A stretch of 64,000 nucleotides of DNA, from positions 248,001-312,000 of the forward strand of contig QKJQ01000027.1 in the NCBI GenBank assembly GCA_003249225.1, written 5' to 3'. The stretch comes from Clostridia bacterium (GTDB lineage Bacteria > Bacillota > Clostridia > Lachnospirales > Lachnospiraceae). Positions 1 through 64,000 of the stretch are shown here, in pieces. The stretch's first letter is position 1. Each line of letters starts with the position of its first letter. The translations under genes and the position numbers were made by a program. The notes below the pieces were generated by a model. The model did no database searches and was not told where the DNA came from. It worked only from the letters and a program-made list of their open reading frames with translations.

Positions 1-80
1 GAGCTTGAATTGCTTCCGCATCCGATTAATCCTACCAGCATTGCCATTGTTAATACGACAACCAATAGTACCTTTTTCAT
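1..80 (-). CDS. ABC sugar transporter solute-binding lipoprotein (N-terminus only, cut by window edge)
   Basis: Only the first 26 codons are inside the window. They encode a lipoprotein signal peptide: a Lys-Lys start, a hydrophobic stretch, and a lipobox Leu-Ile-Gly-Cys with the lipidated Cys at residue 21, followed by Gly/Ser/Asn. A strong AGGAGG-type ribosome binding site precedes the ATG. It is the third gene, after two sugar-ABC permeases on the same strand, which is the usual place for the extracellular solute-binding protein of LplABC/YtcQ-type importers. The binding-protein identity is inferred from signal peptide plus context, as no mature domain is visible. Confidence 0.75.
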   Translation of the reverse strand, partial: MKKVLLVVVLTMAMLVGLIGCGSNSS

Positions 81-150
81 ATCTTATACCCTCCTTTTTT
101 TATAATTTCATTGGAACAGGCTGACCTGCTCCAAGAAAATTCGTTGAACA

Positions 151-1065
151 TTACCCCTTTACAGCACCGATTGTAATACCACCTATAAAATACTTCTGAA
201 CAAATGGATACAAAAAGATAATCGGTCCGGTTGATAATACAGCGGTTGCCATCTTTAGTGTCTCCTGAGGAAGATCATCAAAAGTTACATAGGTAGCTGC
301 AACCGAATTCTTAAGACTTGCTATCTTATTAACAACTTCATAAAGGTTATACTGTAAAGTCTTGTACTGAACTCTTGAACTTAAGAAAAGCGAGCAGTTA
401 TACCATTCATTCCAGTAAGACAAAGCGAGGAACAAGCCAATTGTCGCAAGTGCCGGTTTCAAAAGCGGGATAACAAGGGATGAAAAAATTCTCATATCTC
501 CAGCTCCGTCGATCTTGCCTGATTCCGTAATCTCATGAGGAATCGACTTAACGAAATTCTTCATGAGAATGATAAGCCATGGAGACATCAACAACGGAAG
601 AAATACTGCCAGATAATTGTCTTTCAGGTGATAAGTCTGTGTCATCATCAGATAGTAAGGTGCAAGTCCTGCTGAAAACAAACTTGTAAAATAAATGTAG
701 AACGAAATGGCATTACGAAATGGAAAATCACGTCTTTGCAATGCATAACCTGTCATTGATATAATGAACAGACCAATTGCAGTTCCGCAAACTGTCATAA
801 CAATCGTCACAACATAGGATCCACCGATTGTACCGCCTTTGATTACAAGATCATATGCATAAGTCGTAAATCCTCTTGGGAAAAAAGTAAAACCGCTTTT
901 TCTGACAACTGCTTCCTCACTGAATGAAGTTCCTATAATAAGCAGAAATGGAAACACACAAGCCAGTGCATAAAAGCTTACAAATATATACCCAAATCCT
1001 CTGATGATCGCATCGGATAAATCAAGTCTTTTTCTATTCTTTTTTACCACACTATTTGTACTCAT
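151..1065 (-). CDS. Carbohydrate ABC transporter permease, LplC/YtcP type
   Basis: A 304-residue inner-membrane permease with about six hydrophobic segments, the usual size for MalG-like sugar permeases. The cytoplasmic EAA loop that contacts the ATPase is visible as E-S-G-K-I-D-G-A-G-D followed by I-P-L-L-K-P at about residues 182-205. The sequence resembles the LplC/YtcP subgroup, which imports oligosaccharides such as uronates or xylo-oligosaccharides. It lies 11 bp after the LplB-type permease and 70 bp before the binding lipoprotein, so the three form one operon. No ATPase gene is present, which is normal because these importers often share an MsmX-type ATPase. The substrate cannot be read from sequence. 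Confidence 0.9.
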   Translation of the reverse strand: MSTNSVVKKNRKRLDLSDAIIRGFGYIFVSFYALACVFPFLLIIGTSFSEEAVVRKSGFTFFPRGFTTYAYDLVIKGGTIGGSYVVTIVMTVCGTAIGLFIISMTGYALQRRDFPFRNAISFYIYFTSLFSAGLAPYYLMMTQTYHLKDNYLAVFLPLLMSPWLIILMKNFVKSIPHEITESGKIDGAGDMRIFSSLVIPLLKPALATIGLFLALSYWNEWYNCSLFLSSRVQYKTLQYNLYEVVNKIASLKNSVAATYVTFDDLPQETLKMATAVLSTGPIIFLYPFVQKYFIGGITIGAVKG

Positions 1066-1076
1066 CTTTGCCCCTC

Positions 1077-2057
1077 CTAAAACAGTGAATAATCCGGATT
1101 GAGTTTTCTTACAACCCAGTTACTGGTCAACACAAGCACAAAACCAAACAAGGACTGGTACAATCCAACCGCACTGGCTGTTGAAAAGTTGAAATCATTC
1201 ATGGTTGCACGGTATACATAAGTCTCGATAATATCGGTCGTACTGAACAGCATGGAATTCTGTCCGATTATGTTGTAGAACAGACCAAAGTTACCTTTTA
1301 CGATTCCGCCAAGAGCAAACAGGAAAAGTATGACTACCGTCTGCTTCAGACCCGGAAGAATAATATAGAAGATCTTTTGAAAACCATTCGCACCATCCAC
1401 TCTGGCTGCTTCTATGATCTCAGCATCAATTCCCATGATTGCCGCAAAGTAAACGACTGAATTGTATCCTGTTACCTGCCAAAGGAATATGACGACCAGT
1501 ATGACTGGCCAGACATTCGCATTCGAGTAAGGTCCCCAGCGTTCAAATCCAAGATTCACAAGAACTGTATTCACAAAACCATAATCATAATTCAACATGT
1601 TATAAACAAGGAATCCGACCAGAACGTGTGAAATAAAATAAGGTAAGAACATCATTGTCTGCGATACTTTTTTAAAGTATTTGCTGCGAAGTTCATTAAG
1701 AAGGATAGCCATAAAGATAGCCAATAAGTTACCCAAAATAATAAATGCAAGATTATAAAGAATCGTATTTCTTGTCAGCATTGCAATCTTTCCTGATGTA
1801 AACAGAAACTTAAAATTACTGAGGCCAACAAATTTACTGCCAAATATACCTTTGTTATAACTGTAATTAATAAACGCTACATAAATACCAGGCAGTGGCA
1901 TATAACTGAATAGAAAGAAAAATACGATGGCTGGTATACACATAAGTGTCAATACCCTGTAGTGAATCAGATTAATAAAAAATCGTTTGATCGGATTCTT
2001 TATTTGCTTTTTAGGGTGTAAGGCTACTACATTTTGTTTTTTGTTCCTCAATTTCAT
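1077..2057 (-). CDS. Carbohydrate ABC transporter permease, LplB/YteP type
   Basis: A 326-residue permease with a basic N-terminus, about six membrane segments and an EAA loop (E-A-A-R-V-D-G-A-N-G then I-L-P-G-L) at about residues 215-240. It is the first gene of the operon and partners the LplC-type permease just downstream. The start is uncertain: AGGAGG ends only 1 nt before the ATG used here, whereas a TTG six bases further in (2051) has ideal 7-nt spacing. The upstream region carries a predicted promoter overlapped by a cre-like site, so carbon-catabolite control is likely. The divergent AraC gene is the probable specific activator. Confidence 0.9.
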   Translation of the reverse strand: MKLRNKKQNVVALHPKKQIKNPIKRFFINLIHYRVLTLMCIPAIVFFFLFSYMPLPGIYVAFINYSYNKGIFGSKFVGLSNFKFLFTSGKIAMLTRNTILYNLAFIILGNLLAIFMAILLNELRSKYFKKVSQTMMFLPYFISHVLVGFLVYNMLNYDYGFVNTVLVNLGFERWGPYSNANVWPVILVVIFLWQVTGYNSVVYFAAIMGIDAEIIEAARVDGANGFQKIFYIILPGLKQTVVILFLFALGGIVKGNFGLFYNIIGQNSMLFSTTDIIETYVYRATMNDFNFSTASAVGLYQSLFGFVLVLTSNWVVRKLNPDYSLF

Positions 2058-2188
2058 ACCTCCTCACGTAATTCATACAAGACCTTATAACCAGTGTGAA
2101 TATATGTATCTTTGCCCTTTCAAGCATTTATACCGTCATGACTTTTCGTTATATGTGCATCTTGTCTTATATTAATAATGTGGAACCG

Positions 2189-2217
2189 ATATCAGATGTG
2201 CAGTTAAGCAACTGCAA
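2189..2217 (-). promoter_or_regulatory. Predicted promoter of the sugar-ABC operon with cre-like site
   Basis: On the minus strand a -35 TTGCAG and a -10 TGATAT are separated by 17 bp. The -10 is overlapped by a 14-bp CcpA-type cre match on the plus strand (TGGAACCGATATCA, 2181-2194), which fits TGNAANCGNWNNCA. The spacer holds a small dyad GCAGTT-N4-AACTGC (2200-2215) that could bind the AraC-type activator. A second near-cre (GGTAATCGGTTTCA) is at 2267-2280. Confidence 0.5.
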
Positions 2218-2316
2218 ATTTCACAATTTTCGATAAATATGTACATTTTGCTCTCTTTATTGTGTAGGTAATCGGTTTCATATATACATTATATATAATT
2301 ATTTTATAGAATAACA

Positions 2317-2345
2317 TTGACATTTCGTAATCTAACATGTATATT
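2317..2345 (+). promoter_or_regulatory. Predicted sigma-A promoter of the AraC regulator gene
   Basis: A perfect -35 TTGACA and a -10 TATATT are separated by 17 bp, about 50 bp upstream of the AraC gene start. The rest of the 344-bp divergent intergenic region (2058-2401) is AT-rich and holds no gene. Confidence 0.65.
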
Positions 2346-2401
2346 TGAGAATAGAAGCAGATATTCTACTCTTACAACTTTTCATGGGGAGGAATTCATA
2401 A

Positions 2402-3328
2402 ATGAAGCAATCATTTGCAGTTGAGTCGTTACGCTCTGTCAGTTTTGCCAAAGTACAGACATTTTCCGGTGATGCCCTGTTACCTAAGAGCCATCCGTCG
2501 AATCATGTAATTCTGTATCTTGAAAATGGCACCCTCGAACTTACCATCAACAAAAGAACGATGGAACTCCATTCCGATGATGTTCTTGTACTGCATTCAT
2601 CGGACGAATTCCATTCTCTGCATTCTGTAAGCGATACATCCACAGTTATACATATACAGTTTCCAGGTAATCGAGCCGATGAACCTTTTTCCTATTATAA
2701 TATGCCACAGTATCACTATCCACGGAACGGAATACCAGTCAGCGGTGTTCCAAGAAATGAAATGCGAAGCATGTTTACCGTTATGTCACAGACTCCGACC
2801 GGACAGAACAACGCAAAAAAAGTGCAGCTTAGTTCTTTGCTGCACTGTCAACGCTATCCTTATTCCAAAATTCTTTTTGAAGAAATTGTTAACGCCTACT
2901 CTTCACTCGATAAAAACCGCGACACAAAACTGAATCATATGATCAACCTTCTTCTCTGTATTCTGGAAGAATGTGATCATGACGAGCTGCCAGACGATGT
3001 AATTGCCAGTCAGATTGTTACCATGATTCAACAAAACCCTCAGATCTATTACACGAATAAGGATTTTTCAAAATACTTCTACATCTGTGACAAAACTCTG
3101 AACCACAGATTCAAGAATGTATATTCAAAAAGCATCTACGAATATCAAACGGAGTATAAGCTGGAGCTGGTCCGCAACACGCTTCTCTCCCATCCTTCCA
3201 TCAAATTGAGTGAGTTAGCCATGAATTACGGTTTTTATGATGCTTTTCACCTAAGCAAACTATTCAAAAAACAATATGGCCGTTCACCAAGACAATACCT
3301 TACTGAACTCAAATCAAATCAGGCATAG
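2402..3328 (+). CDS. AraC-family transcriptional regulator
   Basis: A 308-residue regulator with an N-terminal cupin-like sensing region (about 1-140) and a C-terminal AraC double helix-turn-helix (about 205-303). The signature L-A-M-N-Y-G-F-Y-D-A-F-H-L-S-K-L-F-K-K is followed by G-R-S-P-R-Q-Y. A GGGGAGG ribosome binding site sits 9 nt before the ATG. It is divergent from the sugar-ABC operon, the standard arrangement for a pathway-specific activator, so it probably controls that transporter. Its last 10 bp overlap the end of the convergent sensor gene, so no terminator separates the two. Confidence 0.9.
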   Translation: MKQSFAVESLRSVSFAKVQTFSGDALLPKSHPSNHVILYLENGTLELTINKRTMELHSDDVLVLHSSDEFHSLHSVSDTSTVIHIQFPGNRADEPFSYYNMPQYHYPRNGIPVSGVPRNEMRSMFTVMSQTPTGQNNAKKVQLSSLLHCQRYPYSKILFEEIVNAYSSLDKNRDTKLNHMINLLLCILEECDHDELPDDVIASQIVTMIQQNPQIYYTNKDFSKYFYICDKTLNHRFKNVYSKSIYEYQTEYKLELVRNTLLSHPSIKLSELAMNYGFYDAFHLSKLFKKQYGRSPRQYLTELKSNQA

Positions 3329-6096
3329 TAAATACCATCTCCAGTATCATTAAGGACAGGAACATCCTCATGATTCCGTATCATACCAGAGAACATCCGA
3401 AGAAGAGTCGGGTCAAATGCTTTACCGGATTCCTGATTCAGCTCTTCCAGAACTCTGTTCCTGGTTTCATCATCCTCCCATTGCTGATCCGGTATTTTAC
3501 GGTCAAACGCTTCTGCAATCGCTATAATCCTTGCCTGAAGGGGTATTTCATTTTTGGATAACCCCTTCGGGAATCCTGTACCATCCCATTTTTCATGATG
3601 TGCATAAGCCGCCTCTGCAAGATCAAGTGTTCCGTCAAATAAATTCAAGATCCGGTATCCTGCCGCAGTATGCTGCATCTTCATCTGTAATTCTTTCTCA
3701 TCTTTTGGTTCACGAACGCGGAGTATTGTATCATCCAGTGTAATCTTTCCGATGTCATGCAGATATCCTGCATTGAATAACTTTTGGATCTCCGTTTCTG
3801 TAAGCTCCAGATGCTGTCCCATTGCCTTGCAAAGCACAGCAACATGATAGGAGTGTTTCTGTTCGCCTTCAAGCTTCCTGTGTAACGTTCTGATTATAGA
3901 AGTTATTGTTTCTTTTCCAAAGTTCTTTTTTGTTAATGCTTTATCCTTGTACATTTCATATTCTGCATTACCCATGATCTTTTCAATATTCTGACTTTCG
4001 AATAACTTCGTATCCAGACCAAGTGCCATGCTGCAGCTGATATCATTCACTTTCTCTTCACTTATCCGCTTTCTGATTTGTTCCATGATTACAATTGCAT
4101 CTTCTTTTTTCGTCTCCGGAAGAAGGATAACAAATTCATCACCACCGATTCTTCCAATCAATTTATGTTCTGTGCAGGATTCCTGAAGAATCTGAGCGGC
4201 TATTCGAATCAGTTCATCCCCTGCTGCATGTCCAAACACATCATTAACAAGCTTCAGCCCATTCAGGTCCGCATACAGTATCGAAACCGGGTACAAACTT
4301 TCCCTGTCGCATTTTATTATCTCCGCCTCTATGCTTCTTCGGTTCAATAACCCGGTCAGTGCGTCGTGATTATGCAGATACTCTATCCTTTCTTCACTCT
4401 GCTTTCTTTCTGTAATATCGGTAAAGGTTACAACTGCGCCAATCAGGACATCACCTTTTCTCTGTGGATAAGAATAAAACTCAACATCAAAACAGGTTTC
4501 ATCAGCCTTCCAGAAAACATCGTCTGCAGAATGACATGGTTCCCCAGTTGCAAATACTCTTAATAGCATACATTTATCTTTTCCAAGCGGAGTGTTATCA
4601 CGCTTTTTATAATGCAGAAGGTTGTGAATGTCTTTTCCCTTCAGATCCTCCTGTCTCTGATATCCAAGAATAGTCACAGCTCTGTTATTACAAAATGTAC
4701 ATATACCATTGGTATCGACACCAAAGATTCCTTCTGCTGTTGAATCAAGGATCAATCGTAGTTCATCCTTTGTTCTCACCAGATTTTCATTGGTGTTTTG
4801 AAGTTCAATCGTCCTTTTTGAAACCTTGCTCTCAAGATTATTGACAAAGTCAGACATTTTGTCAGTCATTTCGTTGAACATCTCTGAAATCTGTCCGATT
4901 TCATCTTTTCTTGTAATTGTCACTCTTCTCGACAGATCTCCTGACGATATAGTATTCATAGCAATAATCAATTGGTTGACCGGTCGGAACAGATAGGTAA
5001 TGACCCAATAAATTATAACAGTAAACAAAAGCACAAGAATCAGTACCATGAACCAGGTATATGTTATATTATTATCCAGATCTTCCATTGTGATATCTTC
5101 CGGCAGTACGGATACAACCATCCAGTCCAATCCATCTTTCACATAGTGTTCTGTGCTTACAAAATAATGTTCTTTTTCAAAAGTGAACTGATACATGCTG
5201 TCGCCTGTATATTCCAAATAGGCCTGCTTCATCATCTCGTTCTTTATATCCAATAAAGACAAACGGCTGAAGGTTCCATCATCCAGAATTGTATAATCTG
5301 TCTCGCCAAAGGAATTCCCTATCATCTCTTCTGTCTGTGTTTCAAATATCATCGCATATCCACCGATTTTGGCAGCCGCTTCATTTAACTCCTGATCCAC
5401 ATCGTTCAAAAGCATATGCGCACCAAGAACACCAAGCAGTTCACCATCCAGATTATAGACCGGACATGATGTTGATATTGTAAGATCGTTCATATAAAAA
5501 TGTTTATATATAGATGAATATACAATGGTCCCATATTCGACGGCCCGTTTATACCAATCTCTTGTTCTTGGATCGAAGGCTCCGGCTTTCACCGCAAGAG
5601 TTCCTGCTGTCAGATCATCATTCAGTGAATAATACCAGGATATACCATCGGTCATGGCATTGTTGATCATGATTTCAATATCATTCTCTGCATTCCTTCT
5701 TGCTCCGTAGTACTCTCCGTCTACTGTACCAAAGCTGAAACTGTATATGTCCGATTCATGTTCCAACAATACAGATACAAAAAACTGCTCTCTTTTTTCT
5801 TTCTCTGTCATATCTATGATTTCATACTCAAGCAGGGGTTCATTGACTTCACAGATATGATACGGGACATGTAAAACAGAATCTATCGTTGTAATGACTT
5901 CATGGTTTAAATCTTCTGACATGGTAACTGCCATCTCATTCGCCGAGTTCATCCAGTTCGTAAAAATAAGCAGACCAATACTGCAAGCGGTTATAAGCAT
6001 TAATACCAAAGATACAAGTAGAATACTGTTCCTGATCGAGAGCGTTGATGCTTCCTTCTTTTTTTTATTTTTTTCAGCAATAACAATGTTTTTCAT
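3319..6096 (-). CDS. Membrane-bound CACHE-HAMP-PAS-GGDEF-HD-GYP c-di-GMP protein
   Basis: A 925-residue sensor. In order: a membrane segment (about 20-42), a large extracellular dCACHE-like domain (about 45-340), a second membrane segment (about 348-372), HAMP (about 373-425), a coiled linker, PAS (about 450-560), GGDEF (about 575-735) and HD-GYP (about 745-900). The cyclase motif is an intact G-G-D-E-F. The phosphodiesterase part shows L-H-D-I-G-K and H-H-E-K-W-D-G-T-G-F-P, so the GYP triad reads GFP. It may therefore both make and break c-di-GMP in response to an external ligand. The start at 6096 is chosen because GGGAG lies 7 nt before it; a longer frame to 6147 lacks a good site. It converges on the AraC gene with a 10-bp overlap. 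Confidence 0.88.
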   Translation of the reverse strand: MKNIVIAEKNKKKKEASTLSIRNSILLVSLVLMLITACSIGLLIFTNWMNSANEMAVTMSEDLNHEVITTIDSVLHVPYHICEVNEPLLEYEIIDMTEKEKREQFFVSVLLEHESDIYSFSFGTVDGEYYGARRNAENDIEIMINNAMTDGISWYYSLNDDLTAGTLAVKAGAFDPRTRDWYKRAVEYGTIVYSSIYKHFYMNDLTISTSCPVYNLDGELLGVLGAHMLLNDVDQELNEAAAKIGGYAMIFETQTEEMIGNSFGETDYTILDDGTFSRLSLLDIKNEMMKQAYLEYTGDSMYQFTFEKEHYFVSTEHYVKDGLDWMVVSVLPEDITMEDLDNNITYTWFMVLILVLLFTVIIYWVITYLFRPVNQLIIAMNTISSGDLSRRVTITRKDEIGQISEMFNEMTDKMSDFVNNLESKVSKRTIELQNTNENLVRTKDELRLILDSTAEGIFGVDTNGICTFCNNRAVTILGYQRQEDLKGKDIHNLLHYKKRDNTPLGKDKCMLLRVFATGEPCHSADDVFWKADETCFDVEFYSYPQRKGDVLIGAVVTFTDITERKQSEERIEYLHNHDALTGLLNRRSIEAEIIKCDRESLYPVSILYADLNGLKLVNDVFGHAAGDELIRIAAQILQESCTEHKLIGRIGGDEFVILLPETKKEDAIVIMEQIRKRISEEKVNDISCSMALGLDTKLFESQNIEKIMGNAEYEMYKDKALTKKNFGKETITSIIRTLHRKLEGEQKHSYHVAVLCKAMGQHLELTETEIQKLFNAGYLHDIGKITLDDTILRVREPKDEKELQMKMQHTAAGYRILNLFDGTLDLAEAAYAHHEKWDGTGFPKGLSKNEIPLQARIIAIAEAFDRKIPDQQWEDDETRNRVLEELNQESGKAFDPTLLRMFSGMIRNHEDVPVLNDTGDGIYYA

Positions 6097-6201
6097 AGTT
6101 ATACTCCCGCACTCCACGTAATCAAACATTGGTTTCATATTCTGCAAATTTTAAGATGCTATACCTTATATACTAATGTACCTTGTGCTTTCTGTCAAAT
6201 T

Positions 6202-6242
6202 AAAAAACCGCATAAGATAATTTTTCGGTTATCTTACACGGT
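6202..6242 (-). terminator. Intrinsic terminator after the ferredoxin-like gene
   Basis: A minus-strand hairpin has arms ACCGTGTAAGATAA and TTATCTTATGCGGT, with an 8-nt loop, followed by six T. It lies just past the stop of the gene ending at 6261. Confidence 0.75.
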
Positions 6243-6260
6243 ATGGTTTATTAATATATT

Positions 6261-7007
6261 TTAGTCAAGAATTCTTCCATCCGTTGAAATCGTAACTACC
6301 TGCCATGGCAGGAACTTTCCACTATTCTGTAACGCTTTCTTCGCAGCATATTCAATACCACCGCAGCAAGGCACTTCCATACGAACAATTGTTACACTTT
6401 TTATCTCATTGTTTCGAATGATTTCTGTAAGTTTATCACTGTAATCACCTTCATCAAGCTTTGGACATCCGATCAGGGTCACTTTATTTCGTATGAACTC
6501 TTTATGAAAGTTTCCGTAGGCATACGCAGTACAGTCCGCTGCAATGAGCAGGTTAGCTCCATTGAAATAAGCTGCATTTACCGGTGCAAGTTTGATCTGT
6601 ACCGGCCATTGCCGCAGTTCGCTCTGGATACTCTGCTCCGTCTTATACTCTGCTCCCTGACGAACCGACTGCTCTGCTGTGTTACCGGTATTGTCTCTTG
6701 CAATCGCTCTTGACTGACTTCCCGGACAGCCACAAGCCAGTTTTTCTTCTTTCTTACCTTCTTCCTTTTCCTGTTCCTTTTTCAGATTCACCGCTGCTTC
6801 ATCAAATGCGGCTGCTTCACGCTCTTCGAAGGTTATTGCTCCAGTCGGGCAGACCGGCAGACAGTTTCCGAGTCCATCACAGTAATCATCACGTAAGAGT
6901 TTTGCTTTTCCATCAACCATCCCTATTGCTCCTTCGTGACATGCACTTGCACACGCACCGCATCCATTGCACAGTTCCTCGTTGATTGTTATTATTTTTC
7001 TTATCAT
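6261..7007 (-). CDS. 4Fe-4S ferredoxin-like protein with C-terminal cysteine domain
   Basis: A 248-residue cytoplasmic protein. Residues 8-60 form a two-cluster ferredoxin: C-N-G-C-G-A-C-A-S-A-C then C-D-G-L-G-N-C-L-P-V-C-P. A low-complexity charged linker with many Glu/Lys and C-G-C-P-G-S follows, then a globular C-terminal region (about 125-248) with A-A-D-C-T-A, G-C-P-K-L-D and P-C-C-G-G-I-E. This layout is common among uncharacterised Fe-S proteins of anaerobes; an electron-carrier role is inferred and the partner is unknown. The start is the ATG at 7007, with GTGAGG 10 nt upstream, rather than the GTG at 7022 inside that site. Confidence 0.8.
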   Translation of the reverse strand: MIRKIITINEELCNGCGACASACHEGAIGMVDGKAKLLRDDYCDGLGNCLPVCPTGAITFEEREAAAFDEAAVNLKKEQEKEEGKKEEKLACGCPGSQSRAIARDNTGNTAEQSVRQGAEYKTEQSIQSELRQWPVQIKLAPVNAAYFNGANLLIAADCTAYAYGNFHKEFIRNKVTLIGCPKLDEGDYSDKLTEIIRNNEIKSVTIVRMEVPCCGGIEYAAKKALQNSGKFLPWQVVTISTDGRILD

Positions 7008-7163
7008 ACAACAGTACCTCACTTTTTTTATTTTTTATCGTTCATGCGTCCTATGAATTTCACTCTTCCAGATTCTTATACCTTGTTGAAATATTTGATC
7101 TTCTTTTCTTTGTCAGAGTAAGAATTCGGTCATATTTCGTTCTGTGTTTGCAGTATAACAGGA

Positions 7164-7193
7164 AGTATAGGAAAATTCCGTTGTAATTACAAC
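7164..7193 (-). promoter_or_regulatory. Promoter with 14-bp palindromic operator upstream of the ferredoxin-like gene
   Basis: On the minus strand a -35 TTGTAA and a -10 TATACT are separated by 17 bp. The -35 lies inside a perfect palindrome GTTGTAATTACAAC (7180-7193), so a dimeric repressor could block the polymerase. The remainder of the 7008-7370 region holds this promoter, the opposite promoter of the MATE gene, and no gene. Confidence 0.5.
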
Positions 7194-7267
7194 AAAATAT
7201 AAATTTCTGCATTAAATCATATTTCGATGTTTTTTCTTATATCGTTTATCTATTTCAAATAATAGGA

Positions 7268-7296
7268 TTGACATTCAACCTGTATTCACATAGAAT
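7268..7296 (+). promoter_or_regulatory. Predicted sigma-A promoter of the first MATE gene
   Basis: A perfect TTGACA, 17 bp, then TAGAAT, 75 bp before the gene start at 7371. Confidence 0.6.
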
Positions 7297-7370
7297 GCTG
7301 ATGAATCTATTCAATTTTACATGTTTTTTTCGAGGATATTACGTCTAATGTACGTAGGAATGAGGGTTAA

Positions 7371-8723
7371 ATGAGATACCGTTATTTATGTGACATGACC
7401 GAAGGAAAACCAACCGGCCTGCTTCTTAAGTTTTCCATACCTATGCTGATTGGTAATTTATTTCAGCAATTATACAATATGGTCGATTCTGTTATAGTCG
7501 GTCACTATGTTGGCGATAATGCACTGGCAGCTGTTGGTGCGACCGGCGCTTTGAATTTCTTCTTTTTTTCCCTTGCTTTTGGTATGGCCGCTGGTGTTGG
7601 CGTTATCGTTTCACAGTATTTTGGAGCCAAGAATGAAACCGGTGTCAAAAAAGCCATTGCAACCTCTATTTATGTAATGACAGCCTCTGCGATCCTGATG
7701 GGGGCACTGGGTATTCTTCTGGCACGTAAAGTTCTTCTCTTTATGGATACTCCGGAAAATATTCTTGGCGATTCCATCCTTTACCTGCGAATAAGCTGCG
7801 GCGGATTGATTGCGATTGCTTTTTATAATGGTATCTCTGCAATTTTACGTGCACTCGGTGATTCAAAGACTCCTTTGATTTTCCTTATATTTGCCAGCGT
7901 TATTAATGCTGTATTGGATCTTCTTTTTGTTGTACAGTTCTCCATGGGTGTTGCCGGTGTAGCCATTGCAACTATTATAGCACAAATGACAGCTGCCGTC
8001 GGCTGTATCATTTATGCTTTTCGTAAAGTCCATTATATGCGTATGCCATTGCACGAATATGTTCCTGACAAAAGAGTTATGATACAAACACTGAGCATTG
8101 GTGTCCCGATCGCCTTTCAGAATTCACTGATCTCGGTATCCTGTCTCGTTCTGCAGCGCATTATCAATGGTTACGGTGCCTCGGTCGTTGCGGCTTATAC
8201 AGCCAGCAGCCGTTTTGAACAGCTGATTCATCAGCCATTTACATCTCTTGGTGTTGCCGTCGCAACCTTCACCGGTCAGAACTTTGGCGCCGGTAAGCTG
8301 GATCGAGTTAAAGAAGGTTTTCGTGCTGCCATGAAGGTAAGTACAATCTTTGCCTTTGTCATGCTGCCCATTGTATACTTTTCCGGAAGATTTTTGATGC
8401 ACATTTTTACAAAGACTGATACTGTCGTAGACATCGGAGCTTCCGGTATTCGAATCACTGCTTTGTTCTATTCCCTGCTTGGTATGATTTATATGACCAG
8501 AAATCTTCTAAATGGAATTGGTGATGCAAAATTTTCCATGGTCTCCGGAATTGTTGAAGTTATTGGACGATTTGGATTTGCTTCCTTACTCGCTGCTCTT
8601 CCTTTCCTTGGTGTTTTAGGCGTATGGCTCGCCAATGGGCTTACCTGGACCATTACCGGAATCGCAGGCCTCATTCGTTATTACTGGCAAAAAAAGCACT
8701 TATTGAAAGCGAACATTTCATAA
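7371..8723 (+). CDS. MATE-family multidrug/Na+ efflux transporter
   Basis: A 450-residue polytopic membrane protein with about 12 hydrophobic segments in two homologous halves, the full MATE length. The N-terminus shows the DinF/NorM-type start T-E-G-K-P-T-G-L-L-L-K-F-S-I-P-M-L-I-G-N-L-F-Q-Q, and each half has the typical G-A-S/G-A-G loop. It probably exports cationic drugs or metabolites against Na+ or H+. GAGGG lies 5 nt before the ATG. It has its own promoter, and the terminator-like hairpin at 8798-8828 separates it from the EAL gene. Substrate unknown. Confidence 0.9.
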   Translation: MRYRYLCDMTEGKPTGLLLKFSIPMLIGNLFQQLYNMVDSVIVGHYVGDNALAAVGATGALNFFFFSLAFGMAAGVGVIVSQYFGAKNETGVKKAIATSIYVMTASAILMGALGILLARKVLLFMDTPENILGDSILYLRISCGGLIAIAFYNGISAILRALGDSKTPLIFLIFASVINAVLDLLFVVQFSMGVAGVAIATIIAQMTAAVGCIIYAFRKVHYMRMPLHEYVPDKRVMIQTLSIGVPIAFQNSLISVSCLVLQRIINGYGASVVAAYTASSRFEQLIHQPFTSLGVAVATFTGQNFGAGKLDRVKEGFRAAMKVSTIFAFVMLPIVYFSGRFLMHIFTKTDTVVDIGASGIRITALFYSLLGMIYMTRNLLNGIGDAKFSMVSGIVEVIGRFGFASLLAALPFLGVLGVWLANGLTWTITGIAGLIRYYWQKKHLLKANIS

Positions 8724-8757
8724 ATCATGATTCTTTTATCGAAACATTTTATTTAAG

Positions 8758-8787
8758 TTGACAGTTAACAGAACAAAGAGATATAAT
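8758..8787 (+). promoter_or_regulatory. Consensus sigma-A promoter for the EAL gene
   Basis: TTGACA (8758-8763), an 18-bp spacer, then TATAAT (8782-8787): both hexamers are perfect. The predicted transcript start is near 8794, immediately before a strong hairpin. Confidence 0.75.
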
Positions 8788-8797
8788 TTAATAACAA

Positions 8798-8828
8798 CGG
8801 CGTTCTCTGGGAGAATGCCGATTTTTTT
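8798..8828 (+). terminator. Terminator-like hairpin at the extreme 5' end of the EAL transcript
   Basis: Ten-bp arms CGGCGTTCTC and GAGAATGCCG (one G-T wobble) enclose a 3-nt loop and are followed by seven T. It can end transcripts from the MATE gene. Because it begins about four bases after the predicted EAL transcript start and ends 5 nt before the EAL ribosome binding site, it is also the EAL leader. Confidence 0.75.
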
Positions 8829-8844
8829 AACAAAGGAAGTATTT

Positions 8845-10074
8845 ATGATTGATCAAATCACCCCCACTCTGTATTCATATGTACTAAGTAAACAGGAACT
8901 TGATGTAAATTACCAGCCCATTGTCAGTGTCAGCAAACAATCCATCATCGGGTATGAATCACTTTTGCGCACTTACTTTCAGGGCGAACTCATATCACCC
9001 GGCGCTTTATTCGATTACGCCGTGACCACGCAGAATGTTGCTGCGCTTGACAGTATCTGCCAGACGTATGCTTTAACACGCTATGTGGAAGGGCATCACA
9101 GCAAATTACTTTTTATTAATCTTGAATCCTCTCTGATTGATTATTATCTTGAGAATCTCACATTAATCAAACGAATTATTGATGAGATGGGAATACCTCA
9201 TGGTAAAATTGTACTTGAAATCAACGAAAAAAGGACTCCAAACAATGAACAGCTGATCGAACTCGTTAATATGTACAGGAACGAAGGATTCCTGATTGCA
9301 CTTGATGATGTAGGCGCCGGACACTCAAATCTCAACCGGATTGTTTTCGCGCGTCCCGACATTATCAAGATTGATCGGTCCGTAATTATGAACATCGATC
9401 AAAATTACTATAAGCAGGAGGTTCTTAGGTCTTTATCTGAACTTGGTCAGAAAATCGGAGCCATAACCCTTGCCGAAGGTGTTGAACGTGAAGAGGAAGT
9501 GATCACCTGCGTGGATTGTGGGGTTGACTGGTATCAGGGGTTTTATTTTGCACGAGCACTCCCCGCCTTACAGCCATGCCTGTTGGATTATCAGGGAAAA
9601 TGCAGCAGCATTTCAACCCAATACCAGAAAAAAGCCATTCAGAATATGAAAGATCTTTCGATCATGGTTCAGCGCCGTAAGCTTTCTTTCAACAAGCTAG
9701 TTCAGATTATAACGGAATATTTTCCTACTGATCTTGAAGAAATCATTCATGAATACTTAAAAAGCACCACTGACCTTGAATGCGTCTATATTCTGAATCA
9801 CAATGGCATTCAGATTACGGAGACTATGTTTCATCCTTCTTCTCAGTTTCGCAATCATGATATGTTTTCTCCTATGGGAAAAGGTGATTCTCATATATCA
9901 AGACCGTTTTTCAACTATGCTATTCATAATCGTAACAATATATATGTCAGTACAAAGTATATATCACTGGCAACCGGAAATTACTGCCAGACATTATCAA
10001 AGCATCTGGTCTTATCTTCGAAAAGCGGCGATACCGATACCATCGTTATATGTGCCGATTACGCAATGATATAA
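8845..10074 (+). CDS. EAL-domain c-di-GMP phosphodiesterase with YkuI-like C-terminal sensor
   Basis: A 409-residue soluble protein. The EAL domain spans about 5-245: signature Y-E-S-L-L-R (ESL in place of EAL), then I-N-L-E, L-E-I-N-E, A-L-D-D-V-G-A-G, I-K-I-D, A-E-G-V-E and Y-Q-G-F. All metal and catalytic positions I can place are present, so it is probably an active phosphodiesterase hydrolysing c-di-GMP to pGpG. Residues about 265-409 resemble the PAS/CACHE-like domain that follows EAL in Bacillus YkuI, likely a ligand sensor. The start at 8845 has AAAGGAAG just upstream; the longer frame from 8758 begins inside the promoter. Confidence 0.85.
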   Translation: MIDQITPTLYSYVLSKQELDVNYQPIVSVSKQSIIGYESLLRTYFQGELISPGALFDYAVTTQNVAALDSICQTYALTRYVEGHHSKLLFINLESSLIDYYLENLTLIKRIIDEMGIPHGKIVLEINEKRTPNNEQLIELVNMYRNEGFLIALDDVGAGHSNLNRIVFARPDIIKIDRSVIMNIDQNYYKQEVLRSLSELGQKIGAITLAEGVEREEEVITCVDCGVDWYQGFYFARALPALQPCLLDYQGKCSSISTQYQKKAIQNMKDLSIMVQRRKLSFNKLVQIITEYFPTDLEEIIHEYLKSTTDLECVYILNHNGIQITETMFHPSSQFRNHDMFSPMGKGDSHISRPFFNYAIHNRNNIYVSTKYISLATGNYCQTLSKHLVLSSKSGDTDTIVICADYAMI

Positions 10075-10143
10075 AAAAGGGTTGATAAAGTATGAAACAA
10101 GCAGATATAGGAACCTGTTCTTTCTTCCTCTGAACTCGAAAGC

Positions 10144-10181
10144 AAAAATATCCTGACAGCACATCAGTGCCTGTCAGGATA
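10144..10181 (-). terminator. Intrinsic terminator of the mntH operon, overlapping the HD-gene stop codon
   Basis: Eleven-bp arms TATCCTGACAG and CTGTCAGGATA enclose an inner GCAC/GTGC pairing and are followed by five T on the minus strand. The first arm lies inside the last codons and stop of the HD-domain gene. Confidence 0.85.
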
Positions 10182-10661
10182 TAATTTTTCCAGAAAACAA
10201 AGTCCGGTTCTTGTCTTAAATATCTTATATTTCACATGATCGACCGCACTCTGTCCTGCATTATCTTCAAATAAATTCACCAGAAAATCAGCCTCGACAA
10301 GAATCTGATAATCAATTTCATCGATAGAGTCATAGGTATGGTGATGAGCGATCAGCCAGCAGACACGCGTGATAATATCGTCTGACACCAAAAGTTCTTC
10401 AAGCATTTTCTTTGCTGCCGGGGGCCCTTCGATTTGCTGATAGTAACCGGAAGCACTCGAATATTTTTCCTCACTGATCTTGATACCAATATCATGAGTT
10501 AATGCTGCAATTTCAATTATCTCCTGCAAATCATCAGGAACACCCTCCATCTCAGCAATGGCTTTCGCAAACCCATATACTTTGAGAAAATGATTAATCC
10601 TGCGTCCGTCTCCTTCATAATATCGAATCATTGCATCCGTAACTCTTCCCGAAATTCTCAT
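10164..10661 (-). CDS. HD-domain phosphohydrolase
   Basis: A 165-residue protein made almost wholly of one HD domain: H-F-L-K at about 24, the metal pair T-H-D-I-G at about 54-58, an H-H-H-T cluster near 113, and D in V-E-A-D at about 130. Such stand-alone HD proteins hydrolyse nucleotides or phosphate esters; the substrate is not predictable. It has no GYP signature, so c-di-GMP is not implied. It is the last gene of a four-gene operon (46 bp after the aldolase-like gene), and the terminator hairpin overlaps its stop codon. Confidence 0.8.
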   Translation of the reverse strand: MRISGRVTDAMIRYYEGDGRRINHFLKVYGFAKAIAEMEGVPDDLQEIIEIAALTHDIGIKISEEKYSSASGYYQQIEGPPAAKKMLEELLVSDDIITRVCWLIAHHHTYDSIDEIDYQILVEADFLVNLFEDNAGQSAVDHVKYKIFKTRTGLCFLEKLYPDRH

Positions 10662-10707
10662 TCATTCACCGGTCCTTTCCCATGTGACATTTCTGTCCGT
10701 AAAACCT

Positions 10708-11745
10708 TTAGACCAATGCTTTCAACGCACCGGTAAGCGCTTCAAAATTGTCCTGACTGGTCAATGCACTGGTACAGATCCTGACAGCACTGCATTCATC
10801 TTTCTCAATCCCCCATGGTTCAAATACAAAGGTCTCCTGCAACTGCTTCAGCCACCTTTTCGGTAAGAGTGGGAACAATTGATTGCTCTGCGGCGGATAA
10901 AGGAACTGACATCCTTTCTCCTGCAGGATTTCACAGATGACTTCTGCTTTTCGAATAGCTTCCCCGGCAATTGTAAGATAAAGATCCTCTGTAAATAATG
11001 TTTCAAACTGAAGGCCAAGCATACGTCCCTTTGCGAACATTCCGCCTTTCTGTTTTATGGAGTAACGAAAATCTTTCTGGTATTTTTCATTTGTAATAAC
11101 GACTGCTTCGCCAAACATAGCACCCACCTTGGTTCCGCCAATGTAAAACACATCACAGAAAGCAGCTATATCTTCCAGTGTCATGTCATTTTCCTTTGCC
11201 GTCAGCGCATAACCCAAACGTGCACCATCAAGGAACAATGGTAATTCATACGAAGCACATACCTCATGAAGTTCCTGTAATTCATTTTTCTTATATATCG
11301 TTCCATTCTCGGTAGGATTTGAAATATATACCATCCCCGGCTGTACCACGTGTTCATGCGCCGGATCCTTTCGATGTGTCTCCATTGCTTCCTTAATCTG
11401 TGCTGCGGACAGTTTTCCTGTAGCACTTGGCAGTGCCAGGACCTTATGTCCGGTACTTTCGATTGCTCCGGTTTCATGAACATTAATATGACCTGTAACC
11501 GCAGAAAGAACACCCTGGTATGATTTAAGAATAGAAGCTATTACCGTCATGTTGGTCTGTGTCCCACCTACAAGAAAGTGTACCTCTGCACCTTCTCTTT
11601 TGCACTGAGCAAGTATAAGCTTCTTTGCTTTTGCACATATTTCATCTTCTCCGTATCCACAGGTCTGCTCCATGTTCGTCGCCACGAATGCATTCATGAT
11701 CTTCTCATGGCATCCTTCCAGATAATCGCATTCAAAGTGTATCAT
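10708..11745 (-). CDS. Low-specificity threonine aldolase-like PLP enzyme
   Basis: A 345-residue fold-type I PLP enzyme of the threonine aldolase/beta-eliminating lyase family. Visible: G-G-T-Q-T-N near 60 (phosphate/ring site), D-G-A-R-L-G at about 177 (the PLP-nitrogen Asp plus Arg), and the Schiff-base Lys in I-G-G-T-K-V-G-A at about 207. It would split L-threonine or allo-threonine to glycine and acetaldehyde, or act on a related beta-hydroxy amino acid. It lies 25 bp after the shikimate-kinase-like gene in the same operon. GGAG is placed 7 nt before the ATG. Confidence 0.87.
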   Translation of the reverse strand: MIHFECDYLEGCHEKIMNAFVATNMEQTCGYGEDEICAKAKKLILAQCKREGAEVHFLVGGTQTNMTVIASILKSYQGVLSAVTGHINVHETGAIESTGHKVLALPSATGKLSAAQIKEAMETHRKDPAHEHVVQPGMVYISNPTENGTIYKKNELQELHEVCASYELPLFLDGARLGYALTAKENDMTLEDIAAFCDVFYIGGTKVGAMFGEAVVITNEKYQKDFRYSIKQKGGMFAKGRMLGLQFETLFTEDLYLTIAGEAIRKAEVICEILQEKGCQFLYPPQSNQLFPLLPKRWLKQLQETFVFEPWGIEKDECSAVRICTSALTSQDNFEALTGALKALV

Positions 11746-11770
11746 TGTATGTCTCCATTCTTGTCATTAA

Positions 11771-12271
11771 TTATTCAACAGCTTCCTGAATTGCTCTGAC
11801 ACATTCCTGCATGGATAATGTACCACACGGGATAGTAACATCTGCATAAAACTCATACAGAGGAATGCGTTTCTGATATACATCGAACAGGGTATCACCT
11901 TTTTTCATAACAACGCCCCGTGACATCAGATTCTGCAGACGTTTTTCCAGCTCGGAATAGGAAACTTCCAGATAGACCGTCGTTGCCATATCCTTCAAAT
12001 GTGTCATTCCCTCTTTCGATAATACCGCGCTTCCGCCGGTCGATATGACTGCATTTTCACAGGACATTTCTTCCATTGCTTTCTTCTCAATCTCTAAAAA
12101 GCCTTCAATCCCATTCTCAGAGATAATCTCCTGCAATGTTTTCCCATACTTGTTTTGTATGATCAGATCCATATCAATGAACTCCATACAGAGATATTTG
12201 GCCAGCAGGACACCCAGCGTACTCTTGCCTGAACCGGGCATTCCGATCAAAACCAGATTTTTCTTTGTCAC
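11771..12271 (-). CDS. Shikimate kinase-like P-loop kinase, atypical substrate site
   Basis: A 166-residue kinase of AroK size. The Walker A is G-M-P-G-S-G-K-S-T (10-18), the D-M-D pair at about 33-35 matches the shikimate-binding Asp, and a C-terminal R-I-P-L-Y matches the R-x-P-L-Y lid residue. However the usual F-R-x-x-E reads F-L-E-I-E (the shikimate-binding Arg is missing) and the G-G-G loop reads G-G-S. It may be a weak shikimate kinase or phosphorylate another small alcohol. It starts with GTG behind AAAGGAG at 8-nt spacing. It sits between mntH (21 bp) and the threonine-aldolase-like gene (25 bp), not with aromatic-pathway genes. Confidence 0.75.
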   Translation of the reverse strand: MTKKNLVLIGMPGSGKSTLGVLLAKYLCMEFIDMDLIIQNKYGKTLQEIISENGIEGFLEIEKKAMEEMSCENAVISTGGSAVLSKEGMTHLKDMATTVYLEVSYSELEKRLQNLMSRGVVMKKGDTLFDVYQKRIPLYEFYADVTIPCGTLSMQECVRAIQEAVE

Positions 12272-12292
12272 TCGCTTTTCTCCTTTCTGATG

Positions 12293-13543
12293 TTACAAAA
12301 AACTTAGGAACAGCATAACATTTAGCACGGTAAGTGTGATCCCTATCAGCCATAGCGCTATGTTGTCAAATTTTGAGTTCTTATATTTTCCCATGACTTT
12401 TTCAGATGATGTCAGATAAATCTGTAAAAATACCGTGATCGGAAGCTGTATACTCAAAAGCATCTGGCTGTAGACAAGTCCGCTGAAAGGATCCTTGATG
12501 CAAAAGATAACAACAACTGCAAGAAACAATATGAATGCTACACCCATTTTGGTATGACGGTCTTTGATATCATAGGACTCTCCGAACATTCCGGCAAAAA
12601 TTGTACCGCCTGACATTCCGGCTGTTACCGAGGAAGAAATTCCGGCTAAAAGCAATGCAACGCCAAAAACAAGTGCTGCAATGTTTCCGACCAGGGGGAC
12701 CAGCATCTGCTGTGCTTGTTCCAGTTCATCGACCGCAATAAAATTTTTATAAAAGGTTGTTGCGGCAAGAATAATCATGGAACTGTTAATTGCCCAGCCA
12801 ATGACCATGGAAAGCAGAGTATCCGTGAATTCATATTTAAGTTGTTTTTTTATTATTTTATCATCTTCGAGATTCCACTGACGGCTCTGAATGATCTCCG
12901 AGTGCAGAAACAGATTATGAGGCATAACAACTGCCCCAAGCACCGACATAATAATCGGCATTGCTCCATCCGGAAACTGAATGGTCACCCAGCCGCGGGC
13001 CGCTTCTCCCCAGCTTACATCGACAACACTTAACTCATAGAGGAACGAAAGTCCAATGATAGAAACAAAGCCAATGATCCATTTTTCAAGTTTCTTGTAG
13101 GAATTTGTAAACAGTAATATCAAAATCAGCAGAAATATCATGATCGCTCCAAGCTTGACCGGAACACGAAAAAGTAATTTTAATGCGATCGCACCACCGA
13201 GGATCTCTGCGAGTGCAGTTGATATTGTGGCTATGATGCCAGTTGACAGAATTGTCTTTGAAAGCCATGGTTTTAAATGTTTGGTTGCAGCCTCTGCCAG
13301 ACAGTCTCCTGTCGCAATTCCAAGATGGGCTACGTTGTGCTGTAAAAGAATTAACATTATGGTTGATAACGTGACCATCCAGAGCAAAGTATATCCATAC
13401 CCTGAACCTGCTGCAATATTGGATGCCCAGTTTCCCGGGTCAATAAATCCCACGGTAACAAGCAATCCAGGTCCGATATAGCGGAATAAATCCTTAAGTC
13501 CAAATTCCGGCTTATGTCCTTTTGTGCTGAAAATACGAATCAT
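12293..13543 (-). CDS. mntH: Nramp-family divalent metal (Mn2+/Fe2+) importer
   Basis: A 416-residue proton-coupled metal transporter with 11 or so membrane segments. The metal-site motif of segment 1 is D-P-G-N (in G-F-I-D-P-G-N-W) and that of segment 6 is M-P-H (in V-V-M-P-H-N-L-F). Both are intact, which supports Mn2+/Fe2+ uptake. The start at 13543 has GGAG 6 nt upstream; earlier ATGs lie inside or before that site. It heads a four-gene operon and is preceded by an unusually long, dyad-rich leader, pointing to metal-responsive control. Confidence 0.92.
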   Translation of the reverse strand: MIRIFSTKGHKPEFGLKDLFRYIGPGLLVTVGFIDPGNWASNIAAGSGYGYTLLWMVTLSTIMLILLQHNVAHLGIATGDCLAEAATKHLKPWLSKTILSTGIIATISTALAEILGGAIALKLLFRVPVKLGAIMIFLLILILLFTNSYKKLEKWIIGFVSIIGLSFLYELSVVDVSWGEAARGWVTIQFPDGAMPIIMSVLGAVVMPHNLFLHSEIIQSRQWNLEDDKIIKKQLKYEFTDTLLSMVIGWAINSSMIILAATTFYKNFIAVDELEQAQQMLVPLVGNIAALVFGVALLLAGISSSVTAGMSGGTIFAGMFGESYDIKDRHTKMGVAFILFLAVVVIFCIKDPFSGLVYSQMLLSIQLPITVFLQIYLTSSEKVMGKYKNSKFDNIALWLIGITLTVLNVMLFLSFL

Positions 13544-13579
13544 AGTTTTCTCCATTCCTGCGGTTATCTTTGCGCATAT

Positions 13580-13646
13580 CAAGTTTGAACGAGCGGTGAC
13601 ACGCGAGGTACAAACTTGCTTGTGAAAGAATTATTTAATCTTTCAC
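13580..13646 (-). promoter_or_regulatory. Structured mntH 5' leader: two inverted repeats
   Basis: Within the roughly 200-nt untranslated leader two stems can form: GTGAAAGA-N9-TCTTTCAC (13622-13646) and CAAGTTTG-N23-CAAACTTG (13580-13618). No T-tract follows either. I could not match the region to the yybP-ykoY manganese riboswitch core. Confidence 0.45.
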
Positions 13647-13729
13647 TCTTTCTCCCATTTTATGTAACAATTCGTGCATATTCTGTAAAATAAACAGTCA
13701 TATGATATCTATCGTGATGAATGTAAATC

Positions 13730-13782
13730 AACATGAAGTAGTAACTTCATGTTATTATAACCCACCGAAATAAAATCAACAA
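13730..13782 (-). promoter_or_regulatory. mntH promoter and start-site operator
   Basis: On the minus strand TTGTTG (13777-13782), 17 bp, TATAAT (13754-13759). A perfect 9-bp inverted repeat, AACATGAAG-N6-CTTCATGTT (13730-13753), covers the predicted transcript start. This is an operator position suited to repression. The rest of 13544-13977 contains no gene. Confidence 0.55.
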
Positions 13783-13977
13783 TAGTAATCCAGGGTATTT
13801 TATGCATTAATTATTCACCACAAAATATGGATTCGGATATCATTTTACAACTATATTTTGTATCTGTCAAACTGCCCGATTTGACAAACACTTATATTTT
13901 TATTATACTTTACTCGTTACTGTAAACCGTTTTACCTTGTCTGCCGACCGTTGGAGGCAGCAGAAAGGAGATTTACA

Positions 13978-16191
13978 ATGCAGTGTTTCAACAAAACGAT
14001 TGAGGCTGTTATTTTTGACATGGATGGTACAATGTTCGATACCGAGCGCTTACGATTCAAGATGCTGAAACAGGCATCAAAAGCATTATTTGGGACTGAA
14101 ATGTCAGATCAGTTACTGTACGATTCCCTGGGTGTAAGTGCCATTACCGGCGAAACGTTGGCGAAAGAATTATATGGAGATAATTTTCCTTATAAAGAAA
14201 TCCGAAAGATGGCTGATGAACTGGAAATGCAATATATTATGGACAATGGAGTCCCTGTCAAAGAGGGACTCTATAATTTACTAGAGCGATTAAAAAAAAA
14301 TCAGGTACTGATTGCTCTTGCCACTTCAAGTCGCAGAGAAATTGCATCCCGGTACATGATACGCGCAAAAGTTTACCGTTATTTTGATATTCTAGTCTGC
14401 GGTGATGATGTGGAAAATGGAAAACCAGACCCTGAGATATTTACTAAAGCGATAATGGAACTAAGCTGTCCGGCTGACAGGTGTCTTATCGTGGAAGACT
14501 CACAGAATGGTATGCTTGCTGCCATTGCTTCAGGTGCCCACCCGGTTTTTATAAAAGACATGAAAGACATTGACCCGCAAATCCGAAAAAAAGCCTTCTT
14601 ATCTTATGACTCATTGAGAGATTTTCTAAAAGATGTTATTCCCTTCACCCCTGCGCTTCCTATTCCGAGCCTCTATGAAAGCTTCCCTTTGAACACTGGA
14701 TATGAAATTGCAGGAATTCATGGGTTTGGAGCTATCGGCGGTGGATATCTCGCACAAATCTTTTCTTACTGGGATGGATATACGAGACCTCAGGAATTGA
14801 TTGCCGCAACGCCCAATCCAATTTTACTTCAGCTTATAAACTCTTTTGGCAAGTACAGGGTCAAATACGAAAGTCTTGCTTATTTTCAAAGTATTGAAAC
14901 CATTAAAATGATTGATATTAACGATGAGGATGCTATGCTCAACATGTATCTACGCTGTTGTATCATTGGTCTTTCAGTTCCCGAATCTGTCCTCCCATCA
15001 CAGGCAGGCATAATTGCGAAGGGCCTGTTGAACCGCTATGAAACAAAAAATGAGCCTCTGACAATTCTGATTGTAATGAATAAAATAAATGCCGGCAGGT
15101 TCGTAAAACGATATGTTAAAAAAGAACTTCTTCTGCTTACAGACGAAAGTACAGCAAATAAAATACTTAACCATTGTTATTTTTCTGAGACAATCGTAAA
15201 CAGGATGGTTTCAAGAATCCCTGAAACAGAATTAATCGCAAAACTAAAGGATGACCTTTACAGTCTCTATCATAATGTTCAATTATATTCTGAGGATCTG
15301 CAGAGCATTTTTACTATTTCGGAAGGGTTTGCACAAAACTCAGGTCATTCCAAAAAGTCCAAAAAAAGGCAACAGGAAGAAGCTAAAACAGAGTTGCAAA
15401 ATGTCAGTATCTCAGGAAATATCTCTGGAATTGCAAGATTCACAAAAGATTTTACAGCACTTAACCTAACCTTATTCAGTTCAGAATCTGATATGCCGCT
15501 TTATGCTACCAAGGGAAGTCCATTACTGGAACGTCTCCGGCAAGTCGAACTGATCGAAGACATAAAATTTATGCAGCAGATCAAGAATAAACTTTCCAAT
15601 GGAACGCATGCAATTATAGCATGGTATTCAAGTCTTTTGGGTTATGAAACCATTGGACAAGGCATGGGAGACGAAAGAGTGAAGCGACTCGCAGTTTCAA
15701 TTATGAAACAGGAACTAAGACCTGTATTTCTTGAACAGAATCCAGACATGAAAACTTATATAAACTCATTTATTGCAAATTTTATTGTACGCTGCAGAGT
15801 TTCTTTTAAGGATAAATGCAGTCGTGTTGGCAGAGACCCCCTGCGAAAGCTTCAAAAAGGCGAACGCGTGCTTGGTGCAGTCGAGATGGCCTCTGATCAC
15901 CAGCTTGCGACAGATTCTCTGGAATTTGGTATCGCCTGCGGACTCTTGTATTCTCTATACAAAGCCTCACCCAAAGATAAGGAAGCAATGATGATTCGAT
16001 CACTGTATGGAAAAAGCAAATCCATTACAGATGTACTTACCTATTCAGGACCCTATAACAATTCCCGCTATAAAGGATTGCATAAGGATAGTGATCATCA
16101 GCTCCTTGAAAGGATTTCACTTCAATTTGACAAACTAAAAGAAAAACTCAATTTTTCAGGTGAAATTCTGCCATACACCGATGATATCTAA
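13978..16191 (+). CDS. Fused HAD phosphatase - mannitol-1-phosphate dehydrogenase-like enzyme
   Basis: A 737-residue two-domain protein. Residues 1-215 are a beta-phosphoglucomutase-type HAD hydrolase: D14-M-D16-G-T, the A-T-S-S motif II, G-K-P-D-P, and V-E-D-S-Q-N-G. Residues about 240-735 resemble polyol-specific long-chain dehydrogenases (MtlD): a Rossmann loop G-F-G-A-I-G-G-G at 249-256 and the catalytic K-x4-N-x2-H set K536, N541, H544, followed by a C-terminal helical domain. A plausible role is reducing fructose-6-phosphate to mannitol-1-phosphate and dephosphorylating it to mannitol, as the fused MtlD of Acinetobacter baylyi does. It is monocistronic, with AAAGGAG 7-8 nt before the ATG at 13978. 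The fusion is seen directly; the substrate is inferred. Confidence 0.8.
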   Translation: MQCFNKTIEAVIFDMDGTMFDTERLRFKMLKQASKALFGTEMSDQLLYDSLGVSAITGETLAKELYGDNFPYKEIRKMADELEMQYIMDNGVPVKEGLYNLLERLKKNQVLIALATSSRREIASRYMIRAKVYRYFDILVCGDDVENGKPDPEIFTKAIMELSCPADRCLIVEDSQNGMLAAIASGAHPVFIKDMKDIDPQIRKKAFLSYDSLRDFLKDVIPFTPALPIPSLYESFPLNTGYEIAGIHGFGAIGGGYLAQIFSYWDGYTRPQELIAATPNPILLQLINSFGKYRVKYESLAYFQSIETIKMIDINDEDAMLNMYLRCCIIGLSVPESVLPSQAGIIAKGLLNRYETKNEPLTILIVMNKINAGRFVKRYVKKELLLLTDESTANKILNHCYFSETIVNRMVSRIPETELIAKLKDDLYSLYHNVQLYSEDLQSIFTISEGFAQNSGHSKKSKKRQQEEAKTELQNVSISGNISGIARFTKDFTALNLTLFSSESDMPLYATKGSPLLERLRQVELIEDIKFMQQIKNKLSNGTHAIIAWYSSLLGYETIGQGMGDERVKRLAVSIMKQELRPVFLEQNPDMKTYINSFIANFIVRCRVSFKDKCSRVGRDPLRKLQKGERVLGAVEMASDHQLATDSLEFGIACGLLYSLYKASPKDKEAMMIRSLYGKSKSITDVLTYSGPYNNSRYKGLHKDSDHQLLERISLQFDKLKEKLNFSGEILPYTDDI

Positions 16192-16282
16192 TCCGGTGAA
16201 ATAAGAACCGATAATGGCAACGTGTATCCTGAACGAAACACATTTTATATAACAGGAAGGAAGAACGTGCTTTCCTGTTACA

Positions 16283-16315
16283 AAAATACGGGCAGGAATC
16301 TCCTGCCCGTATTTT
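16283..16315. terminator. Bidirectional terminator between the fusion gene and the cheX gene
   Basis: Fifteen-bp perfect arms AAAATACGGGCAGGA and TCCTGCCCGTATTTT with a 3-nt loop, giving a T-run on either strand. A second, longer-looped repeat TAACAGGAA/TTCCTGTTA lies at 16250-16280. Confidence 0.9.
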
Positions 16316-16364
16316 AAATCAACCAATTGGATGGTTTCACAGTATAAGAAACATTTTTACCCTG

Positions 16365-16826
16365 TTATTTTTCAAAGGCGATATTGATATCAATTGGAAT
16401 ATCATCGGCAAAAAGCTGAATACACAGAACCTGATTTGAACTCATCTTAGCTACAATATCTTCTCCGTATAACAACGTGGGGGTTGAGATATCAAGTGTA
16501 ACATTAATAGCCGCAAAGCAGGTTGCTGCATTCGCAGTCAGCATATTGGTCAACTCTGACAAAGCACTTTGTGCCATATCATTCAGCTCGTCCACCGGCA
16601 TCCCCATCATCATGGTAGATGCGATTTTCTTGGCATTCGACATACTGATAGCATATGCAACATTACCTCTGATCTGACCTACAATACCTACGATAATAAT
16701 AACACCTGAATTGTTCAGCTCTTGTGTTTTAACACTCAATTCACCTTTTTTAACACTGCTAAATCCAAGCTGCGGCATAACGCTCATAAAGGATTCAATA
16801 AAAGGATTCACATGTTTTACGTCCAT
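16365..16826 (-). CDS. cheX: CheX-like CheY-P phosphatase domain protein
   Basis: A 153-residue single-domain protein of the CheC/CheX/FliY phosphatase family. It has the family's E-x-x-N catalytic pair in S-E-L-T-N-M-L at about residues 89-94, flanked by the G-x-x-G-Q-I-R-G-N-V strand. It should dephosphorylate a phosphorylated receiver domain. Its start overlaps the end of the receiver-CheX gene by 10 bp, implying translational coupling, so that protein is the obvious partner. No flagellar or chemoreceptor genes are nearby. Confidence 0.85.
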   Translation of the reverse strand: MDVKHVNPFIESFMSVMPQLGFSSVKKGELSVKTQELNNSGVIIIVGIVGQIRGNVAYAISMSNAKKIASTMMMGMPVDELNDMAQSALSELTNMLTANAATCFAAINVTLDISTPTLLYGEDIVAKMSSNQVLCIQLFADDIPIDINIAFEK

Positions 16827-17680
16827 CTTTCTTCTCCTCGCGTGAATCCTACATCAAGCAGCAATTCACCAAATTTTGTTTCTGCTATGACTGCATGCGT
16901 CTTATAATCAGGAGCCGATACATGCACACTCTCTCCAAATAATACCGTAGGCGGCGATATTCGAAGACCCAACGATTTTTCTTTCATGTTTACATAGGAA
17001 CATGCATTCCCAGCCACCACATTTACCAATTCTGCAATTGCTATCATCACATCTTCTTTGTCCGGTGCTTCCTTATTACTTAGTTCAGAAACAATATTCA
17101 CTGCAGTCTCTTTACTCAAATCTATAAGCAATCGACCTGAAAATTTCCCGATAATACCAATAATGACCGTTAGCCCCTTTGATTTAAATTCTTTTGTATT
17201 GATGAAATCCTCACGAAATGTCAAAGGTGCTTTTACCATCTTTCCAAACCCGTTTACCATAGCCTCCTTGAACATTACAAAAGAATCCTCTTTCAGGAAG
17301 CGGTATAACTCCTCGGTGTCTAATACTCTTTTAATTGTTGAAAATAATTCATCCGGTTCAACAGGTTTTTGAATGCATGCAGAGATCTTATTCTCTTTTG
17401 CTTCTCTGACAATCTCATCATCTAACATGGAACTTATCATAATTACTTTAATATCTGGATCTATCTTATGAACTTCCCTTGTACATTCAAATCCATCTGT
17501 ACCGGGCATAGTCATATCCATGGTTACCAGCGTCGGCCTTGTCTCTTCAACCACTTTTATAACTTCTTCACGCGTTCCGGCAATTCCCACAACCTGAAAC
17601 CCATGCTCTGTCAGTATGTTTCGCAGCAGGGAAATCAAAAATGGGGAATCATCAACTATAACGATTCTAACTTTGTCCAT
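16817..17680 (-). CDS. Response regulator receiver fused to a CheX-like domain
   Basis: A 287-residue protein. Residues 1-120 are a receiver: D-D at 9-10, the phospho-acceptor Asp in T-M-D-M-T-M-P-G at about 55, S-S at about 82 and Lys in Q-K-P near 104. Residues about 140-285 are a CheX-like domain with its own E-x-x-N (A-E-L-V-N-V-V) at about 220. No DNA-binding output is present, so signalling is by protein contact or phosphate flow. It is the first gene of a two-gene operon with cheX (10-bp overlap). GGAGG precedes the start. Confidence 0.87.
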   Translation of the reverse strand: MDKVRIVIVDDSPFLISLLRNILTEHGFQVVGIAGTREEVIKVVEETRPTLVTMDMTMPGTDGFECTREVHKIDPDIKVIMISSMLDDEIVREAKENKISACIQKPVEPDELFSTIKRVLDTEELYRFLKEDSFVMFKEAMVNGFGKMVKAPLTFREDFINTKEFKSKGLTVIIGIIGKFSGRLLIDLSKETAVNIVSELSNKEAPDKEDVMIAIAELVNVVAGNACSYVNMKEKSLGLRISPPTVLFGESVHVSAPDYKTHAVIAETKFGELLLDVGFTRGEERWT

Positions 17681-17854
17681 AGTATTATCCTCCTTAAGCC
17701 ACCAGCGAAGTTTATTATTATGCTAATCATAGCATAGTATTGGTAAAAAGTCACTTGTTTTTTCTTCTTTTGTGTTTTTGGGATAATATTCATTTTTACG
17801 TGAACTTATAGATACATATACTTCATCGCTTAATAAAAAGCACTTAAAATATAC

Positions 17855-18553
17855 CTATTTGTAAAATTGTGTGAATGCTTCCGGCTTTTTGTCCAGCATG
17901 ATATCTTCCTTTTTTACATTACAATCCTGAAGTTTTGGAACAACGGTCTGAAGGAATGCATCAGAACCTATAACATAATAGATCATCGAAGGATCTTTGC
18001 AAATCTCATCCATTTTCGCATAGAATTCATCTCTTGACAAGACCCAAAAATTACATAAATTTTCTGATTCCTGTTTCTTTAAATCCTGTAAATATAGAAA
18101 TTCTCCGCTTGAATCAATATTGAGGTTCGTTACTGACGGTACACCTTCTTTATCGTTGATCCAGGCCCAGATCAGAGGACGTATCGAAGCAATCCCAACA
18201 CCCATTGTAAGGAAAGTAATTGGCCGGTTTTCACGACGCAGCTTAATTCTTGAACCTATTTTAAAGATCGTTACACGATCCCCGACCGATAATTGATTGA
18301 GCGCTGCTTTAAATTCAGAAAGCTCTCCCCGTATCCTTGTCGTGAAAGCTATGGTTCCCTCCATCGGCAAGGTTATAATGGATAAATGATGTACAAGCTG
18401 TTTATTACCTTCTCCGTCTTCAAAACCCGGGAGTCCCACATGCATATGAGCGCCTTCATCCCAAGAGAATTCTTCCGGTCTTTCTAAGATAAATGTTTTT
18501 GTACCAGGTACTTCAGGTATAATTCCAATTATTTTTACTTCATAACGTTCCAT
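17855..18553 (-). CDS. Ferredoxin-NADP reductase-like FAD/NAD(P)-binding oxidoreductase
   Basis: A 232-residue protein of the FNR-like flavoreductase superfamily. The N-terminal beta-barrel shows H-H-L-S-I-I-T (flavin-binding RxYS-like position, with H-L-S) and G-E-L-S-E-F. The C-terminal nucleotide fold has M-G-V-G-I-A-S-I-R-P and Y-V-I-G-S-D-A-F near the end. No 2Fe-2S domain is attached. It probably moves electrons between NAD(P)H and a carrier; the partner is unknown. The start at 18553 is chosen because AAGGAG lies 5 nt upstream. It follows the CcdA-thioredoxin gene by about 100 bp on the same strand. Confidence 0.78.
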   Translation of the reverse strand: MERYEVKIIGIIPEVPGTKTFILERPEEFSWDEGAHMHVGLPGFEDGEGNKQLVHHLSIITLPMEGTIAFTTRIRGELSEFKAALNQLSVGDRVTIFKIGSRIKLRRENRPITFLTMGVGIASIRPLIWAWINDKEGVPSVTNLNIDSSGEFLYLQDLKKQESENLCNFWVLSRDEFYAKMDEICKDPSMIYYVIGSDAFLQTVVPKLQDCNVKKEDIMLDKKPEAFTQFYK

Positions 18554-18657
18554 AACCGCTCCTTCTTGCATTCTGCAATCTTCTGTGACATCTGAAGTTA
18601 TTTGATTTATGATAATTACCTGACTCTATTGTACCTCTTATTGTTCAATCTATCAAT

Positions 18658-20085
18658 CTATTCTGTTAATGCAAATGTCTGGTCAATAATACTGTTCATA
18701 ATATCCTTTGTCATCATACCGGTTACATACCCGGCAATGTTTCCCTCCGTATCAATCATAAAGGTCGTTGGAAATGCTGATATATAGTAGCTTTGCAGCA
18801 CATCTCCGGTTTCATCAAAAAGTACCGGATACGTATAACCGTTATCATCCAGGAACTGAATGATCTCCTCTTTGCTTACATCAGAATTGTTCGGATAAGC
18901 ATCAGAGGATGGATTGGCAATACCAAGTATAATAACATCATCCTGATTCTGGTTAAAATCCTGATAAAGCTCTTCGATATCAGGAAGCTCCTGCTTACAC
19001 GGCGAACACCAGGTTGCCCAGAAATTAATAAAAACAACCTTTCCTTTGTAATCCGCAATTGAATGTACATTGCCATATTGATCTACCAACGAAAAATCAA
19101 AAGCAGGAATAATCGTCCTTTCCTCTGTATCCGCAGAATCTTCTGTTGCCGCTGGATCCGCTGTCGGTTCTGTCACTGAATCTTCTGTTGTGGCATTTCC
19201 AGATTCCGCATTGCTTGCTGAGTTATTATCGGAAGAATTTCCATCTTCCTGCGAAACGGTACCTGTTACATTTTCATCTGGAGCTGCTGATACTTCTTCG
19301 TTTACTGTACCTGTGACCACAGCAACGTTTTCTGCAGATCCGCTGTCAGTACTGAAATTGGTCAGGTATCCTGAAATATGGTTCATCCATCCGGTAAATG
19401 TCATGATTCCCATTAATATAAGAACGATACCACCGGCTTTGATCGTATACTTCAAAAGTTTCTGCTTTTTCTTTAAAAAGTTCAGCACCTGGGTCGTGAA
19501 TAATCCAAGCAATAAGAAAGGAATCAGAAAGCCCGCTGCATAGACCAGTACGAGCAGATATCCCACTTCTTTTTCAGACGCCCCGGATGCCATAATCAAT
19601 ACGGAAGAAAGTGCCGGACCAACACAAGGAGTCCACGCAAAACTAAAGGTAAAGCCCATGATAAACGCGACAATCGGGTTCATCTTCTTTCCTGCAAGTG
19701 AAAAATTCATCTTACGTTCTTTCTGTAAAAATGAAAAATCCAGAATTCCAAGCTGTACTAGTCCAAGTACCAGAATCAAAATACCGCCAACTCTTGTAAA
19801 CAATGTTTTATATTCACCAAAAAAGCTCCCCAGTGCCGTGAATGACATACCAAGGATCATGAACGCAAAGGAAATACCAATCATAAAGAACAAGGTATGC
19901 AAAAAGACTTTTTTCTTCTCATATTGAATGGTTCCGTCTTCTCCGGTACTCTTCCCGCTTCCCGCAAGATATCCCATGTATACCGGAAGTAAGGGAATGA
20001 CACAGGGAGAAAAGAAAGAAAGAATTCCTTCCAGAAAAACCAGTATAAAACTAACACCACCTGTTGCTGCAAAATTCTCAAACAT
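18658..20085 (-). CDS. CcdA-type membrane reductant transporter fused to a TlpA/ResA-like thioredoxin
   Basis: A 475-residue fusion. The first 235 residues are CcdA/DsbD-like with six membrane segments and the two redox cysteines in F-S-P-C-V-I-P-L-L-P and A-W-T-P-C-V-G-P. An acidic, Ser/Thr/Ala-rich linker (about 240-325) follows. The C-terminal domain is a TlpA/ResA thioredoxin with W-A-T-W-C-S-P-C and a cis-Pro region F-P-T-T-F-M-I-D. It would carry electrons from cytoplasmic thioredoxin across the membrane and deliver them to extracellular disulphides or peroxides. The start is taken at 20085, with GGAG 7 nt upstream; an ATG at 20091 is possible. Confidence 0.88.
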   Translation of the reverse strand: MFENFAATGGVSFILVFLEGILSFFSPCVIPLLPVYMGYLAGSGKSTGEDGTIQYEKKKVFLHTLFFMIGISFAFMILGMSFTALGSFFGEYKTLFTRVGGILILVLGLVQLGILDFSFLQKERKMNFSLAGKKMNPIVAFIMGFTFSFAWTPCVGPALSSVLIMASGASEKEVGYLLVLVYAAGFLIPFLLLGLFTTQVLNFLKKKQKLLKYTIKAGGIVLILMGIMTFTGWMNHISGYLTNFSTDSGSAENVAVVTGTVNEEVSAAPDENVTGTVSQEDGNSSDNNSASNAESGNATTEDSVTEPTADPAATEDSADTEERTIIPAFDFSLVDQYGNVHSIADYKGKVVFINFWATWCSPCKQELPDIEELYQDFNQNQDDVIILGIANPSSDAYPNNSDVSKEEIIQFLDDNGYTYPVLFDETGDVLQSYYISAFPTTFMIDTEGNIAGYVTGMMTKDIMNSIIDQTFALTE

Positions 20086-20109
20086 AAGCATTCTCCTATC
20101 CTCTTGATT

Positions 20110-20128
20110 GCATAGAACGGTTCTATGC
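20110..20128 (-). promoter_or_regulatory. 19-bp palindrome upstream of the CcdA-thioredoxin gene
   Basis: Perfect arms GCATAGAAC and GTTCTATGC around one central base, 25 bp before the gene start. On the minus strand a -10-like GATAAT lies directly upstream, so the palindrome would sit at or just after the transcript start. Confidence 0.45.
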
Positions 20129-20207
20129 TATTATCTTACTAGGATACTCAGTTTTCGTAAAGTAATCTGTGATGAAATCACGAAATAAGAGAATTTTAAA
20201 GCTTCCG

Positions 20208-21044
20208 TCAGATGCGTTCCAGCGGAAATGTCATACAGTGCGGTCCACCGCCGGCCTTTAATATCTCACTGATATTCAGCTCGACAATTTTCATGCCTCT
20301 TTTGCTTAATTCCTCATTCACTTTTCCATTTGCCGACAATGACATGACTCTGTGATTGCCTAGACTCTGCAGGTTGCATCCGTGCGCAAAAATAGCATCT
20401 TCCAGAATCGAAATCACCTCGATTTCCATCTTGTTCAGATAGGCAAGAAATTCTTTGGGCATTCCCTCGATGTATGCCACTGCAATGTGATCATCTACCA
20501 GATTAAAGCACATGTCAAGATGCAGATATTCCGGTTTTACCGGTACACCAAACACCTCGTATCCATAGGGTGCCAGCTGTTCTTTTATCTCCTCAACACC
20601 GGCCTGATTGCTTCGGTCTGCCATACCGACTGCTATTGTGGTCTCATTTATAAAGGCAAAATCACCACCTTCGAACAGCCCCTTTTTACACTCCGCGATC
20701 TTCGGAATGCCAAGCGCCTTCATCTTTGCCTCGTAATCTACATGTTCCTTATATCGCAGAGGCAGTTTGAATGCTCCAAGTATGTAACCCTCTTTAACGC
20801 ACCCACCAAAATCTCTTGCAAATACAGAGTTTGGTCTTTCCGGGTCCGCGTCCAGGTATTCGACCGCAACTCCTTCGTTTCGAAAAGCATCCGTAAAAAT
20901 CTTATGTTCTTCCATCATCTTTTCAACATCCATTGTCGTATCTTTCCACTTTTTGGCTATCTCATTGATCGGTGCTGGTTTAAGAAACTCCGGTCTTGAG
21001 ACCAGTACCTTTTTTAAAATACCTGTTCCATTTTTTACGTACAT
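20208..21044 (-). CDS. Amidinotransferase/DDAH-family guanidino-modifying hydrolase
   Basis: A 278-residue protein of the arginine deiminase/dimethylargininase superfamily. The motifs are F-E-G-G-D-F at about 118, catalytic-His region H-L-D-M-C-F-N at about 170, and the C-terminal nucleophile in G-G-G-P-H-C-M-T. The length fits DDAH-type hydrolases rather than the 400-residue arginine deiminase. It would convert arginine or a methylated or modified guanidine to citrulline plus an amine. GGAG lies 6 nt before the ATG at 21044. It follows the RocB-like peptidase by about 40 bp, so the pair forms an amino-acid catabolic operon. Confidence 0.82.
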   Translation of the reverse strand: MYVKNGTGILKKVLVSRPEFLKPAPINEIAKKWKDTTMDVEKMMEEHKIFTDAFRNEGVAVEYLDADPERPNSVFARDFGGCVKEGYILGAFKLPLRYKEHVDYEAKMKALGIPKIAECKKGLFEGGDFAFINETTIAVGMADRSNQAGVEEIKEQLAPYGYEVFGVPVKPEYLHLDMCFNLVDDHIAVAYIEGMPKEFLAYLNKMEIEVISILEDAIFAHGCNLQSLGNHRVMSLSANGKVNEELSKRGMKIVELNISEILKAGGGPHCMTFPLERI

Positions 21045-21085
21045 AACATTCTCCATTTCGCGTATTTTCTTTTTACCTTACCGTA

Positions 21086-22780
21086 TCAGCCTTCATAGTC
21101 AAGCAGGGTTCTGATCGTTTCATAGACAAGTACGGGTAACGTACCAAACGTATAGGTGGTATTCACCCTCTCCGTCCATTTATGAGCATCCTTCCCGTAA
21201 CAGCCATAGTTGACTGCAGGAACATTCAAAGCTTTGATCTTATCGATCGGCGTCGGATAAAGAATATCCATTGCAGGAAAATTATCTGCCAGACAGTCTA
21301 TTGAATCCTGTGTATCATCAATCTTTAAATAACTGCTGTCTGAAAGACTCGGGAAGAACCGCTTTATTCTATATTCTTCTTTGCAGGCATCTCCTGTCCT
21401 GGCTACTATTTTTTCGAGGGTATGGAACAGTTCCATCTCCTGTTCCTGCATGGTGTTGTGAGGACAATATGGTGCAGCAAAATACAAAACAACAGCAGGC
21501 TGATATATCCCGGCGGCAGATAGAAGATATCGTATCATATCAATCGGAATTTCTCGTTTGTCAATGTTCTCACTGATTGCTTTGTTCAGTATTCTTTCAT
21601 ACTCTTCCCTGCTAAATGTTTTTTCCACTGCAGCATCCATCAGTTCCTGAAAGGTAAGAACCAAAGGATTGTTCTCCGGTTCCTTATATGGATACATACT
21701 AACCCTGCAGAAATACTCTGCCTGCTCAGCAATTTTTTTCTTGGTTTCCTCCAAGACTTCTTCTGCTGCACCTTTCAGGCCGGCGATGATCTCAGTCATC
21801 GATGCATTGTGTACAAAATAATTAAAATAGACGAACGCTTCCTTTGCTGTTTGGACATTATACCAGGCTTTCAGATCCTTCATTTTCAATACGGAAGGGG
21901 GCAAGGTATATTCTCCTTCAAAACTATCACAGAACCTGTGGTTCATGTGTATCTTATTCACAATACCCGCCGCGACGGCTGACGCATCAAAGCCTTCAAA
22001 ACATTGCCCGACATGGGTTTCCTTCCCCTGTATATAGAAGCATGGCAGTAGTTTACCCACGGTACCTGTATATACTGTCTTCACAGAATCTCCCGGATAT
22101 AAGGGACAGATAAAGTCATTATTGATTGCAAGTTTGTAGGAAAGACCATAGGTCGTTTTCAGCATTTCAAATACATCCAGTGCTTCCATTATTCCTGTAT
22201 GGAGGTTTTCTTCTACCGGCTGAAAGCTCACCAGCAGATTACCGGAAAGCTTCTCCGTATGTTCCGAAATCTCCCTTATCATTTCAATCCAGACTGCATC
22301 CCCGGCTTTCATATCACAGGTTCCTCTTCCAAACAGATAATCTCCGGAAGCAAGATCCTCTTTTACCGAAAGCTCCAGCTCTATTTTTTTCAGTTCCTCC
22401 ATTAATTGATCCGGATCACAGGCGTATGGCTCCAGTTCTTTAAAGTCTTTTATGTCAACGGTATCCGTATGTCCATGCAGGATTAAGGTGTCACTGCACT
22501 TTTTCTTTTCCCCGATGACGAGAGCAAAAACATTTCTTCGCTTCAATACATCATTTTTCAGTTCCTGGATGATGACAAACTCCGGGTGCTTTTGAAAATA
22601 TGGCATTTCCCGAAAGACATCTTCCAGATAGCACCCGATCTTTGTTTCACCCTCCGTTGTATTTATGCTTTTTATTCCTACAAGCTTTTTTGTCATGTTG
22701 AGCATGGCCGCCTGCATTTTTGAATCGGTCATTATCTTATCCGTAGTTTTCTTTTCCTTCGTGATCTTATCTGTTGTCAT
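21086..22780 (-). CDS. M20-family metallopeptidase, RocB-like (arginine utilisation)
   Basis: A 564-residue zinc hydrolase of the M20/ArgE/DapE clan. The metal motifs are H-G-H-T-D-T-V-D at about 83-90, G-R-G-T-C-D-M-K-A-G at about 128 and F-Q-P-V-E-E-N at about 165. The length matches Bacillus RocB (about 566) rather than the 400-residue ArgE. RocB belongs to arginine catabolism but its reaction is unsettled. It is followed by an amidinotransferase-family gene. The start at 22780 has AAAGGGG about 10 nt upstream. The 14-bp tandem repeat lies 84 bp upstream of the start. Confidence 0.83.
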   Translation of the reverse strand: MTTDKITKEKKTTDKIMTDSKMQAAMLNMTKKLVGIKSINTTEGETKIGCYLEDVFREMPYFQKHPEFVIIQELKNDVLKRRNVFALVIGEKKKCSDTLILHGHTDTVDIKDFKELEPYACDPDQLMEELKKIELELSVKEDLASGDYLFGRGTCDMKAGDAVWIEMIREISEHTEKLSGNLLVSFQPVEENLHTGIMEALDVFEMLKTTYGLSYKLAINNDFICPLYPGDSVKTVYTGTVGKLLPCFYIQGKETHVGQCFEGFDASAVAAGIVNKIHMNHRFCDSFEGEYTLPPSVLKMKDLKAWYNVQTAKEAFVYFNYFVHNASMTEIIAGLKGAAEEVLEETKKKIAEQAEYFCRVSMYPYKEPENNPLVLTFQELMDAAVEKTFSREEYERILNKAISENIDKREIPIDMIRYLLSAAGIYQPAVVLYFAAPYCPHNTMQEQEMELFHTLEKIVARTGDACKEEYRIKRFFPSLSDSSYLKIDDTQDSIDCLADNFPAMDILYPTPIDKIKALNVPAVNYGCYGKDAHKWTERVNTTYTFGTLPVLVYETIRTLLDYEG

Positions 22781-22863
22781 GTCTGGCATTCCCCTTTCGG
22801 TGTAATTCATTCATCTGCAGTGTTTTCTAAGCTGAAACGCTATATATCCTTAAACTTCATTTC

Positions 22864-23017
22864 GTATACTTTATTTCGTATACTACATTTCATATACTTC
22901 TTTCTGCATATTTCTTTCTGCATGCTTCTTTCAACATGCTTCTTTCTGCATGCTTCTTTCTATATGCTTCTTTCTATATACTTCTATCTGCATACTTCTT
23001 TCTGCATACTTCTTTCA
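22864..23017. repeat. Degenerate 14-bp tandem repeat, 11 units
   Basis: Eleven consecutive 14-bp units resembling GCATGCTTCTTTCT on the plus strand, with the most divergent copies at the left. It lies in the gap between the RocB-like gene and the DUF2892 gene, just downstream of the minus-strand terminator at 23043-23078. A 74-codon plus-strand frame runs through it but has no homology and simply reads the repeat. Nothing else is seen in 22781-23200. Confidence 0.85.
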
Positions 23018-23042
23018 TCAACGAATAATCACAGCTCACGGT

Positions 23043-23078
23043 AAAAAAGAAGCTGCGACTTATGTCTGCAGCTTCTTT
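23043..23078 (-). terminator. Intrinsic terminator downstream of the DUF2892 gene
   Basis: Eleven-bp perfect arms AAAGAAGCTGC and GCAGCTTCTTT with an 11-nt loop, followed by a T-run on the minus strand. Confidence 0.8.
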
Positions 23079-23200
23079 GCATATCCTATTATAATATATG
23101 TGCGTATAAATTTCATGTTAATTTCACTGGAAGTATTACAATTATTATGAGTACAATTTGTACATCACACAAAATAACCAGATCTTACATTCCCGGCTTT

Positions 23201-23389
23201 TTAGCTTTTATTTGTATGAATATGAAACAGGCTATAAAGTGGGCAAAAACCAACAAATGCGGTTACCAGCGGAATAAGTCCGATCAGACCTATGTACCTT
23301 GCTCCATTGTCAAATAAAAAGAACAGACTAAGAAGAACAACACCAAGTACAACTCTGACGATACGATCGATTTTACCAACATTCTTCAT
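23201..23389 (-). CDS. Small DUF2892 (YgaP-type) membrane protein
   Basis: A 62-residue protein beginning with the family signature N-V-G-K-I-D-R-I-V-R, then two hydrophobic segments (about 17-34 and 37-52) and a late F-C-P-L-Y-S-L-F-H-I. DUF2892 proteins are tiny membrane proteins often found beside rhodanese or thiol-redox genes. The molecular role is unknown. The start at 23389 has GGTG 7 nt upstream; a TTG 21 bp earlier is less likely. It is monocistronic, with a Crp/Fnr-like dyad upstream and its own terminator. Confidence 0.75.
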   Translation of the reverse strand: MKNVGKIDRIVRVVLGVVLLSLFFLFDNGARYIGLIGLIPLVTAFVGFCPLYSLFHIHTNKS

Positions 23390-23485
23390 ATTAATCACCA
23401 ATCCTTTCAAGGTTTATTCGCAACCTGCCCTTTTAAGGTACAGGTTTTCTTATCTATGGTATAGATTTTCTTTTCTATGTTTCTG

Positions 23486-23527
23486 ACTATACACCTATTA
23501 ATAAGAAAACGTTGTGATTAAGTCACA
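23486..23527 (-). promoter_or_regulatory. Crp/Fnr-like site and -10 box upstream of the DUF2892 gene
   Basis: Dyad TGTGA-N5-TCACA (23513-23527) with a minus-strand -10 TATAGT (23486-23491) and no clear -35. The dyad centre is about 41 bp upstream of the predicted transcript start, the usual class II activator position. Its spacer is one base shorter than the classical N6. Confidence 0.4.
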
Positions 23528-23578
23528 CCCGTTACGATGATTCCTGTCTGATGAAGTAACATGCTCTGTGCACGGCTG

Positions 23579-24424
23579 TTACGTATTCCTGCAGCGATAA
23601 TCTGATGGCGCTATACCGCAGTTCTTTTTAAACAGCCGGCTGAAATACAATGGGTTTTCATAACCTGCGATCTGTGCTATTTCAAGTATCTGGAAGTCCG
23701 TATTGATAAGAAGGTCCTTAGCCAGTGTCATGCGTATGTTAATGATATACTGCCTCGGCGATACACCGGTATATCTGGAAAAGGTGTCAATGAAACGATA
23801 ATAGTTAAGCCCCCGCTCCTTTGCGTAATCACGGATCGTAAACTCCCGCTCCGGTTCCAGATGAAAGATCCGTATTGCTTCTTCTACTTCCTTATTATAA
23901 CTTTCAAAAACAGTTTTTTCTTTAAAACAGTTTCTTCTCATAACATTTAACAGCTGTTGCATCAACAGTTGAAGCTGCTCTTCAAAGTATGGCTGTTTGA
24001 TCTGCAATTCATGTATCATTGTATCGAATAACTGCAAATATGTGCTGTGTACCCCGACCTGCAGAATCCTACTTTTATCTTTACCGGTATTATCCGAAAT
24101 AATGGGTTTTTTACTGCATGAAAAATGAACCCAATAAACCTCCGGATGATCGTCCAGAAAATATTCATATCGCTGGGCATCTTCCGGACGATACAGAACA
24201 CAGTTGCCTTTCTCCAAATGATGCCATACTCCATCGATCTGAAAATGTGCCTTTCCGTCAGCAATATACATCAATTGGTAGTTTGCTGTGCCGTCCGGCC
24301 GATAGGTCACGAAATGTTCTTTGTTCACCAGTCTGTATCTTCCGCAGCAATGGACAAAGTAATCAATTTCTGAACTTGATTTTTCATCTGAATGCCAATC
24401 ATAATAACCTACTACTGTCTGCAT
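23579..24424 (-). CDS. AraC-family transcriptional regulator (divergent from lacZ)
   Basis: A 281-residue regulator: an N-terminal AraC-type cupin (about 10-150, with L-M-Y-I-A-D-G-K-A-H-F and W-V-H-F-S) and a C-terminal double helix-turn-helix (about 185-280) showing I-A-Q-I-A-G-Y-E-N-P-L-Y-F-S-R-L-F-K and G-I-A-P-S-D-Y. GAGGTG lies 9 nt before the ATG at 24424. The divergent placement next to lacZ suggests it activates beta-galactoside use in response to a sugar bound by the cupin. Confidence 0.9.
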   Translation of the reverse strand: MQTVVGYYDWHSDEKSSSEIDYFVHCCGRYRLVNKEHFVTYRPDGTANYQLMYIADGKAHFQIDGVWHHLEKGNCVLYRPEDAQRYEYFLDDHPEVYWVHFSCSKKPIISDNTGKDKSRILQVGVHSTYLQLFDTMIHELQIKQPYFEEQLQLLMQQLLNVMRRNCFKEKTVFESYNKEVEEAIRIFHLEPEREFTIRDYAKERGLNYYRFIDTFSRYTGVSPRQYIINIRMTLAKDLLINTDFQILEIAQIAGYENPLYFSRLFKKNCGIAPSDYRCRNT

Positions 24425-24602
24425 TGTATTTATCACCTCATTTTCATGATACATTTTTCATCATAGCTTGTCAAAGGATTTGAAAACTTTGTGCATGTAA
24501 TCAACAAATTTATGTATAGAAAATGTATTCTTCTTCTGCTATTATTTTAAAAAATGATTCATTATGTTTCACTATTACTTTTAGTTTTGAAAGGAGATCG
24601 CT

Positions 24603-27600
24603 ATGCTTCCAAAGACACTGCAGCTTCCAAAGTATCATGAAGACCCCCAAATTCTTCACCTTGGCTGCGAAGAAAACAGAAGTTATTATATTCCCTGCTC
24701 AACAACGGAGCCTCACCTCCCAAAGGTTCGGATGTTGAATGGAGACTGGGATTTTTGTTATTACGAAACCCCATTTGAAGTGGAAGACTTTACCCTTCCC
24801 GGATATACTTATCAAAAATACGACAGAATTCCGGTTCCTGGCTGTATACAGATGTATGGATACGATCATCATCAATATACCAACATTAATTTTCCATTTC
24901 CTTATGATCCGCCTTTTGTACCTAACGAAAATCCGACTTGCGTTTATCACACTGTACTGACTATGTCAGATGCAGAACTTCTTGAAGATCAGTTCCTGAA
25001 CTTTGAAGGAGTGGATTCTTGTTTTTATCTTTATGTGAATCAGACACTGGTCGGATATAGTCAGGTCTCACACTCAACAAGCGAATTTAAGATCACCTCT
25101 TCTCTGAAAGAAGGTCAAAACGATCTGACCGTTGTTGTCTTAAAGTGGTGTGATGGAAGTTATCTTGAGGATCAGGATAAGTTCCGTATGACCGGAATTT
25201 TCCGTGATGTGTATCTGCTGTCTCGTCCCAAAGAGCATATCCGTGACTTTTTTGTTAAGACTGCACTCTCTCCTGACAGGAACACAGCAACCATTACCGT
25301 TGATCTTATGTATGCAAATGAAACATTTGATGTATCCTATGTACTGACAGACAGTGAGGGACACGAAATCACAAAAGGTCATTCTGACCAGAGTAAGATC
25401 CGTTTTACGGTTGAACAGCCTTCGTTGTGGAACGCCGAATCACCTTATCTTTATACGTTGACACTTTTCACAAAAGATGAGCAGATTCAGCAAAAAGTTG
25501 GTATCCGTGTAATTGAAATCATTAATGACATCATCCACATCAACGGCACCAGAATCACTTTCAAAGGTGTGAACCGTCATGACAGCGATCCGCTCACCGG
25601 TTTTACCATATCAAAGGAACAGGCTATCAAAGATCTTCGATTGATGAAAGAAGGTAATATTAACGCCATCCGTACCAGTCATTACCCAAATGCACCATGG
25701 TTCACTCAGCTTTGCAACGAATACGGCTTCTATGTTGTAGGTGAAAGTGACCTTGAATGTCATGGCGCCAATAACTTCTATGGTGGCGACTGGAAAAAGA
25801 CCTATGGCGATCTGGTTCAGAAAGAATACTTTGCAAATGCCATTCTTGACCGTAATCAACGAAATGTCATCCGCGACAAGAACAATCCTTCCATTGTGAT
25901 CTGGTCCATGGGAAATGAAGCCGGATACAGCAAAGCACTCGAAGATACCGGACGTTTCATTAAGCAGTATGACCCGAGCCGCCTGCTTCATTATGAAGGC
26001 AGCATCCACAACACAGGCGGACATGTCAACGATACCTCAATGCTCGATATCTACAGCACCATGTATGCTTCTACGGCAGACATAGAAAAGTATTTAGCTT
26101 CTAACCCTAAGCCATATATGCTGTGCGAGTTCATTCACTCCATGGGTAACGGACCGGGAGACATTGAAGATTATTTTGACTGTATCTATAAGAACGATCG
26201 TCTTGTCGGAGGCTTTGTCTGGGAATGGTGTGATCATGCCATAGACCGGGGAATTACAATCAATGGTAAAAAAGTATATCATTACGGTGGTGATTCCGGT
26301 GAATTTCCACATGATAATAACTTCTGTGTGGACGGTATGGTATCACCTGACAGAATTCCGCATCCCGCTTATGAGGAATATAAAAATGTTATACGGCCTG
26401 TTCGTGCCGTTCTCAAAGATGCCGAAAATGGCGTCATTGAACTGACCAATATGCTTGATTTCACGAACCTTCGTGATTATCTTACCCTTCAGGTCGTATT
26501 CTATCTGGACGGAATAAAAAAAGATACCGTTGACCTTGGAACTGTGGATCTTGAACCACATTCTTCAAAGAACATTACGGTACTTGGATTAGACGAACTT
26601 TGCAAAGAAGCTATGGAAGGCGACAGCCTTACGGTTCAGTTGTGCTACATTCAGGCATCCGACAAAGCGTTGACAAAAGCCGGACACAAACTTGGTTTTG
26701 ATCAGTTATTTGTGAAAAGCCATAAAAAGAAACCAGTGAATGCCATCATGGCTCCAATCCAGAAAATGAGTTTTGAAGAAAATCAGACCTATATTATTGT
26801 CAGCGGATCTGATTTTGAGTACACCTACAACAAACAAAAAGGTACTTTTACCTCTCTCTCCTATAAGCAGATGAGCTGGATTACAGCTCCGATAGAATAC
26901 AATATCTGGCGTGCACCGATCGACAACGATTCTCATGCCAAAGAAGAATGGTTCAAAGCAGGTTATGACCGGAGTATGGTACGAGTGTATGATACGAATG
27001 TAGTTTCAGCCAACAACCATATCAGCATAACCAGCAAACTGGCAATCACAGCAATACAGATCCAGCACATTATTGATCTGACCACGACCTGGACCATCGG
27101 CAGCGATGGCAGCATCACAGTTTCACTAGATGGAAAGAGAAATACGCTTCTTCCCTTTTTACCAAGATTCGGATTTCGTTTCTTCCTTCCGGATGCATTT
27201 CAGACCATTGGATTTCTTGGGTATGGTCCCGGAGAAAGTTACATAGACAAGCATCGTTCCTCCTATTATGCAAGACATAATGAAACTGTTGCTTCTATGT
27301 ATGTTGATTATATCCGTCCGCAAGAATACGGAAGCCATTACGGATGCGATGAAGTATGTTGTTCAACGGATTCCGGCTATGGATTTAATGTTACCGCCGA
27401 TAAATCTTTCTCCTTCTCCGCAAGCCAATATACACAGGAAACACTTACAAACACCAAGCACAACTATGAGCTGGTTCCGGAGAAAGATACTGTGCTCTGC
27501 ATCGATTATAAAATGAGCGGTGTCGGCTCAAATTCCTGCGGTCCGGTGCTTGCAGATAAATACCGGCTAATGGAAGAAGACATTAACATAGCCTTTACAA

Positions 27601-27617
27601 TTCAGTTTCAAAAGTAA
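24603..27617 (+). CDS. lacZ: Beta-galactosidase, glycoside hydrolase family 2
   Basis: A 1004-residue LacZ-type enzyme with the full architecture: sugar-binding jelly roll (about 35-215), two immunoglobulin-like domains around a TIM barrel (about 300-600), and the C-terminal beta-sandwich that closes the active site. The acid/base Glu is E439 in G-N-E-A-G-Y and the nucleophile is E509 in L-C-E-F-I-H-S-M-G-N. It hydrolyses terminal beta-galactosides such as lactose or host and plant galactosides. There is no signal peptide, so it is cytoplasmic and needs an importer not encoded here. AAAGGAG precedes the ATG. It is alone on its strand, divergent from the AraC gene. Confidence 0.95.
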   Translation: MLPKTLQLPKYHEDPQILHLGCEENRSYYIPCSTTEPHLPKVRMLNGDWDFCYYETPFEVEDFTLPGYTYQKYDRIPVPGCIQMYGYDHHQYTNINFPFPYDPPFVPNENPTCVYHTVLTMSDAELLEDQFLNFEGVDSCFYLYVNQTLVGYSQVSHSTSEFKITSSLKEGQNDLTVVVLKWCDGSYLEDQDKFRMTGIFRDVYLLSRPKEHIRDFFVKTALSPDRNTATITVDLMYANETFDVSYVLTDSEGHEITKGHSDQSKIRFTVEQPSLWNAESPYLYTLTLFTKDEQIQQKVGIRVIEIINDIIHINGTRITFKGVNRHDSDPLTGFTISKEQAIKDLRLMKEGNINAIRTSHYPNAPWFTQLCNEYGFYVVGESDLECHGANNFYGGDWKKTYGDLVQKEYFANAILDRNQRNVIRDKNNPSIVIWSMGNEAGYSKALEDTGRFIKQYDPSRLLHYEGSIHNTGGHVNDTSMLDIYSTMYASTADIEKYLASNPKPYMLCEFIHSMGNGPGDIEDYFDCIYKNDRLVGGFVWEWCDHAIDRGITINGKKVYHYGGDSGEFPHDNNFCVDGMVSPDRIPHPAYEEYKNVIRPVRAVLKDAENGVIELTNMLDFTNLRDYLTLQVVFYLDGIKKDTVDLGTVDLEPHSSKNITVLGLDELCKEAMEGDSLTVQLCYIQASDKALTKAGHKLGFDQLFVKSHKKKPVNAIMAPIQKMSFEENQTYIIVSGSDFEYTYNKQKGTFTSLSYKQMSWITAPIEYNIWRAPIDNDSHAKEEWFKAGYDRSMVRVYDTNVVSANNHISITSKLAITAIQIQHIIDLTTTWTIGSDGSITVSLDGKRNTLLPFLPRFGFRFFLPDAFQTIGFLGYGPGESYIDKHRSSYYARHNETVASMYVDYIRPQEYGSHYGCDEVCCSTDSGYGFNVTADKSFSFSASQYTQETLTNTKHNYELVPEKDTVLCIDYKMSGVGSNSCGPVLADKYRLMEEDINIAFTIQFQK

Positions 27618-27690
27618 TCCGATCAATGCAAACGAAAAAAGCAACCACCTACTTATCAACCGCTAAATTCTTTTAAATATCGTTCTCCTT

Positions 27691-27728
27691 AAGAAGGACC
27701 TGCAAATAGTAACCTGCAGGTCCTTCTT
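27691..27728 (+). terminator. Hairpin after lacZ (possible terminator)
   Basis: Fourteen-bp perfect arms AAGAAGGACCTGCA and TGCAGGTCCTTCTT with a 10-nt loop, between the convergent lacZ and lactonase genes. The flanking T-run is weak on both strands, so termination efficiency is uncertain. Confidence 0.55.
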
Positions 27729-27770
27729 CCAATTCATTCAGAAAATTTATTCTTTGTTTGTTCATTCAAT

Positions 27771-28868
27771 TCATTCTTCCGCTAAGGATATTTTATCCAG
27801 TATCTTTATACAGGTAGGTTTTGCAATATTTGCTATCGTTCCGACCGGTTTTAACACACCGGTCTCTTCCTGGATCAAAAAGGCTGTAATTTCATCTGAT
27901 TCCTGGTTTGCCGCAAAGAGCCAGCTTCCGTAAGGATCGATTTCGATATCGCGCGGGAAGACTCCTCCTGCCGGTGTAAAATTGATCAGAGACAGTTCAT
28001 CTCCATTTTTACTAATGTTATATGCAGCTATGCTGTTGTGTCCACGGTTTGCAACATAAAGAAACTTTCCATCCGGTGTAATCTTGACAGCTGAGCAAAG
28101 ATTTTCGCATTGCATACCCTCCGGCAGCGTACTTATTGTCTGAATCAGTTCGGCTGTGTCATTAACATGTCTTTTAAATACCATGACCTTCGATGTAAGT
28201 TCCGTTACAACATAGAAATACAGGCCATCTGGATGAAAGACAAGATGTCTTGGACCGGATCTGCCTTCTATATGGATGACTTGTCCGGTATCCGACGTAA
28301 GGCAAGGTACGCCTTCCTTCAGATGATATATTCTGATCTGATCGATACCCAGATCAACAGCATACAGGCAGGTCGTGTCAGGCGTATATGTCACAAAATG
28401 CATATGGGGACCTTCCTGTCTCTCCTCGTTCATACTGCATCCTTCGTGCCGTATTCTCTGACTCATCGGTTCAATCTTTCCAGTTTCTGATATCGGAAAT
28501 ACAGAAATAGATCCATCGTTGTAGTTTGCTGTCAAAAGTACGGTTTCTGCGGTATTTAAGGTAAGATGGCACGGACCTTTTCCATGAACCGGCTGCTCAT
28601 TAATTAGCAACAGCTTTCCTGATTCATTGTCAATTTTGTACCCAACAACACCTCCGCCTTTCTTGCCCTGATAACTGTCTGTTTCAACAACAGCATATAG
28701 CCTGGATTCCCCACCGTCCGTAATCAGATAAGAAGGATTCTCTGTTTCAGCCATAACATAAGCTTCTTTTGCCTCACCTGTCTCAGGACGAAACGAAATA
28801 CCATAAATACCTTTACTTCCCGATCCAGTATACGTTCCAATGCATAAAAGATACTCTTTTCGTTTCAT
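27771..28868 (-). CDS. Lactonase family beta-propeller protein (6-phosphogluconolactonase YbhE type)
   Basis: A 365-residue seven-bladed propeller of the YbhE/Pgl family. It starts with G-T-Y-T-G-S-G-S-K-G-I-Y and has G-P-H-M-H-F at about 153, G-R-S-G-P-R-H at about 205, A-N-R-G-H-N-S-I and E-I-D-P-Y-G-S-W-L-F-A-A-N-Q, all typical of the family. It would open a sugar lactone (phosphorylated or free). Its ATG overlaps the stop of the diguanylate cyclase gene (ATGA), so translation is coupled. No zwf or gnd genes are near, so a free-sugar lactone from the upstream Gfo/Idh enzyme is a plausible substrate. Confidence 0.85.
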   Translation of the reverse strand: MKRKEYLLCIGTYTGSGSKGIYGISFRPETGEAKEAYVMAETENPSYLITDGGESRLYAVVETDSYQGKKGGGVVGYKIDNESGKLLLINEQPVHGKGPCHLTLNTAETVLLTANYNDGSISVFPISETGKIEPMSQRIRHEGCSMNEERQEGPHMHFVTYTPDTTCLYAVDLGIDQIRIYHLKEGVPCLTSDTGQVIHIEGRSGPRHLVFHPDGLYFYVVTELTSKVMVFKRHVNDTAELIQTISTLPEGMQCENLCSAVKITPDGKFLYVANRGHNSIAAYNISKNGDELSLINFTPAGGVFPRDIEIDPYGSWLFAANQESDEITAFLIQEETGVLKPVGTIANIAKPTCIKILDKISLAEE

Positions 28869-30016
28869 TTATTAATCTCTTTTCTTTTTGATTTATTCCG
28901 ATACATTTCTTTATCCGCATTATTCAGCAGCAAGTCAATGGTATCGCCCTCCTGAATAACTGAATACCCCATGCTGATCTTTATCTCATAGGAAAAATCA
29001 TGCATATCATTGTATTGTTCTGCGGTGCTCATGATCCGCTCCATAAGATCAATGATTTCATCTTCGGAATTTCGTTCACCAACGATAACAAACTCATCAC
29101 CGCCAAGTCTTGCGACGAGATCCTCACTTCCTTCACTGCATTGCTTAAGTATTTCAGCCGTCTTTTTCAGAACGATGTCTCCGGTTGCATGACCTTGTGT
29201 ATCATTTATTTTCTTAAAATCATCCATATCCATCATGACAGCGAACAAAATATTTCCTTTTCTCTTTGCTTTGCTGCGCCGTTGCAGATGTTGTTCAAGT
29301 CTGCGCCGGTTAAATAAACCGGTCAGATGATCTGTTGTTATCTCTCTGTTCTGAATATTAATATACAGGCTTATACAGGCTAAAAGCGCTCCGATCCAAA
29401 TAATCGACAAGCCATAGAAAAAGAATTGAACTACAGTGCATAATAAAATACTGACAGGAAACATAACAAGATAAAAGTTAACTTTTTTACTTTCCTTCCA
29501 CCGGCTCTTCCTGTAATCAAGAACAGGCAGCATTGCGGATGACAGAAGATAAAACGCACCAACAACCTCCATGATCCAGATCAGATCACCTCTTGCGTAT
29601 ATATTCTCAGTATCAATTACAAAAAACCATCCACTAAACGGACTGCAAAGAGACAGGACAGCACAAAAAATGGCAGGTACTGAATAAAATGGCAGTCGCT
29701 TTTTCAGATCGATCAGACTTTCATAAATCTTATAATCGGTATAACTCAGCCACAAAACACAAAGGACAGAATTTAAGACATAGTACATTGTCGCCGAAAG
29801 ATAATTTATCACATAAAATATACCTTCCTTTTTTCCGTCAGACAACCACATCCCGGTATCAAAAAGAAAAATGAACAATATCGTCCACATGACCATATTA
29901 AAGAGCAACTGGTCGATCGGATGTTCTTTGATCTCACTATGTCGAATATTTCTTAGTAACAGCAAAAGTGTGATCATTCCGACAACATTTAATTCTACAT
30001 ACATTACGACTAGCAA
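28865..30016 (-). CDS. Membrane-bound diguanylate cyclase (GGDEF)
   Basis: A 383-residue protein. About seven hydrophobic segments form an N-terminal sensor (about 1-215), followed by a GGDEF domain (about 225-380) with R-L-G-G-D-E-F-V-I-V-G, which makes c-di-GMP from two GTP. No R-x-x-D inhibitory site is seen at the usual place before the motif. The start is probably the TTG at 30016, five nt after a perfect GGAGG; the first ATG (30004) is 17 nt from that site. The gene sits between a sugar isomerase gene and the lactonase gene, overlapping the latter by 4 bp. Confidence 0.85.
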   Translation of the reverse strand: MLVVMYVELNVVGMITLLLLLRNIRHSEIKEHPIDQLLFNMVMWTILFIFLFDTGMWLSDGKKEGIFYVINYLSATMYYVLNSVLCVLWLSYTDYKIYESLIDLKKRLPFYSVPAIFCAVLSLCSPFSGWFFVIDTENIYARGDLIWIMEVVGAFYLLSSAMLPVLDYRKSRWKESKKVNFYLVMFPVSILLCTVVQFFFYGLSIIWIGALLACISLYINIQNREITTDHLTGLFNRRRLEQHLQRRSKAKRKGNILFAVMMDMDDFKKINDTQGHATGDIVLKKTAEILKQCSEGSEDLVARLGGDEFVIVGERNSEDEIIDLMERIMSTAEQYNDMHDFSYEIKISMGYSVIQEGDTIDLLLNNADKEMYRNKSKRKEINK

Positions 30017-30108
30017 AAGAGCCTCCTGACTATCGAAAACAGTCTGTAACCTTAACAATAATTACGTACAAGCTGGTCCATTTTGTTCATGAACGGATTA
30101 AACCCGAT

Positions 30109-30939
30109 TTATTTATTTACAATAGCAGCCAGAGCACTTAGGGCCATGGTAAAAAGACCTTCTTTTTGATCTCTGCTGTTCCTATCATTTTGTTTTGATT
30201 TCGTAAATCCCGCAAAATCTGTTAACTGAGGTTCAAGCGACAGAAAACCTTGGTATTTGTCATCTTTCATTCTATAAATGATATCCGCTATATGTCCATC
30301 TCCAAATCCGGCAGGAACAACGCTTCCATCTTCCCAAAGAGCATCTTTTATGTGAACAACACCAATATAAGGCGCAAGCATTTCATAAGCTTCCTTTGTG
30401 TCCTGTCTGCACTGAATAAAATTGGCAAAATCAAACGCCATTGATAAATTGCTGCCATGGAAGTTCTTCATAATTTCAAGGCACTGGTCTGCCATGCATC
30501 CATACATTCCCTTTTCATTTTCGTGCAGAAGAATGATCTTGTTTGCTTTTGCATAATCAGATAGCCGTCCAAGCTGATCAAATATTTTTCCTTTGAATTC
30601 CTCTGGCTTTTCTTTATCTGATGTATCAAAACTATAAATCAAAAGATTTTTTGATTTGAGTTTATGTGCACGCTCAATATACTTTTTAAACTCTTCAAAA
30701 TGCGGTTCAAAATCAGCAGAAATATCAATGGTTCCAATGTCAGTAGCCACGCAAGATACAATGATACCGGCTTTTTCAATTAATTTGCCTAATTCATCCA
30801 CTTCTGATTCAGTAAATTGTGATAACTTCATACCACGAATACTTCTGATGTCCATATAGTGAATATTCAATTTATTGAATAACGTAAGCTGCATTGTAAG
30901 ATCCTGGCTGACTTCATCCGCAAACCCAGTAAGTTTCAT
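30109..30939 (-). CDS. Sugar phosphate isomerase/epimerase (xylose-isomerase-like TIM barrel)
   Basis: A 276-residue AP-endonuclease-2/xylose-isomerase-like barrel. Metal-binding residues are suggested by L-L-H-E-N-E-K at about 142, M-A-F-D-F-A-N-F at about 176, V-V-H-I-K-D-A at about 205 and the late S-L-E-P-Q. Family members isomerise, epimerise or dehydrate free or keto sugars; the exact substrate is not predictable. GGGG lies 6 nt before the ATG at 30939. It follows the Gfo/Idh oxidoreductase by 33 bp, a pairing often seen in oxidative sugar pathways. Confidence 0.85.
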   Translation of the reverse strand: MKLTGFADEVSQDLTMQLTLFNKLNIHYMDIRSIRGMKLSQFTESEVDELGKLIEKAGIIVSCVATDIGTIDISADFEPHFEEFKKYIERAHKLKSKNLLIYSFDTSDKEKPEEFKGKIFDQLGRLSDYAKANKIILLHENEKGMYGCMADQCLEIMKNFHGSNLSMAFDFANFIQCRQDTKEAYEMLAPYIGVVHIKDALWEDGSVVPAGFGDGHIADIIYRMKDDKYQGFLSLEPQLTDFAGFTKSKQNDRNSRDQKEGLFTMALSALAAIVNK

Positions 30940-30972
30940 ACTTTTCCCCATTCCTGCGCAATGCTGCACCGG

Positions 30973-32082
30973 TCAGTTTTCAGACCTGCTTCTTTTATTC
31001 AGTTCCTGCAAATACAACTCCTCATCAACCGGCAATTCAATCTTTTTTCCGTACCAGCTAGAGAGATACATGGCATTCGCTATTTCAAGACTCTTGATTC
31101 CTTCTGAGCCTTCTGCAACAAGGGGTGTTCCATGAAGAATATTATTGGCAAAGGCTCTCATAACTCCGGCGTGCTGCGGATTCTCTCCATCTGTCTCTAT
31201 TTCAAATCTTTCACTTACCATCTTATCAAAGCTTCCTTCTGCTTTATAGCAGAATTCTCGCTCATTTTGATTTAATTTATAGAGAATCAGCTTGTTGTCT
31301 TCGCATATAAGTTTGCCCCATTCTAATGTGATCTCAAGCCGGTTCGTTCCGGGTGCATCACCTGTTGAAGTTACGAAAACTCCGGTCGCCCCCCCCGGGA
31401 ATTCCATATAAGCCGTTACATCATCTTCAACTTCAATATCGTGCCACTTTCCGTTATGACAAAAAGCCTGTACACGCTCCGGCATACCGCAGATCCATTG
31501 CAATAGATCAAGGTTATGGAGACATTGATTTATCAATACTCCTCCCCCCTCTCCGCTCCAGGTGGCCCGCCATTTACTCGAATCAAAATAAGCCTGTGGA
31601 CGATACCAGTCGGTAATGATCCAGTTCACGCGCTTAATCTTCCCAAGCTCTCCGCTTGAGATCATTTCATGCATCTTTCGGTATACACAATTCGTCCGTT
31701 GGTTCAGCATAATACCAAATACTTTATCACTCTTTGCAGCGGCTTCATTCATCTCTCTTACATGCTTTGTGTATACACCTGCTGGTTTTTCACACATAAC
31801 ATGCAAATTCTTGCTAAGCGCACGCATGACAAGTTCCGGGTGTAAATAATGCGGAACAGCAATCAGCACCGCATCACACAACCCGGAATCCATTAAGTCA
31901 GTATCATCATGAAATAGCGCTACATCTGAAGGCAGTTCATTTTTGCACCATAAAATATTCTCCTGGCTTCTTGTTGAAACAGCACTCACCCTCATTCCGG
32001 GGACACTGCCATTCATCAGATACCGTAAATGAGCCTTTCCGATTCCGCCTATTCCAATTACTCCCATTCTGATTTCATCCAT
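30973..32082 (-). CDS. Gfo/Idh/MocA family NAD(P)-dependent oxidoreductase
   Basis: A 369-residue enzyme. The Rossmann domain (1-125) has G-V-I-G-I-G-G-I-G-K-A-H, then the family motif C-E-K-P-A-G at about 95, whose Lys is catalytic. The C-terminal alpha/beta domain has E-G-G-G-V-L-I-N-Q-C-L-H-N-L-D-L at about 175-190, containing the catalytic D-x-x-x-H-like residues. It oxidises or reduces a sugar or cyclitol, often at C1 or C3. It is the first gene of a probable four-gene operon with the isomerase, cyclase and lactonase genes. Confidence 0.87.
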   Translation of the reverse strand: MDEIRMGVIGIGGIGKAHLRYLMNGSVPGMRVSAVSTRSQENILWCKNELPSDVALFHDDTDLMDSGLCDAVLIAVPHYLHPELVMRALSKNLHVMCEKPAGVYTKHVREMNEAAAKSDKVFGIMLNQRTNCVYRKMHEMISSGELGKIKRVNWIITDWYRPQAYFDSSKWRATWSGEGGGVLINQCLHNLDLLQWICGMPERVQAFCHNGKWHDIEVEDDVTAYMEFPGGATGVFVTSTGDAPGTNRLEITLEWGKLICEDNKLILYKLNQNEREFCYKAEGSFDKMVSERFEIETDGENPQHAGVMRAFANNILHGTPLVAEGSEGIKSLEIANAMYLSSWYGKKIELPVDEELYLQELNKRSRSEN

Positions 32083-32252
32083 AAAAATACCTCACTCTGA
32101 TACTTATCCGTTATCGAAAAAATCTTCCATACAAGAAACCAGCAAAAGATGGCTCCGTAGTATTTATCTCTGACGTATTGTACCATAAATGAAGTTAAAA
32201 ATCTATCTACTATCATATTCAAAGTATGTATTATATTTTTTACAGCATACAA

Positions 32253-32852
32253 TCAGCTGATCATTTTTTTGTTTGCCGCCATAATAATGTCATTCCAGTT
32301 TGCCAAAACGATCTTTCCGATTTCAGGATCATACATCGATCCCAGATTACTTTTGATCTCTTCGTAACAATAAGAAAAAGAATGTGCTTCACGATAGGTA
32401 CGATCAGATATCATGGCATCAATAGAATCGCATATTGCAATTACTCTCGCTCCGTACGGTATCTCCTCTCCCTTTCGTCCAAGCGGATATCCAGAACCGT
32501 CATAACGCTCATGATGACACAATACAATATCCTTCAAATCACGAAGCTGCTTAGACTTTGCCAGAATTCCAGCACCGATTTCCGGATGACACTTCATTTC
32601 TTCCCATTCTTCATCATTAAGTTTACCTTTTTTATTCAGCACTGCATCCGATATTCCTATTTTTCCTATATCATGCAAATGTGCGGCAATATGTATCTCC
32701 TCAGTTTCCTTCTCCGATAAATCAAGAAATCGGCATACGACCAGAGACATATCACTCACTCGTTCAGAATGTACCGCAGTGCTTGGATCCTTTGCATCCA
32801 GTGCACATGCAATGCACTCAATAATTTCATGATAATCAATATTATTAATCAA
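32253..32852 (-). CDS. HD-GYP domain c-di-GMP phosphodiesterase
   Basis: A 199-residue protein consisting of a single HD-GYP domain: H-S-E-R-V near 28, A-H-L-H-D-I-G-K at about 58-65, H-H-E-R-Y-D-G-S-G-Y-P at about 113-123, then A-R-V-I-A-I-C-D-S-I-D-A-M. All HD-GYP signatures are intact, so it should degrade c-di-GMP. It has no sensory domain, although the short N-terminus may dock to a partner. The start codon is TTG, 8 nt after AAAAGGAG. Confidence 0.88.
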   Translation of the reverse strand: MINNIDYHEIIECIACALDAKDPSTAVHSERVSDMSLVVCRFLDLSEKETEEIHIAAHLHDIGKIGISDAVLNKKGKLNDEEWEEMKCHPEIGAGILAKSKQLRDLKDIVLCHHERYDGSGYPLGRKGEEIPYGARVIAICDSIDAMISDRTYREAHSFSYCYEEIKSNLGSMYDPEIGKIVLANWNDIIMAANKKMIS

Positions 32853-32905
32853 AACCGGTGCTCCTTTTCATCTTTATGTGTAGTTTGATAGTACTTATTA
32901 CCTAT

Positions 32906-32934
32906 ATAATATGCGAAACAAAAATTAATTTCAA
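32906..32934 (-). promoter_or_regulatory. Predicted sigma-A promoter of the HD-GYP gene
   Basis: On the minus strand TTGAAA, 17 bp, TATTAT, about 55 bp before the TTG start. The rest of 32853-33171 holds only the gltD terminator and the short repeats downstream of it. Confidence 0.55.
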
Positions 32935-33040
32935 TTCATTTCTTTTATTTTGTATATTTTACCAATAAAAATTAAATTTCATTCAATTTTTATAACATTG
33001 TCCTATGTTTTTTGTAATTTTACACATGTGTTCTTATAGA

Positions 33041-33092
33041 AATACAAAAAGAACAGGCATCGCCATGACAGCTTTCCTGTTCTTTTTGTATT
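33041..33092. terminator. Bidirectional terminator after gltD
   Basis: Seventeen-bp perfect arms AATACAAAAAGAACAGG and CCTGTTCTTTTTGTATT with an 18-nt loop. T-runs follow on both strands. It lies 80 bp past the gltD stop. Confidence 0.88.
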
Positions 33093-33116
33093 TATTTCAT
33101 CTTAATTTTAACGAAC

Positions 33117-33183
33117 TCATTGAATAACGGATCATTGAATTACTGAATCATTGGATCATTGAATTACCGAACTACTGAATTAC
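33117..33183. repeat. Short degenerate direct repeats at the gltD 3' end
   Basis: The 8-bp motif TCATTGAA/TCATTGGA recurs at 33117, 33132, 33148 and 33156, with T-A-C-(T/C)-G-A-A extensions. The array runs into the last codons and stop of gltD. Confidence 0.6.
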
Positions 33184-34665
33184 AAGGTTCGTATAGCCCA
33201 TGAGACTTTCATCAACATCTCTGGCAACTTCACGGCCTTCACGAATCGCCCAGACAACAAGGGATTGTCCTCTGTGCATATCACCGGTAACAAAAACATT
33301 CTTTACATTGGTATTGTACTTTCCTGCATCAGTCTTAACATTCGAACGGTCTGTGGTGTCGACTTTGAATGCATCCGTAATATACTTTTCACTTCCGAGG
33401 AATCCAGCTGCAATCAATACAAGCTCTGCCGGGAGTGTCTGCTCCGTGCCTTCAACTTCAGTCATTGACATTCTGCCGGATGACGGATCCTTCTGCCAGT
33501 TAAGCTTTACGATCTTTACAGCCTTCAGGTTACCGTCTTTATCTTTTACAAATTCTTTTACGGTTGTTTCGAAGATACGAGGATCTTTTCCGAATACTGC
33601 AATAGCTTCTTCCTGGCCATAATCAGTTTTTAAGATTTTAGGCCAAACCGGCCATGGATTATCTTCCGCACGGTTTTCCGGAGGCTTTGGCATCATTTCA
33701 AGCTGAGTTACAGATTTGCATCCATGACGGATCGAAGTTCCTACGCAGTCATTACCGGTATCACCACCACCGATGATAATAACATTTTTGTCTTTTGCAC
33801 TGATGTATTTACCATCTTCCAGATTGGAATCAAGCAGACTCTTTGTATTCGCTGTAAGAAAATCTACTGCGAAATAGATACCGTTCGCTTCACGTCCGGG
33901 CGCTTTGATGTCTCTTGGATTGGATGCTCCGCAGGCAAGTACAACACGGTCAAACTCTTTTAACAAGTCAGATGCCTTCTTATCCTTGCCAATATCAGTA
34001 TTCGTAACAAAGATTACGCCTTCTTCTTTCATACGGTTCACCGTACGATCAACGATCTGTTTCTCCAACTTCATATTCGGGATTCCATACATCAAAAGTC
34101 CGCCAATCCTGTCCGAACGCTCATAAACCGTTACAGTATGTCCTCTCATATTCAACAGATCCGCTGCTGCAAGACCTGCAGGACCGCTGCCTACAACGGC
34201 TACCTTTTTACCGGTACGAAGTTTTGGTGGTCTTGCGGCTGCATAACCTTTTTCAAATGCATTCTCCGTTATAGCAAATTCATTCTCCTTAATGGATACC
34301 GGATCACCATTTAAACCGCAGGTACAGGACGCTTCGCATGGTGCCGGACATACTCTTGCCGTAAACTCCGGAAAATTACTGGTCTTTCTAAGCCTGTTAT
34401 AAGCCTGTTGCCAGTTTCCGATAAATACAAGATCGTTCCATTCCGGAACCAGATTGTGGAGCGGACATCCTGAAGTCATTCCGTCAAGCATCATCCCGGA
34501 CTGACAAAAAGGGACTCCGCATTCCATGCATCTTGCTCCTTGTAACATCTGCTTTTCAACAGGCAGATGTTCATGAAACTCATCAAAATTTTTAATTCTC
34601 TCTAATGGTTTTACCGAGGAGGATGTCTCCCGGGCATATTCCATAAAACCTGTAGGTTTTCCCAT
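33172..34665 (-). CDS. gltD: Glutamate synthase [NADPH] small subunit
   Basis: A 497-residue flavoprotein of the usual GltD length. The N-terminal iron-sulphur region has C-M-E-C-G-V-P-F-C at about 42, then C-P-L-H-N and C-P-A-P-C-E-A-S-C at about 106-114. The first dinucleotide fold (FAD) has V-G-S-G-P-A-G-L-A-A at about 157, the second (NADPH) has G-G-G-D-T-G-N-D-C at about 290, and the C-terminal flavin motif is V-F-V-T-G-D-M. It passes electrons from NADPH to the large subunit. It lies 15 bp after gltB; the terminator at 33041-33092 ends the operon. Confidence 0.95.
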   Translation of the reverse strand: MGKPTGFMEYARETSSSVKPLERIKNFDEFHEHLPVEKQMLQGARCMECGVPFCQSGMMLDGMTSGCPLHNLVPEWNDLVFIGNWQQAYNRLRKTSNFPEFTARVCPAPCEASCTCGLNGDPVSIKENEFAITENAFEKGYAAARPPKLRTGKKVAVVGSGPAGLAAADLLNMRGHTVTVYERSDRIGGLLMYGIPNMKLEKQIVDRTVNRMKEEGVIFVTNTDIGKDKKASDLLKEFDRVVLACGASNPRDIKAPGREANGIYFAVDFLTANTKSLLDSNLEDGKYISAKDKNVIIIGGGDTGNDCVGTSIRHGCKSVTQLEMMPKPPENRAEDNPWPVWPKILKTDYGQEEAIAVFGKDPRIFETTVKEFVKDKDGNLKAVKIVKLNWQKDPSSGRMSMTEVEGTEQTLPAELVLIAAGFLGSEKYITDAFKVDTTDRSNVKTDAGKYNTNVKNVFVTGDMHRGQSLVVWAIREGREVARDVDESLMGYTNLVIQ

Positions 34666-34680
34666 TTTACAATACCTCCC

Positions 34681-37600
34681 TTACTTTTTGGTAATCGCGT
34701 AAAACGCTTCGATCTGTGCCTGTTCCGCACTTAAGCCCTTCTCTTCCATCTGCACGATGGTACGAAGCATACGCTCATAGTCATACGGAATTATCTTTTT
34801 GAATTTTGGCAAGTATTCCTGGAAGTTATCAAGAATCTTTTTACCTTTTTCCGAATTCGTATATACGACATGTTCCTTGATCATCTCTTTCAGTTCAAGC
34901 ACATCATACTTTGATGTAATCTCATGTGAAGATACCATCTCTTTATTGAGATTCATATAAAGGTTACTGCCTTCATCAAGTACATAAGCGATACCACCGC
35001 TCATGCCGGCCGCGAAGTTCTTTCCGGTGCGGCCAAGAACAACAACACGTCCACCAGTCATATATTCACAGCCATGGTCACCGACACCTTCTACAACCGC
35101 AAAGGCTCCGGAGTTTCTTACACAGAAACGTTCACCTGCTACACCATTAATGAAAGCCTTACCACTTGTTGCACCGTAAAAGGCAACATTACCGATGATG
35201 ATATTCTCATCTGCTTTGAATGTACTGCCCTGCGGAGGATATACAATAAGCTTACCGCCAGACAGACCTTTACCGAAGTAATCGTTGCTGTCACCGATCA
35301 GTTCCAGTGTCAGACCCTTTGGAATAAATGCACCAAAGCTCTGACCGCCTGCTCCCTTACAGAGCACACGATAGGAATCTTCTTCGAGACTGTCTCCGAA
35401 CTGTTTTGTGATCTCAGATCCAAAAATCGTGCCAAAGGTGCGGTCTGTATTTGAGATGTCAATTTCCATACTGCGTTTCTGTCCGGCTTTCAATGCTTTT
35501 CCAAGCTGTTTTAAGAGGATCTTCTCATCGAGTGTTTCTTCCAGCCCGAAATCAAATACCTGTTTTGGATCAAATGTTAATTTCTCTTTTAAATCCGAAT
35601 ACGGATTGGAAAGAATCAGTTTAAGATCTATGTTCTTCTGTGCTTCTGTTATGTTTTCCTTGACTTTCAGGAAGTTCGTACGGCCGACAAGTTCATCAAG
35701 GGTACGCACGCCAAGTTTTGACATGTACTCACGAAGTTCTTCTGCGATGAATCGCATGAAATTAACTACATATTCCGGTTTTCCTTTAAAGTTCTTACGA
35801 AGTTCCGGATTCTGAGTAGCAACACCGACCGGACATGTATCAAGGTTACAAACACGCATCATTACACAACCCATAGTAACCAGTGGTGCTGTGGCAAATC
35901 CATACTCTTCCGCTCCGAGGATGGCTGCAATTGCAACATCACGTCCACTCATGAGCTTTCCATCTGCTTCAATACGAACCTTATTACGAAGTCCGTTCAT
36001 AATCAGCGTCTGGTGCGTCTCGGAAATACCAAGTTCCCATGGAAGTCCGGCATTGTGAATGGAGTTTCTTGGTGCCGCACCGGTACCACCATCATAACCG
36101 GATACCAGAATTACCTGTGCCCCAGCTTTTGCAACACCGGCAGCTACGGTACCAACACCAGCTTCTGAAACAAGTTTCACAGAGATTCTTGCCTCTTTAT
36201 TGGAACACTTCAGATCGTAGATCAGCTGTGCCAAATCTTCAATGGAATAGATATCATGATGAGGTGGCGGCGAGATCAGCCCTACACCAGGGGTCGAGTG
36301 ACGGGTCTTTGCGATCCACGGATATACTTTTTCTCCCGGAAGGTGTCCGCCTTCGCCGGGTTTTGCTCCCTGTGCCATCTTGATCTGGATTTCTTTTGCA
36401 CTGACAAGGTAACGGCTCGTAACACCAAAACGTCCGGAGGCAACCTGTTTAATTGCCGAGCAGCGATTCTCCGCATCATTTACACTGAGCAGACGGTCAT
36501 TATCTTCACCGCCTTCTCCTGAATTTGATTTTCCCTGAAGACGATTCATGGCTATTGCCATCGTTTCATGTGCTTCTTTTGAAATGGAACCGTAGGACAT
36601 GGCTCCTGTTTTGAATCTTTTTACGATTTCATCAACACTTTCCACTTCACTTAGCGGAACTGGTTTTTTAGCATAATTGAAGTCCATAAGACCGCGAAGG
36701 TTCTTGATCGACTCTTCGGAATTGATCAACGCAGTGTATTGCTTGAACATTTCATAATCACCGCGTTTTGTTGATTCCTGAAGTAAATGTATGGTCGCTG
36801 GATTATAAAGATGTTCATCCGCACCGCTTCTCATCTTATGATGTCCGGTGCTGTCAAGAGTAAGATCTATCTCGAGTCCAAGCGGATCAAACGCTTTCGA
36901 ATGAAGTTCATCTACCTGCTTTTCGATATCGCTGATCTTGATACCGCCGACACGGCATACCGTATTCGGAAAGTATTTGTTGATTACATCTTTTTCAATA
37001 CCAATTGCTTCAAAGATCTGGGAACCCTGGTAGGACTGGATTGTACTGATACCCATTTTGGAAGCGATCTTAATAATCCCATGCAAAACGGCATTGTTAT
37101 AATCATCAACCGCTGCATAATAATCTTTGTCCAGCATGTGTGTCTTGATAAGCTCTTTGATTGATTCCTGTGCAAGATATGGATTGATTGCACAGGCACC
37201 ATATCCAAGCAACGTTGCAAAATGATGTACTTCTCTTGGTTCTCCGGATTCAAGGATCAATGCCACTCTTGTACGCTTCTTGGTACGCACCAGATACTGG
37301 TTCAGCGCAGATACCGCAAGAAGAGATGGAATTGCCACATGATTCTCATCAACACCGCGGTCTGAAAGAATCAATACGTTGATGCCGTTCTGGTAAGCAC
37401 GGTCTACTTCTACAAAAAGACGGTCGATTGCCTTTTCAAGACTAGTATTCTTATAATAAATGATAGGAATAACTTCTACCTGAAAATCCTTTACTTTCAT
37501 TGATTTTATCTTTAATAAATCCGTGTTTGTAAGGATTGGGTTGTTTACTTTTAGCACGCGGCAGTTACTTGGAATTTCTTCCAGGACATTGCCTTCCTTT

Positions 37601-39228
37601 CCAACATAGACAGTTGTAGAGGTTACGATTTCTTCACGGATCGCATCGATCGGCGGATTTGTAACCTGAGCGAACAGCTGCTTAAAGTAATGGAACAACG
37701 GATGATGTGTCTTGGACAGAACCGGAAGGGGGGTATCAACACCCATGGCTGCTACTGCTTCTGCGCCTTTGCTCGCCATTGGTAAAATACTTGTCTTAAT
37801 CTCATCATATGTATATCCAAAAGCTCTTTGCATTCTGTGTCTTTCATCATAGGTAAACTCAGGCACACGAAGGTTCGGAATCTTTAGGCTTCTTAGTTCC
37901 ACAAGGTTGCTGTCGAGCCATTCACCGTAAGGCTGTCTTGATGCATAATCTTCTTTTAATTCCTGATCGTCAATCACACGGCCTTTGATCGTATCAACAA
38001 GAAGCATTCTGCCCGGACGGAGACGTTCCTTCACGAGGACCTTCGTCGGATCAATATCAAGAACACCGACTTCAGAAGAAAGAATGAGCTGATCATCGGA
38101 TGTGATCATATAACGGGAAGGACGAAGACCGTTACGGTCAAGGACTGCACCCATGATATCTCCATCGGTAAATAATATAGAAGCAGGACCATCCCATGGT
38201 TCCATCATTGTAGCATAATACTGATAAAAATCCTTCTTCGTCTTAGACATAGCTTTATCATTTGCCCAAGGTTCCGGAATTGTGATCATGACTGCTAGCG
38301 GTAGTTCCATTCCACTCATAACAAGGAATTCAAGGGTATTGTCAAGCATTGCTGAATCAGAGCCCATCTTATTAATAGCCGGAAGTACCTTATGAAGCTG
38401 TCCTTCCAGATGTTCGGAAGCCATGTTCTCTTCACGTGCCAGCATTTTGTCTGCATTTCCGCGAATGGTATTGATCTCACCGTTATGAACGATAAAGCGA
38501 TTCGGATGTGCTCTCTCCCAGCTTGGATTCGTATTGGTCGAGAATCTAGAATGTACGATAGCGATCGCAGATTCATAATCAGCATGCTGAAGGTCTCCAA
38601 AAAATGTACGGAGCTGTCCAACCAGGAACATACCTTTGTAAACGATTGTTCTGCTTGATAACGAAACAACATAGGTATCATCTGAGGACTGTTCAAATAC
38701 ACGGCGGATAATATAAAGACATCTGTCAAAATCCAGACCCTTTTTAACCTTTGCCGGTTTCTTAATAAAGGCCTGCATAATGCATGGCATACATTCTACT
38801 GCTTTATGTCCAAGAACATCCGGGTGAGTAGGTACTTCACGCCAGCCAAGAAATTCCATACCTTCTTTTTCAACGATGATTTCGAACATCTTCTTCGCCT
38901 GATTCTTGCGAAGTTCATCCTGCGGGAAAAAGAACATACCCACACCATATTCACGGTCTTTTCCAAGAGAAATTCCAAGCTGTTTTGTAACCTTCTCAAA
39001 AAACTTGTGAGGTATCTGTGTCAGAATACCGACACCATCACCTGTCTTGCCTTCTGCATCCTTACCTGCTCTGTGTTCCAGATTTTCAACTATCTTGAGT
39101 GCATCTTCGACCGTTGCCCGGCTCTTCTCACCTTTGATATTCACGCATGCACCAATACCACAGTTATCATGTTCAAAATCTTCACTGTGCAGCGGTGCAT
39201 TTGGAATTGTGCGATTCACGTCAAACAT
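34681..39228 (-). CDS. gltB: Glutamate synthase [NADPH] large subunit
   Basis: A 1515-residue enzyme. After a 22-residue propeptide, C23 in H-D-N-C-G-I-G-A is the nucleophile of the class II glutaminase domain (about 23-420). A central domain follows. The FMN synthase domain (about 800-1200) has A-K-P-G-E-G-G-H-L-P-G and S-G-Y-D-G-G-T-G-A-A-P, then the 3Fe-4S cysteines in R-V-C-N-L-D-T-C-P-V-G. The C-terminal beta-helix has the repeating G-x-x-G-G motifs. It makes two glutamates from glutamine and 2-oxoglutarate. The start at 39228 has AAAGGAG at 7-nt spacing. The leader upstream contains an attenuator-like terminator. Confidence 0.96.
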   Translation of the reverse strand: MFDVNRTIPNAPLHSEDFEHDNCGIGACVNIKGEKSRATVEDALKIVENLEHRAGKDAEGKTGDGVGILTQIPHKFFEKVTKQLGISLGKDREYGVGMFFFPQDELRKNQAKKMFEIIVEKEGMEFLGWREVPTHPDVLGHKAVECMPCIMQAFIKKPAKVKKGLDFDRCLYIIRRVFEQSSDDTYVVSLSSRTIVYKGMFLVGQLRTFFGDLQHADYESAIAIVHSRFSTNTNPSWERAHPNRFIVHNGEINTIRGNADKMLAREENMASEHLEGQLHKVLPAINKMGSDSAMLDNTLEFLVMSGMELPLAVMITIPEPWANDKAMSKTKKDFYQYYATMMEPWDGPASILFTDGDIMGAVLDRNGLRPSRYMITSDDQLILSSEVGVLDIDPTKVLVKERLRPGRMLLVDTIKGRVIDDQELKEDYASRQPYGEWLDSNLVELRSLKIPNLRVPEFTYDERHRMQRAFGYTYDEIKTSILPMASKGAEAVAAMGVDTPLPVLSKTHHPLFHYFKQLFAQVTNPPIDAIREEIVTSTTVYVGKEGNVLEEIPSNCRVLKVNNPILTNTDLLKIKSMKVKDFQVEVIPIIYYKNTSLEKAIDRLFVEVDRAYQNGINVLILSDRGVDENHVAIPSLLAVSALNQYLVRTKKRTRVALILESGEPREVHHFATLLGYGACAINPYLAQESIKELIKTHMLDKDYYAAVDDYNNAVLHGIIKIASKMGISTIQSYQGSQIFEAIGIEKDVINKYFPNTVCRVGGIKISDIEKQVDELHSKAFDPLGLEIDLTLDSTGHHKMRSGADEHLYNPATIHLLQESTKRGDYEMFKQYTALINSEESIKNLRGLMDFNYAKKPVPLSEVESVDEIVKRFKTGAMSYGSISKEAHETMAIAMNRLQGKSNSGEGGEDNDRLLSVNDAENRCSAIKQVASGRFGVTSRYLVSAKEIQIKMAQGAKPGEGGHLPGEKVYPWIAKTRHSTPGVGLISPPPHHDIYSIEDLAQLIYDLKCSNKEARISVKLVSEAGVGTVAAGVAKAGAQVILVSGYDGGTGAAPRNSIHNAGLPWELGISETHQTLIMNGLRNKVRIEADGKLMSGRDVAIAAILGAEEYGFATAPLVTMGCVMMRVCNLDTCPVGVATQNPELRKNFKGKPEYVVNFMRFIAEELREYMSKLGVRTLDELVGRTNFLKVKENITEAQKNIDLKLILSNPYSDLKEKLTFDPKQVFDFGLEETLDEKILLKQLGKALKAGQKRSMEIDISNTDRTFGTIFGSEITKQFGDSLEEDSYRVLCKGAGGQSFGAFIPKGLTLELIGDSNDYFGKGLSGGKLIVYPPQGSTFKADENIIIGNVAFYGATSGKAFINGVAGERFCVRNSGAFAVVEGVGDHGCEYMTGGRVVVLGRTGKNFAAGMSGGIAYVLDEGSNLYMNLNKEMVSSHEITSKYDVLELKEMIKEHVVYTNSEKGKKILDNFQEYLPKFKKIIPYDYERMLRTIVQMEEKGLSAEQAQIEAFYAITKK

Positions 39229-39315
39229 ATCTGTACTCCTTTCCATTTTCCGATGTTTCTTTCACCTAACAATGAAACCAATTCGATCCCATCTTTAGCC
39301 CTGATCGTTCCTCCT

Positions 39316-39345
39316 CAGGCACATATCCATCAGGATATAAGCCTG
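39316..39345 (-). promoter_or_regulatory. Stem-loop in the gltB leader
   Basis: Minus-strand hairpin: CAGGC and GCCTG outer arms, ATATCC and GGATAT inner arms, TGAT loop. It lies between the leader terminator and the gltB ribosome binding site. No T-run follows, so it is not a terminator by itself. Confidence 0.5.
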
Positions 39346-39385
39346 TTGCTTTATATAAAATTATGATTACCGATCTGCGACATTT

Positions 39386-39427
39386 AAAAAAAGCCGCAAT
39401 AAGGAAGCACAAGCTGCCCCATTGCGG
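39386..39427 (-). terminator. Attenuator-like terminator in the gltB leader
   Basis: Minus-strand arms CCGCAAT and ATTGCGG enclose 20 nt and are followed by seven T. The hairpin begins about 6 nt after the predicted gltB transcript start (near 39433), giving a roughly 47-nt terminated RNA. No T-box motif was found. Confidence 0.7.
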
Positions 39428-39439
39428 TTTGTAAAAACC

Positions 39440-39506
39440 ACTATACACTATTCTCGAGGTTCTGTAAACAACTTTTTTTCTTGAATTGTCTAATAATTCG
39501 ACAATT
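39440..39506 (-). promoter_or_regulatory. gltB promoter and upstream operator dyad
   Basis: Minus-strand TTTACA (39463-39468), 17 bp, TATAGT (39440-39445). A perfect inverted repeat AATTGTC-N9-GACAATT (39484-39506) lies just upstream of the -35, a position typical for LysR-type or similar activators. Another AT-rich 10-bp repeat, GTTTTGTTTA-N8-TAAACAAAAC, is at 39542-39569. Nothing else is seen in 39229-39610. Confidence 0.55.
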
Positions 39507-39610
39507 AGTGCGTTTCATTCACTTTTGTTTGCGGAAATCTAGTTTTGTTTATCTAAATGTAAACAAAACCACAGCTTATCCAATCGTATTCCCTATTCTT
39601 AAACAGATTT

Positions 39611-40141
39611 TCAACTAATTTTCATCTCATAAAGTTTGAACCAGGGAAGGCCATATTCCCCAAGTCCCAGATCAACCGTACCAACATACTGAAATCCCAT
39701 CTTTTCATAAAATCGAATGGCCGGAACGTTTTTTTGTGTAACATCGAGCCGGATGTATTTCCCCTGTAACCTGCTGCATTCGTTTATGGCGTGTTCCATA
39801 AGAAGTCTTCCGATTCCTTTTTTCATATAATCAGGATGCACTGCAAAGGTATGAATCACATAAACATCACCGTCATCACATTCACTATCCCACTCGACAG
39901 TATCATATGCCGCTTCCTGTTTATGGTTCAGAATGATCGACCCGGCAATTCTTCCATTATCCCACGCAATATACAGATTGCCTTCATCAACGCCTTCCTG
40001 CGCACATTCTCTGGTCGGATAAATTCCTTTTTTCCAGCCCGGAAAGTTTTCACCCCGCTCAAGATAATCGTTCAGTTCATTATAAAACTGTTCCAGCATA
40101 TCGATATCATCCAGCCTTCCTTTTACTATCCGTATGTCCAT
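39611..40141 (-). CDS. GNAT-family N-acetyltransferase
   Basis: A 176-residue single-domain GNAT acetyltransferase. It has the acetyl-CoA loop H-P-D-Y-M-K-K-G-I-G-R-L-L-M at about 112-126 (Q/R-x-x-G-x-G/A type), preceded by V-I-H-T-F-A-V, and a C-terminal F-Y-E-K-M-G-F. The acceptor substrate is unknown. It is monocistronic and lies upstream of the gltB regulatory region. Confidence 0.87.
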   Translation of the reverse strand: MDIRIVKGRLDDIDMLEQFYNELNDYLERGENFPGWKKGIYPTRECAQEGVDEGNLYIAWDNGRIAGSIILNHKQEAAYDTVEWDSECDDGDVYVIHTFAVHPDYMKKGIGRLLMEHAINECSRLQGKYIRLDVTQKNVPAIRFYEKMGFQYVGTVDLGLGEYGLPWFKLYEMKIS

Positions 40142-40227
40142 CTTTTTCTCCTTTTATTTCGTTAGCATTATTAATCATTTTAGCACATCTGTATAGTAAA
40201 ATACCGGGGAAACACGCAAGGATTTAC

Positions 40228-40255
40228 TTGTACTTATTCCTGTTTCTGTTATAAT
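40228..40255 (+). promoter_or_regulatory. Predicted sigma-A promoter of the second MATE gene
   Basis: TTGTAC, 16 bp, then a perfect TATAAT. The predicted transcript start is near 40262, which rules out the ATG at 40266 as a translated start. Confidence 0.6.
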
Positions 40256-40349
40256 GTAGCATACTATGTATCGGCAGTCACAGATGTTTACGTTGTCTGT
40301 ATCTATAAGACTGCGTCATTCGTTTTATAAAGAAAGGGAATATGAACTC

Positions 40350-41726
40350 ATGAGATCAAAAGACAAAGCAACTGAAATCTTTAAGAATGCCCCTGTACCG
40401 AAAGCGGTACTTTACAATATCATCCCCTCCATCATAAGCATGATCATGGTACTTGTCTATAATCTTGCCGATACTTTTTTTATCGGTCTTACCAAAAATG
40501 CCTATATGGTTGCTGCCGTATCCATTGCGACTCCGGTTTTCCTGATTTTTATGGCGGTCGGCCTCTTGTTCGGCATCGGCGGAACCTCCATGATATCAAG
40601 ACTTCTTGGCGAAGGTAACCGTGAAAAAGCTAAGCATGTATCTTCCTTTTGTTTCTGGACCGGACTAGCTATTGGTATCCTCTGTACCGTACTGATCTGG
40701 ATCTTCATCGACCCGATCTGCCGCCTCGTTGGTGCCAGTGAGGATACCTTCGAATATGTAAAATCCTATATAGAAATCGTTGCCATTGGTGTCCCGTTTC
40801 TGATCATCAGCAATAGTTTCAGTAATATTGTCCGTTCCGATGGAAATGCTCAAAAAGCCATGTTTGGTATGATACTTGGAAATCTTGTCAATATTGTTCT
40901 TGATCCTATTCTTATCTTAGGGTTCGATATGAACATTGCCGGTGCTGCCATTGCCACTGCCATTGGAAATATCGCCGCCATGGTCTATTACATAATGCAT
41001 ATGATTTCAAATGCTTCTACTTTGTCCATTCACCTGAAAGATTACAAAGCAAACGACCGCATAGCCACCGGTGTTCTGACCATTGGTGTTCCGGCATCCG
41101 TTAACACCATTCTGATGAGTTTATCAAACATTCTGCTGAACAATATGATGAAACAACACGGAGATATGGCAATTGCAGGTCTCGGGGTCGCCATGAAAGT
41201 CAATATGATCGTTGTTATGCTTCTTATTGGACTTGGCACCGGTATACAGCCCTTACTTGGTTACTGCTACGGAGCAAGAAACAAAGACCGTTTCCTGTCA
41301 GTATTAAAGTTCTCGATTCTGCTCTCCCTTAGCTTAAGCCTTATAATGACTGTTCTATGTTACCTGGCTGCCAGCCCGATGGTCAGTGCTTTTCTGACAG
41401 ATCAGACAGCGCATACCTTTGGTATGAAATTTGCTAGAACATTGATCATATCTGGTCCGATTCTTGGTGTACTGTTCGTTTTTATTAATACCTTACAAGC
41501 TATGGGTGCTGCGTTTCCGTCACTGATACTTTCCGTCAGCAGACAAGGACTTGTCTTTGTTCCGATACTGACGACGTTTAATTATATTTTTCACACAGAA
41601 CGAACCCTTGTACTGGCTCAGCCGATCACAGATTACGTAACGGTAGGTATTGCAATTCTCCTCTTCCTTCATACCTACAACCGTACCCTGAAGAAATTCC
41701 CTTCCGTACTTTCAAAAGACTCGTAA
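40350..41726 (+). CDS. MATE-family efflux transporter
   Basis: A 458-residue, 12-segment MATE transporter. It is distinct from the one at 7371, with an MepA-like N-terminus (N-A-P-V-P-K-A-V-L-Y-N-I-I-P-S-I-I-S-M) and N-L-A-D-T-F-F-I-G. It likely exports drugs or metabolites using an ion gradient. The start is placed at 40350 behind GAAAGGGA; the longer frame from 40266 would start at the transcript's first bases. Confidence 0.88.
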   Translation: MRSKDKATEIFKNAPVPKAVLYNIIPSIISMIMVLVYNLADTFFIGLTKNAYMVAAVSIATPVFLIFMAVGLLFGIGGTSMISRLLGEGNREKAKHVSSFCFWTGLAIGILCTVLIWIFIDPICRLVGASEDTFEYVKSYIEIVAIGVPFLIISNSFSNIVRSDGNAQKAMFGMILGNLVNIVLDPILILGFDMNIAGAAIATAIGNIAAMVYYIMHMISNASTLSIHLKDYKANDRIATGVLTIGVPASVNTILMSLSNILLNNMMKQHGDMAIAGLGVAMKVNMIVVMLLIGLGTGIQPLLGYCYGARNKDRFLSVLKFSILLSLSLSLIMTVLCYLAASPMVSAFLTDQTAHTFGMKFARTLIISGPILGVLFVFINTLQAMGAAFPSLILSVSRQGLVFVPILTTFNYIFHTERTLVLAQPITDYVTVGIAILLFLHTYNRTLKKFPSVLSKDS

Positions 41727-41754
41727 GCTCCATAAAATCAATTGCAAAAACAGT

Positions 41755-43209
41755 TCATTTTCGAAGCAGTGAATCGATGCACTTACCAAGCATCTTCACT
41801 GCTTTTGTAAATTCTTCTTTCTTAAGATATGCATAGGAAATCCGAAGTCTCCTGGTACTGTCTTTTGTATATATATCACCGGGATTGAGCAGAACTCCGG
41901 CTTTTAACGCTTCTTCAAAAAGTTTGTCCATAGGGATTGCAGCCTTTACTCTGACCCAGAGATAAAATCCGCCGCCCGGAATATCGAATTCTACCAGATC
42001 TCCCAGAACATTCCTCATTGTTATTACCGCATGATCTCTTCTCTCGCACATTTCTTTTCGAAGAAAGCTGCAATGCTCCTGATACATACCGCTTTGCAGG
42101 AATTCAAGAAAGATAAGCTGTGAGACCGAACTTGCTCCGTAATCCATCTGCATCTTCACATCGCCCAGTCTTGCCACCACAGCTTCTTGTGCAATCACCC
42201 AGCCAATTCGCAGTCCCGGTGATAATGTCTTTGATGCCGTGCCAAGAGACAGAACCAGATCGCTGTGGTCCATTGCCTTTATCGGTAATGGCTGTGACTC
42301 GTAATATAGTTCTTCGTATGCCCCGTCTTCTATGATCGGTATCTGGTGCAACGCGCAGTACTCATATAATTGCTTTCTCCTGGCTTTCGACATGGTAATC
42401 CCCGTGGGATTCTGATTTGCCGGAATTGTATATAGAATACGCGACCGCTTTTCCACCGCTGGAATTTTATGAAACAGTATGCCCTCCGGATCCATCGAAA
42501 TGCTGGTAAGGGATATGCCGGCAGATTGAATGACATTCAATGAATTCAGATACGAGGGTTCTTCCGTATAAACAACGGAATCCTTTCCTAGCAGACTGAC
42601 CGATATCAATTGAAGAGCCTGCAGTGAACCAGAAGTGATCAGTATCTGCTGCGGTGTACAGTGTATACCTTTTTGCACAGCATAATCCGCTATGGCACAT
42701 CGAAGCGCGAGCATTCCCAGTGGTTCAAGATAACCGAGGGAATCTAATCTTTGCAGCTTCGTGATTGCTTTTCCCCACATTTCCTTCGGAAATAGCGACG
42801 GATCCGGTTCTCCGGTTCCAAGACGAAGAATACCCTCTTCAAATTCCATTCGATTAATTGTCTGAATCATTAATTGATTGGAATGAAAAGAACCTTCTGT
42901 CACGGTATCCGTCCAGTAATTTTTGCTGCTCAGCATCAGGGACCAGGTATTGCCAACGATCCTTGTTCCTGCTTTTTGATTGCTTTCAACAATTCCATAG
43001 GAAGCCAGTTCTTCCATAACGGTTCGTATCGTGCTTCGGTTCACCTGAAAAGACGCAGCCATGTCACGCTGCGTGGGCAGAAGATATCCAAGTCCCCAGA
43101 TTCCCGTCCTAATATTTTCGCTGATGTATTGTATGATCTGCTGATAAACCGGAAGATGAGAACTACGATCCGGTCTCCAATCTGTCAGGATTACACGCTG
43201 TTCTTTCAT
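41755..43209 (-). CDS. MocR-type GntR regulator with aminotransferase domain
   Basis: A 484-residue fusion: an N-terminal GntR winged helix (about 10-80, with Y-L-L-P-T-Q-R-D-M-A-A-S-F-Q-V-N-R-S-T-I-R split over residues 43-63) and a class I aminotransferase-like domain (about 110-480) with the PLP lysine in S-K-T-L-S-P-G-L-R-I-G at about 325. MocR proteins sense PLP or amino-acid derivatives through this domain. It is divergent from the LysE-family exporter gene, its likely target. Length and layout are normal. Confidence 0.9.
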   Translation of the reverse strand: MKEQRVILTDWRPDRSSHLPVYQQIIQYISENIRTGIWGLGYLLPTQRDMAASFQVNRSTIRTVMEELASYGIVESNQKAGTRIVGNTWSLMLSSKNYWTDTVTEGSFHSNQLMIQTINRMEFEEGILRLGTGEPDPSLFPKEMWGKAITKLQRLDSLGYLEPLGMLALRCAIADYAVQKGIHCTPQQILITSGSLQALQLISVSLLGKDSVVYTEEPSYLNSLNVIQSAGISLTSISMDPEGILFHKIPAVEKRSRILYTIPANQNPTGITMSKARRKQLYEYCALHQIPIIEDGAYEELYYESQPLPIKAMDHSDLVLSLGTASKTLSPGLRIGWVIAQEAVVARLGDVKMQMDYGASSVSQLIFLEFLQSGMYQEHCSFLRKEMCERRDHAVITMRNVLGDLVEFDIPGGGFYLWVRVKAAIPMDKLFEEALKAGVLLNPGDIYTKDSTRRLRISYAYLKKEEFTKAVKMLGKCIDSLLRK

Positions 43210-43414
43210 GCCCTGCTCCTTATCTTATGTACATGTTTCGATACAGAAAAGTTTGGTTGGTTTATTTTCCTGTTCTGGATGGATACAAAACAAAAACATT
43301 TCCTTATACTTAAAGCTGTTTCAACCAGACCTTCCCTTTGTTATGTGCTTCATTATAGCAAATTCAAAGAGTGGAGAAAAGTTAATTTCACGCAGAAAGA
43401 AAGGATGAATTAAA

Positions 43415-44017
43415 ATGCTGACTTTTATTCAGGGACTATTTATGGGACTCGCTTATGTGGCTCCGATTGGTATGCAGAATCTGTTTGTTATCAACGGAGC
43501 TGTTACCTATAAAAAAAACCAGGCCGTATTTGTTGGCCTGGCTGTTGCATTTTTTGATGTGACTCTTGCACTTGCCTGTTTTTTTGGTATTGGTGCGTTG
43601 CTGGATCGCTATTTATGGCTCCATACTATTGTTCTGATTGTTGGTGCTCTTCTTATTCTCTGGATTGCCATTACTTTGTTTCGCTCAAAACCAGAAGAAA
43701 CCACAGCGGCTGGTGAACCGTTTGTAATAAAGAAAGTTCTTTTCTCAGCTTTTGCTGTCACCTGGTTCAATCCACAGGCAATTCTTGACGGAACCATGAT
43801 GCTTGGAGCCTTTCGTGCATCCCTTCCGTCCGAAACTGCAATTCTTTTTCTCTTCGGTGTGCTCTGTGCCTCCCTGGTCTGGTTCAACGGTTTATCTTTT
43901 TTCACTCGTATCATCGGCCACAAATTAAATTACCGCATTCTTCGCATCATAAACATCGTCTGTGGTGTGATTCTGATTTTCTATGCCGCAAGACTCCTGC
44001 TTACCTTCTTTTTCTAA
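43415..44017 (+). CDS. LysE/ArgO-family amino acid exporter
   Basis: A 200-residue membrane protein with about six segments. It begins with the family signature F-I-Q-G-L-F-M-G-L-A-Y-V-A-P-I-G-M-Q-N-L-F and carries the conserved W-F-N-P-Q-A at about 117, as in LysE and ArgO exporters of basic amino acids. AAAGGATG lies close to the ATG. The MocR gene on the opposite strand, about 205 bp away, probably controls it. Confidence 0.9.
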   Translation: MLTFIQGLFMGLAYVAPIGMQNLFVINGAVTYKKNQAVFVGLAVAFFDVTLALACFFGIGALLDRYLWLHTIVLIVGALLILWIAITLFRSKPEETTAAGEPFVIKKVLFSAFAVTWFNPQAILDGTMMLGAFRASLPSETAILFLFGVLCASLVWFNGLSFFTRIIGHKLNYRILRIINIVCGVILIFYAARLLLTFFF

Positions 44018-44160
44018 GCACCGGAAAATGTTTTGAAACAATCGGCAGGATATATAATTACCGATTACCTTATCGTAACAACCGGCAAAATACGCAAATC
44101 ACACTTGGTCAGTGGAATCGAATCCATGGTCGCATGCAATAACAAAACCTCTAAGTACCT

Positions 44161-45270
44161 TTATTTCCATACCTCTTCTGCTATTTCCTTTACAAGGCGG
44201 ATTTTAGCCCACTGTTCTTCCTCTGTCAGTTGATTTCCTTCTTCCGTTGACGCAAAGCCGCACTGTGGGCTCAGGTAAAGACGGTCCAGCAAAACATACT
44301 GTTCTGCTTCCTTTATTCTGCGAATAATATCTTCTTTACGTTCCAGTACCGGAGACTTTGTTGTAAGAAGTCCAAGAACGACCTTTTTTTCTTTGCTTAC
44401 AAATCGCAATGGTTCAAAACCTCCGGATCTGTCGTCGTCAAACTCAAGATAAAAAGCATCTACATTTTCACCGGAGAACAGTTTCTCGGCTACCGGCTCA
44501 TAACCACCCTGGCAAGCCCAGGTAGAATGAAAGTTACCGCGGCAGATGTGCGTGTTGATCACCAGATCTTCCGGTTTGCCTTCTATGGCAAGATTATTTA
44601 CACGAATCAAGGTATCGATATGTTGTTGCAGACCGGCTTCATCTGTTCCAAAGATAAAACAGGCAGATGGATCGACACAGACGCCCCAGGTACAGTCATC
44701 GAACTGTATGTTCCGACAGCCCGCAGCATAAAGATCCTGAATTACTTTTTTATAGGCTCTAGCTATGTCCGTTATCAGTTCCTCTTTTACCGGATAGATT
44801 CTTTCTGTACTTTCCAGGTTCTGTGGTATAATCATCTGGAATAAGAACTGCGCAGGGGAGGGAATGGTCTGTCTTGCTGTCGTGTTCTCATCTTCGAATT
44901 GCTTTACGAAAGTAAAATGCTCAACAAAAGGATGCAGACCAACGGATACTTTTCCTGTTAAAAAGGTATCATCAATCAAGGCTGCTTCGTCATGAAAGGG
45001 GATACCGTTCTTTGTTTGTTCATGACCGACACCTTCAAATGCCCACATGAAATCAAGATGCCAGGAGCTTCTTCTGAACTCCCCATCTGTAATTACCTGT
45101 AACCCTGCTTCCTTTTGCTTTTTGATTAATTTTGTTATTTCCTCGTCTTCCACAAGGGTTAGTTCCTCTTTGCTGATTTCTCCTTTTGCAAAGCGGCTTC
45201 TCGCTTCTTTCAGCGCTTGGGGTCGTAAAAAGCTCCCTACAATATCACATCGAAATGGTGCATTTTTCAT
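44161..45270 (-). CDS. Cobalamin-independent methionine synthase-like protein (YxjG/MetE C-terminal type)
   Basis: A 369-residue protein matching the YxjG/YxjH group: a stand-alone MetE C-terminal barrel lacking the N-terminal half. It has D-I-V-G-S-F-L-R-P near the start, T-D-G-E-F-R-R at about 62, Q-F-D-D-C-T-W at about 187, N-T-H-I-C-R-G-N at about 230 (His and Cys of the zinc site), and a late L-S-P-Q-C-G-F-A-S (the second zinc Cys). It probably transfers methyl groups to homocysteine from a non-folate donor. The start at 45270 has AAGGAGG 9 nt upstream. Confidence 0.85.
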   Translation of the reverse strand: MKNAPFRCDIVGSFLRPQALKEARSRFAKGEISKEELTLVEDEEITKLIKKQKEAGLQVITDGEFRRSSWHLDFMWAFEGVGHEQTKNGIPFHDEAALIDDTFLTGKVSVGLHPFVEHFTFVKQFEDENTTARQTIPSPAQFLFQMIIPQNLESTERIYPVKEELITDIARAYKKVIQDLYAAGCRNIQFDDCTWGVCVDPSACFIFGTDEAGLQQHIDTLIRVNNLAIEGKPEDLVINTHICRGNFHSTWACQGGYEPVAEKLFSGENVDAFYLEFDDDRSGGFEPLRFVSKEKKVVLGLLTTKSPVLERKEDIIRRIKEAEQYVLLDRLYLSPQCGFASTEEGNQLTEEEQWAKIRLVKEIAEEVWK

Positions 45271-45369
45271 TCTTTTTTCCTCCTTACAACATTGATAATA
45301 ATGGTTCGCCGGCAAGGTATGTTGAAAAATAACAGTCGTATTTGTGTTTTTCGTAAAACCTTTTACATA

Positions 45370-45403
45370 GTATATAGTATACACTACTTTTTGAATAATA
45401 CAA
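45370..45403 (-). promoter_or_regulatory. Promoter with operator-like dyad upstream of the methionine-synthase-like gene
   Basis: Minus-strand TTGTAT (45398-45403), 16 bp, TATACT (45376-45381). A dyad GTATA-TAG-TATAC (45370-45382) overlaps the -10 box, so a repressor bound there would block the promoter. About 100 bp separates it from the gene start. Confidence 0.45.
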
Positions 45404-45450
45404 AAAAATATGCGTTTGTTATAGCCTGATGCTATATCAAACGCATATTT
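45402..45450 (-). terminator. Intrinsic terminator after the LysR gene
   Basis: A long hairpin with 13-bp outer arms AAATATGCGTTTG/CAAACGCATATTT and 6-bp inner arms TATAGC/GCTATA, then a T-run on the minus strand. It lies directly after the LysR stop. Confidence 0.85.
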
Positions 45451-45456
45451 CTAAGA

Positions 45457-46371
45457 TTATTTCGACATATCACATTTACAATGTCTCTGCAGGGACTCCA
45501 GATATGCTTTTCCATAACGGTCAAGCGGCATGTTCTTCTTACGTATGGTGCCAACATGAATTTCTTCTTTTACATCGAGCGGTCTGGCAAGTATGGATTC
45601 TCCATTCAGTTCTTTGCTCAATATCCCGGTACTGACTGTATATCCATTCAAACCAACTACAAGATTAAAGAGCGTTGCTCTGTCCCTTACCTTAATATTC
45701 TTTTTCCGGTCAAGAGTACTTAGGACCTCTTCTGAAAAGTAAAAGGAGTTGTAGTCTCCCTGTTCAAAGGACAGATAAGGATATTCTTCCAGCTGCTGCA
45801 GTGTAAGATGCTCGAAAATTGCAAGCGGATGCTTTGCACTTATGAAAACGTGCGGTCTGGCAGTAAACAGTTCCTCAAATACCAGATTATTTTGCTTTAT
45901 CATTTTTCTTATGACTTCGTCATTTTTTGTTGAAGTATATAAAATGCCGATCTCACTTTTTAACTTTGCCACATCTTCAATAATCTCATGGGTAGTAGTC
46001 TCCCGCAAGGTAAAATCATACGTATCCTGACCAAACATACGGATCACATCAACAAAAGCATCCACTGCAAACGAATAATGCTGCGCCGATACAGAGAATC
46101 TTGGATTATGAGGCTTTTCATTCAGGTACTTTTCTTCCAGCAGGTTTGTCTGTTCGAGTACCTGTCTTGCGTAAGCCAGAAATTCATTTCCCTCCGGTGA
46201 TACCTCAATTCCTTTGTTCGTCCGGTCAAAAATCGTAAGCTTCATTTCTTTTTCAAGTTCTTTTACTGCCTTTGAAAGACTTGGCTGAGAAAGAAACAGA
46301 TTCTTTGCGGCTTCATTCATGGATCCGCAATCGGCAATCATAACAGCATATTTTAATTGAAGAAGAGTCAT
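45457..46371 (-). CDS. LysR-family transcriptional regulator
   Basis: A 304-residue LysR protein: a winged helix (1-65) with Y-A-V-M-I-A-D-C-G-S-M-N-E-A-A-K-N-L-F and Q-P-S-L-S-K-A-V-K-E-L-E, then an effector-binding domain (about 90-295). The start at 46371 follows AAAGGAG at 6-7 nt. It is transcribed in the same direction as, and 48 bp after, the YfcC transporter gene, so it probably responds to the transported amino acid or acid. The methionine-synthase-like gene beyond the terminator could also be a target. Confidence 0.88.
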   Translation of the reverse strand: MTLLQLKYAVMIADCGSMNEAAKNLFLSQPSLSKAVKELEKEMKLTIFDRTNKGIEVSPEGNEFLAYARQVLEQTNLLEEKYLNEKPHNPRFSVSAQHYSFAVDAFVDVIRMFGQDTYDFTLRETTTHEIIEDVAKLKSEIGILYTSTKNDEVIRKMIKQNNLVFEELFTARPHVFISAKHPLAIFEHLTLQQLEEYPYLSFEQGDYNSFYFSEEVLSTLDRKKNIKVRDRATLFNLVVGLNGYTVSTGILSKELNGESILARPLDVKEEIHVGTIRKKNMPLDRYGKAYLESLQRHCKCDMSK

Positions 46372-46419
46372 AACATTCTCCTTTCCCCGCAAATTCAGCA
46401 ATGCACCGGGAAATATTTT

Positions 46420-47895
46420 TTAGAATGGTCCATATCCGGTCGCGATGCCAAGGAACAAAAATCCACAGGCGATTGCGAAGGCCAGAAGCTGTATCTTATA
46501 GGTCCAGCGGATCCATTTGGTATACGATACCACCGTCAGACCAAGACAGATTAAAAGAACCGGATTGGTCGGATACAGTACATTGGAAAAGCCGTCACCA
46601 AAGCAAAAAGCCAGAACAGAAGTCTGCCTTGTTATTCCGACCAGATCGGATAACGGAGCAATCAGCGGCATGACAAGGAATGCTTTTGCCGAAGAGGATC
46701 CCACAAATAACTCCAATAACAAAATCAGGCCATAGATCAGAATTATAGCAACATAAGGCGATGTAGAGGAAATAGCATCCGAAGCATAATACAGAATTGT
46801 ATCCATAATACCACCCTGTGAAATGATGTATTTCACACTCATGGCCATAAGGATCAAAAGTATTCCTGGTGCAATCCCTCCGGCACTTTTCCCGATGATC
46901 TGCCATCTTTTCCTGTTCTTGATTCCTGCAATCACTGAACTGATAATTCCTCCGACAAGGAACAATAAGCCAATCACCGGCAGCTCGATATCGGAAAGAA
47001 CAGGGATAAAGGATGCAATCACAATAATCGCAATGATTGATACGATAAACCCGGTAAATGCCCTTGCTGCTTTTTCAATCTGCTTTATCTCACGCTCTGA
47101 CTTTCCATCCAAAAATTCATCAGCTTTGCTGTTCTGCGAATACTTATGCCGCAAATGCTCATCTTCTTTAAAGACAAGAGATTTCTCCGGACTTTTTTCA
47201 ATCTTTCTCGCATAATTCATAAGAAATATCAGTGTTAAAACATAGAAAACAAGAAAGATAATAATTCGAAGCCCTGTTCCGGAATAAAGCGGCAGATCTG
47301 CAATCTGCTGGGTTATTGCAATGGAAAATGGATTGGTGATTGCTGCGGTAAAGCCAAAACATGAGGCAAGTATGCTCATACCAAGCCCAACAAGAGAATC
47401 CCAGCCAAGCCGGTAAGACAAAGCAATCAGAATAGGCACCAAAGCAATGTTCTCTTCAAAGGTTCCAAGCACAGCGCCCAGCAGCATAAAGAAGAAAACG
47501 ATCACTGCCATCAGCAGATACTTACGTGCCTTAAAACGAGCAACCAGCTTCGAAATAATAAGGGCAAGTACATCACTGTTCTCCAAAAGAGAAAAAGCAA
47601 TGCTGACTGCCAGTAAAAATAAAATAATAACTATTACAACTGCAGCGTCTGAACTTGCAAGTACTTCGATGGGTGCTGTAAACCAGCGCCATACCGGGAA
47701 CTTTTCTGCATCCGTGTAATGAAAAGATCCATCTACAACCATCTCACGTCCATCGGTCACGACCCTGTCATAACTTCCTGTCGGTACGACCAGAGTCAGG
47801 ATCCCAACGGTCACTATCAGGAACCCTAAAATCATCACTGCTGTCAGGAAGGTCTTCTTCCCGATCTTTATCGAACTTTCTGCTTCTTTTTCCAT
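46420..47895 (-). CDS. YfcC-family membrane transporter (basic amino acid/dicarboxylate type)
   Basis: A 491-residue protein with about 12 membrane segments of the YfcC family (ion-transporter superfamily). It shows the N-terminal L-V-V-P-T-G-S-Y, then G-A-V-L-G-T-F-E-E-N-I-A-L-V-P, A-A-I-T-N-P-F-S-I-A, and S-S-A-K-A-F-L-V-M-P-L-I-A-P-L in the C-terminal half. Members have been linked to arginine/ornithine or dicarboxylate transport, but the substrate here is unproven. GGGGG precedes the start. It heads an operon with the LysR gene. Confidence 0.83.
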   Translation of the reverse strand: MEKEAESSIKIGKKTFLTAVMILGFLIVTVGILTLVVPTGSYDRVVTDGREMVVDGSFHYTDAEKFPVWRWFTAPIEVLASSDAAVVIVIILFLLAVSIAFSLLENSDVLALIISKLVARFKARKYLLMAVIVFFFMLLGAVLGTFEENIALVPILIALSYRLGWDSLVGLGMSILASCFGFTAAITNPFSIAITQQIADLPLYSGTGLRIIIFLVFYVLTLIFLMNYARKIEKSPEKSLVFKEDEHLRHKYSQNSKADEFLDGKSEREIKQIEKAARAFTGFIVSIIAIIVIASFIPVLSDIELPVIGLLFLVGGIISSVIAGIKNRKRWQIIGKSAGGIAPGILLILMAMSVKYIISQGGIMDTILYYASDAISSTSPYVAIILIYGLILLLELFVGSSSAKAFLVMPLIAPLSDLVGITRQTSVLAFCFGDGFSNVLYPTNPVLLICLGLTVVSYTKWIRWTYKIQLLAFAIACGFLFLGIATGYGPF

Positions 47896-47988
47896 ACCAA
47901 AAATGCCCCCTTTTTGTCACTTTGCCAGTCAAATGTCTGATAGTTCTATTCTATAGCAAAATCACAAAAAGGAAAGCATTTTTAATAA

Positions 47989-48873
47989 TTATACAGATAA
48001 ATTTTTCTGAGCCTCATGAATACGTGATGCTAAAGCAAGCTTCCACAAGGTATTTATGCCCTCTTTATCCCATCTTGTCACCTGACTGCGCAGCCAGTTG
48101 CAGGGAAACTCGTTACATAATCCGCATATATATGCATTATGTTCTTTCGCGCAGCGATAGATCTCGCAGCCACTATCCCACATGGCTACTTTACCGTCTG
48201 TTTTCCTGCAGCCTTCGCAGTCCTTTGCATAATGTCCGCATCCTGTGCATTCTCCACCGCAGGGAACCGCGTTCTTTACTTGTTCTTTCGTAATATTCGT
48301 CCGTACATAATAATCCTGCAGCGGTGCAATATTCTCTGCTCTTACATACCCTTTTTCTGTTAAGACCTTTCTTCTTACCAAGGCTGTGTCAACCGCTTTT
48401 GTTGCCAGAAAACTGCAGTGAAAATCCTCATAAGCCGTATCTTCAACGAGATCAAGTATGGAGCTTATGACTTCCTCTGTCTCATATTCACTCTTCAGAT
48501 CGATTCGAAGCAGCGCCGTATCGGTCAGCGCATTCGTATGATCTCCACGTTCGTTCCTAACATCCCGGTGAAAATTCTCAATGGTACCGATAATCTTTCC
48601 ATCTTTCTTATGCACTATCGTCCAACGTATGAATTCATGAATCGAATAGGCTTTCATATAGTAGGAAACCGTCTCTTCCATATGCTCCATTTTTTCTAAG
48701 TAACATGGAAAAAGAAAATTGTCACAGTTAAAGAATTCCCACGATTTTTTGTCTGAATACGTCTGGAATAACGCCTCGGCATCGCTTTGCACGATTGGGC
48801 GAAGTAAGATCAGCTCATTCTGATAACTTCTCCATTCTTCGTAAATGTCTTTTTTTGCTGATTCAGTAATCAT
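47989..48873 (-). CDS. Fused GNAT acetyltransferase - DUF3795 cysteine-rich protein
   Basis: A 294-residue protein. The N-terminal two thirds (about 15-195) look like a GNAT acetyltransferase of the ribosomal-protein type (L-I-L-L-R-P-I-V-Q-S-D-A-E-A-L, I-I-G-T-I-E, A-L-L-R-I-D-L). The acetyl-CoA loop is not clearly conserved, so the fold may be degenerate. The C-terminal region (about 205-294) is DUF3795-like with C-G-G-E-C-T-G-C-G, C-E-G-C-R, C-E-I-Y-R-C, C-G-L-C and F-P-C, which probably binds a metal or Fe-S cluster. GGGAGGG lies 5 nt before the ATG at 48873. It lies downstream of the WYL regulator gene, with a dyad between them. Confidence 0.78.
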   Translation of the reverse strand: MITESAKKDIYEEWRSYQNELILLRPIVQSDAEALFQTYSDKKSWEFFNCDNFLFPCYLEKMEHMEETVSYYMKAYSIHEFIRWTIVHKKDGKIIGTIENFHRDVRNERGDHTNALTDTALLRIDLKSEYETEEVISSILDLVEDTAYEDFHCSFLATKAVDTALVRRKVLTEKGYVRAENIAPLQDYYVRTNITKEQVKNAVPCGGECTGCGHYAKDCEGCRKTDGKVAMWDSGCEIYRCAKEHNAYICGLCNEFPCNWLRSQVTRWDKEGINTLWKLALASRIHEAQKNLSV

Positions 48874-48932
48874 CCATACCCTCCCTGAAAAATCAATTGT
48901 CTGTTGCATTCTTTACGATAACAGATGAAACA

Positions 48933-48948
48933 TGACATCAGAATGTCA
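48933..48948 (-). promoter_or_regulatory. Operator dyad between the WYL regulator and the GNAT-DUF3795 gene
   Basis: Perfect inverted repeat TGACAT-CAGA-ATGTCA. The same ATGTCA half-site occurs three times upstream of the WYL regulator gene. A weak promoter (TTCTGA, 17 bp, TATCGT on the minus strand) would have its -35 overlapped by the dyad. Confidence 0.5.
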
Positions 48949-48956
48949 TATTCAGA

Positions 48957-49868
48957 TCAGGAAGCATAATTATCGTTTATTTTAGTAAGCAGTATTTTCA
49001 ATTCATCAACAAGTTCTTGAGGTTCCACCAGAACGACATTCTCACGAAAGCCAAGAAGATAACTGAACAAAGATTCTTTATCCGACCAGGGAAAGGTTAT
49101 CCTGATTCTTCCATCGATAAGTTCTTCCATCTTCTCTGAACCTAATTCCTCAATCAGGCGCCATCTGCTTTTTTTATCAAAAACAGCCGTTACTTCCAGA
49201 CTGTTTGGATTATAGATCTGTTCCGGTATATCCGGCACTTCCACATTTTCAATTCTTACAAATCTCTCCGAATTGACCGTGACCTCCTCCATCCTTGCCA
49301 GTTTGAACAATCGAAATGCCTGTTGGTCCATACATCTTCCATGAACATACCATGCATTCCATCGAAACAATAAAAGATAAGGTTCAATGGTCCTGGTACT
49401 TTCTTTCTCCGGTGATACATAGTGAAAGGTTATCGTATGGCAGCTTTCTATGGCTTGCTGAATCATTGTAATTCTCGGTGCGGATTTTTTTGTATTCCAA
49501 TTCGTCAAATCAATCTGAATATACGGATCCGATGCCAGGATTTTTGAATGGTTCATCGATATTTTATCCATTAGTATTTCATATTGATGACTGCCCGCCA
49601 TGCTGTCCAGACTTTTAAGTCCCCGCAGGATAGCCTGCATCTCTTTTGAAGTCAGAAGTGTTTTATCGATCTTATACTCTTTCATGATCGATATTCCTCC
49701 ATCGGCTCCCTGCTTTGTCATTACAGGAATACCTGCCATACACAAGGCTTCTATATCACGATTTATGGTTCTTCTGGACACTTCAAATTTTTCAGCAAGG
49801 ACCGGAGCCGTTACCAATTCCTGCTGCAGTAATATGGATACAATTCCTATCAGACGATCGATTTTCAT
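48957..49868 (-). CDS. YafY/DeoR-like transcriptional regulator with WYL domain
   Basis: A 303-residue regulator: an N-terminal HTH_11 helix-turn-helix (about 1-60, with V-S-R-R-T-I-N-R-D-I-E-A-L), a central WYL ligand domain (about 135-215, with I-E-P-Y-L-L-L-F-R-W-N-A-W-Y-V-H-G at about 162-178, the WYL core) and a C-terminal extension (about 225-300). WYL domains sense nucleic acid or small ligands. It is probably autoregulated (see half-sites at 49977-49993) and controls the downstream GNAT-DUF3795 gene. Confidence 0.88.
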   Translation of the reverse strand: MKIDRLIGIVSILLQQELVTAPVLAEKFEVSRRTINRDIEALCMAGIPVMTKQGADGGISIMKEYKIDKTLLTSKEMQAILRGLKSLDSMAGSHQYEILMDKISMNHSKILASDPYIQIDLTNWNTKKSAPRITMIQQAIESCHTITFHYVSPEKESTRTIEPYLLLFRWNAWYVHGRCMDQQAFRLFKLARMEEVTVNSERFVRIENVEVPDIPEQIYNPNSLEVTAVFDKKSRWRLIEELGSEKMEELIDGRIRITFPWSDKESLFSYLLGFRENVVLVEPQELVDELKILLTKINDNYAS

Positions 49869-49954
49869 TTTTCACTTCTTTCTGCACTGGTTATGCATGC
49901 TGTGAAAGGAGTATCTGATTCCTTCACAGGCTGTCTCCTCTCATTTTCCTAAAG

Positions 49955-49993
49955 TAATCTTAGCATAGCAGAAAGAACATGTCACGTTTATGT
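49955..49993 (-). promoter_or_regulatory. WYL regulator promoter overlapped by ATGTCA half-sites
   Basis: Minus-strand GTGACA (49978-49983), 17 bp, TAAGAT (49955-49960). Plus-strand half-sites ATGTCA at 49977-49982 and 49988-49993 are 11 bp apart (one helical turn), and the first covers the -35. A third ATGTCA is at 50052-50057. Confidence 0.5.
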
Positions 49994-50077
49994 CATGTTT
50001 TTTTCAAACATACCTGTTTGCAATACATTTATTTAAAGCCTATCCCCTGTTATGTCAGGTTTACTATTAATTTTCTT

Positions 50078-50203
50078 CTTGCTTTTTGATTGATGTTAAG
50101 CTTGCCTTTTACCAGCTTCCTGGCTTGGTTTTCGATAGTTTCAGGCTTGCCTTTTGACAGATTCCCGGCTTGTTTATGCATATCCACTTCTTGTTTTCGA
50201 CAG
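50078..50203. repeat. Degenerate 21-23-bp tandem repeat, six units
   Basis: Units starting CTTG(C/G/T)TTTT...(G/C)A(T/C)AG begin at 50078, 50101, 50124, 50146, 50169 and 50190 (the last partial). The array abuts the rhaD terminator and lies upstream of the WYL regulator promoter. No coding potential is evident, and the rest of 49869-50262 holds only regulatory sites. Confidence 0.65.
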
Positions 50204-50230
50204 AAAAAGAGCTGCCATTCAGCAGCTCTT
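50204..50230 (-). terminator. Intrinsic terminator after rhaD
   Basis: Nine-bp arms AAGAGCTGC and GCAGCTCTT with a 6-nt loop, then a T-run on the minus strand, 33 bp past the rhaD stop. Confidence 0.85.
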
Positions 50231-50262
50231 ACTTACATTAACTAATTTATGATTCAAAAACT

Positions 50263-51090
50263 TTATTTGTCGTACAAAAATCTTTCCGGCAGATGTACTT
50301 TAAAATCTTTCTCCAGATCTCTGAAGTTCTGCGGAAGAATTGTCTGTCTCTTTGTGCTTGACATTGACAGGGTCTTGACCAGAATCTCTGCCGATTTTTC
50401 AACCGTATGCATAAGACCAAAGGTGAGATCAAAGTCAATTCCTGAACAGAACATACCGTGATGTGCCCAGATCGCAACATCATACTTTTCCATAAGTCTG
50501 CTGGTCTCAACTGCAATGTCTCTGCCACCCGGAACCATCCATGGGACTACACCAACACCATCTGGGAACACGACCGGACACTCGGTTGCCATCTCCCACA
50601 GTTCTCTCGTAAACACTTCGTCAGACAGTGGAAGAACAAAGGTAAGTGCAATCACATTGGTCGTATGTGCATGATATATGACACGATGCTCACCTTTCGT
50701 TACTTTTTTCTTTACTTCATGATTCATTAAATGGGATTCCAACTCACTGGTCGGTCTTCCCCCATCCACAAGACCCCAGCGGATCTTATAATTCTCTCCG
50801 ATTTCATCCAGCTCAATAATAGCGATGCAGGCTTCCGGATCTACAATAATATTTCGAAAATACTTTCCGCTTCCGGTCACAAGGAAAAATTCTCCTCCCA
50901 GTGCCGGAACGGACGTTCCAATCGGCACCCACTCATCATTGCAGTTAAATCTATTTCGAATGCTTTCTACCTCTTCCGGTTTTATGCGGTACGACAGATT
51001 ACCGCCATTTCTTTCATGCCAACCCTGCATAAACCCATCGTTCGCCATCTTAACAAAGCCTTTTACAAATTCCGTATCTAAAACTCTCAT
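50263..51090 (-). CDS. rhaD: Rhamnulose-1-phosphate aldolase
   Basis: A 275-residue class II aldolase, the same length as Escherichia coli RhaD. It has the N-terminal H-E-R-N-G-G-N-L-S loop at about 25-33, the zinc-site H-A-H-T-T-N at about 141-146, a third metal His in A-H-H-G-M-F at about 211-214, and the family-specific E-L-W-E-M-A-T-E-C. It cleaves L-rhamnulose-1-phosphate to dihydroxyacetone phosphate and L-lactaldehyde. It stands alone without rhaA, rhaB or a transporter nearby. AAAGGAG precedes the start, and a large inverted repeat covers its promoter. Confidence 0.93.
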   Translation of the reverse strand: MRVLDTEFVKGFVKMANDGFMQGWHERNGGNLSYRIKPEEVESIRNRFNCNDEWVPIGTSVPALGGEFFLVTGSGKYFRNIIVDPEACIAIIELDEIGENYKIRWGLVDGGRPTSELESHLMNHEVKKKVTKGEHRVIYHAHTTNVIALTFVLPLSDEVFTRELWEMATECPVVFPDGVGVVPWMVPGGRDIAVETSRLMEKYDVAIWAHHGMFCSGIDFDLTFGLMHTVEKSAEILVKTLSMSSTKRQTILPQNFRDLEKDFKVHLPERFLYDK

Positions 51091-51138
51091 AAGGTTACTT
51101 CTCCTTTCCTACTTTGAACATAGTACATTTCTACCCTT

Positions 51139-51202
51139 ATTATTTATCATCTGCATAACAAATGTCAATAACCAAGTCACTTATTTCACATTTGTTATGC
51201 AG
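51139..51202 (-). promoter_or_regulatory. rhaD promoter with 15-bp inverted repeat
   Basis: Perfect arms CTGCATAACAAATGT (51151-51165) and ACATTTGTTATGCAG (51188-51202) separated by 22 bp. The proximal arm overlaps the end of a minus-strand TTGACA -35 (51163-51168) and its spacer. The -10 is TAAATA (16-bp spacing) or AATAAT (18-bp spacing). This looks like paired operators for a rhamnose regulator. Confidence 0.55.
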
Positions 51203-51241
51203 CACCTGATTTTTCTTGTTTTCAAATACGAGCACCAGTAA

Positions 51242-54200
51242 TTAACTTTGCCGACTATGCATCTTTGCCTTTTCTTTTGTTTCTCTCTTTCTGAAAAGTA
51301 AGAGCAGAATACCAGACAAGGTAAGTAAAATTCCTGAAGATATATAATACCATAATCTATAATCTCCTGTTTCCGGCAGGATATCTTCTTTCGTTGTGTC
51401 AGGCTTTTGTGTACCAGCGCTCTTAGTATCTGTTATAACTGCATTTTGACTATCTTCTGCTGTACCCTTGCCCTCACTTAGTTGATTTTGTGAACTTTCG
51501 GTTGATTCACTCACTGCCGTGCTCTGCGTTTTCGTTAACTCGGCTGTATTTGTATCTGTCCAAATGGTTTCAGCCGTATCTTCCGGGGATGCACTGTTCT
51601 CCTCTGCCATACCTGTTGTATCACTGGTACCACCTTCTGAATAAGCTATGGCATACACCGAGAAGTTTCGTACATATAATGTAAGTTCACCTGTTGTACT
51701 GTTATAAACCAGATACTCACCATCCTCATTGGCCGTCTGCGAGATTATGTTCACGGCATTTCCGTGATAACGATATATGGTATAGGATGACTTTCCTTTA
51801 AGATCATCCGGCAGTGGAATAATGATTTCAATCAGCCCTGTCGTCCTCGCAATATTACCATCATAATTCCACGGAACCGATTCGTCCGTTCTTACATACC
51901 GGTCTATTACCATATCCAAATAGATTCCGATTATCTCATTGTCGGATACGGTATTATTAATTTCTCTGATTGCTGTAATAACACCTGTATTATTATCAGC
52001 CTGTGCACTGCTTTCATCTGTTCTTTCTACGGTCATTTCAACCTTGGCAAATCCAGCCTCTCCTAATTCTGTAAAGTATTCTTCTGCCAGAGGATGCAGA
52101 TTACCAACAACAACGGCTGGTGTTCTGTCTCCATTCAAGACCAGCTGACTGCTTGCATTTCCAAGTGGAAGTAATAATGTACCAAGCCGGGTCACAGGAA
52201 CATCAGCCCGCACAGTAACCGTAATGATTTCTGTTTTATCACCTTTTATCATAACAAGATTATAGGTTCCTGCGGGAATGCCTTCTATCAGAAAATCACC
52301 GTTTGCATCCGTGGCAGCTGTACCAAATACGGTATTTCCCTGTCGTATGATTACAATTGCAGACGCAACTCTTGCCGCCGGAACAGAATCATCAACAATG
52401 GTTCCCTCCACACTATGAGTGTCTTCCGGAATTTCTGTAGGGGTCGGAGCAGCCGTTGCCGTTGGTACCGGTGTTGACGTTGGAACTGTCGTCGCTGTTG
52501 GCACCGGTGTTGACGTTGGTACTGTCGTTGCTGTTGGCACCGGTGTTGATGTTGGTACTGTCGTTGCTGTTGGCACCGGTGTTGATGTTGGCGCCGGTGT
52601 TGATGTTGGAACTGTTGTTGCTGTTGGCACCGGTGTTGACGTTGGAACTGTCGTTGCTGTTGGCACCGGTGTTGACGTTGGGGCTGTCGTTGCTGTTGGC
52701 ACCGGTGTTGATGTTGGAACTGTCGTTGCTGTTGGCGTAATAGACGAAGGTGTTACGGCAGCCGGTATGGTCGCCGTTGGTGCGACGGTTGCTGTTGGGA
52801 CATTCGTCCATACTGCTGAATAGCTTTTATTCCCTGTAGAACCATTTTGAATTGTTACATTTGTGCTTTCCTGTGCCAGACCAGATCCGGTCCATCCTGC
52901 AAATGTATAGTTTTCTTTCGTTGGATTAAGCAGCGTAATATCAGCCGATTCGATCGTGTAACTGATTGGATTGACTCCTGATAGACTTCCTCCATCAAGA
53001 TTATAGGTTATTGTGTAATTTATAGGTGTCCACATAGCATAAACAGTCATATCGGCCGTAACGGTGCTATTCAAAGTAAAATTGCTGCCCAACCCGGTAT
53101 TTTCCGTGTTCCACCCGGAAAAGGTATATCCATTCCGTATGGGAGAGCGAGGCAGATATAAGACGCTTCCATATGCCGTTCCAACAATTTTAGATGTTGT
53201 CAGCGTCCCATCCCAGCTGCCGGCATTCACATCAAAGGTCACATCCCGTATCTGGCTCCATACTGCATAAAGAGTTGTATAAGCGCTGACATCCTGGAGA
53301 CTGACAATTGATACTGAATCCGTCTGCGTTCCCCAGCCTAAAAAAGTATATCCGTCTCTTTCCGGTGGTTGGGGCAGATATGCCAACAATCCATCAACAG
53401 CAGGGATAGTCTGTACTTCTGTTGTCCCGCCATTGGAATCAAAGGCTACTGATTTTGCAGTTTTCCATATAGCATAGACCGTTGTATTGGAAGTTATAAC
53501 GGAACTTGGATAGATTGCTTCACCGGTTCCATTGGCCAGTCTGTTCCATTCAATGAAGGTGTAGCCGTCAAGCAGGGGACTGGCCGGCATTTGACCGAAC
53601 AATCCATCCGATACGGTAAATGATGCCGGCAGGTTGGACACTCCGGATGCATTGCCATCAAAGGTGACCTGGTAGACTGCGGGAGTCCATTTTGCGTAGT
53701 AGTTTCCTTGTGCTCCGATATCTGTTACAGCTGTTCCTGCACATGTCATATCGTTCAGGAACCATCCGCCAAATACATACCCGGTCCTGTTTATGGTTGG
53801 GAGCGAACCGTTGAAATTATTACTGTTACCATTTGAATAGACTCTTGTTATCTCTGTTCCGCCAAAGGCATCCACATTATTATAAAATATTGCAATTTTA
53901 TTGGCTGACTGGCTCCAAATAGCATATACGGAAGTGTTGGAAGTAATTTCTGTGGTTGAATTCACAAAGTTTCCGGATCCGTTTGATGCTGTATTCCAGC
54001 CCATAAAATACTTGTTCGTGTAAGTCGGGTTCGGCGGCATGTTGTCACCCACCATGCCATCGAAAGTAGCCACTGTGATTTCTGTTGTTGAACCGCTGAA
54101 ATTTCCGCCATTTGGGAAAAAGGTTACCGTATTGACAGCCTTGTCACTCCATATAGCATAAACTGTCTGATCTGCCGACACTACGTAGGCAGAAGTTACT

Positions 54201-55165
54201 TTTGTTCCGGTGCCATCAGCACTTGTATTCCATTCCTGAAAATACATGCCACGTTTTGTAGGAGAAACCGGAAGGCTTCCAAGTACAGCTCCGGCTGTAA
54301 CTGCTTTAACAGAGGGATTTGCTTCTGTGTCTCCGGTATTCTTGTCAAAGATTACAGAATAGTAAGCTGCCGTACCATCTGCTGACATTATTTTTGAAAA
54401 TACATTCAAAGAATTCCAGGTTCTTCCGGAAGACCAGCCATTCTTGTCCATTCCGCTAATGTCCTGATTAAAGGAATTGTCCTGTGAGGCGGTTCCGGTT
54501 ATGAACCGAAAGGCAGTGGATGCCGAAAAACTTTGATACGCCGTACCGGCAAGCGCCTGTGCTATATCATTGACCGAAAAGGAAAAGGATACAAAATAAT
54601 CCGCGTCTGAATTAAAGGTACTGCCGTCTCCGGTTGCAGTTATTGCATAATTTTCATCTCGTACCGGTTGAAAAGACAGCAGCGGCTTCCCTGCTATTCC
54701 GGTGGTCGACGGACCGACATTTAACGCTCCCGGATCTGAACTGTAGATACCAATCCTTCCGTTACTGCCAGAAGGATTATAAGCACCTAAAAAGAAATCA
54801 ATGCTTCCATTGCAATCTGCATCGATTCCCACAAAAACAAAATTCTTAAATGCATAGTCCTGGTCACTGGTTCCTCCATTGTTATTGCTTACTCTGACAC
54901 GAATGGCAACTGTCTCGCTGTCCATATGCATATAAACAGCTGGATATGTTGCATCTCCAACAATATCCTGAGAAACTGAATTGCTTCCCGTCTGCTGATC
55001 CTGCAGATAATCATTCTGATCGTTTTCTGCATACACTACGGTCCAGTCTGTATTTCCGGCTATGGACCAGGCTGCATCTGCTTTTACTATATAATTATAC
55101 GATGGTAGTGATGTAAAACTCAGAACCAAAACCATAAATAAACCAAATACTCTTCTTTTCCTCAA
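51242..55165 (-). CDS. LPXTG-anchored surface protein with InlB-type (Flg_new) repeats and Thr/Pro stalk
   Basis: A 1307-residue exported protein. Signal peptide at about 1-30; a unique N-terminal domain (about 31-265); seven Listeria-Bacteroides repeats (about 270-795), each with F-x-G-W-(N/T) and ending Y-A-(I/V/M/K)-W; a Thr/Pro/Val stalk of 12-residue repeats (about 810-905); a carboxypeptidase-regulatory-like beta domain (V-E-G-T-I-V-D-D ... D-A-N-G-D-F-L-I-E-G-I-P-A-G-T-Y); an adhesin-like region; then L-P-E-T-G at 1263-1267, a hydrophobic segment and a basic tail for sortase anchoring. The start codon is TTG, 8 nt after AGGAGG. Likely an adhesin. No sortase gene is in the window. Confidence 0.88.
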   Translation of the reverse strand: MRKRRVFGLFMVLVLSFTSLPSYNYIVKADAAWSIAGNTDWTVVYAENDQNDYLQDQQTGSNSVSQDIVGDATYPAVYMHMDSETVAIRVRVSNNNGGTSDQDYAFKNFVFVGIDADCNGSIDFFLGAYNPSGSNGRIGIYSSDPGALNVGPSTTGIAGKPLLSFQPVRDENYAITATGDGSTFNSDADYFVSFSFSVNDIAQALAGTAYQSFSASTAFRFITGTASQDNSFNQDISGMDKNGWSSGRTWNSLNVFSKIMSADGTAAYYSVIFDKNTGDTEANPSVKAVTAGAVLGSLPVSPTKRGMYFQEWNTSADGTGTKVTSAYVVSADQTVYAIWSDKAVNTVTFFPNGGNFSGSTTEITVATFDGMVGDNMPPNPTYTNKYFMGWNTASNGSGNFVNSTTEITSNTSVYAIWSQSANKIAIFYNNVDAFGGTEITRVYSNGNSNNFNGSLPTINRTGYVFGGWFLNDMTCAGTAVTDIGAQGNYYAKWTPAVYQVTFDGNASGVSNLPASFTVSDGLFGQMPASPLLDGYTFIEWNRLANGTGEAIYPSSVITSNTTVYAIWKTAKSVAFDSNGGTTEVQTIPAVDGLLAYLPQPPERDGYTFLGWGTQTDSVSIVSLQDVSAYTTLYAVWSQIRDVTFDVNAGSWDGTLTTSKIVGTAYGSVLYLPRSPIRNGYTFSGWNTENTGLGSNFTLNSTVTADMTVYAMWTPINYTITYNLDGGSLSGVNPISYTIESADITLLNPTKENYTFAGWTGSGLAQESTNVTIQNGSTGNKSYSAVWTNVPTATVAPTATIPAAVTPSSITPTATTVPTSTPVPTATTAPTSTPVPTATTVPTSTPVPTATTVPTSTPAPTSTPVPTATTVPTSTPVPTATTVPTSTPVPTATTVPTSTPVPTATAAPTPTEIPEDTHSVEGTIVDDSVPAARVASAIVIIRQGNTVFGTAATDANGDFLIEGIPAGTYNLVMIKGDKTEIITVTVRADVPVTRLGTLLLPLGNASSQLVLNGDRTPAVVVGNLHPLAEEYFTELGEAGFAKVEMTVERTDESSAQADNNTGVITAIREINNTVSDNEIIGIYLDMVIDRYVRTDESVPWNYDGNIARTTGLIEIIIPLPDDLKGKSSYTIYRYHGNAVNIISQTANEDGEYLVYNSTTGELTLYVRNFSVYAIAYSEGGTSDTTGMAEENSASPEDTAETIWTDTNTAELTKTQSTAVSESTESSQNQLSEGKGTAEDSQNAVITDTKSAGTQKPDTTKEDILPETGDYRLWYYISSGILLTLSGILLLLFRKRETKEKAKMHSRQS
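52461..52730 (-). repeat. 36-bp coding tandem repeat in the surface-protein stalk
   Basis: Seven nearly identical 36-bp units encode a 12-residue T-A-T-T-V-P-T-S-T-P-V-P-type repeat; one unit (52569-52622) carries an extra 18-bp half unit. The high DNA identity suggests recent expansion by slippage or recombination. The plus-strand open frames through it are artefacts. Confidence 0.9.
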
Positions 55166-55432
55166 CGTTGTATCCTCCTGATTTTATTTATTCTCAATTC
55201 GAAATATTCATTTATAAAACCGAACTGTAATTTCTGCGAATAAAATGAATTGGGAATTTATGATAGCTTATTTACAGTTTTAATGGTTTAATCTGATTTT
55301 ATACTTTTATTTTATGAAGTTCTATAACTTAGTCACACATATGCACTGTTTTTAAACACGTTTCATGTTTATGTATCATTTTAATCTTGTATCGTGTATT
55401 TTACAGGGCTGGAACTTATGTAAAACATATGG

Positions 55433-55486
55433 TAAGATAGTAGTGATCAATACCATCCTACTTACGAGATAACTTTCTCGTAAGTA
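55433..55486 (+). promoter_or_regulatory. Aldo/keto reductase leader: -10-like box and 11-bp dyad
   Basis: A -10-like TAAGAT (55433-55438) is followed by a perfect inverted repeat TACTTACGAGA-N6-TCTCGTAAGTA (55459-55486), 28 bp before the start. It could be an operator or an RNA hairpin ahead of the ribosome binding site. The remaining divergent region (55166-55432) is AT-rich with no gene. Confidence 0.45.
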
Positions 55487-55513
55487 CTTCAACATTTTTC
55501 AAGGAGGTTGCCC

Positions 55514-56434
55514 ATGAAAAGAATGAACCTTGGGTCTTCAATACTTGAAGTCCCTGTTATGGCTGTCGGCTGTATGAGAATTACAGGTCTGCAGGAGAAA
55601 GAAGCGGAAGTCTTTATTAAGACTGCCATGGAACATGGCGCGAATTTCTTCGACCATGCAGATATCTACAGCGGCGGTGAGTCAGAAAGTCTGTTTGCAA
55701 AAGCCATCGGAATGAATGATTCCATACGTGAAACGATGATTCTGCAGTCAAAATGCGGAATTGTTCCCGGGAAAATGTTCGATTTTTCGAAAGAACACAT
55801 TCTGGAATCCGTTGATGGCAGTCTGGAACGTCTCAAAACAGATTATCTGGATATCTTACTATTACATCGTCCGGATGCACTTGTAGAACCGGAAGAAGTT
55901 GCAGAAGCCTTTGATATTCTGCAGCAAAGCGGAAAAGTCCGAAATTTCGGCGTATCAAACCAGAACCCGATGCAGATCATGTTACTTCAAAAGTATGTCA
56001 AGCAACCTTTGATCGCCAACCAGCTGCAGCTGAGTATCACCAATGCCAATATGATTTCAGCCGGTTTTAATGTTAATATGCAGGTTGACCAGTCTATTAA
56101 TAGAGATGGCAGTGTTCTTGATTTTTGCAGATTGAATGATATAACGATCCAGCCCTGGTCACCATTCCAGTATGGATTTTTTGAAGGTGTTTTCATTGGG
56201 AATAAGAAATTTCCAAAACTAAATGAAGTTCTTGATGAACTGGGGGAAAAATACGGAGTTTCCAGCACAACCATCACAATGGCATGGCTGCTGCGTCATC
56301 CGGCACATTTCCAGCCGGTTACCGGAACTATGAATCTGACAAGGCTTGAAGATTGTATAAAAGCCGCTGAAATCTATCTGACAAGAGAAGAATGGTACGA
56401 GATCTTCCTGGCTGCAGGAAATCATCTGCCATAA
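55514..56434 (+). CDS. Aldo/keto reductase (YdhF-like)
   Basis: A 306-residue TIM-barrel NADPH-dependent reductase. The catalytic tetrad is recognisable: Asp and Tyr in F-D-H-A-D-I-Y at about 45-51, Lys in Q-S-K-C-G at about 76-80, and His in L-L-H-R-P-D at about 118. NADPH-site residues are in P-W-S-P-F and the late P-V-T-G-T-M. It reduces aldehydes or ketones; the substrate is unknown. The start is the ATG at 55514 with AAGGAGG 6 nt upstream, not the TTG at 55508. A terminator follows. Confidence 0.9.
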   Translation: MKRMNLGSSILEVPVMAVGCMRITGLQEKEAEVFIKTAMEHGANFFDHADIYSGGESESLFAKAIGMNDSIRETMILQSKCGIVPGKMFDFSKEHILESVDGSLERLKTDYLDILLLHRPDALVEPEEVAEAFDILQQSGKVRNFGVSNQNPMQIMLLQKYVKQPLIANQLQLSITNANMISAGFNVNMQVDQSINRDGSVLDFCRLNDITIQPWSPFQYGFFEGVFIGNKKFPKLNEVLDELGEKYGVSSTTITMAWLLRHPAHFQPVTGTMNLTRLEDCIKAAEIYLTREEWYEIFLAAGNHLP

Positions 56435-56451
56435 AGAATAATGAAAAACAG

Positions 56452-56500
56452 AAAAGTACATGATATTCATCAGACACCGATGCCTATCATGTACTTTTTT
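56452..56500 (+). terminator. Intrinsic terminator after the aldo/keto reductase gene
   Basis: Fourteen-bp perfect arms AAAAGTACATGATA and TATCATGTACTTTT with a 19-nt loop and a run of six T. Confidence 0.88.
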
Positions 56501-56569
56501 ATGTTAGTTTTGTTTTATTATTTGTTGGAGTCATTTATTGGAACGTAAAACTTTTGTTTGCTGCCTTGA

Positions 56570-58726
56570 TTACAGGGTATCATTTTCCCATTTTCTTTTC
56601 ATTAACTGAAAGATTTCCTGGTCTGTCATGTGATTTTCCATATTCAGAATAAGACGTACACGCTTATCATCCTCTGAATAGAAAAACTCCCGCTGCCATT
56701 GATAAAAATGCGGTCCGTCACCCAGCGTGCGAATCCATGCCATAAGCCCCTGCAGCACCCAGACTGTCTGTTTGATATCGGTCAGGCATTCATTCTTATA
56801 GAAGCCAATCCATTTACCATGTTCACTTTGTAAAAGCAGCTGGTTTGCTGCTGTATACGCTTCTGCGGCAAGACCTGCATGATAAAAAGCTCTCTGGTAA
56901 TCTTCCTGCTCAAACAAATCAAATGCCTCACAAAATGAAACTGCTCCCTGATAACACAGGGCATGAATTCTGCCTTGGAGTTGTATCGTATCTTCAAACA
57001 ACCTCCTGCTAGCCGGCAATTCCAAATGGTTGCTCAACCGATTGCATTTACTTACAAAAGCATTGTAATTTATTACTGCACTCTGACACTTTTCCTTATA
57101 CCAGCTTACCTGGTCTTTCAGCTTGTCCCTCTCACAAGCCCACAAAAGCTCTCTTGCAGGCTTGCTCCGATCTTTCATCCATTGTGTGACCAGAATTCTG
57201 GTGCTATGATTCGTAAACTGCTCTGCTGCATGTTCATCTTCCAATTCACCATACAAAAGTGCGCAGTCTGCATATTCCTTAAAACACTCTGCTATTTCTC
57301 CTGCCTGATTTTCTCCGTAATACATTTTTATATAATCAAGCCGGAACTGTTCAAGATCAATGTCCTTTTCTCTCCACATAGCTGCTATCATTGCCAGTGA
57401 AAATACGTGCGGCTTAACATTGGAGCAGTTGATCAGCCAGAAATCATCAGCGCCAGATTCAAAAACTTTCAACAGCTCCTTCTGAATAAATTCAAAGGAA
57501 TTTGTCAGCATCGTTATGTGATTTGCTGCCTGCAGATCATAAAAGGATGCATGGTAGTAGATGCCATGGGCTCCTGTTTCTTCCGGCAAGGATGGAACTC
57601 TTGGATTATGGTTGCCTTGCCTTCTGGAGACCATTTTCCCATAACCATTGTCAGCCCAGATCTTTATAACATCTTCCGGCAGATCAAGAACCCCTTTTTT
57701 GTACAGTTCCATCGTCTCGCCATAAAGGTTACTGCAGCAGACTGCATCAGGAATCTCTTGTTTCACCATATCGTATTGCTTTCGAATCAATTCTCCCATA
57801 AGTGCACCGCGCGCCTCATCGGTGTCATAGGCCGGGTCATTTGACCAGAAGGGACAATCGCCCTGCCCCCGGAAACCAAGGTTCCAGAGAACCTGCATGC
57901 TTTTCTGCTGTTCGATTCCATCCAGCCACAACTTGTGGAACAATTCCGGATGTTCGTTATAGGATGCATTCAGGTGTGGATATGCTCTGGCAAACATTGT
58001 TGCTCCCAGAGGTTCCGCATGATGGTGCGTTATCCTAAGTCCCATGGAGGAGGTCAGAGCTCGGTATTGATGTGCGTTCCTGTCCGTTCCGGGAATGACC
58101 ATATTTCCTCCGCAGCGCAGCAGTGCTTCGAATACCATCTCCCATGGCTTTACCGGATTCTGGTCAACGCTCCACTGTGCCAGCAGCACTTCATCGTTTA
58201 CAAACCAGCCGCGGTATTTTACCTTGTTTGGTCTTGATTTCATTTGCATGTGTTCATCAATATAGATCTTCTCTTTCTTTTCAAATACCTGGTCATTCCA
58301 GAACCAGAAGTCATGAACGCCAAGAATCTCCCTGCTGAAAGCATAGATTCCATATACAAATCCAAGGATATCACCTGCGGTTAGAATGATTTTATTATCC
58401 TCCCTATAAAAGAAAAAGCCTTCTGATTCTATGTATGTTTCCATATTCTCAGATTCCGTTTTCCAAAATTCGTTTTTCTTATTCCCTGAATTCTCACTAT
58501 CTGGTTTTAAACGCAGCTCAAGAAAGCCTATTTCACCTTTACGATTGACTGATACACCGTTATCCTTAGAATTTTTATCTGCTTCCAATAACACAGAACG
58601 CAAATCACGCTGTAAACTAATGATTGCTTTTTCGACCGGTTCAAGTGAACCAGATAACTCCTTCAAACGATCTTCAATATTAATCTGAATTCTGCTTGTT
58701 ATAAATACATGATTTTCTTCCTTCAT
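56570..58726 (-). CDS. Glycoside hydrolase family 115 (xylan alpha-1,2-glucuronidase type)
   Basis: A 718-residue protein with GH115 hallmarks: A-G-D-I-L-G-F-V-Y-G-I-Y-A-F-S-R-E near 118, then G-V-H-D-F-W-F-W-N-D, then K-Y-R-G-W-F-V-N-D-E at about 170, G-G-N-M-V-I-P-G-T at about 207 and T-H-H-H-A-E-P at about 232. GH115 enzymes release (4-O-methyl)glucuronic acid from xylan side chains. No signal peptide is seen, so it acts on imported oligosaccharides. It is shorter than many GH115 enzymes, lacking the far C-terminal domain. It lies 18 bp after the GH43 gene in one operon. Confidence 0.85.
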   Translation of the reverse strand: MKEENHVFITSRIQINIEDRLKELSGSLEPVEKAIISLQRDLRSVLLEADKNSKDNGVSVNRKGEIGFLELRLKPDSENSGNKKNEFWKTESENMETYIESEGFFFYREDNKIILTAGDILGFVYGIYAFSREILGVHDFWFWNDQVFEKKEKIYIDEHMQMKSRPNKVKYRGWFVNDEVLLAQWSVDQNPVKPWEMVFEALLRCGGNMVIPGTDRNAHQYRALTSSMGLRITHHHAEPLGATMFARAYPHLNASYNEHPELFHKLWLDGIEQQKSMQVLWNLGFRGQGDCPFWSNDPAYDTDEARGALMGELIRKQYDMVKQEIPDAVCCSNLYGETMELYKKGVLDLPEDVIKIWADNGYGKMVSRRQGNHNPRVPSLPEETGAHGIYYHASFYDLQAANHITMLTNSFEFIQKELLKVFESGADDFWLINCSNVKPHVFSLAMIAAMWREKDIDLEQFRLDYIKMYYGENQAGEIAECFKEYADCALLYGELEDEHAAEQFTNHSTRILVTQWMKDRSKPARELLWACERDKLKDQVSWYKEKCQSAVINYNAFVSKCNRLSNHLELPASRRLFEDTIQLQGRIHALCYQGAVSFCEAFDLFEQEDYQRAFYHAGLAAEAYTAANQLLLQSEHGKWIGFYKNECLTDIKQTVWVLQGLMAWIRTLGDGPHFYQWQREFFYSEDDKRVRLILNMENHMTDQEIFQLMKRKWENDTL

Positions 58727-58744
58727 GACAGCTCCGTTCTATTA

Positions 58745-60250
58745 TTATGATTCATATTCTCGTACCTGATACTCATGAAATACAGCCGTTGCCTCTGTAA
58801 CCTTTTCCGACACTGCATACAGGCCTAGCATGGTACCAGTAAAACTCCTGCCTATTACTTCATTTGATAAGAACCTGGTAGATGCCCTTGCGACTTCACG
58901 CCAGCCTGCATTATCCTCAATACAGAATATATATTTTTCCCTGTCAGCAATGATGTGCATCGTTACCAGCCTTTGTTCTACTATGGTAATGTATGAAATA
59001 TCGTCGAAATCCTCAGCGTGCTTTCTTAGAAAAAGCATTCTGTTACCCTCAGTATTTCGCAAACCAAAGGAATAAAAAAAGGAATGTGTATGATAAAGAA
59101 GTATTCCGGCTTCCTCTGTGTCCTGTTCCGGATTAAACTCCATGCTTACTTCTGCCATACACTCAAAACCCGGCTGTGCCATACATACATACGTAAAGGT
59201 GCCACTGCTGTTCTTATCAATTGAACCAAGTGATGGTTTCAAAACAAGCCGGTTGTTTCCCCTCTCATACTTTGACATATCCGGATTACGTATAAATTGC
59301 CACCAGGTTTTCCATACTGTATCACTAAAATCATCTTTCATGCAAGTCTTGTTTTTCTGTTGACAATCCATCTCTATGTCTTCGATCAATCTGGCTTTGC
59401 CTTCTTTGAACTCCGGCCACTCCTCTTTCCATGTAAATGGTGTCAAAAAAGTTTCTCTTCCAAGATGAGACATGGTTCTTCTTGCCAAGCGTGTTGAAAG
59501 ATGTACCATCCACCATCTTCCGAAACAATCCTGCATTATATCTCCATGGCCTGTACATAATACTTCCCAGCTCGTATCACGGCTGTTTGTTAGTATAGGA
59601 TTCTTCTGATAGCTTTCATATGGTCCATATATCGTCCTGCTTCTTCCAATGGTAACCATATGGGTCAGAAAAGTACCTCCTTCTGCTGTTAAAATATAAT
59701 ACCAATCACCTATATGATACACATGAGGGCTCTCCAGCCACCCACCTCCTGTACCATGCCAGATTGTTCGAAATGGTTCTAACACCTTTCCAGTGAAAGG
59801 ATCAATGACCCCAAGACATATTCCATCCTTTTCACCTCCCAGACGATCTGTTGTACAATAATATGCTTTCCCCTGTTCAAAGAACAACGAAGGATCGATT
59901 CCTCCTATGTCCACCCACACCGGTTCCGACCAGGTACCGCAGGGATCTTTTGCATGTACAATAAAATTCCCATAATTCTCAATGGCTGCCGTAACAAAAA
60001 ACATTCCTTCTGAAAACCGAATTGTCGGTGCCCATATACCACCGGATTCCTTAACTCCCTCTAAGGATATTGCATTGTTCCATGAAACTGCATTTCCAAC
60101 CTGTTCCCAGTTTACAAGATCCCTGCTTCTATAAATAGGAATTCCCGGGAAATACTCGAAGCTGCTGTTTACAAGGTAATACAGGTCCCCCACCCTGCAA
60201 ATACTCGGGTCAGCATGGAATCCCTGCAAGATCGGATTCTGATAACTCAT
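58745..60250 (-). CDS. Glycoside hydrolase family 43 beta-xylosidase/arabinofuranosidase
   Basis: A 501-residue enzyme: a five-bladed GH43 catalytic propeller (about 1-310) and a C-terminal concanavalin-like domain (about 320-495). The general base is D14 in F-H-A-D-P-S, the pKa-modulating Asp is in G-G-I-D-P-S-L, and the acid Glu is in L-E-S-P-H-V-Y. This is the layout of cytoplasmic beta-xylosidases; an arabinofuranosidase activity is also possible. AAGGAGG precedes the start. It sits between the AraC sensor gene (12 bp) and the GH115 gene. Confidence 0.92.
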   Translation of the reverse strand: MSYQNPILQGFHADPSICRVGDLYYLVNSSFEYFPGIPIYRSRDLVNWEQVGNAVSWNNAISLEGVKESGGIWAPTIRFSEGMFFVTAAIENYGNFIVHAKDPCGTWSEPVWVDIGGIDPSLFFEQGKAYYCTTDRLGGEKDGICLGVIDPFTGKVLEPFRTIWHGTGGGWLESPHVYHIGDWYYILTAEGGTFLTHMVTIGRSRTIYGPYESYQKNPILTNSRDTSWEVLCTGHGDIMQDCFGRWWMVHLSTRLARRTMSHLGRETFLTPFTWKEEWPEFKEGKARLIEDIEMDCQQKNKTCMKDDFSDTVWKTWWQFIRNPDMSKYERGNNRLVLKPSLGSIDKNSSGTFTYVCMAQPGFECMAEVSMEFNPEQDTEEAGILLYHTHSFFYSFGLRNTEGNRMLFLRKHAEDFDDISYITIVEQRLVTMHIIADREKYIFCIEDNAGWREVARASTRFLSNEVIGRSFTGTMLGLYAVSEKVTEATAVFHEYQVREYES

Positions 60251-60261
60251 ACATACCCTCC

Positions 60262-62478
60262 TTACTGTTTATTGTTTTCCAGAAATTCATTACGAAACTG
60301 TGCCGGCGTCTTTCCGGTATATTTTTTAAATCTTCTCATGAATACGTGATCGTCTTCGTACCCCACTGCGATACTGATTTCTTTGATTCGTTTTTCCGTT
60401 TCTTTTAATAATTCCTTTGCCTTTTCCATCCGTAACAAGGTCAGATATTCCGATGGACTCATTTCCATATAATTTTTAAACTCCACGGATAAGGTTACTG
60501 CGCTCATCTTCAGGTATTCAGCCAGAAATCCCATAGTAAGATCTGGATTATGAAAATGACCCATCATATATTCTACTGCTGTCTCCATTTTGCTTTGTTC
60601 TGTATTTTCATCATTCTTGACATTGCCTATCAACATTATACAGGCCTCACACAGCAGATCACTAAAATCCTTTACTGTCAGACATTGTGACAGCGTGAAA
60701 ACACTGTAAAAATGTTTAAATGAAGAATCACTTGGTCTCCACTCACGGATAAGGACCTGCAGAATATCATTATAAAGCATACGGAAAGACAATAAGGATT
60801 GCTGCCTTGACTGTAGATACGAACAGATTTCATGTACAGCATCCGCAATTTTTTCTTCACTTCCCGAGCGTATTGCATTTTTCAATACCGGCATATACAT
60901 ATCCGGAAGTCTGTTGTCAACCTCTTTCCCATTAATATCGGCAAAGCATATTATATCACTGTTATCGACCAAAAACCGGTTATCAAATGCCGTATCTGCT
61001 TCCAGATAAGCCTGAGAGGCTTCTTCGATTTCTGTATGATACTCACTGATCGACATAATAGTATCTTCACACATTTCTTTCCCAATTTCAAAAACTTTTT
61101 TTAATTGTTTTTTCAGGTCTTCTGTTTCATCCCCGAAAAAAACAAGCAGACTCTGATTATGACTGACCAGATTAATTCCATACCCGTCAATGATCCTGTC
61201 CTCATGAAACTTTGAGGTCATCATTCCATACACTTCACTTGCGTTACTGTTCCCTCTGTCTCCTAAAAGTGCTACAACGAAATACTTTTTTTCCAGATGT
61301 AAACCCACCAGTTTTCCGGCTTCAATCAAGGATGCTCTGTCATTATACTCTCCTCGTATGAATTTACCAATCAGGCGTGATTTGCCAAGTGACCTGCTTG
61401 CGTTTTTTACCTCAATATTGTTTTCAATCAGGGCCAGTATTCCATTTTCTATTTTATCCAGTCCGTATTCAGTATTTTTGTCTTCATTCAATAGTGTACT
61501 GATTTTTCTTACACGATCAGCTGCTTTTTTTGTGAGTATGATCATTGCGATTGCTGCCGGCATGCTAACAAACAATAAAAAGAAAAGATAGATCCATCGA
61601 TTGTATAAAATCTTTTTATGAAATACGCTGACCGATTGCAGTGTGCAGTAAGTAATACCACTTTCGCCTTGTTGTATTGTCGCATAATATTTTTCATTCT
61701 GAATCGTTACTTCATCCGCTTCTTTGTTTTTTGAAAGAAGTTCTACTATACTGTCATCATCTATCTCCAGAGACCCTCTTTTTATGATAACTTCATTCTC
61801 ATATACAATATATGTCTCACGCTTTTCTTCCTGTGATGCAAGTAAGGTATCATAATATGAATTACCAACGACAAACATCACCGTTGCCTCATACTTTGGT
61901 GCTATGGGGATAAAAAAAGTCACTGCCTTGCTGTCCGTCCCATTATATTTTTGAACCAAATAACCTTTGATTTCCTGTTCTTTTAAGACTTTTAAACCAC
62001 GTTCCTCACTGTAAAGCAACGATTTCATCTCTTCCTTTGTTGTATCTTCCAGCACAACACCACTATCCATAAACCGATCGATCTGAACAGAAGTGCTGTT
62101 ATTATACAGATAAGTATCTTCATGAAAAAGCAGGAATATCTGCTCAAAAAACTGACTTACTGAAAAATACTGATGCAGTTGCTGTTCAACTTCGATACTT
62201 ATCAACGGCTTTTCATTCAGTTTGAATTCGGTAATCGTGTCCGATATTCCTATTTGAGACACAATGTCCGTAATGATCTGTATATCATTTTCATGACGAT
62301 TTACTATGGAAGACAGATACTCGTCATTTGCTGTTGTGTAATCATCATAGATCGTGCTGTAATAAAAGAAAAAAAGACAGCCGCCCATAAGGCTGATAAT
62401 CAATGTAATGACAGCGCTTAACATTATTATATAATTAAATGCTTTATTGTTTTTCAGTTCTTTCATTATACGATTCAT
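60262..62478 (-). CDS. Membrane-anchored AraC-family regulator with extracellular sensor
   Basis: A 738-residue protein: membrane segment (about 18-40), extracellular CACHE-like region (about 42-290), second membrane segment (about 296-316), a cytoplasmic linker, and a C-terminal AraC double helix-turn-helix (about 635-735) with I-K-E-I-S-I-A-V-G-Y-E-D-D-H-V-F-M-R-R-F and G-K-T-P-A-Q-F. Such one-component membrane AraC proteins activate neighbouring glycan genes on sensing an external sugar. The start is taken at the ATG 62478; a TTG at 62490 is possible. It lies between the binding-protein gene and the GH43 gene. Confidence 0.87.
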   Translation of the reverse strand: MNRIMKELKNNKAFNYIIMLSAVITLIISLMGGCLFFFYYSTIYDDYTTANDEYLSSIVNRHENDIQIITDIVSQIGISDTITEFKLNEKPLISIEVEQQLHQYFSVSQFFEQIFLLFHEDTYLYNNSTSVQIDRFMDSGVVLEDTTKEEMKSLLYSEERGLKVLKEQEIKGYLVQKYNGTDSKAVTFFIPIAPKYEATVMFVVGNSYYDTLLASQEEKRETYIVYENEVIIKRGSLEIDDDSIVELLSKNKEADEVTIQNEKYYATIQQGESGITYCTLQSVSVFHKKILYNRWIYLFFLLFVSMPAAIAMIILTKKAADRVRKISTLLNEDKNTEYGLDKIENGILALIENNIEVKNASRSLGKSRLIGKFIRGEYNDRASLIEAGKLVGLHLEKKYFVVALLGDRGNSNASEVYGMMTSKFHEDRIIDGYGINLVSHNQSLLVFFGDETEDLKKQLKKVFEIGKEMCEDTIMSISEYHTEIEEASQAYLEADTAFDNRFLVDNSDIICFADINGKEVDNRLPDMYMPVLKNAIRSGSEEKIADAVHEICSYLQSRQQSLLSFRMLYNDILQVLIREWRPSDSSFKHFYSVFTLSQCLTVKDFSDLLCEACIMLIGNVKNDENTEQSKMETAVEYMMGHFHNPDLTMGFLAEYLKMSAVTLSVEFKNYMEMSPSEYLTLLRMEKAKELLKETEKRIKEISIAVGYEDDHVFMRRFKKYTGKTPAQFRNEFLENNKQ

Positions 62479-62501
62479 AGATTCTACCAAAACCTGACGG
62501 A

Positions 62502-62527
62502 GTCCTGCTGAAATTCTTCAGCAGGAC
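62502..62527 (-). terminator. Hairpin between the binding-protein gene and the AraC sensor gene
   Basis: Ten-bp perfect arms GTCCTGCTGA and TCAGCAGGAC with a 6-nt loop. On the minus strand it is followed by only four T, so it may be a partial terminator or an RNA-end stabiliser that sets a higher level of binding protein than of regulator. Confidence 0.55.
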
Positions 62528-62556
62528 TGTCAAGTTCCCTTTGGATTGTATTTTGA

Positions 62557-64000
62557 TTATTCCATATCGAGCTGATCGATCGCGTTCTGATAAACACTGA
62601 TATAATCATCCGCTCCCATATCACCAAACAGGTTTACGAACTTATCCCATTCCGTGTCAGTTACACCATCTATTATGAATTTTGCAGCATATTCAATAAC
62701 CGCATTGTTAATATCGGTTTCTGTAAGAACAGTACCCTGTATCTGTTCCGAAGTCAATGGTGCTAATTTCAGATAATCATTCGAATATTTTTGCATAACA
62801 CCTGCTGCTTCGTATTCTTTACAATAATCTGTTTTTTCAATACGCTGCGGTGACATTTGGAATACACTTGATATATAGGATCCCGGTGCAAAAAATAGGG
62901 TGTTGCAATCCAGCCAGTCTTTGATTTCTTCGCTTCCGGTCGTTGTGGATTCGATTTTACCCTCTGCATTGTATTCCCAGCCATTTGGACCATAATAAAG
63001 TGAGAACATTGTTTCTTTTTCAAGCAATGCATCAAGCCAGCGCATGGATTCCGGTATTTTATCATTGGTACAGGTTATATAAGCTCCGTCGTTTGCCATC
63101 TCAATCAGTTTGTACATACTTGCCTGCTCACCTTCCGGTGCTACCGGTGTGTACAATACACAGTCTTTCATAACACCATCATCAAAGCCCATTGCGGTAA
63201 GTCTCCAGCAAGTAAAGAAGCCAACATTTCCTTCTTTCAGCTTTGTTTCAATGGTATTGATATCCTGAGAAATCACTTCTGTATCCAGAATACCTTCTGT
63301 ATACATAGTATGGAGCCATTCCATACACTCACGGAAACCATTCTGCACTGGTGTTAACTGAACCTGTTTGTTATCATCAATATAAATCCATTTTGAAGGA
63401 TCACATGGTACACCAAACATAGGGAGCATATACCGAATGCTGTAGAACCCTGTGTCCAGACCCATTTCCAGTGCTACTTCATCATTTTCACCATTTCCAT
63501 TCGGATCCTGTGTAGCAAATGCGGTCAGTACTGCTGTCAGTTCATCCAGACTTGTCGGCATTGCCATTCCCAAAGCATCAAGCCAGGTCTGGTTGATAAA
63601 GAAATGCTGGTTGGTATTAATGTACTGACCAACCATGTAGCCAACGGAATAGGTATGTCCGTCTGAAGCAACAAGACCTGCAGTAGGATCTTGTGTTTCT
63701 GCTTCAACTCTTGAAGTGTAATTAGGCATATACTTATCAATCAGATCTTCCACAGGAACAACCAATTGCTGTGTAACTCCATACTCTTCATCATCAAGCG
63801 TTGAAGTTGTTGCCATAATAATATCAGGGTATTCACCGGAGGCAAACATCAGATTCGTTTTTGTTTCCCAGTCAGAACCTTTTACAATCTCCCACTCAAC
63901 ATGGATTCCGGTTTCCTCTTCCAGTGTTTTTATAACATCCATTTCATTGGGTGCAATAAGGGAGTCAACGTCACGGATTCCAAGCATAACATTTAATGTT
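62557..64000 (-). CDS. ABC transporter extracellular solute-binding protein (N-terminus beyond window)
   Basis: The last 481 residues of a solute-binding protein of the LplA/YtcQ type. The reading frame continues through the window edge (T-L-N-V-M-L-G-I-R-D), so the signal peptide and lipobox are outside. Family features include L-E-E-E-T-G-I-H-V-E-W, the hinge-like F-A-S-G-E-Y-P-D-I-I, and the many aromatic residues of a sugar cleft. It lies upstream of the membrane AraC, GH43 and GH115 genes, so it probably captures xylo-oligosaccharides, perhaps glucuronoxylan fragments. Confidence 0.88.
   Translation of the reverse strand, partial: TLNVMLGIRDVDSLIAPNEMDVIKTLEEETGIHVEWEIVKGSDWETKTNLMFASGEYPDIIMATTSTLDDEEYGVTQQLVVPVEDLIDKYMPNYTSRVEAETQDPTAGLVASDGHTYSVGYMVGQYINTNQHFFINQTWLDALGMAMPTSLDELTAVLTAFATQDPNGNGENDEVALEMGLDTGFYSIRYMLPMFGVPCDPSKWIYIDDNKQVQLTPVQNGFRECMEWLHTMYTEGILDTEVISQDINTIETKLKEGNVGFFTCWRLTAMGFDDGVMKDCVLYTPVAPEGEQASMYKLIEMANDGAYITCTNDKIPESMRWLDALLEKETMFSLYYGPNGWEYNAEGKIESTTTGSEEIKDWLDCNTLFFAPGSYISSVFQMSPQRIEKTDYCKEYEAAGVMQKYSNDYLKLAPLTSEQIQGTVLTETDINNAVIEYAAKFIIDGVTDTEWDKFVNLFGDMGADDYISVYQNAIDQLDME

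Follow-up and report, generated by a model that had tools for sequence, protein, structure and literature searches.

A phosphatase-dehydrogenase fusion gene, rare among the relatives of its Lachnospiraceae host, that probably makes mannitol from fructose-6-phosphate

The mtlD-type gene in the window (the whole stretch of 64,000 nucleotides that was analysed) encodes a two-in-one enzyme of a known kind, which probably converts fructose-6-phosphate to mannitol. A previous sequence-only reading had proposed that a HAD phosphatase is fused here to a polyol long-chain dehydrogenase. The fusion is borne out by the order of Pfam domains, namely HAD_2 (1.8e-30), Mannitol_dh (7.7e-9) and Mannitol_dh_C (1.5e-16), and by the match to the NF046057 family model, which scores 926.2 bits (cut-off 800, E 1.2e-278) and aligns residues 5-701 with profile positions 4-682 of 683; a nearly full-length match with this E-value excludes chance. 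We assign a probability of roughly 0.78 to the reading in which fructose-6-phosphate would be converted, via mannitol-1-phosphate, to mannitol in a one-way route, with mannitol most likely used as a compatible solute; the substrate, cofactor, direction and osmotic role are what we infer in this reading. The features of the gene and its surroundings are listed in Table 1.

Table 1. Features in and around the mtlD-type gene (window coordinates)
Feature	Position	Strand	Details
mntH	12293-13543	-	adjoins the mtlD region
Copy of a dispersed structured 5'-leader element	13538-13651	-	directly before the probable mntH start (ATG at about 13543)
Sigma-70-like promoter	13881-13909	+	TTGACA-17-TATACT; 11/12, consensus match alone
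LacI-operator-like dyad, GTAAACCGTTTTAC	13922-13935	+	between promoter and ribosome-binding site; weak lead
Ribosome-binding site AAAGGAG	13964-13970	+	just 5' of the mtlD ATG; graded good
mtlD-type fusion ORF	13978-16191	+	737 aa; ATG at 13978, stop at 16189-16191
HAD phosphatase half (beta-PGM subfamily)	13999-14547	+	residues 8-190 (TIGR02009 match, under the cut-off of the model); D14/D16 at 14017-14025
Rossmann half of dehydrogenase	14722-15219	+	PF01232, residues 249-414; glycine loop GFGAIGGG at 14722-14745
Predicted helix-loop-helix	15289-15402	+	residues 438-453 and 462-475; insert before the C-terminal domain
Mannitol_dh_C domain	15580-15954	+	PF08125, residues 535-659; catalytic K536, N541 and H544 at 15583-15609
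15-bp perfect palindrome	16283-16315		between mtlD and a convergent cheX-type gene; candidate terminator

By family model, sequence and fold, the closest characterised relative of the window protein is the bifunctional MtlD of Acinetobacter, the parallel already drawn in the sequence-only reading, which had also suggested structure prediction and comparison with MtlD as a check. In a phmmer search, the protein matches PDB entry 7ocn at 3.5e-171, and the three best distinct PDB sequences all come from the 7ocn-7ocu set, whose titles name A. baumannii MtlD or a variant of it. An AlphaFold model computed from 22 family rows reached a mean pLDDT of 88.8 and a pTM of 0.80, and the top 15 Foldseek matches to it in the PDB are all 7ocn-7ocu chains (E 1.7e-56 or better, 39-40% identity, TM-score on target length 0.79-0.88), whose descriptions cover the enzyme by itself and with bound NADPH, NADH, fructose-6-phosphate or mannitol-1-phosphate; stand-alone mannitol-1-phosphate dehydrogenases follow at ranks 16-17. 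The two proteins share domain order, catalytic residues, glycine loop, fold and length (737 aa compared to 727 in the A. baumannii PDB chain); they differ in host, which is of the Bacillota for the window enzyme, and are about 40% identical over the whole protein. The predicted helix-loop-helix is modelled with low confidence (pLDDT 50-66 across residues 441-480) and might correspond to the dimerisation element of the A. baumannii enzyme, as the title of a paper suggests.

The catalytic positions checked are conserved throughout the family rows. Residues D14, D16, S117, K149, D174, N368, K536, N541 and H544 are invariant in 81 of 81 aligned rows, which comprise the window protein, L039 and 79 of 80 retained loci (L114, with no ORF under the motif, was omitted). 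The HAD motifs named from sequence alone (D14-x-D16, a lysine and a second aspartate) are present as D14, D16, K149 and D174, the K536-x4-N541-x2-H544 motif lies in the dehydrogenase half as described, and N368 of the window protein aligns with N374. The roles of the HAD motifs are well established.

In the proposed mechanism, the C-terminal dehydrogenase would reduce fructose-6-phosphate to mannitol-1-phosphate with NAD(P)H, and the N-terminal HAD phosphatase would hydrolyse the latter, releasing mannitol into the cytoplasm; hydrolysis of the phosphate would make the route one-way. The mannitol formed would most likely be a compatible solute. According to its published description, the A. baumannii enzyme reduces fructose-6-phosphate, is activated by salt and is required for mannitol accumulation and growth at high salt, and its activity with NADH is fivefold lower than that with NADPH (PMC6291793). 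We consider the mannitol-forming chemistry of the window enzyme very likely, and the osmolyte role of its product likely on the strength of homology and of gene context in relatives. The reading predicts that mannitol accumulates in salt-stressed Clostridia. Among the matches listed in a literature search on mannitol as a solute or on the fused enzyme in Firmicutes, none deals with the enzyme there, judging by title or the start of the abstract.

The cofactor might depart from the family pattern. At the end of the second Rossmann strand, the window protein has Pro279 where six of the eight other rows of the Bacillota clade and 60 of the 72 remaining rows have arginine, which is Arg281 in A. 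baumannii MtlD (own numbering, counted from alignments). A basic residue at this point often serves NADPH, so that replacement of arginine by proline may alter cofactor use relative to the family. From this substitution, a shift of preference towards NADH can be envisaged, and a cofactor change at position 279 is accordingly among the predictions.

The context of mtlD in relatives hints at osmotic stress. Ten neighbour proteins were scanned from seven of the eight other loci of the Bacillota clade, and these include one MscS-type and one BusR-like protein. In genome G664 (L039:225-3669 / L134), mtlD runs 8 nt into the gene for the MscS-type channel, whose ATG lies together with the stop codon of mtlD in ATGAGTGA, a sign of translational coupling; the two genes could possibly form a pair that links osmolyte synthesis with release, as the main reading would predict. 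At L048:6350-7027 (minus strand), a gene for a BusR-like GntR-TrkA_C protein is divergent to mtlD, and the best PDB match of its product is 7b5t/7b5y/7oz3 at 2e-41. The source of these structures identifies them as BusR, which binds c-di-AMP and represses busA, the operon for a glycine betaine transporter (PMC8517857). BusR-like proteins (E 1e-28 or better) are encoded in six of the seven mtlD-bearing genomes searched, and among the neighbours scanned such a gene adjoins mtlD only in L048; the genome of [Clostridium] fimetarium yielded none of full length. The two contexts are suggestive cases and do not amount to a rule.

Control of the window mtlD by BusR was considered and rejected: the host genome (88.4% complete) yielded no full-length BusR-like protein, and inverted GAC/GTC pairs with 22-bp spacing were found in the 250 bases upstream of none of nine genes, L048 mtlD included. 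A broader turgor circuit in Clostridia, with mannitol made by MtlD, released through a co-translated MscS channel (as in G664) and placed under BusR-type c-di-AMP control in some lineages (as in L048), is a doubtful extension of these observations. If true, it would imply that c-di-AMP governs endogenous osmolyte synthesis, beyond osmolyte uptake.

The same chemistry could also serve a different end: mannitol would then be no osmolyte but an end product of fermentation, or a redox sink, through which NAD(P)+ is regenerated. The nearest named relatives are Clostridia, which are anaerobes, and the R279P change could favour NADH over NADPH, as would suit such a role. Moreover, the ten scanned window neighbours, which include mntH, chemotaxis-type genes, a MATE efflux gene and ABC sugar permeases, give no functional hint for mtlD, and the lack of an osmotic gene among them both agrees with a redox role and counts against the osmolyte. 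However, the mtlD-mscS pair in G664, the BusR-like neighbour in L048 and the characterised homologue all point to osmotic stress, and we regard a redox sink as rather unlikely.

It is improbable that the substrate of the dehydrogenase is the phosphate of a different ketose or polyol, such as a pentitol or sorbitol. The sequence-only reading had allowed for another sugar phosphate on the grounds that the glycine loop is divergent. This description does not hold: A. baumannii MtlD has the very same loop, GFGAIGGGY, in a three-row alignment that gives 43% identity between its segment and the dehydrogenase half of the window protein, and so do 61 of the 81 rows, the other 20 having GFGAMGGGY. Since the loop is typical of the family, the hedge drawn from it is rejected. 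What speaks for a different substrate is the identity of just 38-57% between the dehydrogenase half and 13 family members compared; against it, the loop and every catalytic position checked match the family, and the score exceeds the equivalog cut-off.

That the protein is a catabolic enzyme oxidising mannitol-1-phosphate from uptake, the direction in which ordinary stand-alone MtlD works, is highly improbable, given that the fused phosphatase would destroy the substrate, that no mtlA match was found in the host genome (88.4% complete) and that models of stand-alone mannitol-1-phosphate dehydrogenases score at most 88 bits on the window protein (cut-offs 269-719). Stand-alone enzymes of the E. 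coli and S. aureus type share with the window protein the dehydrogenase fold and the Mannitol_dh domains but lack the phosphatase, and the window protein is far under their equivalog cut-offs; the PRK02318 models (stand-alone mannitol-1-phosphate 5-dehydrogenase) give 84.7 bits for the whole protein and 87.6 for the dehydrogenase half, compared to a cut-off of 404. A stand-alone mannitol-1-phosphate dehydrogenase works together with mtlA uptake. The mtlA model (TIGR00851) has no match in the host genome and matches in the E. coli, B. subtilis and L. lactis controls, which supports the earlier suggestion of synthesis rather than uptake; at 88.4% completeness of the genome, the absence is provisional. 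Besides the window protein, two proteins of this genome exceed the PF08125 cut-off: a tagaturonate reductase (633 bits, cut-off 359), whose gene adjoins a galactarate-dehydratase-like gene (282 bits, below the cut-off of 731), and a protein with D-arabinitol dehydrogenase (143 bits, cut-off 600) and fructuronate reductase as the nearest models.

The fusion is rare among relatives of the host. A search for it across the host family, as had been proposed, succeeded in the host genome itself and in no other of 299 genomes (298 genera) above the NF046057 cut-off, so that the enzyme is not a general need in the family, a point that counts against the osmolyte. With the dehydrogenase half as query, one of four genomes of the genus has a match, as do two of 398 genomes of the phylum at E 1e-20 or better, namely the host and G664 (at most three first-look candidates were scored per genome in the family and phylum counts). 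The scan of named genomes retained 80 of 133 relatives, mostly from Pseudomonas and Acinetobacter, along with some beta- and alphaproteobacterial ones; seven belong to the Bacillota clade, and six of these carry Clostridia labels ([Clostridium] fimetarium, MAG INTA.CYC.020, Lacrimispora amygdalina, Clostridium sp. E02 and two Oscillospiraceae MAGs); they have the same fusion, with 46-57% identity to the window protein in the dehydrogenase half, and gene neighbours unlike those of the window. At two loci, L050 and L056, a glycosyl hydrolase family 4-type gene comes after an AraC-type gene; in L050 both were identified with Pfam, and the ORF starts of L056 are similar. The seventh member, L042, is a 3.8-kb contig of a genome labelled Crenarchaeota and is probably a binning error.

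The tree was built from 41 of the 81 rows, namely the window protein, all 20 rows outside Pseudomonas and Acinetobacter, 10 of 33 from Pseudomonas and 10 of 27 from Acinetobacter, L114 again being omitted. A branch with 100/100 support separates the window protein, the six Clostridia rows, G664 and L042 from the rest, with L040 and [Clostridium] fimetarium nearest to the window protein. Because the tree is unrooted, transfer could have run in either direction, and the patchy distribution may reflect movement between Proteobacteria and Bacillota. The window gene adds a Firmicute host to a family that is already well studied in Acinetobacter.

In G299, a genome of the same genus (80% complete), a single contig carries the mntH and cheX sides, and the matches are 309 bp apart there, compared to 2757 bp in the window. 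This empty site indicates that mtlD was either gained in the lineage of the window or lost in that of G299. The GC content of mtlD (39.4%) is similar to that of the window (40.9%), so that composition gives no sign of recent import. Among viral contigs, nine matched the pattern and none is a relative. In the plasmid collection, 28 records match and five cover at least 80% of the query, all from Acinetobacter; three of these are chromosome-sized, and the other two, NZ_CP121304.1 and NZ_CP096122.1 (51 and 65 kb), are annotated as carrying the bifunctional enzyme, a possible route of spread. The Spo0A model gives 83 receiver-type matches in the host genome (88.4% complete), none over the cut-off (best 83.9 bits, cut-off 200), a result that neither supports nor excludes Bacillota; the genome thus encodes numerous response regulators but no Spo0A that could be recognised.

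With a promoter-like site of its own and a palindrome downstream, mtlD would be a stand-alone unit. The mechanical ORF list gives an earlier start for it, TTG at 13951. There are 15 promoter-like sites in 13500-16500, compared to a mean of 9.5 (sd 3.4) in shuffled sequences, and the palindrome is absent from a list of five terminator-like sites. The dyad upstream of the gene resembles operators of the LacI type. Its exact pattern occurs at one place in the host genome (both strands, near-palindromic), as does the reversed-pattern control, so that no regulon can be claimed, and a LacI-type operator was set aside. At 16365-17680 (minus strand), a CheX-type gene adjoins a fusion of a CheY-like receiver and a second CheX-like domain, all below the model cut-offs.

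A separate observation concerns the leader element before mntH. It has at least 45 matches in the host genome (40 of 100 candidates scored), some in tandem, and accounts for 42 of the 45 matches that a 7.9-kb query containing it has in G299; two of the three other genomes of the genus have no match to this query. In an alignment of 27 copies (26 from the host genome and one from G299, one more extracted copy being omitted), an ATG stands just after a GGAG-like stretch in 23, and three of the other four are upstream copies of tandem pairs. Of 15 starts found after copies, the 10 with at least 63 aa were run on Pfam and all belong to families, mostly mutually unrelated; the genes include those for Nramp, an SRP54-type GTPase, an MCP, an SbcD-type protein, an aldo/keto reductase and AnmK. 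Folded as a single sequence, the window copy is unremarkable on either strand (z -1.21 and -0.19). Searches against Rfam, at gathering thresholds for the window and at E up to 1 for the element in five loci, gave no match. A four-helix structure, derived from the same 27-copy alignment on which it was scored, is 95.1% paired, compared to 29-46% for slid versions. Changes on both sides occur in 21 cells, chiefly in the first helix (shuffled mean 5.4, none of 500 as high). Possible identities of the element are a novel cis-regulatory RNA and a mobile leader.
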